This document shows, in pieces, positions 1-64,000 of a stretch of DNA of 64,000 nt. The position numbers were made by a program, and so were the translations under genes. This DNA comes from Lunularia cruciata (lineage: Eukaryota > Streptophyta > Marchantiopsida > Lunulariales > Lunulariaceae). The stretch spans positions 29,836,333 to 29,900,332 of the forward strand of contig OX419756.1 in NCBI GenBank assembly GCA_948567375.1. The letters run 5' to 3'. Position 1 is the first letter of the stretch. Every line of letters begins with the position of its first letter. Below the pieces are notes generated by a model. It saw only the letters and a program-made list of their open reading frames with translations. It ran no database searches and was not told the DNA's origin.

Positions 1-965
1 AACGTGCATATGAAATGCAGCATGAAGGTATGCAAATTGAATTGAAGTTCGTCGAATCAAATAAATACATAACGAGAGATGAGCGGAAGCGATAGAAAGT
101 AGGAACAAATATTGATACGTTTCATATAGCGTAGCACCTGGAACGTAGCACCTGGAACTAGCATACACCATATAAGAGAAAAAAGACAACCTTTCAGAAC
201 AGCAACAGAATTAGCATCTGAAATTGAAAGCCGATAAGAATCATTGAGCGAGCGAGTAGGAGATCCATCCCGAAGCATAGGAAACCATAGAGTTAATAGA
301 AAAAGTAGCTTAAGTGGAGGACGCGTGGGGTGGACCGAAGTGGGAGAGGAGTGGATCGTATCTTGGCGGGTTGGAGCAAAGCCTAATAGGACTGGATATT
401 AGGAGATGAGAGCAGAAGCCGTTCTAGGAACGAGTGATCCAGAACTCATTAAATGCATATGAAGTGCAATGAAAGGTAACCAAGTTATGCTCGATCCGTA
501 AAGTAGATGAAGTGAACTTAACAAAACGAATGTAACCTGAAGCAAAGGCATAATAGCAACATATATAAAGAACTAGTACGCAACGTGTATTCGGTAACAG
601 CTATGCAACGTAAGTCGAGAAATATAATACGTTGGGTAATCGACCACCTACAAGCAACGCTTGAACGATAAAAGTATGCTAAAGTCTGGAGTCGGGCAGG
701 AACCTTGAGATCGAAAGTCATATATGAACCATGAAGCAGGCAAACAGCGAGCGAATAGTAATAGAGAGGGAATTAGTTGAGGACGGGAGGAGTGGAGCGA
801 TGGAGGAGTGGAGCGATGGGGGAGCGGAGTGGACGTTGTGTTTTTCTGAGACGGAGCGAAGCGTAACAGGACTGGATATTAGGAGAAGAGAGCGAAGCGA
901 AACAGGACTGGATATTAGGAGATGAGAGCAGAAGCCGTTCAAGGAACGGGTGATCCAGGACAGGA
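1..965 (+). repeat. Head-to-tail copies of the HTR dispersed repeat
   Basis: Two longer copies and one fragment of a dispersed repeat lie head to tail. The first runs from the window edge to about 396, the second from about 410 to 920, and a third partial copy starts near 921. The shared head reads GAGAGCAGAAGCC, followed by a small hairpin (CCGTTC, three bases, GAACGG or a near variant). The shared tail reads ACAGGACTGGATATT and is followed at once by the next head (near 391 and 903). Other copies lie at 27618-28149, 39255-39510 and 42634-43640. A 14-base direct duplication (GTAGCACCTGGAAC) sits inside the first copy at about 131-158. I see no protein in it. Confidence 0.7.
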
Positions 966-2307
966 TATTGTAACGCACACATCGAGTAATGGAAAATAGA
1001 ACCCGTTGTAAACAACCTGGTTCCATACCCACGTCTGACAGGACTGACTCTGACATATGATGGTAACCCAGTAAAGATCATCATAATAATCAATTACATA
1101 GAGAGGTAAGCATGTGTAAGTCTGCATACAGGGGTTAGCATGATGTTTGTCATCCATCGGTATCTGCAGTACGTAGTGAATGTGAGCAAGTGTAACCTAG
1201 AGAGCGAAGCATGAATAAGTGACTGCATGAAAATGTGCACAGGACATGAACTGTCCGAGTCTCAGAAAGTCCTCATATATTCACGTCCCCGTCTTGAGTG
1301 CATGAGGACTGATATTAACCCGTGCATGCTCTATGTCAGTACGAGTCTGTCAACACCCCCAAACACAATAAGGAAGAAGCGGTCTTTCATGGTCAAGTCT
1401 GCACGAAAAAACCCACGATTTCCTCAGTACCCAGCGGGGTGTCAAGATAGCTTGATGCAATATCAGTGTCTTCCCGTGCCGAGTTTTTGATCTTTTGCTC
1501 ATGAGCGGGACGGCAAACGAGGAATATTGTTCACTCCAAACAAGACCTTTTTTGTTATCATCTTTGAGGTAGACATCCCCTTGTTTCAATGCCCATTGCC
1601 ACTCAATAGATCGCCGGAGCAAGCAATTGCGTGATAGGTATTTAGGGGAGCTCACAGGATTATTGATCCAAAACAGTGAACCCTGAGGAAGTTAATGACT
1701 ACGGCTGACACCTCTGGAAGTGCCAGAAGACGCACACATCCACAAATAGAGGTAAAGGGAATGGAAGAAAGTCAGTAAGGGGAACCGGTACCCCTCACTG
1801 ACTTTCTTTCATTTATAGAGGTGGATTGATTGAAGGAGCGAAAATACCTTCATCGCAAGTGCCCCATTATGATGTAGGTTCAGGGACTGCACTCGCCGGT
1901 CCTTGATACTGTGAAGCAACGTGACAGATTGAAGCACAGATGTTCCAATATAATCAGTGATCGTGAAGAGCTTGGACGATCTTCTACAAGCTTTACTATA
2001 CATCATGCTGTACACGAGGACATAGACTTGAAAAGTAAGGCATTGAATGAACTTCACAGGATATGAATGCGACCGCAAGGAGTAGTCGGTCTTGCATTTG
2101 TCTCTCATATTCAGTACTTGAATGCACGTAATGGAATTCATGACCGATTTGAGCAGGTACCTTACTTGTAAAAATAAATAACGGGATTGTTCTATTAATT
2201 TCTCAAGTACTTTCTTTAGATGATCATTACATACATACATTCATTCGATTAGATACAAATGTACCTTAGATCTTGGAGCAGGAGAAGGATGATACGAAAT
2301 TCAGCAA
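966..2307. other. Intergenic stretch without recognised gene
   Basis: Only short, unconvincing open frames are present on either strand. The one clear structure is a hairpin at 1765-1808, listed separately. Confidence 0.5.
1765..1808. repeat. Strong hairpin, 12-bp arms
   Basis: AAGAAAGTCAGT at 1765-1776 is the exact reverse complement of 1797-1808. Just inside, AGGGG and CCCCT can pair as well, leaving a short loop around ACCGGT. No other copy was seen in the window. It may be a fragment of a foldback element; there is no gene next to it. Confidence 0.7.
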
Positions 2308-3226
2308 TTGAAGAACATGCAAGTGAAACTCAATGTGACGGTGAATAGCAATCGTGAACTGATTTTCTTCCCAGTGCTTTGTTGTCGTATATTCTCCATG
2401 CAATTGACGATGGATGCCAGTGACATTCTCTGCTACACTCGAAGCTCAGACAAAGACTACAGTAAAAGACACTTCCGGAGGCTCTGGAAAGCCCGATCAG
2501 CTAGCTAATCAGGCCATGCACATACTTCCTCTTCAACTTCGCGAAATGCTCATGCAAACCCATCGCGAGGAGATGGAGCAAATGTACAATTTGACAACAT
2601 TTCCCGCACGAAAACAACGGCGACATACTTAATTTAGGCAACGCGGTAGTCGGGTAACAGGGAAGCTCACAACCTGTAATTCCATGCATGCATACGATTC
2701 AGAGATCGTACAAACATCCAGGAGTGTAATTCCTGAGCATATATTCAGAAACCTCACCAATGCGGACGCTGTGCAGCGCCAATGCTCGACTTTAACCGGA
2801 TTGGAGAGCAAAATCCACCACTCTTCAAGCCGCTCCAGCAGCAATTCCCGGCTGATTCCACCAAGATTTGACCGAAATTGGGTGAACGAGATGATGAGAG
2901 CTGCGGATATGCGACCACAGAGAGCAGAACAGAACAACGGGCCATTTCATACGTTTCGCCACGGAAAAATCTCCACAGATTTTCTCCTCAGCGTTGTCGA
3001 GAATTCACTTTCTCCAGTCCAATTCGTCCACAGAACGACAGCAATAGCGCCCCTTCAGCATCCTTCTCCTTCTCTTCGCCTCCATCTCCATCCTGAAGGC
3101 CATCTTCGACCGTCAAGCGGCACCTACCCCGGAGGCATTCACCTTTTCCGCTACTCTATTGTACACCACAGGCAGGCATCTGCCCCACTCGTAGCAGCAG
3201 GACACATAGCAAATCGGAAACTGTAG
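2308..3226 (+). other. Unassigned open frames, possible degraded or spliced gene
   Basis: Several overlapping plus-strand frames lie here (2308-2508, 2414-2632, 2684-3226, 2878-3096). The stretch has a higher GC content than its flanks and a Ser/Pro-rich product in more than one frame. The 2684-3226 frame (180 residues) contains FDRNWVNEMMRAADM and ends in a His/Pro-rich tail. I recognise no family, and no set of GT-AG junctions joins the frames convincingly. It could be an exon of an unrecognised gene, a decayed gene copy, or chance. No function is proposed. Confidence 0.2.
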
Positions 3227-6200
3227 AAACGTTTCTCGAATCCCATCGGAAGGTTCCCAAGGCTGACATAACCAGAATTGTTCCTTCCTCCCGTCGTGTA
3301 CCGTATCTTCTTCGAATCTGGACTCGAACGTTTCCTAATCCCGCTCGCCCGCGATTGATTGCTGATCAAATCCTCATGGTCCCGTAGCCTTTGCATCCAG
3401 TCCGAGTAAGTACAGCTCGGAGTGAAAGGCGGTATCCGTAACCGGATATACTCTCCGAAACCAGGAATATGATGAAGAGTTCCAGTAGACGAATGTTACA
3501 GCACGAGAGTCCCCCCTTAGAAAACCGGAAAGTTTATACTGAATACTCATAAGAATACTATTTCTGTCAGTTTGCCTTTGAGATACAACAAGACAAGACA
3601 AGAACGTTGGTATATGAATTTAGTCCATGTTTAGGGGAGTATTAGTTCAGAACAGTCGGAATGAAAAGCGGATTCTCGCTTTTCAATGACAAAAGATAAA
3701 ATGTGGAATTACGTGACAAAAGAGACAAGAGTTCGGTTTGAAACCCCAAGGAGCACTGAGGTGTAGTAATCATCTTATATATGGAACATGTCACTTGCCA
3801 AAGAGTTGCTATAGGGACATTGAGCACAGTGGATACAGTTGATGAAGTGCTAAGTGACGTTCTGAATCCAAATTAATGTCTTCAATTTGGATGAGATGTC
3901 TTGGGATGCTTACTTCCCCTGATCATCACTTGCAGCCATGTAGTTATACTACAATGATGCGGTACTTCTGTCATGTGCTAACTTTAGCTCTCATATGAAG
4001 ATTGTTTCTTAAATATAAATATACATTTTATCTATTACGTATCGTTGATGTTTTATGGACAATCAAATTTAACTTCATACGTCTTTCTCTCCACCACACA
4101 AGTTCCTAAGACTGGACCCTCATTGAACAGCTTTCTAGGGTCCAAGGCTTTAGTACCTTTATGTCAAGATTACGTTTTTATTTCATAAATTTGAGATGAG
4201 TGTATCTACTGGTCATAACATATAAATAACTTTCGCCCATATAAAGACTGAGTCCAAAATGTTGCTGGAATATCTTTTTGATATGACGATATATATAACT
4301 TAGAATTGGGGGGAGAGATTATAGTGAATCTAATAGGTAGGGGTTCCCCATTATGGACAGAACCTATTACGGTTGATTACTGATTTCTAGTCTGCTTTCA
4401 CTAGAGAAAATTTATCAAGACCTTTCTAGCTTTTCAAAATGAAGTTTATGGATTTTTCTGGCTTTAGAAACAAAATACTTAAGTAGGTGAAATATTTTTA
4501 AGTGTGTTGACCTTCTTGACCTTCCCTGGATTGGAAAAAAAATTATATATATACTCGGAATTACAGCTGCTCATAACCTGCAAAAACCACATACGTATTT
4601 CTACGGGCCCAATTTTCCCACCCAACCATCTTTCTGCATTTTAATGGAGTAAATCATGTCTATAGTGGCTCTAAAGACTTGTCACATATCATAAGACTTG
4701 ATCAATAAACTTGAAGTTCTTCAGTACCTACTAAGTTTATTTTCACTTAACGTTCATGTATTCTGCTCACAAATGACACAATACTAGGAAGTTACTTCTT
4801 GTTGTATATTATAGCAATAGTGCGGTTTCTATCATCTACTAGCTACGATCCTTTATATTCCGAAATAATATTCTAGAATATTACCTCATTCTTCTTGCAC
4901 TATTAAAGTCTCGATTCCTAAAAAGGAGAAAAAATTTATGTGATGGGATGTAGATTTTAGGTAGGCTAATTACCATACCAGACATTTTATATTTACATCG
5001 AAGAGAAATTTCAAATTGATAATAATAAAGAGGTGAGTTCTTAATTCCTATTACAGAGTCAAATCAGATTGTTGACCTCGAGTAACAAAAAGAACGCAAT
5101 ACATATTATGCTTCCGTTTCCGGGTTCTTGACCTCACACGAGCATGTCATGCCGTAAACCAAAAGCGTCATATTCTAGTACCGTATATCCTTCACATGTT
5201 TGTGGACACTCCGGTAGGTGTGTCTTTCCGGTGGCAGTAACTGTCTTCCCAAGACTCGGTTGTACTTGTCCCGTCCTTTCACGTCACGAGAAGCGGGAAG
5301 CATTTTCTTCTTGTGAGAATATACTTCAGTAGTACGGTAGGATTAGTGTTCTTGTTTCTGACGATATGTACTTCCATGTACTATGTATTTCCTCCATGAC
5401 GATATGTACGTAGTAGCATCTTAACTACCACGCAAGGCGTCCGTAGTTCAACTGCTGCGCTTGAGATCTTGAGTAATTTACTTGGTAGCGGGCAACTTAC
5501 CAAGGAAGGGTATTGCCAACAAAACTGCATTATTATAATATATTTTTCACGTGTGAATCCGGTCTGTTTATTCCTTGAAAACTTCGTAATAATGTTCAGC
5601 AACCAGATAAATCAACACATGATATTTTGATCCGAATATATTTAGTGAGGTTAATGAAAACAGCTGCCTATATATTAGAAACCAGCAGAAAATTGAAGAG
5701 TACATTTGTACATTGTCAGTTGTTGATAAACGTGTCGAGTTCTAATTATGAATAATATGATGAATCAAGGTAACCGTGGTTGAGATATAATTTCAATGCC
5801 CAGAAATTTTTCAGATTTAAGTTATATCAAAAACATCTAGCAGTTATAATATACCATAACAGCAATATCTAGGACAAAGGACAAGGAGATTCTTACATGT
5901 TTCATGATCTATTATTCGAATCGGAAAAGATAGAGAAGGCCTTTACGCTTCTTCATAATAGCATATGAATCTCGAAAACGAGACATATGGTTTAGGACCG
6001 AGCACGGTGACATTATGCAGAGCCGAACTCTAACTTGTTTTAACAAATGTTCTAAAAATGACTTCATCGAGCTATGCTTTTTCTACGTAAAAAATGACCA
6101 GATGCAAGAGTATGTAATAAATCTCAGGCCACTACTGGAAGTAATCCTTTATCCATTATGAAATTTGGAAACCCGGAGACCTCCCCAACAGCGTGATATA

Positions 6201-6490
6201 CAGCGCGCAGGGGTTAACATACCCGTAAGAGGAAAAAAAGAAAAAATTTCCAAGACTGCATGTACTCATAAAATGATCTAACTGGAATTTGTATATTACT
6301 ACCGGTGGATAAAAGTCAATAAGAGAATATTGTCTAATGCATTCTGTTACTTCTGTACACTAATCGGATCAGGGGTTTATGGAACATAGTAGGCTAATTT
6401 TGACTGTGTCCTGGGCTGTTTTTTTCAGAAAGGGCAACGATTAAGTATGATCCGCAAATTTTAATATGCTCATCAGAAATCAAGCATGGT
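3227..6490. other. AT-rich intergenic DNA
   Basis: Long AT-rich stretch without a supportable gene, tandem array or paired repeat. The short frames at 5144-5332 and 5381-5602 look like chance. Confidence 0.5.
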
Positions 6491-6569
6491 GTGCATTCTA
6501 CATGTATAAAAATAGAGAGAGAGAATGCATAATGCACTTTTGACAAGAACATTTGACCCATAATAATAC

Positions 6570-6735
6570 GGCACCTATCGGTTCAAGGAAGATTAAAAGT
6601 TTGGGTTGTAGATTGATGACGATCAGTGCTGCTTTAGGCATTAACACGTCTAAAGCAGCACTACTGTTTCTCATTTGGGCGATTAATGATCGTATGAGGT
6701 TACCTTTTGAGCCTGCCAGTATAGGTTTATCTAAG
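6570..6735. repeat. Imperfect foldback with perfect 13-bp core stem
   Basis: AGTGCTGCTTTAG at 6625-6637 pairs exactly with 6650-6662 across a 12-base loop. Outside this core the arms keep partial complementarity: ACCTAT near 6570 pairs with ATAGGT near 6726, and TTCAAGG pairs roughly with CTTTTGAG. The whole can be drawn as an imperfect foldback of about 165 bases. Open frames occur on both strands because of this symmetry and are not believed to be genes. It could be a small MITE-like relic or a hairpin RNA locus. Confidence 0.45.
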
Positions 6736-6745
6736 ATCATTTAAC

Positions 6746-7681
6746 TTCTTCTGCGAAAGAAAAATGACGGTCTTATTTTTACCCTCATAATGTTTTCAGA
6801 ATCTGTAAGGGAAAATCACATTATCTCAGCTTGGAATGTTGATGAGCAGAGTCCCGGTATTAAAGTAAAGAAGAGAATATATTCGGCCAAACTCATGAAC
6901 ATAATTATGTAGGATATTCTTCCGAATCCATCGTTCTCATTTCACATGACTAATACGGGGATACTGCTGTCTTCATCACTTCTTCATTATTTCAATGGAA
7001 ATCCAAAATGTACTTCGGAAACCGTTCAAGAATGCTATTGTACAGAAGAAGTTCTTCCCTCTCAACGGATTATCCAAGAGACAATGATGGTTTGAGGAGA
7101 TCTTGTCTCGAATATGATATGATATCATGATCATGATACCTTGTGGATTCAAATAGCGTGTGCTTTACATTGAAGAAGATCTGTGAAATTCGTAGTTGCA
7201 TGGTCTCATGGTGTCGAAAGTGAGTGAGTGACAGTTGGGAAGTGGTAAGGACCTGGAGAGTATAGAACTCTTTCTACTGTAAACGGAGCAAGAAGCAGCT
7301 GCATGCTCGATTATAGTGCAGCTGCATTGGCTTGGAGAAGTTTTAAGAACGTAGTTGGTTTGTATCTGGTTTGTGTGAGCGAAGATATGGAGCTGTTTCC
7401 GCTGCATTAGACATTATGAGTACAACCTGGCCAATTGACGAGGAAGTATGGTGTCTATTATGACCAAGGAGTCATTTGGAAAGAAAGGAAATGTAACATG
7501 TTATGTGGTGACTGTTTCGCTTGTCAAGCCAATTCTTAACTGGGCCGATTTGATTTTGACAACAAACTATGATGTTAAGAAGGATCTATGAACATCTATA
7601 GGAATTATTGAAATCTTTTATGTACAGTTTAACCGCAAGCTGGAAGCAAAAGGCTGTGGTTCAGAAACGGTTTTTCCAGTC
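6746..7681. other. Upstream region of the GT47 gene
   Basis: No gene is seen here. This stretch should hold the promoter and 5' leader of the downstream glycosyltransferase gene. A 5'-leader intron cannot be excluded. No promoter element is clear enough to name. Confidence 0.3.
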
Positions 7682-10439
7682 ATGAGGATTCTCAGGAATG
7701 CACTTTGCACCGTGCGCTCCACGGCGGTGATAGTGGTGGTGCTTATGAGCACCTTCATTCTTTTCGATTCTTATACACACCAGTTGTTCTCAAGCTGGTC
7801 TAAATCAATGTCTCCTGAATCGATCTTTAGCTCATCAGCTGCCAATCCTAGTATAAGTTCGTCCTGGGTGCCGCCAATTGAGTACAGGGGTAACTTAGAG
7901 CCTCCTGAGGAAGGATCGAATTTCAATAGCGGTTCCCAGGCAGAAAATGAAGATTATCAGGAAGAAGCTGAGGAGATGCCACAAGAGCAGCTCGGAGTCA
8001 AGCATTCTCCTGCAAAGTCAGGTGACATTTCCGGTTCTCAATCCGGAGCGAATAAAGAAAGCTACGAATATGATACTGCATTAGCAACGATGCCCGCTCT
8101 GGATGTACTACCTCCACATCCGGAGGGACGAAAGGACCAATATGGAGGAAGGAGTACTGTGATCAATAAACCAGAGTCTCCCAGTGGAAGGAAGGAAAGC
8201 TTGAGGGAGACAACTGCAGCGACATCAGCTGACACTACCTCCCAAGTGGAAGCCCCATCGACTCTCCCTGATCATCTCACTGAATCTAAGGTCTGCTGAT
8301 CGACTCACTGAATTCTAAACCAGAACTTCAATTGTTTGATGGCATGTGATAGTGTACAGTTTGACGCCAGTTTGTACACCTGAGCAAACCAAGATATTAA
8401 ACGTACCTCTTACTATTGTGAGAGGTGACTCGCAAGCCTCTGACGGGTATGGATTCTGATCTGTGGAACTTCATGAGTATAGTGTGTCTAACCCTGCCTG
8501 ACTCAACTTTAACTTCGGATACACGTCCTGTGTAACATTAATAACTACCGGCATGCTCCAGCCCTATGGAGTGGGATGTTGATTTTACATGAGAATCTTT
8601 TATGGTCTGAAGAGGTAGAGAGTAACAGTGTAAAACAGTTTAGATTACAGACTTGTAATCGAGTGCATTGACTACAAGAAATACAAGTTGTGATGAATAT
8701 GAGTCACATATGAATGATCGCTGGTGCGCAGAGACCGTCAGGGTATAGGCTTACAAGCATTCAGAAAGTGGAGTTGGACTTGTGGCAAGCTCGAGCGGCC
8801 TTGAGACGAGTTGCTGTAGCTCAGATGAATGCTGATGACAGAGGTGAACCAGGCAAACAAGTTGCAGACGATGAATCTGCAAGCAGAGTATACAAAAATG
8901 CTGCCCTCTTTCACCAGTAATTTCTCCACCCATCCTTCACGGAGAAGCACGGAAAAATCTACTCTGGAACATGCCGACTGTGAACTAAATTACTACAATT
9001 AGAGCCTAGCTAGATCTGCAGCTCAAGTTCTGGTAAAATTTCGTGGTGTAGTTAACTTTTTGAATAGTCATAGTGTGCACCATCAGCCAATGGTAAATTT
9101 CGTTGAACCAGAACGTCATTAAACATCGAAGGGGGAATCCTGCCCTGAGACAACTCTCTACTTACAGGAGCTACATGGAGATGGAAAACAGATTCAAAGT
9201 TTTCATTTATCAAGAAGGTGAGGAGCCGCTTGTGCATGACGGACCGTGCAAGGAAATCTACGCAATTGAGGGGCGCTTCATTCAGGAACTGCACGACAAT
9301 AATCCTTTCGTCACTTCTGATCCTGAACAGGCCCATGTATTTTTCCTACCATTTAGTGTGGCTATGATGGTAACATACCTATACACCGCGAATTCAGGCG
9401 ACATGTCTCCTCTCCTGAGATTCGTTCAAGACTATGTTCACGTTGTTTCCGACAAATATTCTTACTGGAATAGGAGCGAAGGTTCTGACCACTTCATGCT
9501 CTCTTGCCACGACTGGGTTAGTAGCACAACCAACCCCCGGGCCCAAAGTTCCTTTATGTCAGCTAGAATTTTAGCTTTGCTCTCTGATAACAAACAGCAC
9601 CGTGCAGTTACAGCCTTCAGACCTTTCCTCATGGTAGAAGCTATCCATGTCATGATTGTTAGTGAAATAGATTAAAGTCTAAATGGATAAGTTCTATTTA
9701 TCTCAGTACTTGAAAACTCAGACAATTCAATGTCCAATCTACTGACTCTGGGCTTCTGTTGTGGAATATATAGGGTCCTTATGTGTCGAGAGTTGATGAC
9801 AACCTTTATACAAAAACCATCAGAGTTCTATGCAACGCGAATCGATCTGAAGGATATATTCCTGTCAAAGACGTGAGCTTGCCGGAAATCAACCTAGTAG
9901 GTGGTGAGGTGCCCACGGATTTGGGAGGACTTCCGGTAAATGAGAGAATTCACTTGGCGTTCTTCGCAGGAGCTGATCACGGCCCAGTTCGTCCACAACT
10001 GTTCGAGTACTGGGAAGGGAAGGATGGAGATTTGCTGGTCTACCGTGCAGTTCCTGCAGGAGGCAAATCTTATTATGAGTTTATGAAAAGTAGTAAATTT
10101 TGCATATGCCCCGGGGGATATGAAGTGAATAGCCCTCGTATTGTAGAAGCTCTCTACAATGACTGTATTCCAGTCATCATAGCCGATGAATTTGTACTCC
10201 CGTTTAGCGATGTACTGGACTGGACCACCTTCTCTTTGCAGGTCGTAGAGAGCGACATAGCCGACTTGAAGACAATCTTGGAAGCTTTTCCCCTAGATGA
10301 ACTTATAAGAATGCAGAGGAGAGTGAAGCAAGTGAAGAAACATTTCATCTTCAATCAGCCGATCAAGAAGCATGATGTATTTCACATGATTTTACATTCA
10401 GTCTGGTTAAGAAGATTAAATTTTAGACTACCTATATAA
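7682..10439 (+). CDS. GT47 exostosin-family glycosyltransferase
   Basis: Type II membrane glycosyltransferase of the plant GT47 (exostosin) family; such enzymes act in the Golgi on cell-wall or proteoglycan sugars. Inferred exons are 7682-8290, 8732-8916, 9168-9516 and 9774-10439. All introns are GT-AG and phases agree, giving 602 residues. Residues about 10-30 form a signal anchor, followed by an acidic, Ser-rich stem to about residue 240. The exostosin domain starts at SYMEMENRFKVF (about 266) and runs to about 590. It contains EEPLVHDGP, HFMLSCHDW, IRVLCNANRSEGY, KDVSLPE, FCICPGGYEVNSPRIVEAL and PFSDVLDW, all typical of the family. The start is the first Met, directly before the anchor. 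The 8290/8732 junction is the least certain, because the stem is poorly conserved. The donor sugar and acceptor cannot be told from sequence. Confidence 0.88.
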
Positions 10440-10846
10440 ATCACTCATCTGAACAAATATATCTTCCGTGGTACATACAATGCCTGTGTCGTCTTCTATC
10501 GAAACTCTAGATTTTATTTAGGTGTCCAATGGAGTTTTGCTTTCTCTGCAACTTGGTCGGATCCAAGTTCTTGCTACTCAATTTCTGTTACAGGTGTAGG
10601 AAATTATTCATAATAAGAAACTCTACGACAAGATACAGAGGTGATGGCTCCAGGAGCACCTGCGATCGTCACTTCACACATTACCGTGAAGCATGACTGG
10701 GTTTAAACTCGACGGGAAGTCCATTTTGACCTAGTATCTGAAATTAAACTTGCATGGGAACTTTCATGGAGTGGGCAGGCTACTACGTACCGCAGATCAT
10801 TTTAAGTGGCCTCAATTGATGAAACTCTCCAGATAATCAGTCTTCC
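10440..10846. other. 3' flank of the GT47 gene
   Basis: Likely 3' untranslated region and intergenic DNA; no separate feature seen. Confidence 0.35.
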
Positions 10847-11026
10847 ATGCTTTAGGAACTACTTCAACATATCAGGTCAGGGATTATTCACAAAGCGATT
10901 TGGTAAACAGCAGTCAGATTTCGACCAAAAATTAAAATGCTTTAGGAACCAATTCAACACATCAGGCCAGGGATTATTCACGAAACAATTTGGTTTAGAG
11001 CACTTAGATTTCAACGAAAAAACTCC
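10847..11026 (+). repeat. Two-copy 90-bp tandem repeat with open frame
   Basis: 10847-10936 is repeated with a few changes at 10937-11026. Because 90 is a multiple of three, a plus-strand frame (10806-11039, 77 residues) runs through both units and yields two related 30-residue blocks, with CFRNYFNISGQGLFTK in one and CFRNQFNTSGQGLFTK in the other. It lies about 400 bp past the GT47 stop. It is either a small minisatellite or the remnant of a repeat-containing protein gene. I recognise no family. Confidence 0.6.
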
Positions 11027-11956
11027 CAATCACGCTTGATCTTTTATCTATGCAAACTCCTATCACAGTACTCTATTCTTCAGATGAGGTTCTCCTCGCA
11101 AGAGTTATATGATATTTTTCTGAAATGATTGTTTGAGAAGTCTAGAGTGATATAATCTACTCTAGAACATTCCTTCAAAGCGGTTATTATACTACTCATA
11201 TTCAGATCATTTCTCTATACACAGTCATGATGGAGTTGCAGGAGCCAGAAGTAACTTAGCTCAAGTTCTACCGGTATCTTTATAGGTAAATTGCATTTGT
11301 AAAACTACTACCGCAACTTTTATCCAATCACAAAAGTAGCAGGTGATTATCTTCGATTGCAACCTCAAAACCGAAGAGTGGTACGGCACCTTGTCACCAT
11401 CCATTGACAATACACATCCACGATCTCGTCATTATGGCATCTCCCCCATGACAGAAAATACAGGTTCATTCCTAAATGCCACCGTCCCCGCGCTTAAACC
11501 ACACGGTAACTCATCGGGGATACTCGTATGCGAAACGGCTCTCAAGCGGGAAAGTACAAGAGCTCGAAAACAGATAAACAATTGGAACTGGCAGTTAGTT
11601 GCACTCTCTTGCTACAAGGTCTCGTGTTCTGACCATCAGACTCGCCTTTAGGTGCGTTTTTTTTTTAACTTTTGGTCAAAAAACTCTTATTAATACTAGG
11701 TTTCAGTCGGAGTTCTCAAGTACTGCAATCGGTAAAGAGAAGGAGCATTGCTATTTTATGAGTTTATAAAATGTCATGCATCGAAGAATTTCATCCACGA
11801 TACCGAATTTTGCACCACCAAAGTACATCTTTATCGAGTCTTTCAACAGTCATCGTGTATATTTCAAAGCACCACTCGCCTTTTGTGCAGTTATACTACA
11901 CAATCCTCGTCGGGAGGAGACGGTTACAACACGGCATCATGGAGGATTTATATACT
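11027..11956. other. Intergenic, no supported gene
   Basis: A 102-codon plus-strand frame at 11343-11651 matches nothing I recognise and has no convincing coding features. The rest is non-coding by eye. Confidence 0.4.
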
Positions 11957-12085
11957 AGCCTAAAAAAGAAAAAAGGCGACCGCGTAGGAAAAGTGAAGGA
12001 TGGGAAGACCCCATCAAGCCGTACAAGGGAGAGACAAAAAAGGTAACATGGGGCTAAGCCCCAATAGAGTCAAGCCTAAAAGAAA
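11957..12085 (-). mobile_element. Short 5'-truncated LINE tail copy with target duplication
   Basis: About 100 bases (11975-12072) match the 3' tail of the R2-like LINE at 20037-20140, in the same (minus) orientation. The insert is flanked by direct repeats: AGCCTAAAAAAGAAA ending near 11971 and AGCCTAAAAGAAA at 12073-12085. A truncated 5' end, an intact 3' end and a duplicated target of about 13-15 bp are the marks of target-primed reverse transcription. Both tail hairpins (GATGGG/CCCATC and GGGGC/GCCCC) are preserved. Confidence 0.8.
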
Positions 12086-13035
12086 TTCTCTCGTAAAGAA
12101 GTAAGTTTATTATCTCTCGTTTACAATTGAACATAAATTTATGCATATAATAGAATATGGGGACAATAGCATCATATAGAATTTGGAATAACATCATAAC
12201 TTCGTCTCCCTTCGTTCATGAAGAGATCACCTTTTCTCCTGCCCAAATTAAATAGAAAATTATAAATCAAGATATAGAAGTGCAAAAGAATAATTTGGTG
12301 ACAATAATGACTGAAGGGAAAGCTGTAAGAAACATCCTTAACTGTAAGATATTTTCACTGTCCTTAAAGAAAGAGAATCAAGAATGCCGAACCGCGTAGT
12401 GGGAGTGAGGTGTACGGTGTTGAATATGATGGCGCAGGGTACAGTGATGATTTTAGTGTTAGGAGGAGAACATGCAAAGATGGATTTAACAGGACCCCAA
12501 CTTTGGCACTCGATTTAGCGGTAACCCCAAATTGGTTTAAAGAGGTAACATCACTCTTCCGTGCCACATGGGACCATATTGTAGACGATATCTTACTTGG
12601 CAATAACTAAGATTGATCTATCCACAACGTTCTTGTGTCTCTATGTGAGGTAAACAATTAGGGTGCACTGATACAAATAAGAAATTTGTAGCATCACGAC
12701 TATTCGATAGTATATTTAGTATACTATCGAATTGTATACTTTGTATTTATTTTATTTTTATTTTTATTCCATTATCTTCAATTTTCTGCACTGGAAAAAA
12801 AAATAGATTACAATAAACGATAGTTAGCGAACGTAATGTATCAAAACTTTTAAACAGAAATGAAGAAGAGGGAAATTTAGAGAAGGCTATTAAGTTATAT
12901 CAATTGACAGAAAGATTTTAAAGCGTGAGAAAGGTACCCAACTAGTCTCAATGAACACTACTGGCAAGGTTGATAGTGCACCAAAGTTTCTTCAAACTTC
13001 AAACTTTAACCAAAGGCGTTAGCTATCGTTCTCCT
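12086..13035. other. AT-rich DNA with a perfect inverted repeat
   Basis: No gene is supported; the 12410-12610 frame is probably chance. ATTCGATAGTATA at 12702-12714 is exactly inverted at 12720-12732 around a five-base loop. Confidence 0.45.
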
Positions 13036-13227
13036 TTTCACTGTGTTTTTGACGTTGCCTAATTATAATTATTTTGGGGCTTAGCCACATTTTACCTCTC
13101 ATCTCTCCCTTGTACGGCTTGATAGGGTGTTCACATCCTTCTTTTTTTCTACATGAACGTCCTTTTCTCATTATAATAATCTTTCTTTCACTATGCATTT
13201 GACGTAGCCTAAGTATAATAATCTCAT
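13036..13227 (+). mobile_element. Second short LINE tail copy, opposite orientation
   Basis: 13073-13165 reads as the sense 3' tail of the R2-like LINE, starting at GGGGCTTAGCC and passing through TCTCCCTTGTACGGCTTGAT. It is more diverged than the copy at 11975. The flanks repeat each other imperfectly over nearly 40 bases: CTTTTCACTGTG...TTGCCTAA before, and CTTTCACTATG...TAGCCTAA after. This suggests a long target duplication that has since drifted. Confidence 0.65.
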
Positions 13228-16172
13228 CAACTTTAGAAGTTTGAGGAAGTCAGTTGAGGGAGAACTTATGAAGTCCTAAAAGCTCGATATACACATGCAG
13301 GTCATAATATGATTTTTACTTTCTATGGAAATCCTGGTACAAGAATAAGATGACTTACAATCCTGGTACAAAGATGACTTAGCTGTACCCCGGACTTGGC
13401 ACCAAGACTGGAATGGAGAGACTCTATTAGATCGCTTATTCTTAATCATAAAAGATCTCCGTATCTGGTCGGATCAAATAATACCCTAAGTGTAAGGAAA
13501 GATTTTGATGATTCGTGTGCTAATGCCATAATAGGTAGAATCTGTAAACATGTAAAAAAACTCTATCTACAAAGGATCAAAATTTCAATCACCAAAGTCA
13601 ATTGATTCTAATTTGATTCTATGAAAAGCAATAAAAAGGCAACAAAAAAAGCACCACAAATTGAAGTAAATTATTGGATCACATTAATGTATGCATTTTT
13701 TCTTGTAGGTACTGTAATTTTTTACTAAAGTAACCAATCTTACACCTGAAAAGATAGGGGAAGAAGACATGTATGATATATTCAAGGCATAAAATGCATT
13801 TTTTGCTAATACTAATTTTTGCATTTTTTGCTATACTAATCTTTGTCTGATAGGAATCCATCTAAAACTAAATCTTTTATCAAAAAAGCTATAGATGACA
13901 TAAGTCTACTATTGTGTCATCTATAGCCTAATAAGACTAGAAGATTCTACCATCCATAAGTTATGGGGATTAGTCCATTTCAAGTATTTCAATGGTTTTC
14001 ATAAGAAAAATAGTAGATTATAGAATTTGCATAATATAAAGTCAAGAAATTGTATATTTGAAATAATCTAATTTAATGATCTTCAATAATAGTATTCACT
14101 AAGAGATTCTTCATTCTTCTCCTTTGGTGTTGCAAACGTTAGCCCATAAGACTAGTTCTATAGTATTGGGTGATTTATGTCTAAACAAAATTTGTGTGCA
14201 ACTTCATTGTATTTTTCCCTACAATAAAATATGAGTGATATGTTTTATACTTAAATCTATAACAAATAGATCTACAATAATATTTATTTATATATTTTCA
14301 AGACTAAAATTAATTCTAAAATGAAATAATACTAATATAATAAACTCTTCATGATCTTGTCTGAGAGAAGCAGAAATTAACCAAATTTCTATATGAGATC
14401 AAATAATCTAACTTCCTATGGAGCTTTAAATAAAATATTTGATATGGGATTAAATTTTGTGATCTTTGTTCTATGAAAGAATTAAGATTTTATCGGGTTA
14501 AAACTAGGTGCCTGAATTTTCCAATTAACTTTTCGAAAGAACAGGACTTAGCACTACGTATCTTTAGAAGATAAAGATCTATATAGTTGAGTAATAATTC
14601 ATTCTTCTTCTTCTTTTCTCCATTCTCTCTTAAATTATAGTAGGTGTAGCTTTTTATTGTTTCAGCACCAAATACATTAGAGCAAGAGATTTTATATATA
14701 TATAATTGGCTAGTATAACTTTTTTTGCATGCGTATCAATAAGCTTTAGTTTTCTTACATCCAAGAGGATCATTGATATTCCTTTTATCTCAAAGATTTA
14801 ATGGTCTTTGTAGTACCTCTATCAATGTTTTCCACAATAATCATTGATAATTTTCTCTTTATTTATTTATTTATTTACTATTATTTATTATTTCCCATAA
14901 TAACTATAATCAGACTATTTTAAGTATTTATAAACAGATTTTTATTTTTATTTATTCTAGGAAAACTCCTCTGAGTGAACTCTTAATTGTTATTATCTTC
15001 TTGATCGATTTGAGGTCCCATTGAAAGACAATTTGACATAAATGATATCTTTTTGTGACATGGCACAACCCGCTATTGTGGCAATAGTAAAAGAGAAGCA
15101 TAACGGGGGAGAGTAGAGCAGAGGTAACAAAGAAAAGTGTAGGTGCAAAAAGCTATGAGTAATGCAAGAGAGGAAGAGATATGAGAATCTTGAAGAAATT
15201 TGATAGCAAAGAAAAAGTTAAATAAAGGGTTAAAGAGAGTGAAAGAAGAGACAACCAGATTATCAAGCCCAAGATGTATCTTTTTCTTTGTTGAAAAAAT
15301 GATTAAGGGAATTTTAAGGAGAGGAAGAAGAGAATAGATGAGAGTTATCAAGCCCAAGAAGTATATATTTTCTATGTTGACAAAAGGATTAAGGGAATGG
15401 TAAGAAGAAGATAGATGAGAGTACATCTATGTTCAAGTTCAACCGTGTTGTTGTTAACCGTGGAGTTGTGACCATACTAGAGGTGATTGTAATAGAGAAG
15501 AAGAAAAACATAAGAAAATTTATTGGTTGAATGAATTGTATATGTTTGACTTGTATTAGCTACATAGCTCAAGCAAACATAGGCAGTTATGCTCCAGGCC
15601 AATTAAGATGATTAATTTTTGCTCTTCACGAACTCCAAAAATTGCTACAATCCGAGTCTATTCACATGTATGAATTAAAAAAATTACTTTTCCTATGTAT
15701 GGGTGTATATTTCTATTCTATTCATGCTCTTCACTACCAAGTCTTTTCACATGTATGAATCCAAACCATGACTTTTCGTATGAAAGGGTGTATATTTCTA
15801 TTCTATTCGATTATTCTTAGCTTGCATTCAACACCAAATCCTCCTCTAATACCTTGACTTTTAAGCTACACTTTTAAGCTAATGTAATCTACATTTCAAT
15901 AACTGTATTTGCAAAATATCAAGGATAAACAGAATTGAATTCTAGTATGAAGTATGAGTAATATATATTTATAGAAAAAAGTAGTTGCGTAGATAGAGCA
16001 ATCTCAAAACATTTTTATTTTTATTTTTCTATATCTTAAATATTCTTTAGATATTCTTGAGCAATTAACAGACCAACAAGAAAATTTTAGAGATAGGGTG
16101 GATATATTGATGCCTACTTGTCACATAATTAGTTTTGAGCTCTTGAAAGAAATTTATGTAAGAAGCTTTGAG

Positions 16173-16376
16173 GTGGAGTTTTGAACGGGATGATAGTAAT
16201 GGCCGTACTGGTATTGAATTCTATATAAACTTTACAAATGGTGTAGTTTTGAAGGGGATGATAGTAATTGCCTTGTTGCTATTGAATTCTATATGAACTT
16301 TATAAATGGTGGAGTTTTGAAGGGGATGATAGTAATTGCCGTGTTGGTATTGAATTATATATAAACTTAATAAATG
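16173..16376. repeat. Three-unit 68-bp tandem repeat
   Basis: Units 16173-16240, 16241-16308 and 16309-16376 are alike with few changes; each begins GTGGAGTTTTGAA or a close variant and ends in AAATG. Confidence 0.85.
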
Positions 16377-16720
16377 AGTAACACTCTGATTGTGTTTCTA
16401 TTTGTTTATTACTCAAAGGTAGAGTCCTTCCGTTTTTTAACTTTCTGATCGTAAAGCTAGTCCTCTTTGACATATAGGATTTAATTTAGACTTATATTTG
16501 TTTATCACTCAAATGCCAGTCTTCCAAATTCTCAATATTCCAATTATAAAGCTAGTTATTGTTGGTATATAAAACCTCAGAGTGTGAGTTTACCGATAGG
16601 TCCATGGTTGAAGAGAGGGGTATAGTTAAACAACATGCTAAATTCAAGCAAGAAGTGACGTCTTGTGGAGAGGCAAGAGCAACAAGAATTTCAATGATAA
16701 AAAAGAAGAGAGAAAGAGAT

Positions 16721-16721
<1 letters not shown>

Positions 16722-16793
<72 letters not shown>
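16722..16793. repeat. (TA)n microsatellite
   Basis: About 70 bases of uninterrupted alternating T and A. The 107-codon frame across it (Tyr-Ile repeat) is a product of the repeat, not a gene. Confidence 0.95.
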
Positions 16794-16796
<3 letters not shown>

Positions 16797-17820
16797 GCCC
16801 ACATTATATTCATGCATTTAAGAACTGGGTTGATAATACCTTATGTTTACCTGTTCTTCCTTATAATTTTGAGAGGTTTTAAACTTGTAAAGATATAACA
16901 TAAGAGATAATTCTAATTCTTCATAACTTCTAAGATTATCTTACTCTATTTCTTCTAATATGATAAATATCTTTAATTTGGATTTTTCATGTGATGTTGC
17001 TAACAGCTGCATCTTTTTAGGTTTTAAACATACATATCACTACATTTAAAATAGAACTCATACTATAAACATCAAAATAATTGTCATCATCTAACCTTCA
17101 AAACTAGTAGGTTTGATTATCAATGAGCTAATAAGCTAATGTCAATACTTTCTAACATATGCTTCCTTCTCTCTTAGTTGACTCATCCATTCTCTGTGCT
17201 ACTAGAGCATGTTTTTGTTCTTGCATTAGCAAGGGAAGGGTGCAAGCTCTTGGATCCTAGCTCAACCATACATTAGTGTATTCCACCTTGCACACATTAC
17301 TTTCTCTACAATAATCAGGTTCCACCAAGGTTTAGTCCATTCATCTTCATTAGCCACTTCATTCTACACTAGATCTAGCATCAATCCATATGATATGATG
17401 TCCTTGTTGTTGAGGACAAAAAATAGCTAGCTATCCATGATGTTATTGGTGATATAATATTTGTCATGAGAAAGATGATACCTTGCTTGGAGGAAGTGTT
17501 GGTATGCTTTGTAGACAACACGAGTTAGCACAAACTTATACTTGGTCCAAGATGAGCAGGTGATAAAAGTGGATATTGTGGTTATGGACCCTACATGTGA
17601 TGTAGTTTTAGAGAGAGTGATCACTCATTCTTATGGATGGGCGGCAAGTGGAGCAATAGCATGCAAGATCTCCAAAGTATAGGAGTATGTAGTGAGGCCA
17701 CCTCTTTGTTCCTTTAGCCTTGGAGTATATAGAGTGATTGATGCAACATTTGATAAATTTTTCAAGGAGTGCATGAGGACATATCATTTTAGACCACTCT
17801 CTCATATTTCACATCATATG

Positions 17821-18369
17821 TGTAATACCATTAGCTAGACATATTATCTAGAAGTGGAAATTGGCTTGGTAATATCTTTAGTGATGTTATCTATGATGGT
17901 TTAAATGGATTAGATAGAGAACTCACCAAAAGAGTACTTCCACTAAAAGTGCAGAGGTTGAAAACATTGAAAACTTTAGAGCCAATTTTGGAGGCCTAAA
18001 CAAATGAAATATTCTCTCCTCTTTGGCCAAAAAGATACTACTATCTCCTTCCCTTCCTTGTTTTTCTCATTGAGATGTTTTCAATTGTACCTCATCCATG
18101 TTGTTATGAGCTTCCTACAAGTAGATTCTCCATAGATTCCTTAACCAAATAGGACAAGGATATATATCTCATCAATCCATGCAGCTAATTTAAGGGTGGA
18201 CCTTGCTGATATGTTACCAATCCATGTATTTGATTCAAGAGTGTAGCTCCCTTTGAGTGTATCCTCTTTGCTATATAATAAAGACAAGGGGCATCGGAGT
18301 ATTGAAGAATGAAACCTTGTGTTTCTCTTGTGTTTTTCTAGGGGTTTTTCTTGTCCTTGGAATATAACA
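17821..18369 (+). mobile_element. Solo LTR nested in the LINE relic
   Basis: Fossil long terminal repeat of the same family as 23615-24317. It begins TGTAATACC, carries the TATA-like CTATATAATAAAG in plus orientation and ends near 18369. It is the most diverged copy of this family in the window and is shorter than its relatives. The target duplication is no longer clear. It lies inside the LINE relic, so it arrived later than that LINE. Confidence 0.65.
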
Positions 18370-18394
18370 ATACTTGAGATAATATGTGTCCATT

Positions 18395-18830
18395 GCTCTA
18401 CAAAGAGCATTGGCTGGTGCAATTCATAAGAAAGCAAGCACACTAGGTGATGCTTCTTCATATACTCTGTCTATTTTTAGACCATATGACTTATATAGCT
18501 CAAATATCTTAATTGCTATATAGAGAGCAATGGTTGGTGCAATTCATAAGAGACCAATCACACTAGATGATGCTTCTTTGGATATTCCATTTTTTGGTAG
18601 ACCATACAACTAGTTGGTGCAATTCATAAGAGAGCAATCTCACTAAGTGATGCTTTTTTAAATACTCCATTTGTTTGTTTACCATATGAATTGAATAGCT
18701 CAAATATCTTAGTTGCTCTATAGAGAGCACTAGTTTGTGCAATTCATAGGAGAGCAATCACACTAGGTGATGCTTCTTTAGATACTACATTTGTTTAGAC
18801 CAGACGACTCGTATAGCTCAAATATCTTAA
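18395..18830 (+). repeat. Tandem units of the LINE ORF 3' end
   Basis: Four related units of the sequence that encodes the last residues of the LINE protein lie in a row, with spacings of 120, 80 and 120 bp between equivalent points. In the larger LINE copy this segment occurs once (20160-20290, minus strand), so the repetition arose in this lineage or in its source copy. Confidence 0.75.
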
Positions 18831-18960
18831 CTTAGGTGTTATAAGGTAGATTCCTCTTACATATACAATTGGGGCTTAGTTCCATTTTACCCTTGTCTTT
18901 TCCTTATACCACTTGATGAGTTTTTCACATCCTTCTTGTTATCCTACATGATCATCAATT

Positions 18961-19660
18961 TTCTTAGATATATATACACAATCTATGAATTTTGATAAGT
19001 TTTAATGTTATAATTAATTGCAATAAGTATCTTTGATGATCACTTATTTTTTAATCATTTGAAATTAATGGTTTACATTTACATTGATCTAATTCTTGCA
19101 TATTTTACTCCTTAAGCTTCTAATTTATCATCATTTGTTAACTATACATTTCTTATTCTCATAAGAAACTTATACTTAATTTGGTCAACAAGAGTTCTTG
19201 CTAATAATAATGATTTTTTAATTTTTCCTTCCTATTTTTTATTTGATATAAAGCAAGACAATGTAAAACAAAAAAATTATGTTTTCCCTTATCAATATGT
19301 GCTTGATAAATTTGTCAATAAACATAGGATCTGCAACCTATGCATTTTTCTTTTTCCCCTTTATATGTATTTGTTGCAGCCTATACTTTAAATTTAGAGC
19401 ATATTATTATTATGATGGATTTTTCATTAAGATCTTGATTTCAAAATTTGATTAACATGTAATATACTAAAGAGAGACCTTCAAATTTGTATTAAAACTA
19501 AGAATTAACAACTTCTTTCTTGCATAAATTTATCCTTATAATCATCTATTACTTACAAGTAAAAATAAAAGGTTGCATAAGTTATAACAAACCAATAATC
19601 CAAATCAAAGTTTTTAGATCAGAATATAAATATGTTTTTTATTCTAACTATATAGTATAC
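18961..19660. other. AT-rich DNA, nothing recognised
   Basis: No gene or repeat recognised by eye. Confidence 0.5.
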
Positions 19661-20036
19661 TAGTATTAGCCCCGTGCATGATGCACATGGCAAAAAGGAC
19701 CCTCTTACCATATATCTTGTCCCCCTCCCGCCCAACCCTATCCTATATCCTCTCCCATGAACAATTCCATCCATCATCTCTCCCCGTCCGGTGTCTCAAT
19801 CCCCTTGAGTAGTATCGTCCCCCTCTCCACCCTATGTCCCCTCCCAAAAACAATTCCATCCGTCATTTCTCTCCCCGTCTCTCCCCTTAAGTAGTATCGT
19901 CTGTTGTCTTCATCTCTAAATATAGCTCCATCCAAGGTCCCTATCTGTTGTTCACGTCCCCATGAACAAGTCCGTCCATCGTCCCCCGTCCCCTAAGTAC
20001 CTACCCTGGTAGTAGCGACAATCACATCTTATAAGA
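19661..20036. repeat. Pyrimidine-rich imperfect tandem repeats with palindrome
   Basis: The segment opens with a palindrome, GTGCATGATGCAC (about 19674-19686). It continues as C/T-rich DNA in which a unit of about 90-110 bp (CTCCC..GAACAATTCCATCC..TCTCCCCGTC) recurs about three times (near 19755, 19845 and 19955). It adjoins the LINE's 3' end directly. It may be the target site or part of an older element. Confidence 0.5.
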
Positions 20037-20140
20037 AAAAGGCGACTGCGTAGGAAAAATGAAGGATGGGAAGACCCCATCAAGCCGTACAAGGGAGAGA
20101 CAAAAAAGGTAACATGGGGCTAAGCCCCAATAGAGTATGT
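20037..20140 (-). other. LINE 3' tail with two hairpins
   Basis: Non-coding tail after the LINE stop codon, read on the minus strand. GGGGC-TTA-GCCCC overlaps the stop codon, and GATGGG-GTCTT-CCCATC follows. The tail ends in GTCGCC plus a short T run, not a poly(A). The same end is found at the short copies at 11975, 13073 and 52452. It is probably the structure the element's own reverse transcriptase recognises; that role is inferred from other LINEs with structured tails. Confidence 0.65.
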
Positions 20141-23100
20141 ATGAGAAATTTGCCCTATTGCACCTAAGATATCCGAGCTATGCAAGTCGTACGGTCTACA
20201 CACAAATGGAGCATCCGAAGAAACATCACCTAATGCGATTGCTCTCCTATGGATTGCACCAGCCATTGCCCTCTGTAGAGCAATGGACACACGCGGTCTA
20301 AAGTAAGCTACAAAATATGAGAGTGAGAGTGGTACCCCCTGACACCTAACATGATAAGCTCTCACGCACTCCCTGACAAATGTGTCAAATGCCGTGTCCA
20401 TTGCTCCATATAACTCCAAGGCTAGAGGAACAAAGAGGTGACCTCGCTGCATGCCCCTATACTTGGAGACCTTGCGACCTGCTGCTGCACTAGCCGCCCA
20501 TCCAAGGGGCTGGGTAATCACTCCTTCCAAAACTGTATCCCGCGTAGGGTCCGTGACCACGACATTTGCTACTGTCACCTGATCATCTTGGACCAAGTAT
20601 AAGTATGCCCTGACATGTGTAGTTTGCAATGCATACGAATGCTCCCTCCAAGCTAAGTATCCACTCTCTCGTGCCATAGCAAACACTATGTCTCTAATGG
20701 CATCATGTGTAGCTATCCTCTGTCCTCCAAAAGGACACCGTGTCATGTGGACCACCGCTGCATCTAGTGTAGAACCACACTCACAAGTGAGTAGTGAAGA
20801 TGCAGATGGGTGGACCAAACCTAGGCAAAACCTCATCGCTGTAGAGAAAGTAGCCGGTGCGAGTCGGAAAGCCCTAATGCATGGTCGAGCTAGGATCCAC
20901 GAGCCTGCATCCTTGCAGGAGCAAGAGCGTAGACGTGCTCTAGTAGCCTGAGGAATGGACGAGTCAACTAAGAGAGAATGTAGCGTATGCTCACATTGTC
21001 GCTCCATCAAGGAAGACTATAGACCTCTAGTCCAATCTGACAATAGTGAAGCAAACGATGGAAAACCCTCTTGTGCTTGTGGGGATAGACTATCTCTCGT
21101 CTGCCGCAATAACACCTGGAGAGAAAAAGATCCTCCTTCCACCTCTGTCACATAAGTCTCCAAAACCGGCCTATCAGCAACCACAAAATGAGAGGCAAGT
21201 AGGGGTGCCGAGAGAGCCCAACTACCCAAAAATGCTATAAGTGCCATCTCCTCCATAGAAAGCAAGCCAACCCCACCACATGAGATTGGTAGAGCCGTTT
21301 GTCTACGTGCCAAATCCCTTGTCACACACTCAAAAGTCCCTGGTCCAATAATATCACCAAAGACTCCCATAATCCTCCTATCAAATGCTCTCAGACGTGA
21401 TAGGAAGGACAGTGAGGAGGGAACTGTACAGATGAGGTAGGATGGTCGACGAGCAATACTGGAAGAGAGTATACCAAATGCCACCTATGGATCTCCTAGT
21501 AATGGAAGGTCATCTACATGGAGAACATCCTCTGCAAGGGCAGCGTCCAAGAAGCGTGTGACAAAATCCTCCGATCCTACTGGCACTCCAAGAACACGAA
21601 GTCCATCTGTGGATGTGATACACCCCTCTGGAAGCTCAAGGTGGGGAGGGATACCTAAAGAGAACCATGCCCTACACTTTGACACCTTGACTCTCAAGCC
21701 TAAGAGATGTAGCTCGGTAGTCAAGTAGTCAAAGGCATGCCTAATCTGATCTACAGGGCCTATGATGTGTGTATCATTTGCCAAGGAAGGAAATACACAA
21801 CCTGGCATGGCCAAAGTAGTAGATAGGAGAGCTCTAAAGTGAGCCATGGCAAATAAGGCCTCCCCCAAAGGATCTCCCTGTCGTGTACCAACAGCTTACT
21901 CCAAGACGGTGACTCCCTCCTGTGAACCACCATGCTGGTAGTAAAGGGAAGTAGGAGAGCCATAAAAAGACCACACAAAAGGAATGAGACTCGCCAAGGA
22001 TCCACCAGCCTCCCTAAGCTCTCTAAAGATGGATGCACGTGAGACGCTTTTAAAAGCGTTCTCAACATCCACCTGTAGGACGACCCACTCTGGATGGATA
22101 TCTAGGAGTGCTTTAATGCCTAAAGATATAGCCTCACATCCTCCAAGTGTAGCTACTCCAAACTGATGTGGACTAAGGTGTTGTCGAAAGTGAGAACGAT
22201 GCTAAAAGACAATGGTACAACTGACCAAACGCAAAAAGATCTCTCCAATAGCAATCGGTCTAATGCCTCCCTTGTCCTTCTCAATCGCGAGAAGTCGACT
22301 AGCACCTAAGACCCAACTAACAGACATAGGAATGTCTCCTCTCGCTACTGCTGCAGCCACCTGAAACAACTTGGTAAAATGACTAGAAGGATCATCTGCC
22401 TGGAAGCAATCTCTAAGGTGCTCATAAACCATCCCTGGCAAGCCTCCTGAGGAAAGGCGAAGGGCAGTGCACAATGCTTGTGCAAATAGCGACCTATCAA
22501 GACATAAAGGCTGCTCATGTTGATAATCTAAGACCTCTAGTGGTAGTCCCTCTACTGCTATAGGATGCAATGAGCGTAGGGAAGAGATGGTCTCATCAGT
22601 AGGACTCGCTATAGACAAAGAGTGTAGCGCTCGTGCTACTCTACTAAACTCTCCCGCCTGACCCAATGTCCTACATCGTCGTAATCGAGTGGAATTTGTG
22701 GTATCATGTGGTGATGCCTGTCTCCTAAATCGTGTAGCCCTAACAGACTCCTCCTGAAGCACTGCCCAATCCCCTGCTTGGAATTAACAAAATCTAGCCG
22801 CCACCTCTCTATGCCTCGCGTGTCCCTCTCTAGCATAATGAAGACACCATCGAGGGAGTAGGAGGAATAAGAACCACGCTAACTCGTCCAAGGGATCACG
22901 TGCCAAACGATCCAGTGGTAGGCAAAAAGCCTGTCTAGCCTCATCATGGAGTGTGTGGGGTAGCCTATGGAATAGACGTGGACATGGAAAACTAGTCTCA
23001 AATAACCCCAAAATGCAACCCGCCTGAGAAGCTAACCACTCCCACGACTCGATCGGTATCCCTGGAACAATCAACGAAGGTATAGAAGAAGCGTGCATAA

Positions 23101-23287
23101 TCCCGAGTGTCATTGCTATCGATGTAGTCGCTCGTCTCACGTGGGCATCCCAAGTGGTCCAATTATAGTCCTTGTGCATCCTTCCCACATGGATCTTTAC
23201 CCCTTGCGAGGTAAAGCGTCGGTGACACACCGGGCATGGTGTATCCCGATCCGCTCTAGGCGACCCCACATGGGAAGGTGTAGCCAT
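20120..23287 (-). pseudogene. LINE ORF: C2H2 finger, reverse transcriptase, RLE endonuclease
   Basis: Coding part of the LINE above. In a live copy the protein would bind the element's RNA and a genomic target, nick it with the endonuclease and copy the RNA in place. The first in-frame Met after the leader gives MATPSHVGS, with the zinc finger about 18 residues later. All open segments share one minus-strand frame. Each interrupting codon is TAA or TAG and none is TGA, which fits loss of Gln codons by C-to-T change. The RLE Asp is Asn here (codon at 20564-20566), while the relic near 17560 still has Asp. The stretch after the RLE, to SHTYSIGA at the end, is well kept in the relics, so it is a true part of the protein. 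Confidence 0.8.
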
Positions 23288-23614
23288 GGCTAGCACAAGA
23301 ATAATGATAGTAACACATGATACTCCTCTCCATATCTCCCCATATCTGCAAAACCACAACCCCTCACATCACAACTCACATAAAAAAGCAATCTCTCCAA
23401 ACCCTAAAATCTATAAACTCTCATAACTTTCAATTTCCATCTCCAAAATTTTCAAATTAAATTCACATGGAACTTAATCATGAAAACCAAGAGATTAGAA
23501 ATGAAAATTCTCAACCCATCACTCTCAATGTATAATGATCACTCTCAATCCTAAAAAAACTAAAAATATTTGTAACTTTCTACTCCATTCTCCATAGTCT
23601 TCAATCTAGGTACC

Positions 23615-24317
23615 TGTAATACCAAGGGTTAGCCATATGATCTAGATGTAAAATTTGGTTTGGTAACATCTAGAATGATGTTTTACATGATGGTCAAAAT
23701 AGATCAGATAGAAGTATCACCAAAAGAGTACTTCTACTAATAGGGCATAAACCTAAATAGACCTGAGAACCTTAGAACCAATAGCTAGACATATGATTTA
23801 AAAGTGAGAATTGGTTTGGTAACATCTGGAAGGATTTTACACATGATGGACTAAACAGATCAGAAAGAGGTATCACCAAAAGGGGACTTCTACTAATAGA
23901 GTAGGAACCGAAATATGCCTGAAATCTTTGAAGGCAATTTTGGAGGCCTAAACGGATGAATTAGGCCTCGAAAATGTGCGGATTTCCTGCTTTGTCTCGT
24001 CGAGAGCTTTCCAACGGTACCTTACTCATGTGATTCTGAGATTCCTACAAGAAGATTCCCTAAAAGATTCCCTCCGGTCAAAGCTTGTTTGACCAACCAG
24101 ATAGGACCTAGACCAGACAGGTCACCCATCCAAGTAAGTAATCCAAGGGTGGAACTTGCTGACATGTCACCTATCTGTGTCCCTAATCCTATGGTGGAGC
24201 TTCCTTGGAGGAGATCCTCTTTGTCTATATAATAAAGAGAAGGTGTTCCTTTGGGGCATCGAATGTTTGAGTGTGCAATCTGTGTTTTCTCTCTTCTCTT
24301 GTCCTCGGAGTATTACA
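23615..24317 (+). mobile_element. Solo LTR with perfect 5-bp target duplication
   Basis: Fossil solo LTR of 703 bp, starting TGTAATACC and ending GTATTACA, flanked on both sides by GTACC (23610-23614 and 24318-24322). A TATA-like CTATATAATAAAG near 24224 sets plus polarity. Its U3 part contains a duplicated segment with a period of about 156 bp (equivalent points 23635 and 23791). No internal retroelement sequence is attached. Copies of the family lie at 17821, 61569, 62541 and 63778. The superfamily (Copia or Gypsy) cannot be told from an LTR alone. Confidence 0.88.
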
Positions 24318-25776
24318 GTACCAATGGAATCGAAATTGAAAAACAAAGAGAATCGACTATTCACTCGAATACTCGAATGCTACATGCTAGAGAGCACTCA
24401 GAAATTATCAAAATTGTCTCACGTCTCTCCCTCTCCTCTCCCGTCTCCACACTCCCCCAGACCAGAAATCTTCTACCAAATCGAGTCATTGCATTGTCAT
24501 TCTTCTAAGTAAGTAAGTAAATAAGATTCTATAAGATTTATCTACTAATGCATGTATACAGTAAATCAATTCTTAATATTATATTTGGTCTTTCCTAAAT
24601 CTCTTGTTTTAATGTATTAAATCCGTCAAAGGTTCTCAAAATAAGACATTTGTTTAAGTAACTTGTATATTTCTTCACTCTTGAAACTTTATAACCTTAA
24701 AACATCCGGTTCATTCATATTGATGTAATTCTTCCTATTTTCCTTGACAATGTTTGTATTATTTTTTGGAACTCCCCTCTTCGGTAGTCGTGTACTTTCA
24801 TCTTTTACTGTATTTGTTAATCTAGTTCTTCATCTTGTCATTTGTTTTTGTATATAAAATCTCTCCGTTCCATGTGTTATTTCTTCTATCCACATCTTCA
24901 AAATTACAAAAATATATGTAAATATTGGAAGCTCTTATAATCGATCATCAAAATTTTCTAAAACTTGCATGATAACGTATTCTATATATCTTTATGTTGT
25001 TCATTTATCACAATAAATATCATTAAAATGTGATATGTAGAGACTTTACTCCTTCGTATAGGAATATCTAGAACTTGTATGATAGTTCTTTAATATTCTA
25101 TATATCTCATATGTTTTTCACTCATCAGAATAAAGATCAGTAAATTGTGACTCACTGCCAAATAGTCACTCACGCGCCACGTCAAGCGCCAAAGTAACTG
25201 CTAAGTCTTTCTGCCAACGTTGGGCTCCGTTAAGTCGAAGTATCAAAGTTGAGGTACAGCTGAGTCTTTCTCTTATAGAACAGAGAAAGTACAGAAGGGA
25301 GAGAGAGAGAGAGAATGACGTGAAAATGTGGAGAAATCATCGCGTTGTATTTATGATTGCGTTTGCTGCATTCGGTTCCGGTCTACGAGATTGACTGCGT
25401 CGGTGAGATCCATGTGCTGCAACAGATGGTGCATAATGAGGTGAAGCTCTCTGAGATGATTTTAATGCACGATGAAGACGTATGCGTGTGGGATTGTGAA
25501 ATTGGGGTTATAAAATGGTCAGAGGGGATGGATGGATGAAGGGAGTAGGGATGTAGAGGAGGAGGAGTGGTTTGAGTATTCGAGTGTTGTTGACCGTGGC
25601 TGAATTTGTGTCCCTGTTTCTGCACAAGATGTGGGAGAAGATTGTGGATCTTGTACGCTTGGTGCGTCGATTTTTTATTCTGATAATTTTGCTTTCCTGT
25701 TGGTCAGTGATTCAGGGTAAGCCGTGGTACTTTCTTCTGTCGTTGCTGCTTTTAGCCATCGTCAATTTATAAGAAG
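24318..25776. other. Intergenic DNA and uL14m upstream region
   Basis: AT-rich to about 25140, then GC rises, marking the likely promoter and leader of the uL14m gene. A (GA)n tract lies at about 25296-25314. A 66-codon open frame at 25572-25772 encodes a hydrophobic peptide and ends four bases before the uL14m start. CTTTCCTGTTGGTCAG ending near 25706 looks like an intron acceptor, so the leader may be spliced and that frame may not reach the mature mRNA. Confidence 0.45.
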
Positions 25777-26511
25777 ATGCTAGGAGCAGTCGTACGTAGA
25801 GGTTCTGGCTTGAAGTCCAACTTCTTGCCATGGTCATTGCCTGTTGCGGCGAGTCGATCAAAGGCGGTTGTCGATTGCAGTTCATCATCGTCTTCATCAC
25901 CACGTTCGAATGAAGTTGTCCGGAGCTTAGCAGAACAAAGGTTTGATGGTGGATCGTTAGGGTCTAACCGATCAGTAGATCGGAGTACCGAAAGTGGTGT
26001 TTTAGGGTTTGGGTCGCAAGTTGTGAGCAATTTGTTTGCGAGATGTGGTAGAGAGCAGTTGATATATTCCCCGATGCAAGGGCTGAGTGGTGCTCTCATC
26101 TCCAATTGGAGCCACTCGGGTCCCACGCAGTCGAATCAAGTTAGAGGATTTATTCAGCTGAAGACGAATTTGGAAGTAGCGGATAATTCAGGAGCAAAGC
26201 GAGTGCAATGCATAAAAGTGATGAAAGGATCCAATGCCGCAGAAATCGGAGATATTATCATGGCATCTGTGAAAGACGCCCAACCTCGTGGTAAGGTGAA
26301 GAAAGGAGAAGTCGTTACATGTGTCGTTGTGCGTGCTGCCACTCAAAAATTGAGACGAGACGGGAGCGAGATCAAGTTTGACAAAAGTGCGGTGGTTTTG
26401 GTTAACAAGCAAGGTGAACCAATTGGAACTCGTATTTTTGGACCTGTACCACATGAACTAAGACGGCGCAAGCTGGTGAAAATATTGACGTTAGCTGAGT
26501 ACGTTGCATAA
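25777..26511 (+). CDS. Mitochondrial ribosomal protein uL14 (HUELLENLOS-type)
   Basis: Single-exon gene for 244 residues. The last 119 residues (from [18 protein letters not shown]) match bacterial-type uL14 over its full length, with [38 protein letters not shown] and [10 protein letters not shown]. The protein sits at the large-subunit interface near the GTPase centre and bridges to the small subunit. The first about 125 residues are Ser/Arg-rich, low in acidic residues at the start ([15 protein letters not shown]) and not conserved, which fits a mitochondrial presequence; nuclear uL14m genes of plants (HUELLENLOS group) have this form. Plastid uL14 is normally plastid-encoded, so a mitochondrial role is more likely, but targeting is inferred. 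The presequence is long for the family. Confidence 0.92.
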
Positions 26512-27604
26512 GTTGATGGCTTCAGTCGTTTGTTGGACGTGAAGACGTTTTGTTCTCACTCAGATGTCACAGTACAAATTGCAAGCGTAATGTACTGGAC
26601 TAGACTGTGAAAATGAATTTCTCAAGAAAACTCTGATTTTGTGTATTTACTTTCCCCATCTCGCGTACGCGGAATCCGAGACGGCCAGAAATCTCAGCGA
26701 ATTTGTCCAAGCATCTGTTGGAATCAACCAATACCGTACGACCTCCCCATATCTCTGGATTTAGGTGCTCTGTAATACAGCATTATCTCCATACGTGATC
26801 TCATGTTCGTATGGGGGTGCTATACAATTTGATATGTACAACCTTTTGCGGTGTGCTTCGTTCAGTGGTTTCACAAGTTGATGCAGATTGGTACCTGTAT
26901 CAATGTCTTCCAGGCTTCATAATTCTTCCTCATTACGCTGCTTTCAAAATCTTTGGAAATTAAAACTTGTAAACTCCTGATCGAGACTGTGGATGAATTC
27001 AATCCCGGAGGGAATATCTGTGGGGAGAGATGCAAGGTAAGTTTGCTATTCCGCGTGAACTTACATCATACTTCTTCATGTTCAGTACTGTAATTTGTTC
27101 CGTGTCCAAATGTATGCTACAGAGCTGTGACCGAAACTCGGTACGAGGGGTGTTGGCCTATCCGGCCACAATGCATTTTCAAGTTGGTTAACGAAGTTAT
27201 TCTGTTGTGCATATATCTAATGACGGTCCTGTTACTTAGGTTCTGTGAGGAGTCAAGGTATTCCAGCAGTCATTAAACTTCTAAGGAGTGATATCCTAAT
27301 CCTGATGTACTTCGCTTGATTTCTCTTACCCTATCGGCAAGACTCTTCATTGGGACCTTCTTTGTTTCTCGTTGCGAGCTTCACTCACTTGTTTAAAGCT
27401 TAGTAGGTGATCGGAGCCAGATCAGTGACTTAAAACCCCGGAATGCCTCGGCCGGGCGGGTCCTCTCTCCACTTTTTTAACGGCTGGATGGGGTCTTTGA
27501 ATTATTGCTACTCGTCTTCTGTTTAGACTTGTTGGTGTACATGGGCCCATACATGTTCTATCTAGAGACGTGCTGAAGTGTGATGAACATCACGTGGTCT
27601 ACTG
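26512..27604. other. 3' flank of uL14m, no further gene
   Basis: Likely 3' untranslated region and intergenic DNA. No open frame with recognisable content. Confidence 0.4.
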
Positions 27605-28162
27605 CTACATATATCCATAGCGCTTGCTGCGATATACTATATATCCTGTCCTCTTTCGCTTCGCTCTCGTTACACTGTTCCACGTCGATATATCTCTGCA
27701 GAAGCACCATCCACTATGCTCCCGCATTGTTGCACTCCTCCCTTCCCCAGCTAATTCCCTCCCTATTATTTCTCCCTCGCTCTTTACCTGCTTCATGGTT
27801 CATACCTGACTTTCGACCTCCAGTTTCTCCAGTGTTCCTACCCGGCTCCAGCCTACAGTTTAATTTTCTTCGTTCATGCACTGCTTACTGATGGTCAATT
27901 ACACAATGTTTTATATTTCTAGAATTCGTTTGAATAGCTGTTATCGATTTCAAGTTGTTACTAGTCCTTTAGATATATGTTGTTCTCAATTTGTTGCAAT
28001 TATGCCTTTGCTTCAGGTTACATTCAACGCATTCTACTTTATGGATTGATCACTATTCTCGCATTGTGCATAAAGTATATCTTGGTTACCGATCATATGC
28101 ATTTGATGAGTTCTGGATCACCCTTTCCTAGAACGGCTTCTGCTCTCATCTACCTATATCGA
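27605..28162 (-). repeat. HTR copy with 13-bp target duplications
   Basis: An HTR copy on the minus strand runs from 28149 (ATGAGAGCAGAAGCC) to 27618 (CGCAGCAAGCGCTA), about 532 bp. It is flanked by near-identical direct repeats: CTACATATATCCA (27605-27617) and CTACCTATATCGA (28150-28162). This copy defines both ends of the element. The 13-bp duplication fits a retroposed (LINE- or SINE-mobilised) element better than a cut-and-paste transposon. There is no poly(A) tail. The overlapping 103-codon frame (27580-27891) is a pyrimidine-rich chance frame. Confidence 0.75.
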
Positions 28163-29526
28163 GTGATTTGATATAGTGTTTGACAGAGCTAACTAGTTTC
28201 GTTTAATTACTCTATTTTACCAACACAACCTACTTGATGATGAGCATTCCTGCATCCGCAGATATCCTTCAAATGAATTTTCGAACTCTCTTCGTACTTC
28301 CTGAATGACCAAGACAAAAGCCTTTTTGTATCCGTGAACTTCCTACTCTGGACGCACTCGTTTTCACCTCCCTCTCCACATATATGTCCTTAATCATAGT
28401 CATCAGTCCTTATTCTGTAGCAGTCGCTGTTCTTAATGCAAATTCCCATTTCTGGCTCAGATGTATATCGCTCGTGGGGTGAACTTGCACCGATTCTTTC
28501 GACATCATATATGCTTTGAAATAAACACCTTGTGCTCAATTTGCAAGCGAGCATGTAAATGTGCGTGGATATCGTCCGCTTTCTGTGTTCTTTAGTGTTT
28601 GCTGGAGGATTCAATCAAGTATGGATGTGGTCTTATCAAATATATTTGTTGTTTTGGTCTCTCCGTGGAAGATTTACCAATGGTTGTCGTCGTAAATGAC
28701 GGGGAAGGTTCGGAGCTTCTGTATCACCCCATCTTTTGCCAGCCGAAACTCATGAGACAATATGCATTGTGTGTGCAATCTGCACGCCAGCTCCTCCGGG
28801 CTTAATTCGGTTGTCTGTGCCATCGAAAGTCATAAAATACTAGCTGATAGTCAATTGTAGCTAGCTAGCATTGTCGATGTTGGGCTGCAACCTGCAGTTT
28901 AACAGACCAAGAAATTCTCCGAACCTAATTACCGATGAGCAGATCATAGTGGTCACGTATCAGAGAGGCTATTTCTAGGTAAAGAACTTGGATTGAAAAC
29001 TGCAATATCTTGCATGGACCAGCCTAGTCTATGGCGCTCGTTGGAATCTGAAAGTCAATGTAAAGCACAAAGATGCCATGATCAAGTAGCTGATATCAGT
29101 TCTTTTCGGAGAAATTTCATTCCAGGTATGGGCAAGCCAGGTACCAAAGGGTAGGGTCTACTGTAGGACATCTAAACGATTTGTATTAAATTTAGTTGAA
29201 GTGTCGATGATTTGAGAACTTCAGAAATAGCATTTCGTCATCATGACCACTATGGGTCCATCTGCTTTAAGTACAGCTGACCTCAGGTTCTGTAACTGAT
29301 CAGCTTTGACCACATCACGAAAAGGGAGAATGATTACACCACTACGACCTCCCCTGTATTCCTCAGCTAGAAATGAACTGTGCTGTTTCTAACAACATCA
29401 GGTTCGTTTGTTTTTGAAGCGGTGGGCACAGGTTTAACAAGAAGGATAGGAGGGCCCACACGGAGGGGAGGAGCCATCGATGAGCATCCGCACAAGGATA
29501 AAATCTAAGATGAAATAGGATAACGG
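28163..29526. other. Intergenic, no supported gene
   Basis: The 68-codon frame at 28599-28805 matches no family I know. Nothing else stands out. Confidence 0.4.
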
Positions 29527-29810
29527 GAAGGATGAAGGTTTGATGGGAAGACCCATCAAATCGTACACGGATAAAATCTAAGTGATAACATAGAATTAAG
29601 CTCAAAGAGGGAAAATAGAGTTGAGCTCTAATAGATATAGACATGAGAAATTTGAGTTATTGTATTGGAATATCAGAGTATTCAAATGATTTACACACTT
29701 CGACACCATTCAAAGAAGCATCTCTTAATGTAATTGCTCTCTAAGGAATTCCATTGCATTAACAAGTGTTCTCTGTTGAGCATTGGTTGATGCATGCAAC
29801 TCATGTCCAG
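29527..29810 (-). mobile_element. Diverged LINE 3'-end relic
   Basis: Matches the R2-like LINE's tail and the end of its ORF in the same orientation as 20037-20290: GATGGGAAGACCCATCAA, then AGAGTTGAGCTCTAATAG, then ATGAGAAATTTG and CATCTCTTAATG. Divergence is much higher than in the copies at 11975 and 52452, so it is an older insertion. It is truncated at the 5' side near 29810. Confidence 0.65.
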
Positions 29811-31225
29811 TACTCTCTATTCTTTACAGAGAGTACCGGTTATATATTCTGAAGTAAGGTAGACTCGCCCTCCCACGAAATCTCTTGCAAATGCAAACGT
29901 GTCCAATGCGGTATTCATAACTCCAAAATGAACTCCCTATATGGGGATTTGGAAATACTCCAACGCCAAATGGGAAGGGCTCTAATACCTCCAACCGAAC
30001 CCCATTCAAACCCTTTGGACCACAAGCATGATCTTGGCAGGCATGGATCTCATTAGTATATTCTGATCTATTGTTGGCATGAATTTCGTAGTAAGCTCTC
30101 TCAACTTATTCACTGAGTAGGCAACAGTCCATTTCCGGTCATGAACATACATTGCCTGTATCAGCGCCGAACCGTGAGAAGAGGACCATGAGGACAATCC
30201 ACGTTTAAGATTCAACTTACTCAACAGATCGTCCCTTATATGTGACAATTCAGCGCTTCATGCATACTCAACATTTAGCTGCAGTGTGAAATCTCTACGT
30301 TTGGTTCACAGAACTCAAGCTACATCTTCATATGTCGAATCTCTACTTCGTGTCTCCAGTTGACACGCTACTCAACGTGACCTCCTGTCTCTACATTAAC
30401 GACCACATACCACTGCCTGCCAAAGAAATTTCGACCCCGTCTAAAATTCCAAAGAGGAAGGTCCAGGTTCTGAAGGAGATTCATACATGGAGCACTTCCC
30501 GAAGGAACTGAAAAAGAAGAGTCTGACATAGTGACAGCCAGCAACAAGGGCACAGAGAGAGCCAGATTGGTCAATGAAGGGTAGAATGAGGAAGTAAACT
30601 CTCAATTTGCTGTCGTTTCCAACTTGAACTTGGTTGAACCGGAATTTGGCTGCACAGTGTGTTTGGGCAAGCAGCCAGAGTAGAGAAGAGGTGGGCCAGA
30701 GCTTCCAGTTTCTATTCCTCAGTGCTCTTAGATACACAGACGATGGTTTTTTATTCGCAACAGAGGGATGTGGGCGAATAAAGAACGAAAGAAGCCAGAA
30801 AAGTTTCAGGCCTCGAGCTCTGCAGAAGAGTCGTTAATCAGCTGTGAGTAACGTGAGGGGGGAATAATGAGTTCGTTGACCCATCTCTCGTCGTAAAAGG
30901 GGTACCAAACCACTTGCTCGATTCTTCCAACAATAACCTCCTTTTGGGGATTAAATTGGAGTTAAATATTCAGATTCACAGATTGCCCCGTTGACTAAAT
31001 TGTGGGCGCTCATGTCTCGTCGAATCTGCGTTCTCCAGTAGAATTGGGAGCTCCAGCAGATACAGCTCTAGGCTCGAAGTTTCAGACTATAAAGCGTTGT
31101 TTGTATATCTTTAGCTTTATCACTTGCCATAGAGTGAAGACCTGCGGAGCTTCTGCCGCCTTCAGGCTCTCGCTCTCTCTCTCTCTCTCTCTCTGGGTGT
31201 CTGATCGTTGCTTTGATTCACAATC
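29811..31225. other. Upstream region of DUR3
   Basis: No gene is supported; overlapping frames at 30368-30837 on both strands look like chance. The proximal part is the DUR3 leader. A (CT)n tract at about 31172-31194 lies 30 bp before the start codon, a common form in plant 5' leaders. Confidence 0.45.
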
Positions 31226-35644
<4,419 letters not shown>

Positions 35645-36974
35645 GAGGTCGACCCCTGATTCTGAATTTGGTGACCAAAGCGGGAGATGGACTGTTAGTT
35701 CTCTTAAGATAGCGATCTAGAGGAGTGAGTAGTAATATCATATCTGATCTACTGATAGATGGGCTACAAATTAGATATAGAAATTAGATACTAAGCTGAG
35801 TTGTATGAGTGTGAGCTAAATCTTCCTCCTGAATGCACATCCAGATTGTAGATGTTAAGTTGAGTTGCTATGAGTGTGAGCTTGTTCACTCTCTTGAATA
35901 CAGGTCCACCGACGAATCTGATGTACAAAATATGTAAATTATCGTGATTGGAGTAGTAAAAACATTTCCTTCATAATGTAAAGCAAGGAGAGTAAATTCC
36001 GTCAAGCACTTCCCCTTGATTATCGTTGTCAAGCGTTTCGTACTCGTTATACACCTCCTTATCGCAGTCTTCAAGATATTTTCTTAAATCTGGCATTTGA
36101 GAGTCTTGTTTACGTTGTTTGGATTCATATAGATTTTGCACAAACTGCATGGAAATTTTATGTCCTTCGAAGATGTTGATTTTGAGAGAGGTGTCATTCA
36201 TCAACAATAAATCATCCTCAATTATTCTCGTCATGGGATAGCAAGTAATCCATAATCGGGAAGTAATCAAGAAGACAAAGTGATACTCCGATTTATCCTA
36301 CCAAAGTGACTATCGACCAAGACTTCATATTCTAGCACAGCACTCTCTATATACATGATTTACAAGGGAGATAGATATTCTGATTGAAGTAATATCAACA
36401 CACTCACTACAAAGAAATAGGAATTATCGCTACTGTCAAGACAGCTTCAACAAAACTCAGACAAGAGACAGGTATTCCTAGGAACTCCTGATTTATCGAC
36501 GGTGTTTTTCGACGATATATTTAGCACATTTCGTTTGACTTAGATTCAACATCCTTGACAGCAGTAGACCAGAAACTTTAGGATCCAACTTCAAATCAAC
36601 TGCATGTCTATCTTATTGATTCCTTTAATTTCTGTCAGGTACCCTCTTGTCTAACACAAATGAAGATTTTCAACAAAACCCTCTAGTAAGTATTTCCTTT
36701 TCTTTTGTTGCATTTTTTTTCTTCTTTCATTTTTCTGTCCTAAAGTCAAGCTCGAGATACTCTGGACATTCAGTATAATTCGAGCTTATCTCTGAGTCGG
36801 ATAAAGGACACTCCAGCCTGTGTATTAGACAAGTAAATTAGACGTGTCTGCTTCCACCTTCATGAACATCATCTAATCGCGTTTAGTCCTAGAACTCAAA
36901 GGTGGAACTCTCTTCACAGACCCCCTACCCCTTCTTATTATCTTCCACCTCTCTATACACTTTCGTCGTTACAT
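35645..36974. other. 3' flank of DUR3 and intergenic DNA
   Basis: Contains the likely DUR3 3' untranslated region. Phrases such as TGAGTTG..TATGAGTGTGAGCT occur twice (about 35795 and 35860), a small local duplication. No gene is supported. Confidence 0.4.
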
Positions 36975-37640
36975 CAAACTTGGTTGAATTCTGAATCCCA
37001 GGGCCTCTACTGCAGCATGTCCAAACTTTGCTTCAGATATCAAACTCGACTATATTCTGAGATCTTAAGGCCTCTTTTATACAAATATGATCTGCAACAC
37101 AGATTCTTCCAGGACTGCAGCAGTGACAAACCTGACTTTAATATCAAACTCAAACCACATTCTAAAATCTCAAGACTTCTGCTGCATACAGTGCAACAGG
37201 TCCAAGCTTGACCTCCTGAGGTCTCAAGCCTAGTACATCGAGTGCAGTATTTACGAACTTGGCCACTCTATTAACTCCGCTACATTCTGAGGTAGTAAGG
37301 TCTTCAGTGCTTCCGATACAAGAAGTCCAAACGTCGCTCTTTATAGAATCCCGCTATAAACCGATATCTCAAGGCATTCTACTAGTTCACCCAGCAGTGG
37401 ATCGGTCCACCGGATCCCTTCGATTGTGCTATGTTTACAGACCCTTCGTAAATATCACTCTTCATATCAGGCTATTTATTAACATCGAATGCAGTAGGTC
37501 CGAACTTGGCCACCCTATTGAACTGCGCTACATTCTGAGATCGTAAGGTGTCTAGTGCATCCAATACAATTAAGTCTAAACTTGGCCTCTTCATCGAATC
37601 CGCTATGTACTGATATCTCAATATTTCTTACTGTAGTCAT
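36975..37640. repeat. Degenerate satellite-like tandem repeat
   Basis: Related phrases (AACTTGGCCAC..ACATTCTGAG.TCGTAAGGT.T and GTC.AAACTTGGCCTCTT..GAATC) recur at 36978, 37040, 37142, 37252, 37325, 37499 and 37574. The clearest pairs are 247-249 bp apart, so a higher-order period of about 248 bp overlies a shorter one. Units are well diverged, so the array is old. Confidence 0.6.
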
Positions 37641-39254
37641 TGTTGACTTTTGCAATTTGTTATCGAGTTCAGACAGAAGTTCGAAGTTGCTGAACTTGTG
37701 GTCAAAGTCAACGTCCCTTTCTAACTCCACGGACTTCTATATTGATTGGTTACAATCGACCAAAAATACGAGTTAGTGGATTTTGAACAGTCATTGGGCT
37801 CCAGTATCGAATTTGGCAAGATTCCTGGCAGTAAGACAATGAATCTGGCAGATTATGTGATGTAACGGCGTTGTAGGCTAAGTGTCACTAGTAGCTGAAT
37901 ATTTTGTACAGTAAGGTTTCGCCTGGTCATAATTTGATTTCCTTTCCCAAAATAAAATGTTGAACAGATCTTGAAGGTGTGCAACTTAAATAAACCTACG
38001 AGAAGTTTGCTTCACTCAGCAATAAACTACAAATCGTACTCGAATGCACTCGACCGTATTTTTCGTTTCATATCTCAATACAATAAATGACAGAGGCGCA
38101 GAAATCAGAAAGAGTACAGCCTTATGATATTCTGATAGGAAAGAAAATCCGAAGACCGAAGACTGAAACAAATTCACCTCTATAGTCCTGTTATACATCG
38201 CTAGCGTAGATGGTTCGTGACATGCCTGTAGTCAGTTAGTCAGCTTACTTGCCATGCGATGGTCTTTTCTGGGCTGACAGAAGGAACTCAACCTAACTAT
38301 CAAAATGGCTATTTCAGATTACTACTTCAGCACCTTTCTAACCTGATCCGAAAAGCAGCTTGAAACTCTACCATGAAATCTAATTTCGGGCTCAAAGCAC
38401 TCTACGTACCTACGAGAAACAGAAAAAGTTGACGAGACCCAGTGTACTCAACCAGAAAACGTCATCTCTGGATAAGCTTGGTAAGTCTTGATCTGAATGA
38501 TTCTGAGTACAGCCCTCATCTATTGTGTTTTCTATGGGTACCGGCAGCTTCACATCGAACAAACACTTACATGCATCTAGGTTAGTGTATTAGCTCCAAG
38601 GCAACTTTACACTTGTGATTTCACTGCGTCCTTTACCAACGGGAAGAGAAGTTTCATTCCACTAGAAAGTACGGACATCGAATCACAAGTATATAACTGG
38701 AAATAAAACTTGAGTTTGGTACAACAACAAAAAATCCCCAGGCAACAAGGTGCTAACATCTTGAGTAATAAAATATGGAACCGTTGAAACATTCTAGGTG
38801 CGAACATACTAGAAACACTAGTGTTACTGGTTTGATCACAGATGAAAGCAGAAGCACCGAAAGCAAACCGCAAAGCAAATGGTGGAAGGATCAAGGCTTT
38901 AATCCACTGTGAAGTTTCTCAGTTAAAAAGAAGTAGCCAGGAAAAGATTAACGCTAACCTCCACATGTCTCCGTATCTACTAGGAGGCCCAGGGAAGAGG
39001 TAAGCTTCAGACAAAACGATATACTCGGCATCTCGAACCAGTCCGTGCATGTGATGGTATTTGAGCGCTTGTGAGTCTAGCAAATAAACCAATCTGATAG
39101 ATATATTGGGGTCATAGGTTCATGGAACTGAAAGTCTCTCAAGATAAAAGAGAAACTGAAATCATGCAAAATTTCCCAAGTGCGTGATGGAAGCATTCCA
39201 TTGCGGAACTCTGAACTACAAGTAGTTGGAGCTCTACATCATCACGTTTACACG
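37641..39254. other. Intergenic, nothing recognised
   Basis: No gene or repeat supported by eye. The 95-codon minus frame at 38607-38894 has no recognisable content. Confidence 0.4.
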
Positions 39255-39510
39255 TCAAAAGACATATGGGAAATGGGAGCAGAAGCCACTCGAAGAACGG
39301 GAGATCCAGAACCGACTAAGTGCATTTGAAGTGCAGATGAAATATCAGTATGAATGTGTGAAAATCGAAATGAATAGCAACTCAGGACATGGAAAGTAAG
39401 TAAAACTAACAATACGAAGGTAAGTCGAAGTAAAGACACAATTGAAAGATCTGTTGAGTAACACCTGCAGAGAACTAGTATACATCGTGTAACCACAAGC
39501 ATGCGTAACA
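39255..39510 (+). repeat. Partial HTR copy
   Basis: Head of the HTR repeat (GGGAGCAGAAGCC, then a degenerate hairpin and GATCCAGAACC), followed by about 200 bases of diverged body. The tail is missing. It is the most diverged HTR copy in the window. Confidence 0.6.
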
Positions 39511-41041
39511 TCTGCAGATTTACACGTCAAATGACATAGTTGAGAGTCAATTGGGTTTCCTTTAAAAAAAATTCCCACTTCCAATATAAGGTAAGAGTTC
39601 ACATCCACAAAACCCCAGCATAAGAGTCCAAATATCAGTCAAGTTCTCCTAAGACACAACTGCTCCTATAACTAAAACAGCCTGCGAATCAGTTCCAACT
39701 AGTTCTATCTCGTATAGCTGGGTGATAGAAAAGGTCTATCATTGAGTTCTCCTATTTGAACCGGAGTTTCAGTTTGGTTCATGTTGAGCAGATAGATTGT
39801 TGACCATGATTGTTGGGCAACCGTTTCCCAGCTGCATACACAAAGACAAACATCCACCCAAAACAATCCCTCCCCACCTTTTTTTTCTCTCCCTCCTCAA
39901 CAAGAGGGAACAATTTGATTTATAAATATAAGATTAAAAGTATCTTCAAGTCCTCATGGGTAGCATGCTACACTTTGCCAAAGAAAATGTAGACTCCCTC
40001 GAGCAAGCAACAATTTACACGGAGTTGGAAAGCCGACCATACAGATCCGAAATCTTTCACATAGATTCTGAATATTTCAGCTGGCATTGGATCCTTGGGA
40101 CCCGTTGCTGTATGCCTCAATCGATCAAGTTGAGGACCTCGCAAGGGATTTTATAAACATATGTACAAGCATGTGAAGAAAGGAGGGGCAGACACATGTC
40201 TTCAAGAACATCTATTCGGGCACATGCGTGTCAACGTCCAGGGAGACGGGTTCATAACATGAAACATGGGTCTTATTAAGACCTGGAAGTTGAGACCTTG
40301 GGTAACACTCCATTCCAGCTTTTTCACCTTACTCCTCGGTTCTCTTCTGAGAGTTTCTGATACCTTCAGTCGATATATCTAACCCCTAAAAATGATACAG
40401 AAGGAGGGTCTTACCGGCATAGAGATTTACGTGGATGGAAGCTACAGTCACAAAGAAATCCAGGTAACCATCCAATCTTCACCCGAGGCAGAAATGAGCA
40501 CTAACGGAGTCCCAGCGTGTCCCAAATTCCTAGGAACACAAGACTACTCTATTCTTTCTAAAAATCAGTTCTCTTTGTAGCTTATGGCAACCTTGAAATA
40601 GAGGTGCCGTTGAGGTGCCAATTATACTTCACTCGATGCCCGCTCACGGACTAGCAAGTAGGTGTTTCTCACAGAAGCAGAGAAGGTACGAGATTCAAAG
40701 AACGTCTTCAATCGGGTAACAAGCGGAACAGAATCGATTAAGGTTTGCAAGTTGCTGGAAAAGGAAGAGATTCTCGCCACCTTTTAGTGATCTTCTGTAC
40801 ATTCAGGTGGCGCCAGGTCGTCACCAAGGATGTCTTTCGACGCGAGAAATCAGCTGTCTGTTTCAATTCAATATGGTACGACTTCATGCATCAGCTATCA
40901 GGAAAGTCTATCAGTCTTCATAGTCACATCTGGTTCTAAACAAGTGAGTTCACGAGCCACAAGGACAACAACAAAAGAAACACCAAAACAGTATCAAACC
41001 AAAGTTCGAGGAACACTTTGAGCTACTAGAGAACTGTATAG
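39511..41041. other. Intergenic region between DUR3 and ATG18
   Basis: No gene is supported. The distal end should hold the 3' untranslated region of the minus-strand ATG18 gene. Confidence 0.4.
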
Positions 41042-44000
41042 TTATTTACCTTCCTCACAGAAAGGGAACATAGCACCTTCCCAGACATCATCTCCAGGAT
41101 CTACTCCTTCATTATCCTCACTCTTACTGTGAGCATCTGTACTTTCTGCATCTTCGGCCCCCTTACTAGTGCCTTGAATGTCTCGATCCACCGCAACCTC
41201 GTCTCCATCGGTCTCATGTCTTTTGCTGAAGAGGTATTCAGGCCGGTCATCAATGTCCCGCGCAACAATACCTCCTGGGGAGAGACGAATCAACGGTTCC
41301 ATATCCGCATTTTCGAGTCCCATGTCCCAAGGCTGATGACCGGATGGAATAGGACTATCTTCTGACTGTTGTGGAATCATATCGTCCAGACTCATGTGAT
41401 CATACATGGCCAGGATTTGCCCATTGACTACTTCCGTGATCACGTTAGTGGATTGTTCGGGATCTACATTCGGTGCAGGTCCAAATTTGTGAGTCTCTGA
41501 TTGTAACTCGGACGATACAAGAACTCCTCGATTACGAGCGTCCAACGAGTCGTGCTGAACTCGTGGACTTGTTCCAGTTGACGAGTCAAAACCAGACACT
41601 CCTCCGACCTGCCCTTCACATTTGGTACTTGAGGAGCAAGATCCACTGTTTCCATCTGCAAGAGAGAGACGGACGTCTCTCCGGCCAAGTCTCGTCATGC
41701 TTAACGGAGGGGAACCCATGGCATGAGCTCCAACCTCCGAGCTGGTTGAAATCGTTGGTTCGGACATGAAGTTCGACTGGAAGTAATCATTACTCATCTG
41801 CTTTGGGTTCAGAAGTGTTCCTTGTGAAGGATGTTTTCCATAGGGAAAAGGAGCTCCGTTGCCTGCCTGTTGAGGATGCCGGAAGTAAGAGGGAGGCGAA
41901 TCAAAAGCCATTTGGGTGTTCCCTTCAACGGGAATCTCTGGAAAATCTGGAAGTCCCAAAATTACAACGACAGACAACACGAAATGGATCAAAAATCAGA
42001 ACAACTGTGTCATCGCTTCCTAAATACAGGAAAAGGGAAAAGCGGTGGCGGATAACTGTAAACCAAATTCGCGTCCTATGGCCATTAAGAAAAGCGAGAC
42101 ATGGATTCACAAAACGATCTTCAGAAACAACTAAAGTCCTCGTTTTGTAACTGCTTAGCAGGGATGAAAACCACTTTTCGGCACTCGAACTTACAGTGCT
42201 GCTTCATCTTAGCTAGCCAAAACCTTTCTTAAGAGATACTTCAAGAGACTTATTGTGTAGATATGCTGCCTTTAACTCCCAACTTTTGATTCGAAATTGA
42301 GAGGCTGGTAAATCTTGGAGAAAAACCCGAGATTCCTACTCTTACAAATAGTTCTAGAAATTATTAATAAGTATTGGTGTTGATGTTTAACCTTGATAGT
42401 TGTGATGAAAACCATTCATAGTCCCCACATTTGGGCCCCCTTCAGACCCAAAACTGCTTCCGCTGCTTGTCCGATGGATGTGCTTACCACCACCAAGATT
42501 TGTTGCATTCCCACCCTCTTGATGGCCATCATCCACGAAAAGCTGCATGTGCAGGCCTGACATAGCTGGTAAGCCCTCAGATGCCATTTCTCTACACACC
42601 CCCCATGAACCAACCGGAAAAGAGAATAGTCAGAACTTCGTATATATAAGTATATGAGAGCAGAAGCCGTTCTGGGAACGGGTTATCCAGAACTCATGAA
42701 ATGCAAATGATCGGTAACCAAGATGTCCGTGATGCACAATGCTAGAAAAGTGATAAATCCATAAGGTAGAATGCATCGAATGTAACCTGAAGCAAAGGCA
42801 TAATTGAAACAAATTGAGAATAACATATATCTAAAGGACTAGTAAATAACTTGAAATCGCTAACAGCTATGCAAACGACTGCGAGAAATAGAAAACGTTA
42901 TGTAATAGACCACCAGTAAGCAGTGCGTGAACAATGAAAATTAAAAACGTGGGCTGGAGTCGGGTAGGAACACTGTAGACGCGGGATAGTCAGAACTTCG
43001 TATATATATAGGTATACGAGAACAGATGCCGTTCTGCGAACGGATTATCCAGAACTCATGAGGTGCAAAAGATTGTTAAGCAAGATATACATGATACGCA
43101 ACGCTAGAGTAGTATTAAATCCCTAAGTTAGAATGCATCGAAGGTAACCTACAGCAATGGCATAATCGAGGCACACATATTGAAACACCTGCATATATAG
43201 AGAAGAAACATCATCAAATGAAAGGCGAAGTAAATGTCACTTAGAAACCAGTAGATAGCAACACGCATATTTGAGATGCAGCCATCAAAGAAGCGGATGC
43301 CGACCTCCCACATAAGTAGAGGAAAAATACATCAGGAATAAACGGCCAACTTAAACGGATGGAGAAAAACTGGTGTCAAGAGACAAAACGTAATCTGTAA
43401 ATATCGCGGTTCAAGGAAGATCTGAGTCAGGAAACGAAAATCGTGGAAGGTGTAGGAGAAAGAGCACTGGAAGTAGAAAATATCGCGGGGCAAGGAAGAT
43501 CTTAGTCAGGAAACGAAAATCGTGGAAGGTGTAGGAGAAAGAGCACTGGAAGGAGAAATCGCTCAGAGAACGAGGGAAGACGAGCAAAGCATCCAAGGAC
43601 TGGATATCGATATATCACAGCAAGCAAACTTCGTATATATGTGCCTACTTTGTGGTAAAAGGCCTACACAACGGAACTGAAGAGGAAAATCCTGCACTTC
43701 ATTTTTTGAGAGCCATTATTCCGAAGCCCTGAAGAATAGCGACAATTCTGGAGATCATCCGAAACGTAGCGACTCTAGTACCAGCATAGCTCACTGAAGT
43801 TGGAAACAAAATAGTTTAACATGGAGGTTACTTGCGTAACGCGACAATTGGACAGCCCAACCCTGTGCAGTTTTCTTATTCATATCAGTGTTGGACAATT
43901 CCCGAAACAGTTACAAAAGCACTTCCCCAATGTGATGGGACGTCCAGTCTTTCTAGTGACGTAAGGTTAATGAATGAGCACTGAGAGATAGTATGCTACT

Positions 44001-47000
44001 TCTTAAGCAGAAATATCTATATCTCCGTTATTTTGCCATAACGTGCCATTCAACTCGTTTGAAGGGATCGGACATAGCTACATAAACAGAAGTTACCACT
44101 CGCTTTAAAACACATGTACACACGCCTGATCACTAATGAATGTTTGCTATAGTTGCTATTTTATAAGTACATGAACTGCATAAATTGACAAAATTCAAGA
44201 ACTTTTAAATTTCATTCGATTCAAGAGAAGACTCCATGAGACTCAATCATCCTCTTAATTTAACGGATGATTCCTTGTTTTCTGACTTTCATACTTAGTA
44301 CTTACTTCTTCTTTCTGGGACACCACGAATTGTATCGTGCCATTAGTGTATAAACGAAAAATTTAACTATGCCTTACCTTGTTTATAGATGATCAATAGT
44401 TTGATAACTTATAAAGATAATCCTAGATTTGAACTTATCGTGAATTCTATAACTACAATGTTATATACAAACAGTTGAAGATATTCAATCCAGCCACAAG
44501 GCAGTATGTTCGACGCTCTTAACAAAAGCTAGAACATATGGAGTTTGTTACCTAGCACCCTGTACTTTTGTGAAGACCTGAAGTCTTTCAATAACAGGCA
44601 CCAAATCCTTTCTTCGCACTTCGACGACACGAGTTGGTATCCGTTCAACCTCAGTTTCACCCCCGACACTATCCACATTCAACCCTTCATTGTCGGACTC
44701 CTTCGGTAGCATCACGTGAAAGTACACCTGAAAAGTGTCACGAACGTCCCACAAACGTCATACAGTCAAATGAAGTGTGCAGACTACCGTCTGTCTATAC
44801 AGGTCATACTGTTGCCAAGTCTCACATTGAAAGCTACGCATTCACGACCTCAGTGCAATACCAGCTAGTTTCGCCATGTACCTTGATTAATCATCTGTCG
44901 TTTTAGAGCACCATGAGTGCATACATTCAAGGTTCGTAACTGATCTTCACTCAGGAAGTCCGAATATGAACTGCAAACAGTTTTCCTACCTACCAAGAAA
45001 ACCAAAGCTACCAAGAGAATGAATAATATCACACCTTTGACTTTGCCCAGATTGGTAATGGTCTAGCTTGATTATGCATTTGTACTTCGGCATTGGACAT
45101 AAACCAACGCTGCATCTCCTCAACAGACATGCCGTCCCTTCCAAACCCTCCGTTTCCACTACCTATCTGCCCTCCTGATCCACCACGTTGACTGCCAATA
45201 GCACCTAAAACAGCCTCTTCGTACCCAATTCCTGGTCCAGAAAGACAATCTACTCTCTCTTCACGGTCGACCCAATTTGGTCTGCGTGATACGTCCCATC
45301 TCTCTACTGGTTCTATAAGCAGCCGCAACTCCTGTGACGGCCCTGTGCCTCCGGAAGCCATGGAGTTCAACCCGGCCACGTTGGTATTGTATCCTCCCTC
45401 TACCCCGGCAGTTGGGCGCAATAGATACCTAATAAGGTTCCCTGATGGTGAGAGGACCCACAACTGCTCCTTAAGACAACCATTCACAACTTCTAATTCA
45501 AGATTGTGGTTGCCTCCGTCGTGGAAGATAGCAGCCACTGCTCCTGAAACAATACTTGCCCTCCCTGTTGCTGCTGCTGCAGCACCCGTAACACTTCGCC
45601 AACCACCAACGCCATTCTTTATTCTACTCACGACAGAAAGAGTCAGTGCTTGTGGTGGTGGGGGAAGTGGCTGCTGAGCAGTCTTCAATGGCCCAGGGTT
45701 CGACCACCATGGGAAAGCAGGAGCAGGCATGAGGGTAGGTCCAATCAACCCGTCTACGGGTATAGCGCTATGGGTTTGAGGCCCCACTGTTCCTCCGAAG
45801 GGGGAAATAGCGTACAAATGACTAGTCCCTCTTGAAGAGCTTACGGCAAGCCATTGGCTGTCACTACTGAAGCTAATATCTTGAATGACCTGCAAGAAAC
45901 CACAATGATTGACGACTTTTGTCAAACCACCGAGACCAAGTGGACCTGTGTAATTAAGAAAGGGAATAAGGTAGTAAAGCTACCCTGTGCAGTAAATATA
46001 TAGAGATTATGGATTGCTACAGCAGAGATCGAACACCACACACCTCCTTTTCTAGATGTAAACACAGAACACAGGAAGCACTCCAATGGAAGCGTGAACT
46101 TTGTCAAGGAAGATCAGCCTTTCGAGCGTCATGGTTGTACATACTTCTGACAAGCCCCTAGATATTTCCTTACTCTAGATCACTGAGCAGGAGCAGTCCA
46201 CAAAAGTAAATTGGTTACTTTTGACTTTAAAGAAAAGGTCAAGGCCCTTACCGCGCTGGTCATTCCTCGATAGAGTTTATACAAATGAACATGCGTCGTG
46301 CTTGCGTTGGACGAGACACCATTTCCAGTTGTTGATGGTGTGAGTCGGAAAACATGCAAGTTATGACCGTAAATAGATGCAGTCACGAGAAGAGTGCCAC
46401 TTGGATCAAAAGAGAGCGCAGATAGCGGGCTGGTATGCGCCCTAAATTGTGTTAAGACTGTTTTACTAACGAAGTCACGCACTATTACCTGCAATGATAC
46501 CACAAGAAGACAGAAAAAGTTGGAAATGTCAGAAATATGAAACCTGCTTCATCTTCATTCATATAATTTCTTTGAAGTAAGGACGACTTCATAGTCACAA
46601 AGAAAACCAAAATCAGCAGACCTGCATGGGACACTGAATTTAGGACTTGCTGATGAGCCAAAACAAATGTAGTTCTTACGAAAGACGGGTCTGAGTCAGT
46701 TACCATTCCAGCGTATTCTGGTGGATCATGGGCCGGCGTTCCTTGCCAAGCAGTGTGACCATTACTTGTACTTTTCCAGCTTGGACTGCCAGCACCCGGA
46801 GAATTTGGTGTATCAGGCATAAGCTCAGAGTAGTATTTAGTGATGGTCTTGTATCCCATGTCTCCAAGAGTGACGATACCAGCTGCAATGTGCTTACTTG
46901 ATTCTTTTGCATAATGTGCAACCAAGCTGGCATTATGTGGTGACGTAGATGGACTAGCGCTTGGCGAGTGAGTAAGATGTTGAGGGGAAACTCGACCAGT

Positions 47001-48676
47001 GACCGGGGTAATAGGCTGATTTGCGGCATATGCAAGCCAACGTGGACCTACAGCAAGGGCTCCGAACCCAAGAGTCGTTGCTCCTGGTCCAGGTAGAGGT
47101 GTAGGGTATGTCAGCACACTGAAGGTATTTTGCAGTGATGCTGCATCAAAACAATAGATCTGCCACATTATACAGCCAAGCAGTCAGAACTGCAGCTCGT
47201 ATTTGTCTGCGAGAATATCGCACACCACTTCAGCTACAAATTGCACGTACACCAAAAGAAGCATTGAGAATTGGCATGCCACCTAACAGATTCCACTAAG
47301 CCAGCAAATGGAACTGAAAGGACTGTGATGTGATGATACATCCTACCTGGGAGTATAGAGCCACAACGACAACCCGTGGGCTGCAACGAACAGCATAAAT
47401 ACCCGTTCGAAATCGTAAAACATGAACATAGCTATGAGTCTGCAGGGAGTAAAATCGGATCAGCGTGGGTATAAATTGAGGCCCTGGTCCAGCTGGAGGA
47501 CTTCCTGCCCCTCCTGCAATGTAATTCCCTGGAAAACCTCCTGGACTTTGACTTCCAGTATTTGGAATATCTCCTGTCGCAACGAGTAAAAGAGGGCGAG
47601 AAGCAGCGATAGCCCCTCCTCCGTCAGGAGACTCTTGAGGGTAAGGTTTTGGCTGCAGTCGCAGAAACGCAACAGGTCCGTCACGGCGAGACACTAGCTC
47701 TCTAACATTTCGGGCTTCTTCTACATCCCATACTTGAAAACCATTTTGGTATGTGAGCAGCAAAACATGTCGAATGTCTCCTGAATCTAATTCCAATTTA
47801 TCAAAACCTGCCCACTGCACCTGCACCCACACGATTGCCGAGTTAGTCCACATCACATTAAGGATATGTTGCTTTTACATTCTGAATGAATGCTCCACCT
47901 GCATGAGATATTCTAAGCTGTGAATTCCGCTATCCTGCCAGGAAAGTATTCCTGCCTCCAATACTATGCAAAATAACTGGTATTTCGCAAATCTCAACAA
48001 TCGGAGTTGTCGATGGATAATGGTTTCTTGATCAACTCGATTATACGAAAGTTTCTAGGTGACCAAAATCTAGATTCATATTCTGGATTCATTGGGACTA
48101 CCATGGAGCACTTTGATATAGGTCGCGCTCTGAAGAGATGAAGGTTAAGAAACTGAAGTTCACTATTCTTCATATTTTAACCTTCAAGAAGCAATCAATG
48201 CACTGAACAACTTTCTTTTCTATAGATCGTTTCAGTTGAAAGGAAGAAAGAGAGTTCCCTGCTTTACAGTTACAACTAGAACCATATAGACCAGAGTTCT
48301 GCTGAGATCTTCAACAATAAGATTGCCAAGTACATAGACGTCAGAAATAGACATCGCTGATACATTTGAAGAGAATAAACAAACAAGATGCAAGTCTGTA
48401 GGCCATTAACGAGCGCCTTTGCAAGTAAAATTCATCAAGATCGACCCGTTGTTAAATATACAGAATACTTAGTACCTGCTCGCGCTGTCGGTCGTCCTCG
48501 TGAAGTGAACCGTTGGTAGCAGGGGAAACGGCCGCCGAACGGACAGAAGAAGCGATATTGCTAGCATTTGCAGAAACCGATCTTAAATAGGTGGAGATTG
48601 CACGAATAGATGTTGGTAAAAAGCTGCCACGGCCCCCTCTGGGACTTCTCGCGTGCAAATTGGCATCGTTCTTCAT
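41042..48676 (-). CDS. ATG18: Autophagy protein ATG18 (f/g/h type), WD40 plus BCAS3
   Basis: Plant PROPPIN-related protein of the long ATG18 f/g/h group; these bind phosphoinositides and act in autophagosome formation. Minus-strand exons: 48676-48476, 47820-47347, 47159-46704, 46488-46252, 45889-45035, 44727-44552, 42591-42392 and 41946-41042. Phases agree throughout, giving 1167 residues against about 930-960 in Arabidopsis relatives. WD40 beta-propeller residues run from 68 to about 500: ARNVRELVSRRDGPVAFL, RFYSLQTHSYVHVLRFR, LAAGI-like KHIAAGIVTLGDMGYKT, FDPSGTLLVTAS. The BCAS3 region follows (TLSVVSRIKNG; PVERWDVSRRPNW). The lipid-site motif is LYRG at 449-452, not FRRG, as is usual in this subgroup. 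The C-terminal 300 residues are acidic, disordered-looking and end WEGAMFPFCEEGK. I chose Met at 48676 (MKND), as in relatives; an in-frame Met at 48853 would add 59 residues. Confidence 0.93.
42634..43640 (+). repeat. Tandem HTR copies in ATG18 intron 6
   Basis: Two HTR copies lie head to tail inside the largest ATG18 intron (42592-44551). AACTTCGTATATAT occurs just before the first copy (42634), between the two (42994) and right after the second (43627), as if one target duplication had been copied along with the element. Heads show the conserved hairpin (CCGTTC-TGG-GAACGG at 42669-42683; CCGTTC-TGC-GAACGG at 43029-43043). The second copy ends GGACTGGATATC...CACAGCAAGC. The insert lies well away from the splice sites. 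Confidence 0.75.
43399..43556. repeat. 79-bp duplication inside an HTR copy
   Basis: 43399-43477 is repeated almost exactly at 43478-43556 (ATATCGCGG..CAAGGAAGATCT..AGTCAGGAAACG). Very few changes separate the units, so this duplication is recent compared with the HTR copies themselves. Confidence 0.85.
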
Positions 48677-51240
48677 CCCAACCTGTCTGTGAACTATTCC
48701 TAATCTCTTTTCTTTACATGCCCAGGCTGGCACAGCACAGCCCTGGCGCCTGCTTTTTACAAAAACCCGCTTTCCATGAGTGGAATTCAACAAGCCTCTA
48801 CCATTACTCTTAAGGATTTTGGAACTGCTCGCCCCAAGCGTTAACACTCCCAAGAGCAGGCAGCGAGTAGGCGAGGTGCGGCGCGACCGCAGGGCAACTG
48901 CTTTAAATATGGAGCGAAAGGACCAATACCAGACGCGATTGAGGCGCTATTGAATCCTGGAATTAAACCGCACACCCAAAATTTCAAATTAGGCCTCTAC
49001 GTGGAAGAAAGACCAGATTACTAGCGGATCGTGCGACTAAACGAAAATCGTGATGGATCACAGAAGATACATACAAATAGCATATTAATAGATGACATGT
49101 CCAGAATTGGTCCAAAGCAGAGCGAAACCTCGCAAGAATCCTTGATAAAATCCCGATGCCGTGCCAGGACCTACCACAAGACCTCTAGATCCGACATCAA
49201 GGAAGCCACAAATCGAAACGACCAATTTAGGTCCGCGGTCATCATCTCCACTTACCACTCAGTTCCGAGAGAATGATGATGCGGCAAAAAAAAGGACCTT
49301 GCACTTATCCCGCAGCTCCAGACACACAGGAGTGTAAAGCCAGGACCGAAAGCAAGCAAGATGCTGTGTCCGAATTTTGCTAACAGAGCACAACCATGGA
49401 ACAACAGCAATAGGAGAAAGCAGAAGCTGTAATGTCAAGCTCATACATAGACTCCGGCGAGACTCGCCATGCCTAGCGTAGGTGCCCGTACTACCAAAAG
49501 CTTTTAAGCTTACGACATAATTCCAAATCTGTGAACAGAGAGCTCACTCCCCCACGCTACGCTTCTGAAGGAAGCAAACAGCCACCCCTCTCTTCCTCCT
49601 CCTCCTCCTCCTCCAACGATGTATGTTATGTTCGTACGACTCCTCGTGAATTATTCACACAATCGCTTCCGCCTTCCTCTTTTTACTCCTTCCTTCCAAC
49701 AGCTCCCCTTACCCGGCTGGGCCCCGCTCCCCAACTCCTTCTCCCCCAAACCAAATCAACTGTCGACCAATCCTCGTCGGACCGCTTTCTCTCGATCGAT
49801 CTACCTGTGTATATACAACAAAAGCAGAAATTTACGACGACGAAATTTGTACGATGTGCTGCACTACTCCACCCCTGCCCTCCCCTTCCACGAACCTCTT
49901 GTTTAAAGTCTGAAATGTGAACATAGGACTCCTCCTCCTCGTCCTCCTCGTCGTCGTCCTGCTTCTTCCTCCTATCTATCTATTCTATCTATCAACAGAA
50001 CAAAAAGAGACGACGATACATGTAGTAGAAGAGAAAGATGACACGCAAATGCCTCGCTAAAACTAAACGGGGCTGTGAAGTAGAAAACGTCCCCGACCTG
50101 CAGTAATTACTGTAGCACTGACAGGTCGTCAGACGTTAAAGCATTCATTCGTGGAGGTAAGTTCGAAGAGAATAAGTAACTTTTAATTCTACATCACTGT
50201 ATAACCAGTACTTACCGCAGCTCTGATTTAACGTAGGGCTCGGGAAAACCACCCCCTGGTATCCTCGCACTTCTCCTCCCAACAGATGTCCATTAGAGTC
50301 CACTCTCTTTTCCTCTTTGCGGATTTTTGTCTTTACCCCATTGCTTACACGTCAAGACGGGACAACCTAAAGCAAAGCGTCACACCCGTCGAGGCCTTCC
50401 CTGCGTTCCTTTCTCGTCTACTCTCCTCCTGCTCCTTCCTCTGCCTGCCTGCCTGCCATTATATTCCGCCGCTAAATCCAGACCCAGCAAGCCTGCAGTC
50501 TCAGACACGCAATCTCCTCCAACTTCTCGGTCCGGCCATTCCGCTTACGATTCCTCCTCGACTCGGTTAGATTTGATCTACCCTGGTGCAGTGCCGCTGG
50601 GGAAAGGTCAGGAACACATATCCGCAAGTCCCGTTCACAGCACGGGATCTCTCAGGCAACTTGAGCGAGGAAACACACTTACCCCAATGAGCCCGATCAG
50701 CCTGGTTGAAGATTTCGGTAACCTGACCAAACTAGATCTGGTTAGCCACGGGTTGTGTACGTGGACAATGGCCGAACGTGTGTAAGATTGACTGGTGCAT
50801 GCTGGTGCGCAGAGTTTGAGCCATACCGCAAGTTTGGTAAAGAGTGTTACCGGCATTTCGTCGGCAATATAGACTCACTCTGTCCTCATTCCCGGCTTTT
50901 CCCTTTACATACGCGTCTGCTTCGCGCCGCTGATTGATGGGAGCTTAATGAATACCACCCGAATATGCCTCACAGGTAAGGTGGAACTCCAATAACTGGA
51001 GGGCCTAGATAAGACGATGGCTGCATCGGTCAACTGGAAGAAAGACATGGACTTCTCCTCGAGGCAGGTTCCCGTCTTAACTAGAGACTGATTAACCGTC
51101 CTGCCGACCACTTCAAAGCTTCCTAAACTTTTGGCTTGCCTCTTAAACTTCTTCAATTCTATTCCGTTTTCAATTCCCGTTCTTGAAACGTGCAAGGCTC
51201 CACGAGTGACCCCTCTTCTTTCTTTCAAGTGAACACTCCA
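48677..51240. other. GC-richer region upstream of ATG18
   Basis: Promoter and probable 5' leader of ATG18. On the minus strand it is purine-rich, with GGA-type triplet runs (plus strand CTC runs at 49585-49615 and 49925-49965), as in many plant leaders. The plus-strand frames at 49531-49920, 50286-50570 and 50327-50785 (152 residues, Pro/Ser/Leu-rich) match no family I recognise. A divergent gene on the plus strand is possible but unsupported. Confidence 0.4.
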
Positions 51241-52430
51241 CCCTTAACAACATCGATTGCTTTGTTTGTTAAAGCAACCGAATGTGAAACCTTGGTTGAC
51301 ATGGTATGTTCTTGCTTTGCTAATCTATTTAATCTTCAAGAACAAATAAAAAGAGCTAAAAAGTAGGAATGTTATAGGTGGTACGTACGCATCAGTACTA
51401 TCCTGGATATAGGTAGATAAGTAGGACAAGATTTGACCTCCAAAGTGAAACCTAGTCATAGTAAAAGCCACCTAAGATACAAATCTCCTCTAAGAAATCC
51501 TTTTCATAACCTTCTTTTATCCAGAAAATGGAATATCAAGCCTGGAAATTCTGAGATTGAATGCCCGGTTATTTAATTTAAATTACAAAGAGGATTGTCA
51601 ACCGTTGTCAACCGGCAAACATTCTCAAGTCGCTTGACTTTTCCATATTATAACGGCCAAATCATGTCTAACACCATGCATATGATTATTTCTTCCCGGT
51701 AAAGGCATTTCATAGAATGGAAATTGCGGAATATTTTGATATTCATAACATAGACTATAGTTCAGACTGATTTAATAGTAATTTCATAATTTATAAAGGG
51801 TGTACTTTACCAAATTAAACTATCGGTTACCATTGGATGTAGATAATTATCTGATAGCACTTTTGTACAGGCAATGAACCATGGCAGCTTCAAAAATGTT
51901 TGGAAATTCTACTAATAATAAATCATAAAAATGGATTATCTTATATTTTTCATAGTGATTAATTGTGAATATTATTTTAACTATTTAATGACTTTTTAAA
52001 TCTCAAGCTGACCTTGAAATCACTTGAGCTAGAAGCAATGTGTATTAATACTCTAGTAAATAATATTTTAGAAATATATATCTCAGAAATCATATCCTTT
52101 TAACTTTTCATCCAATCTACGGTTTAAACTAATATGAATATATTTTAATGAGTCTGGCTAAAATATACATATTTGTATCAACACAACATTATGAATAGAC
52201 AGAGTGTAAATTTTATGATAATATTTTTCTTCCCGTAATATGATTTCTAATTTTCAATATCTGGTGATGAGATAATGAACACAATCTACTCAAATTCCAG
52301 TATATGGATAAAAGTAGGGACCAGTCGAGAGACAAACCCCCTTTCAGAAATGAGTGATTTTTTGGCTTGTGATTTATTAGGGTGCTTTTTCCAGATTTTC
52401 TGAAAAAGACTACGGGAATAGGTTTATTTC
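51241..52430. other. AT-rich intergenic DNA
   Basis: No gene, array or paired repeat recognised. Confidence 0.5.
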
Positions 52431-52595
52431 CATACAGGTTATTAGGACGAGAAAGGCGACCGCGTAAGAAAAACGAAGGATAGGAAGACCCCCATCAAGC
52501 CGTACAAGGGAGAGACAAAAAAGTTAACATGGGGCTAAGGCACACGTTACTTTTTTGGTATTTTGCCATACAGATTATTAGGATAGGGTTCGGTA
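52431..52595 (-). mobile_element. Third short LINE tail copy with imperfect target duplication
   Basis: 52452-52540 matches the R2-like LINE's 3' tail in minus orientation, with both hairpins recognisable (GATAGG..CCCATC; GGGGCTAAGG is cut short). The flanks share an imperfect direct repeat: CCATACAGGTTATTAGGA before, and CCATACAGATTATTAGGA after (about 52569-52586). About 25 bases of unmatched sequence lie between the truncated end and the second repeat. Confidence 0.7.
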
Positions 52596-55500
52596 AAGAT
52601 CACCAACTCTAGAAATGAGTAAGATATGAAATTAAATTCGGAAATTTCCGAGACATCAAAAAATATAATAAATATAGAACTTGACTACCTAGAAAAATGG
52701 AATTAGTACCTCAAAATGTTGTAGGTCACTTTATTATACACTATGTAACATTTTATGCAACCATCCTTGAAAGAATTTATGAAAGGGGTGTCTCCCGACC
52801 GGATCCCTGCAAATATTCACCTCTTTTGTTTAAGTGAGTAGAACTTTAAGCTTCAGTTTTTTGATTCCTTGTATGCCTTACAAATTTCATATATATTTGA
52901 ATAAACAATGAAATGAAGTCATCAATTGACTACCGATAAATGAAGAAAACTCGAAAAGAAATCACATCTTACTGAAATTTTAATGCTGTATTTCATATAT
53001 TACTGAATAACCAAAATGAAGATGAAATACCCCATTGTTGCATGATTAGCCTTGTTACATATATCATGTTACTTAAAGGATATAGTGATCTTTTGATTTT
53101 ACTTCATGATGTTAGGGAGATAACAATTTTTGGAGTTCTCTCCGTTATTAAGTGTATCTTTCAAGCTATTAACTTCATGATAAATCCCAAGTTTTGGTTT
53201 CATTTAAATAATGTTTAATGTGATTTTGATAGATTTTTAGATATCTTCATGTGTTAGCACTGATCTGATACTTGGAAAGCTAAGATTTAAAGGGATGAAC
53301 TAGTAATCTTTTAGTGTCTCAACCTAGCTTCCATAAACTTTGGGACAAGGTTACTTATTATAAAGTATGAAAACACAATTAATATTTCTATTTGTATGTT
53401 ATTCTCATTTCTTCTTTGTAAATATAATATTTCTCTTTTGCATCTCTAGTGTAAATTTGTTAATTTTCACATTATCCTCCTATATTTTTGTGTAATTTTA
53501 ATTAAGTAAAATTTAATTGAGTTATGAAATACATATACTGATTGAGCTTAATGCATATTTTAAATTTAATAGACATATAGATATTGATCATCAGATAATA
53601 ATGATAATGAATGACCAAATATTATATTTAACTATAGTTATCATAAATATTTTATTATGATATTTATAGAACTAAAAAGATCTCTAACTATTGAATTTGA
53701 TGTCCAATTTGGAAGTTTTTTAAATCTATAGTTTAGCATGATTCTCAAATCTAGTAATGTATATTGTTAAATATGTTCTAATAAATAGTTTTTAGATCTT
53801 ACTCTCTTTGTTTATAGTCTATTTGTAGAGGTAATATTTAAGGTTAAAGTGTGGACAATATATAACACATTAGTTATTTGATCATAGGTTGCAATTCACC
53901 ATATTAATCTAGCATAGTTTTATCATATAAGTTACTAATAACTTCTAGAAAATATCATATAAGTTCATAAACATTTCATACAAAACATACAAAAAGGTAT
54001 AATATTTAAGAACTTTCTTAAAATACCATTTTGCTATTAAGGTATGATTGAACCTTCTTAGGCTAGAAGGCAACAATGAATCTTCTCAAGTGCTCATCTT
54101 GACTATAAATTATGCTTGATTAAGAAATTAAGTGTTGACTTTCCAAAGAAGCAAGCTTTTTCTCGTCTCAAGTATAAATATGCCTTTTGCGATCTCCAAC
54201 ACTTAATTTAATTACTTATTGTTCATCTTTTCTTATCTTTTCTCTTTTATCTAAACTTGAATTTTCTTATTAAAAACCTCTACAAGTTTGCCTCAATAAA
54301 TGTATCTTAATTGCAACAATTCCAAAAGCTTTTATCACATGTTTAAATTCAATAAGAAGTTCATTGAAGGCAAAGTTTTGACTTATGCTACTTATTTCTT
54401 TGGATAGCTAGTTTTGTATTATGAGTAGCTAGAAGTATGATATATATAAATTTGTGCTAATCATGATGAGATCAGCTTATTCGTAACTCATATAGAGCTC
54501 TTCTAAAATTACTACTTTAGAAGAGCTTGCAAGCGTGAGCATTATTCATTTTATTTTAGTGTTTGGACTTGGTATAATTCTTTGATGTTTTGCTTTGTGG
54601 AAAGAGTTGAAAACTCTCTGGTTCACAAGCACCTTTTAAATGAATTTTCTATGTCCAAAAATAGCCAATATGAATAAATTTGTTATTTATTTGCTAGTTC
54701 AGGATAAGACCATATACTTATATGGCTTGTTTGCATGAGTTTGGATATTTGCTTAGAAATTTTACTTCAAGGATTATTTATATAATAACTATTTGTACTT
54801 TATAAATTTGTGACTTGTGAGTTAAAATTTATGCAAATTTATAAATAAAATACAAGGAAATACTATTAATCCATAAAAATGTAAGTATCTCTATCTCATT
54901 GGGTTATCAATGCAATATCTTGAGTCCCGATGTGTCTTTAAGTTCTAGTCTTGACATAAGGTGATGGATTTTGAATGTCTACCTTCTTAATTGGTGGTGT
55001 GATGCCTTAACAACAATAAAATGTTATTTTGAGTGAGAGATATATTGAACCAACCTCCACTAGAATGTTATTAATATAATTAATAATTATACATTATTAT
55101 ATTAACTTGAGTATATTTCTCTGTTCCTTCTATCTTTCCTATATAATTAACATTCTTCTCAAAAGTAAAAAAATATGATATCTCCTTCTAAACCCAAATC
55201 TTACATTTTTGTCTTGTTCTTCTATCTTCTCTACATAAGATACATAATGTACACATCATGAACCATAGATCTAGAAGCTAAATTTTTACTTCAATTATCA
55301 ATAATAAAACTAAACTTAATTCTTATAAAAACTCAATAATTATAAAAATGTCACTTCAAAGTTGAAAGAAGGTATATTTGTTCTCCAAGCATGTATATAG
55401 TTAAATTACAAGTTTCAAAACTCCCTAACTCAAGCTTTTGTAATGTTTTATCTTTTAAACACTTTACACTTATAAATTAAAGTTCCAAACAAGTGTTAGA

Positions 55501-56400
55501 ATAAAGAGCCTAGACAAATGTCCCACCTTTACATCACCAGCTTTAAACTTGGATTAATACTTCTCACCGGACAAAGTTGAATTATCAAGGTAATTTAAGA
55601 TATGGTGATCTAATAACTACCAAATTTCAACATAATTAAGTAAGAAGTTGCTTTAATTACTTCTCATAGTTATATTCAATTCTTTATATGAAGATAAAAG
55701 CTCAATTGTAGAGGTATTTGATAATGAGAAAGATGACATTCATTGTAGAAGAAGGAAAAAAGTTCAAAACCACGAAGGATTCTTAAATTATGTTACTTTG
55801 ACAATACCACTTTTTAACTTTATTTACAGGAGAAAGTGGTTCAAAGAGTATCACGTTAAGATCTATCAAACAAGAAGAATTTATTAAGCTATAAGATGAA
55901 ACACAAGAAAATACAAAAGTCTTCAAATCTCATGAGTAAACTAGAATAATAGATAAAATCTCTAATTAAACAAATTTGTGCCTTAGTTTACTTTACAAAC
56001 TTAAATAAAGTAGTATGAAAATTGTAGGTACATAACTTTATGCATTATCCTGCAAGTAAACCTTGTTTGATTAATTGTATCTTTAATTACAATGCTCACT
56101 CAACTTAGAAGTCTTACCATAAAATAATTTGTTATTTAATACAAACATGATTTTCATAACACAATTTATATATCATGATATAAAAAATTAATATCAATCA
56201 TTGATTCTACTTAAACTAGCTAGAAAAAAAGTAAAGTAAAATGTTTATATGGTTCAAATATAATTTCCATCTTCTCTTCTTAAAAGCTTATAAATAAAAA
56301 TTTACCTACTATATCAAATAAATTATAAAAAACAGTTTTATATGATATATTCATTTAAGATAGTTTTCACGATCCACTTTGTTATGAACCATAATTTCTT
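52596..56400. other. AT-rich intergenic DNA
   Basis: Very AT-rich, with frequent short near-repeats but no supportable gene or array. Confidence 0.5.
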
Positions 56401-59400
56401 GTTGCTTTTTGTTGTTTTTTAATATAAATAGTCCAAACAAGACCTTTGCAAGTGTAATTTGTAGGAAGTGTGGATTTGTAGGGCGTCATATTCCCGCATC
56501 ACAAAGATTCAAGATACCTAAAGAAAATAGACTCCCTACGGCCACTAAAAAAGAAAGACCATACTCATATTGTGGACAAACCTATTTCATTTTTGTTCCA
56601 TTAGACTTTATGACAAGGATTCCACAACAAAACAAGTTACCACACTACAAGAAAACCCCAAACCCATGAGTTTTTTGGAACAATAGAGCCACTATGACTT
56701 TCAATTAGATACAAAACCACCAATTTCTACTGCCATTCAAGAATACACAAAGAAGCTCACATGCTACCAAAGTACCATTGGTGATCATACCATGCCCAAT
56801 CTCAAGTGTGTGATGGATGATTGCAACTCTTCACCAACCATGACAATAGAATAAGGACATACTCCACCCTTACAAGACTAAAAAATGCAAACTCCAATGT
56901 GTGAGGCAAATCTTTATGCAAATTTCAAATTTCAATTTCACCTTTCTTTCTCCTTTCTTGCATTTTACTCTCTCTTTGACCACTATCTCCTATGGATTTT
57001 TCACATGCAATTCCCAAAGTAGAATATCAAATTTTGTTGACATGGTTAGGAGATTGTGACATGGAATTGCAAAACAAAATAGGAATCGCATTATTGCACA
57101 AACTAAAATATTCAATCATGATAGGATGAATTCCCAAAGGAGGGATTGAAGTGAAGAAAGGCAAGGCAATGGAAATCTTGAGTAAACCTCTCAAGATTTC
57201 AAAATGAGGACTACATTATAAACCAAATACATCAAGAAAAGAAAGATTTATTGTTGTAAGATTAGAGTCTTGCTGACGTGCCCATGTTGTAGGAAATTTG
57301 TGAAAATACATATAATCTTAGTGAAAAATCATTACAAAGAAGTCCTTTGATGTGGACTGAGGAGCATTGGAAGCACAAGCTAAGAACGGACTGCACCCCA
57401 TTTGGTGAAGTTCTTATTGATACCTTATATGATAGACCCAACAAACAACTAAAGTAGAGAATCATTAATTCATTCATTGGAGGGAAATCCACAAATGGGA
57501 ATAAGATTGAAGACAAGAAGGACCTAGCTCAACACACTATCACTGAAGCAATAATGTTATTGTTTCATTTGCTATGTGAATGAAAACCAAGCTATCTTCT
57601 TCTGACTTGTACACGAGTAAAAGCTGGTTAGTTGAGCAAGGATGTTTTGTGAACAAGTCATTGAACTATTGGAAGACATGAAGGAAGGTTTTGGCACTAT
57701 CATGGTTTCCTTTATTGTTCATTTTTACATCAATATGAACTTGCTAAAGGACAAGGGGAAGGAGAAGTTTCTATCCCACCTGCATCATCTAGCTTACTTT
57801 GACAATAACCCCGACTTGCCAAAGGAGATCGCCAAGTACTATGAAGTGGGAAATGAATATGCCCAAACCAGGAAATTTGTGTGAGTAGTAGAGAGATAAA
57901 ACTTCATTTGAATTCAACAAAAGACTCCGATGGCCCAAGCAAAGATTCAAGCCTCCAAGAAACAGAAATGACCCAAAGGGTTGGAACCTTTGTCAAAAGA
58001 GAGTGAGAGTAAGCTTGCATTGCTCAAGTTGACTTGGGAGGGATGTCCATTGTCAAGGAAGGAACCAATTGACAAACAAGTTGTAGGTGCTGCTCGGAAT
58101 ATGAAGTTGGGGAGTGGAGATTTCTTCATGCAAATTTTGTCTCCCATAGTGGACTAAAACAAAGAATGCCCAAATGACAAAGCACAATTGTTGCTCACAC
58201 TTAACAACAAAGAATCACTTCCCATAAGGAAGGAGAAGATGCCAACTTTGGAACTTGTCCCAACTGGTGCTCCATTATTCACTTTGGTTCCTAACAAGGG
58301 AGAGGTATCTTATTATGAAATGAAACATATACAAATGAAATGAACTCATTTAGTGGCAGATTTTGTCAAGTGCACAATTGACAATGAGGTAAGGACATCA
58401 AGCTAGGGTCTAACAAACCCAAAAACAAAATTCATGTTCAAATGAGCAACTCAAATCATTATCCATGAAGCTCTAGAGCCACATCAATGCCAAGTTCATA
58501 GAGACCTGATCCAACTTTCACCAAATCATGTAGAGTTATCAAAAGGAGCTTGCTGACCTTGTTTGCATCTGCCAAAGAGTTGAGCATTCAACCCAAGTCC
58601 CATTTGCTCCTCTTGTTGGAGAATAATGATGGGAGGCTCATTCTACAAAGATGGTCGCGTTCATTTTTGTCGGCTAACTTTTGTACATGTTGTTTTCATA
58701 GTTTTAGGAAATTTATAGAAATACATAATGTGTAAATAGGTAAATTAGGCCCAACCTATACATAGTACGAGCTTGTTTGAGGTAGATGACCCCTAATTGA
58801 GTTGATTACATCCATGACTACCTACCATTAGGTTAAGGATTAGGATAAGATAAGATTATGATTGAGTGATTTAGATATACTAAGGAATTTTCCATGCACT
58901 ATAGTCATTGGATCTATCCACGGCCAAGGAGAAAATGTATAAAAGGCTTAGGCTTGATGTTCATTGGGTTCATTTGGTGCATCCTTCTTTTGCAAGGAAA
59001 ATAAAAAGTTTATGTCATCTAGACTCATGAGTTGATGTATGCGTATTAGTCGGCCCTATGACTGAATTATTGTATACTTAACTTTTTTAGGAGTGACAAA
59101 TCTCGAGGAAAATGCAATGGTGCATTTATGTGAGACTAGAAAGTGCTCTCTAGGATTTTGGCCAAAGTTAGGATGACATGGGAATAGGCTTGCACAACCT
59201 TCATGTCTCATACAATAACACTCCAAAATAGGATTGAGTAGCACAAATTGCTATTAATTCCCATGACCTTGTGCCCTTTTGGAAAGATACAACATGGTTG
59301 TAGTCTTTAGAGGGATGTAAGACCGTTTCCACCCGGTTCATTTTGCAAAGTGGTTAGTCTTAGTTAGCCTTTGTGTAGAATTGTAGGGGATTGCTCTTTT

Positions 59401-59580
59401 GTACGACTTGTGGCAATCTGCCTATGAATCTCCACATTGGCAGTTTGTGGCTTGGATGGGTGATTGATGAACAAAGTGGCTCCAAAATGAAGTGACCTTT
59501 GTTCCAAATGAATCCATCCTACCTTAGGAATCCTTTGGATTCTACACTTCAGCATATAGGAGAATAGATTGCACAAAGTT
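56401..59580 (+). other. Coding-like fragments, possibly a decayed element or gene
   Basis: GC is a little higher than in the surroundings. Short plus-strand frames (56409-56669, 57642-57884, 58550-58735) have mixed amino-acid composition, for example DMKEGFGTIMVSFIVHFYIN. A TATA-like TGTATAAAAGGC lies near 58938. The pattern suggests an old, heavily broken gene or retroelement fossil, but I recognise no domain and cannot set its ends. Confidence 0.25.
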
Positions 59581-60747
59581 TTGTAATTTCACTTTTTTGG
59601 ATGACTTAGCCTTCTTTTGGGAATGATGTTACCCAATAGTCTAAATACAAAATAATAAATTGTCTTCATTGTGATCCCATCTACCTCTTTTTAGCCATAT
59701 CCAACTTATATCATCAAGAGAACAACATGTTCTTGCCTATCATACTCTAGTAAGTCAATATTGAGTCACCATAATAGTAATTATTCTATTAAATTTCTAG
59801 ATTTAATCATATTTTTAATATTAATTAAAACAGAATATATTAATGAATAAATTATTTATCTTGAAATCTTAATTTAACCTTATTGTGCAAATATATATGG
59901 CACTAGAAGTTATATAAAGTATTCTTAAAACTAGAAATCCCAAAATTTAATAAAAATTATGTATAGATATCCATGATAGATTAAAATAACATTTAAAAAA
60001 TCAATTATTAATATAGTATATAAAATTATGAAGAAATAATATTCACAAAATCTTATTCTTGATCTAAAATAAATGCAATTCAATATTGAATTTTAGTTGG
60101 AAAATCATATATTTATAAAACCATTGCACAAGGCCTCATAGTTTTGTTTTATTATAGATATACTATTCTACCGTATCTTTAATTCCCCTTGAATAAAATA
60201 AAAAATAAAAATCTCATAATTCTATAATTTATGATTTGAGAGAACCATCCATATATTTCATCAATAGTCTTATATTTAGTTACAATATCATTCAACATGG
60301 TGGGTAAAGAACCTAAAATAGTGCAGGGCATTAATAAGAGACCTGCATAAACTGATTCAATGATGAGAAATATACTACTCTTCATTTACTCATACAGTTT
60401 TAGAATTTAGAATCTATTATTTTATGAATATTTTGAATGTTATTACAACAATAGTAAAGATTATGAAGACAAACTATCCATATCGACTACAAAATGAGTG
60501 GAAGCTAATCATTTTACTTCAAAATATTGGATTATCATGTATGAAACTATGAATATATTTATATCCTTTGAGATTAGAACTACACAATGGATGATGAAAA
60601 ATCATTATATATGTGGATCAATTTGAATATTAATATTGAGATTTTATACATTGATGCTAATAAGAGCATGTATACTAGTCATCAACTTGAAAAACTATAA
60701 CATTAGTATTGCAAAATTTCCCTATTGTTAAGTTGAGATCCACAAAA
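59581..60747. other. AT-rich intergenic DNA
   Basis: No gene or repeat recognised. Confidence 0.5.
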
Positions 60748-60862
60748 CTATATATATAGATATATATAGATATATATAGATATATATAGATATATATAGA
60801 TATATATATATATATATATATCTCTCTCTCTCTCTATATCTCTCTCTCTATAAATATATAAA
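60748..60862. repeat. Compound microsatellite
   Basis: Five or so units of TATATATAGA (10 bp) pass into a pure (TA)n run, then into (TC)n and mixed TATC runs. The Tyr-Ile and Arg-Glu frame across it is repeat-derived. Confidence 0.9.
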
Positions 60863-61563
60863 ATCTGGAGCTCATTGTTCATTAATGTGGTGATCCATCT
60901 TTGGATTGTTAGTACATTTATTGTTTTTCTTTTCAAAATTTGTAAATTAGTCAAAGGTTACGAAAGTTGTTAAGGCAAGAACACAAGATTACACCACTTA
61001 TTATTGCCATCAAGGAGGACAAGAAGATGACACAAGAAAAACACCATGACTCTTCCATGTTCAAGGATCAAAATTACAAAGACCTTTGTGATCATGATCA
61101 TCTTGATCTTTGTGACAATGATCTTTGAAACAATGACTTCCCTTAGGTCAAGGTTTGTACACAATTCTCTCTTGAATGCCATTGGCTTAGAATATCATTG
61201 ATTTAATAGTCAATTAGGCTTAGAGAATTTAATTGACTTAAATGCATTCCCATCTCAACAAAGAATAGAAATTGATTATTGTTTCAATTGGCCAAAATGC
61301 TCACATGCATAATCAACAATATTTCACCAATGTTGTACTTACTAAATTCCAAAATAGTTGGGCTTGAGATATAAATTCAAGGGCCCAGCTTGCACAAGAA
61401 CTTCTTTTTGAACTAACAAAACTTTACATTCATGCACACAACCTCATGCAATTTAGTTGACAAGTAACAAGAATTGAGAGTGAGAGCTCAAGAGATTGGG
61501 TGAGTGGATATTTTGGTAGATCATATTTTTTACACGAGAAATAATGAGTGAGCACAATGGCTC
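60863..61563. other. Intergenic, nothing recognised
   Basis: No supported gene. A run of GATCATGATCATCTTGATC-like phrases near 61090 is a small local repeat. Confidence 0.4.
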
Positions 61564-61568
61564 TCTAG

Positions 61569-62354
61569 TGTAATATCCTGAGGACAAGAGAACTCTTCAA
61601 GAGAGATACAAGGGAGAAAACACAGATTTCCCACTAAATCCTCCGATGCCCCAAAGTAGCACCTTCTCTTTATTATATAGCCAAGGAGTATCTCCTTTAA
61701 GGAAGCTCCACCATAGGATTAGGTACATGGACAGGTGTTATGTCTGCAAGCTCCACCCTTAGATTACTTTTTTGGATGGGCGACATGTTGGTCCTGGTCC
61801 TATCTGGTTGGTCAAACAGGCTTTGATTGGAAGGAATATTCTAGGGAATCTTCTTATAGGAATCTCAAAATCACGTGGGTGTGGTACCGTTCAAAAGCTC
61901 TTGGCAAGACAAACTAAGGGAGGAAAGATCTTGGAAAGAAAAAAACAAGGGGAAGGAAAGGCTAGCCTTTTCTCCGTGGGGAGCCCCTCACATATTTTTT
62001 AGGCCTAATTCATCCATTTAGGCCTCCAAAATTGCCTTTGAAGTTTTCAAGCCTATTTTGGCTTGTGCACTATTAGTAGAAGTGCTCTTTTGGTGATACC
62101 TCTATCTAATCTTCATTCTTCATCATGTGTAACATCCTTCCACATGTTATCACCCCAAGTTTCACCTCTAGATCATATGCCTAGTTATTGATTCTAAAGT
62201 TTCCAAGCATGTTTTGGTTTTTGGCCTATTAGTAGAAATACTCTTTTGGTGATACTTCTAGCTTAACCACGTAGTCCATTATGTATAACATCATTCCAAA
62301 TGTTACCAAACCAAATTTCATCTCTAGATTGTCTATCTAACTATTGGTATTATA
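61569..62354 (-). mobile_element. Solo LTR with perfect 5-bp target duplication
   Basis: Fossil solo LTR of 786 bp, same family as 23615-24317 but in opposite polarity (TATA-like motif reads CTTTATTATATAG on the plus strand near 61668). TCTAG stands on both sides (61564-61568 and 62355-62359). The duplicated U3 segment is present. No internal part is attached. Confidence 0.87.
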
Positions 62355-62540
62355 TCTAGCCAATAGGATTTAGAGTGCTTTTGGAGGTGATTCTTAAATC
62401 ACCCTAGAGTAAGTATGCGTGTCCTTCATTGTAGGGAGGAGATCCTATGCAACAAAAAATTGATTTCTTGTTGTGGAATTGGAATTTGAGTTACTTGGAA
62501 ATGGTTCATTAAATTAAGGACAATTGCATCCTTGGGTTAG

Positions 62541-63276
62541 TGTAATATTCCGAGGACAAAAGAAGAGAGAAAACATAGATTTCACACTCAATCATCCGGT
62601 GCCCCAAAGGAGCATCTGCACTTTATTATATAGACAAAGAGGATCTCCTCCAAGGAAGCTCCACCATAGGATTAGGTATATAGATAGGTGACATGTCAGC
62701 AAGCTCCACCCTTGGATTACTTACTTGGATGGATGACATGTCAGTCTTTGTCCTATCTGGTTGGTCAACTATGTTTTGACCGGAGGGAATCTTCCAATAG
62801 GAATCTCAAAATCATGTGGATGAGGTACCATTGGAAAGCTCTTGATGGGACAAAGCACGAGGGAGGAAAGGTTGGCCTAACCTTGGTAGGGGGAGGGGGA
62901 GGGGAAGAATGTGCATATTTGTGAGGCCTAATTCATTAGTTTAGGCCTCCAAAATTGCCTTCAAAGATTTCAGGCATATTTTGGTTCTTACTATATTAGT
63001 AGAAGTCCCCTTTTGGTGATACCTCTTTTTGATCTGTTTAGTCCATCATGTGTAACATCCATCCAGATGTTACCAAACCAATTTTCACCTTTAACTCATA
63101 TATCTAACTATTGGTTCTAGGGTTTTCAAGTCTATTTGGTTTTTGCCCTATTAGTAGAAGTACTCTTTTGGTGATACTTCTATCTGATCTATTTTTACCA
63201 TCATGTATAACATCATTCTAGATGTTACCAAACCAAATTTCACTTCTAGATCAGATGGCTAGCTCTTGGTATTACA
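62541..63276 (-). mobile_element. Solo LTR with perfect 5-bp target duplication
   Basis: Fossil solo LTR of 736 bp, starting TGTAATATTCC and ending GGTATTACA on the plus strand, flanked by GTTAG on both sides (62536-62540 and 63277-63281). It has the same polarity as its neighbour 186 bp away. Its own target duplication shows it is a separate insertion and not half of a longer element. Confidence 0.9.
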
Positions 63277-63281
63277 GTTAG

Positions 63282-63777
63282 AAACTTTGATAAAAGATAT
63301 GACCACTACTCACAAGGAAGTAAGAAAGTAAGTATGCACTTTGCTTCACACCAAGGAGTAGATAGAGAAGGAGAAATGAAAACCTTGAGAAGAAAAATAT
63401 CTAAGCTTGCACAATCATGAACAAAAATCCTTCTCTTGGAAGTGATCCATATGGTAGATCTAGACCTTCATGAGTTAGAAACAATTCTTCCTTACTATCA
63501 AGAATTGGATGTGACCATCATCAACCATGCAAATTTGGTTGCCCACCTTCATCAAGTTGCTCAAGCGGAAACTATAGAGAAGAAAATAACTTTTGAGGAG
63601 CTTAGGAAGATCAAGGAGTAGCTTGGGGCCAAAGAAGAAACTTTTTGTGAATGGGAGTATACAATGGACAAGTGGAGGAAAGTAGAGAAAACAAGATGGG
63701 AGAAGTGTGATAAAGATCTAAAAAGAATGCAAGTAGAGGTAAAATTCATCAATATGAAGATCAAGTAACAAAAGGCA
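63282..63777. other. Spacer between LTR copies, with a short open frame
   Basis: A 61-codon plus-strand frame (63436-63621) is Leu/Glu-rich, with the look of a coiled coil (DLDLHELETILPYYQELD). It is too short to assign and might be a fragment of a larger repeat. Confidence 0.25.
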
Positions 63778-64000
63778 TGTAATCTTCCAAGGATAAGAGA
63801 CCTTGAGAGAAACATAGGAAAAGAAACACAAAGCTTCACACTCAATATTCTGATGCACCAAAGGAGCACCTTGACTTTATTATATAGAAAAGAAGATCCT
63901 CTCAAAGGAAGCTCCACCCTTGGATCAGATACATGGATTGGTGACATGTCAACAAGCACCACTCTTAGATTAGTTGCCTTCATGGGTGATATATCCATCC
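63778..64000 (-). mobile_element. LTR of the same family, cut by the window edge
   Basis: Begins TGTAATCTTCC and continues with the family's R/U5-like and TATA-like parts (CTTTATTATATAG near 63875). Polarity is as in the two LTRs to its left. Whether it is solo or belongs to a longer element cannot be seen here. Confidence 0.8.

Follow-up and report, generated by a model that had tools for sequence, protein, structure and literature searches.

A decayed LINE copy, probably of the RLE type, in a plant genome

Our analysis of a 64-kb stretch of Lunularia cruciata DNA, referred to below as the window, revealed a dead LINE copy whose kind appears sparsely documented among land plants. We consider it probable that this copy, designated copy A, is the remnant of a single-ORF, RLE-type LINE that would have inserted in a TPRT-type manner, and that its short relatives arose where the reverse transcriptase (RT) stopped; this reading is not tied to any clade. 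Direct support comes from the order of its domains, its decay, the 3'-end copies in the window, two clear TSDs and the nearness of its RT to R2 among the proteins of the PDB. Judged from its sequence, the element likely counts as an RLE-type LINE with an R2-like mode of action, and placement in the R2 clade lies outside this claim.

The ORF of copy A occupies 20120..23287 of the minus strand and opens with an ATG at 23287 and closes with a TAG at 20122..20120, a length of 1056 codons counting the stop. It is interrupted by five internal stops (TAA 22784, TAG 22202, TAA 21896, TAG 21485 and TAG 21017), and the domains continue in a single frame through all of them. The same DNA holds six stops in the ORF frame, with the final one counted, versus 34 to 72 in each of the other five frames, which marks copy A as a gene in decay rather than an accidental frame. 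With its in-frame stops and its lost catalytic residues, copy A is a pseudogene. Each of the five stops could have derived from CAA or CAG by a single C-to-T change. An earlier note on this DNA had described a single frame of about 1056 codons with an R2-type layout, and its coordinates agree with those of copy A. The order of domains that it gave was also found, but the frame is not intact, and neither the minus strand nor the five stops had been mentioned.

At the N-terminus, the segment CPVCHRRFTSQGVKIHVGRMH (23174..23236, minus strand) follows the C2H2 finger pattern C-X2-C-X11-H-X4-H; this is a pattern match alone, as the Pfam zinc-finger matches at the site fall below the cut-off. The RT and thumb region follows on the same strand, with approximate limits of 21020..22468, and includes the motifs RPIAIG, QVDVENAF and GTRQGDP. 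In its aspartate box, AND takes the place of the expected ADD, so one RT catalytic residue has been lost. The RVT_1 domain scored 44.4 bits against a cut-off of 29.6 on the read-through of the RT with X at the stops, and 20.2 bits, below the cut-off, on one of the six stop-free pieces, which was the sole piece to match. A comparison of the whole read-through with the PDB gave three matches at E up to 1, each of them an R2 protein, the best at 6.9e-7. With the RT alone as the query, the matches up to E 10 were the same three R2 proteins and a ribosomal protein (E 1.8); the L1 ORF2p chains present in the set, one of which (8sxt) is matched by an R2 RT fragment at 4.5e-26, stayed unmatched. For R2Bm (8gh6 and 8ibw), also present, the element gave no match up to E 10. 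The RLE LINEs met in these searches were all R2. The proposal that the RT is of the LINE type is thus borne out by both RVT_1 and the R2 matches. The earlier note had also named a position of the RT inside L1 or RTE as a sign against its reading, and the sequence search speaks against such a position within the limits of a comparison made with L1.

Between the RT and the C-terminus, a CCHC-like knuckle, CECGSTLDAAVVHMTRC, is found at 20735..20785 (minus strand). Its spacing, C-X1-C-X9-H-X3-C, departs from the C-X2-3-C-X7-8-H-X4-C described for RLE LINEs in the consulted part of PMC5678591, and ordinary membership among the RLE LINEs is therefore less secure.

The C-terminal region contains a putative RLE-like domain (20396..20713, minus strand) with H861, E882, Y895, N908 and a KVSKY motif from 939. 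The two acidic positions are thus Y (895) and N (908) in copy A and N and D in copy C, so that neither copy has both aspartates, whereas R2 has D at both, and copy A reads GAM where GXW would be expected. The spacing of these positions is close to that of R2: the steps along Cys-His-Glu-Asp-Asp are 10, 21, 13 and 13 in copy A, counted with Y and N in the Asp places, versus 11, 21, 14 and 13 in the R2 of 9nl2. KVSKY starts 31 residues past the second acidic position, further downstream than in R2Bm, in which KX2KY lies about 17 residues past it. The pentapeptide itself conforms to KX2KY, given as a motif of RLE LINEs in the part of PMC5678591 consulted.

Similarity searches with this region gave a weak and collinear signal. 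On their own, the C-terminal 298 residues met no nuclease in the PDB at E up to 10, the best match being a glutaminase at E 0.67, and the C-terminal piece had nothing above the cut-off in Pfam. The whole-protein PDB alignment places the C-terminus of copy A on the R2 knuckle and RLE, with a score that is meaningless when taken alone. A profile built from three R2 fragments gave the C-terminal piece 5.9 bits, the highest value among the window's 285 fragments with at least 60 aa, ahead of a runner-up at 3.7, a rank somewhat favoured by the piece being among the four longest. This score was equalled by one of 5000 shuffles, of which hmmsearch reported 2479. An hhalign comparison of the piece with R2 yielded E 0.0068 over 72 collinear columns, with a probability of just 5.6%. 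AlphaFold single-sequence models of the C-terminal piece and the RT were both unusable (mean pLDDT 37.5 and 35.4). Taken together, the C-terminus of copy A is likely an RLE whose similarity to R2 is weak and collinear. The earlier assignment of an RLE endonuclease is plausible from the weak profile similarity and the near-identical spacing, although the region alone finds no nuclease in the PDB and nothing above the cut-off in Pfam. A complete lack of RLE similarity in a profile search, which had been named as evidence to the contrary, did not occur, weak as the similarity is.

Comparison within the window placed the element at six sites, copy A and five more, with identities to copy A from 98% down to about 61%, which bears out the earlier suggestion that multiple copies of various ages lie within these 64 kb. 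Three of them are 3' ends alone: copy B (11971..12072, minus strand; 98% over 101 nt), copy D (13073..13185, plus strand; 85% over 81 nt) and copy E (52448..52556, minus strand; 92% over 91 nt). These 3' ends are about 100 nt long, and their starts fall within about a dozen bases of one another, at or beside GGGGCTTAGCCCC, a GC hairpin (GGGGC-TTA-GCCCC; 20116..20128, minus strand) that overlaps the TAG stop of the ORF. The 5' end of copy E is an inverted, fold-back piece at this hairpin. Comparison with copies B and E also sets the 3' end of copy A, giving a 3' UTR of about 84 nt (20036..20119, minus strand) that carries the stem-loop GATGGG-N5-CCCATC. Folded as a single strand, the 3' end did not outperform shuffles in any of the four copies (z -1.19 for A, -1.01 for B, +0.99 for E and -0.64 for D).

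Copies C and F are older. Copy C (17156..18947, plus strand) is a 3' part that is 73 to 81% identical to copy A in pieces and is interrupted by an LTR-like insert at about 17821-18370; beyond the insert, at 18371-18800, some 100 nt of the ORF end recur about four times in tandem. Copy F, the oldest (29526..29786, minus strand), is a 3' part with about 61-66% identity to copy A. Within the first block of copy C, the differences from copy A comprise 43 C-to-T, 36 G-to-A, 8 T-to-C and 12 A-to-G changes along with 46 transversions; the CpG ratio of copy C is 0.08 versus 0.53 in copy A. This substitution bias and the loss of CpG fit deamination of methylated cytosine. Weak 3'-end matches at 27464, 39876 and 6770 (E 0.018 to 0.93) were discarded as chance.

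Two of the six copies are flanked by clear and long TSDs. That of copy D spans 37 nt (13036-13072 / 13186-13222; 84% identical) and that of copy E 27 nt (52583..52557 / 52447..52421; 85% identical), and neither was equalled in 2000 shuffles. A possible TSD of 13-15 nt at copy B is marginal, being equalled by 122 of 2000 shuffles, and a convincing TSD is absent for A, C and F (812, 774 and 1921 of 2000 shuffles, respectively). A 26-nt AT-rich stretch in the 3' flank of copy C is matched (81%, E 0.002) by DNA lying about 270 nt before the start of copy C, and the pair was rejected as a TSD because it is non-adjacent.

The earlier note had raised the prospect of a preferred target site. When 60 nt of 3' flank from each of the six copies were locally aligned, with two offsets for copy D and 1000 shuffles per comparison, no common sequence beyond chance emerged in 20 comparisons; the lowest count, 16 of 1000, came from copy C against one offset of copy D, whose other offset gave 656, and the remaining counts were 65 and higher. 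Copies D and E align at 70% over 140 nt when copy and flank are taken together, and this weak match extends about 40 nt into the flank; the flank alone is insignificant (619 and 226 of 1000). Moreover, no rRNA, snRNA or tRNA match was found across the window, where Rfam gave none at the gathering score. Since the flanks have nothing in common and matches to rRNA, snRNA and tRNA are lacking, no preferred target was seen, and on these six copies the sequences do not support one.

The 5' end of copy A is undefined. R2 bears an HDV-like ribozyme at this end, and a search for one in 19900-24700 gave no Rfam match at E up to 1. The sole Rfam match of any kind in this interval was DUF805b RNA (E 0.058; 19.3 bits versus a gathering score of 35.6), and it falls within an LTR-like repeat. 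This repeat, of about 705 nt, resembles a solo LTR, lies directly upstream of copy A (23611-24315, TGTAATAC...GTATTACA) and is flanked, by eye, by the 5-bp duplication GGTAC. Relatives at 62543-63280 (83%) and at about 61610-62352 (80-85% in pieces) each have, also by eye, an apparent 5-bp duplication of their own. A further decayed member lies inside copy C, a piece is found at 63822-63989, and within the family a unit of about 156 nt is tandemly repeated (61991-63299 and 23621-23932). A separate dispersed repeat around AGAGCAGAAGCCGTTC occurs in both orientations at 374-445, 890-961, 42622-42693, 42984-43055 and 27958-28159.

One gene of the window agrees with a plant host. A mitochondrial uL14 gene at 25777-26511 has as its best PDB match the HLP protein of 6xyw, a plant entry, and GT47, SSF and BCAS3 domains are encoded nearby (four of seven ORFs matched Pfam). 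The idea of an R2-type layout in a plant genome is therefore supported as regards the domains and the neighbouring uL14 gene, but the copy is dead and its RLE similarity is weak.

The mechanism that we propose follows that of R2. The intact protein would bind DNA through its N-terminal finger, and its C-terminal restriction-like endonuclease, with the activity predicted for it, would nick the target. The nick would then prime reverse transcription of the element's own RNA (TPRT), presumably starting at the short, pyrimidine-rich 3' UTR. The RT would often stop early; three copies in the window end at the GC hairpin, which lies some 100 nt in from the 3' end, and short 3'-end copies would result, two of them with long TSDs. 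We read repeated stalling of the RT at the stop-codon hairpin as the probable reason why copies B, D and E start where they do.

These three copies might instead represent a short, non-autonomous, SINE-like unit that carries the 3' end of the LINE. Such a unit would account for the coincidence of their starts, which random 5' truncation of an element of >3 kb would not readily give. However, no common head sequence was found in the 600 nt upstream of B, D and E, where a match between B and D is identical DNA counted twice. The unit also holds the stop codon of the ORF, and in copies A, C and F it adjoins the end of the ORF without a break, and the GC hairpin at its start, where the 5' end of copy E folds back, could stall the RT. 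We regard a SINE-like unit as unlikely. Copy A itself is highly unlikely to be a plant LINE of the APE type (L1 or RTE) that has been taken for the RLE type, although the LINEs described in plants are usually L1 and RTE. A plant review, in the part consulted, counts three LINE superfamilies and discusses RTE (PMC10741241). An APE-type reading was rejected on the lack of a match between its RT and L1 ORF2p, on its RLE-like C-terminus and on its domain content: none of the six ORF pieces (20123 to 23359) had a reported APE or RNase H domain up to E 1, and the single frame begins with a finger pattern.

The clade of the element is a different matter. The chance is close to even that it belongs to a different RLE clade, be it NeSL, Utopia, Hero, R4 or CRE, or to no named clade at all, and lies outside the neighbourhood of R2. 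R2 would then top the PDB searches because it is the sole RLE LINE met there, and the divergent knuckle spacing of copy A points the same way. Utopia, as far as described in the consulted part of PMC4640811, offers a similar layout, non-animal hosts and a weakened target specificity in crocodilians. Nothing decisive stands against such an assignment, which is compatible with the mechanism proposed above.

No report of RLE LINEs in land plants was met in the literature searched, which was seen in part, with subscription papers mostly outside its scope, and this is weak evidence. The sources consulted, in part, include PMC4640811, PMC5348765, PMC5678591, PMC3636483, PMC12203849, PMC5035012 and PMC10741241; among them, RLE-type LINEs are described as earlier-branching LINEs (PMC5678591), and R2 is said to be under development for gene insertion (PMC12203849). 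A lineage of RLE elements resident in plants, if true, would widen their host range and provide a natural example of an RLE inserting with no fixed target. As a tentative and rather doubtful extension, land plants might harbor an RLE LINE clade of their own, distinct from R2, NeSL, Utopia, Hero, R4 and CRE, characterized by the C-X1-C-X9-H-X3-C knuckle, scattered insertion, TSDs of tens of bases and a stop-codon hairpin that limits many copies to about 100 nt.

Relatives were sought in other collections. Four scans of viral_contigs, one with an R2 fragment as the query, confirmed none of 3, 39, 1 and 70 pattern matches; none of 152 was confirmed in genome_contigs, and the C-terminal piece of copy A had no match in plasmids. 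Its C-terminal motif arrangement is one that may be associated with unannotated plant proteins in public databases.

Among known systems, the plant L1 and RTE elements have in common with the present element a LINE-type RT, copies without the 5' part and TSDs, and they differ in the APE and RNase H domains not found here and in the unmatched L1 RT. Dualen/RandI elements of green algae bring an RLE into the green lineage, and Dualen also has an APE domain. Its RNase H is noted in the consulted part of PMC4640811. The RLE would be shared with our element, whereas neither the APE nor the RNase H was found in copy A. The same source describes Utopia as a U2 snRNA-targeting RLE LINE of oomycetes and animals, with one to three N-terminal fingers, an RT, and a finger and RLE at the C-terminus, and with RNase H in the oomycete members. 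By this description, the order of fingers, RT, finger or knuckle, and RLE, in copy A an RLE-like region, is the same as ours; the U2 target finds no match in the window, and the oomycete-type RNase H was not found in copy A. R2, described as animal and rDNA-specific in the part of PMC12203849 consulted, differs in its host, in its insertion into 28S rDNA, while our copies lie outside rDNA (0 Rfam matches in the window), in the spacing of the knuckle and in the long, differing TSDs seen here. It shares with copy A a single ORF ordered as finger, RT, knuckle and C-terminal RLE-like region, its RT is the closest among solved proteins, and its key RLE positions are similarly spaced.
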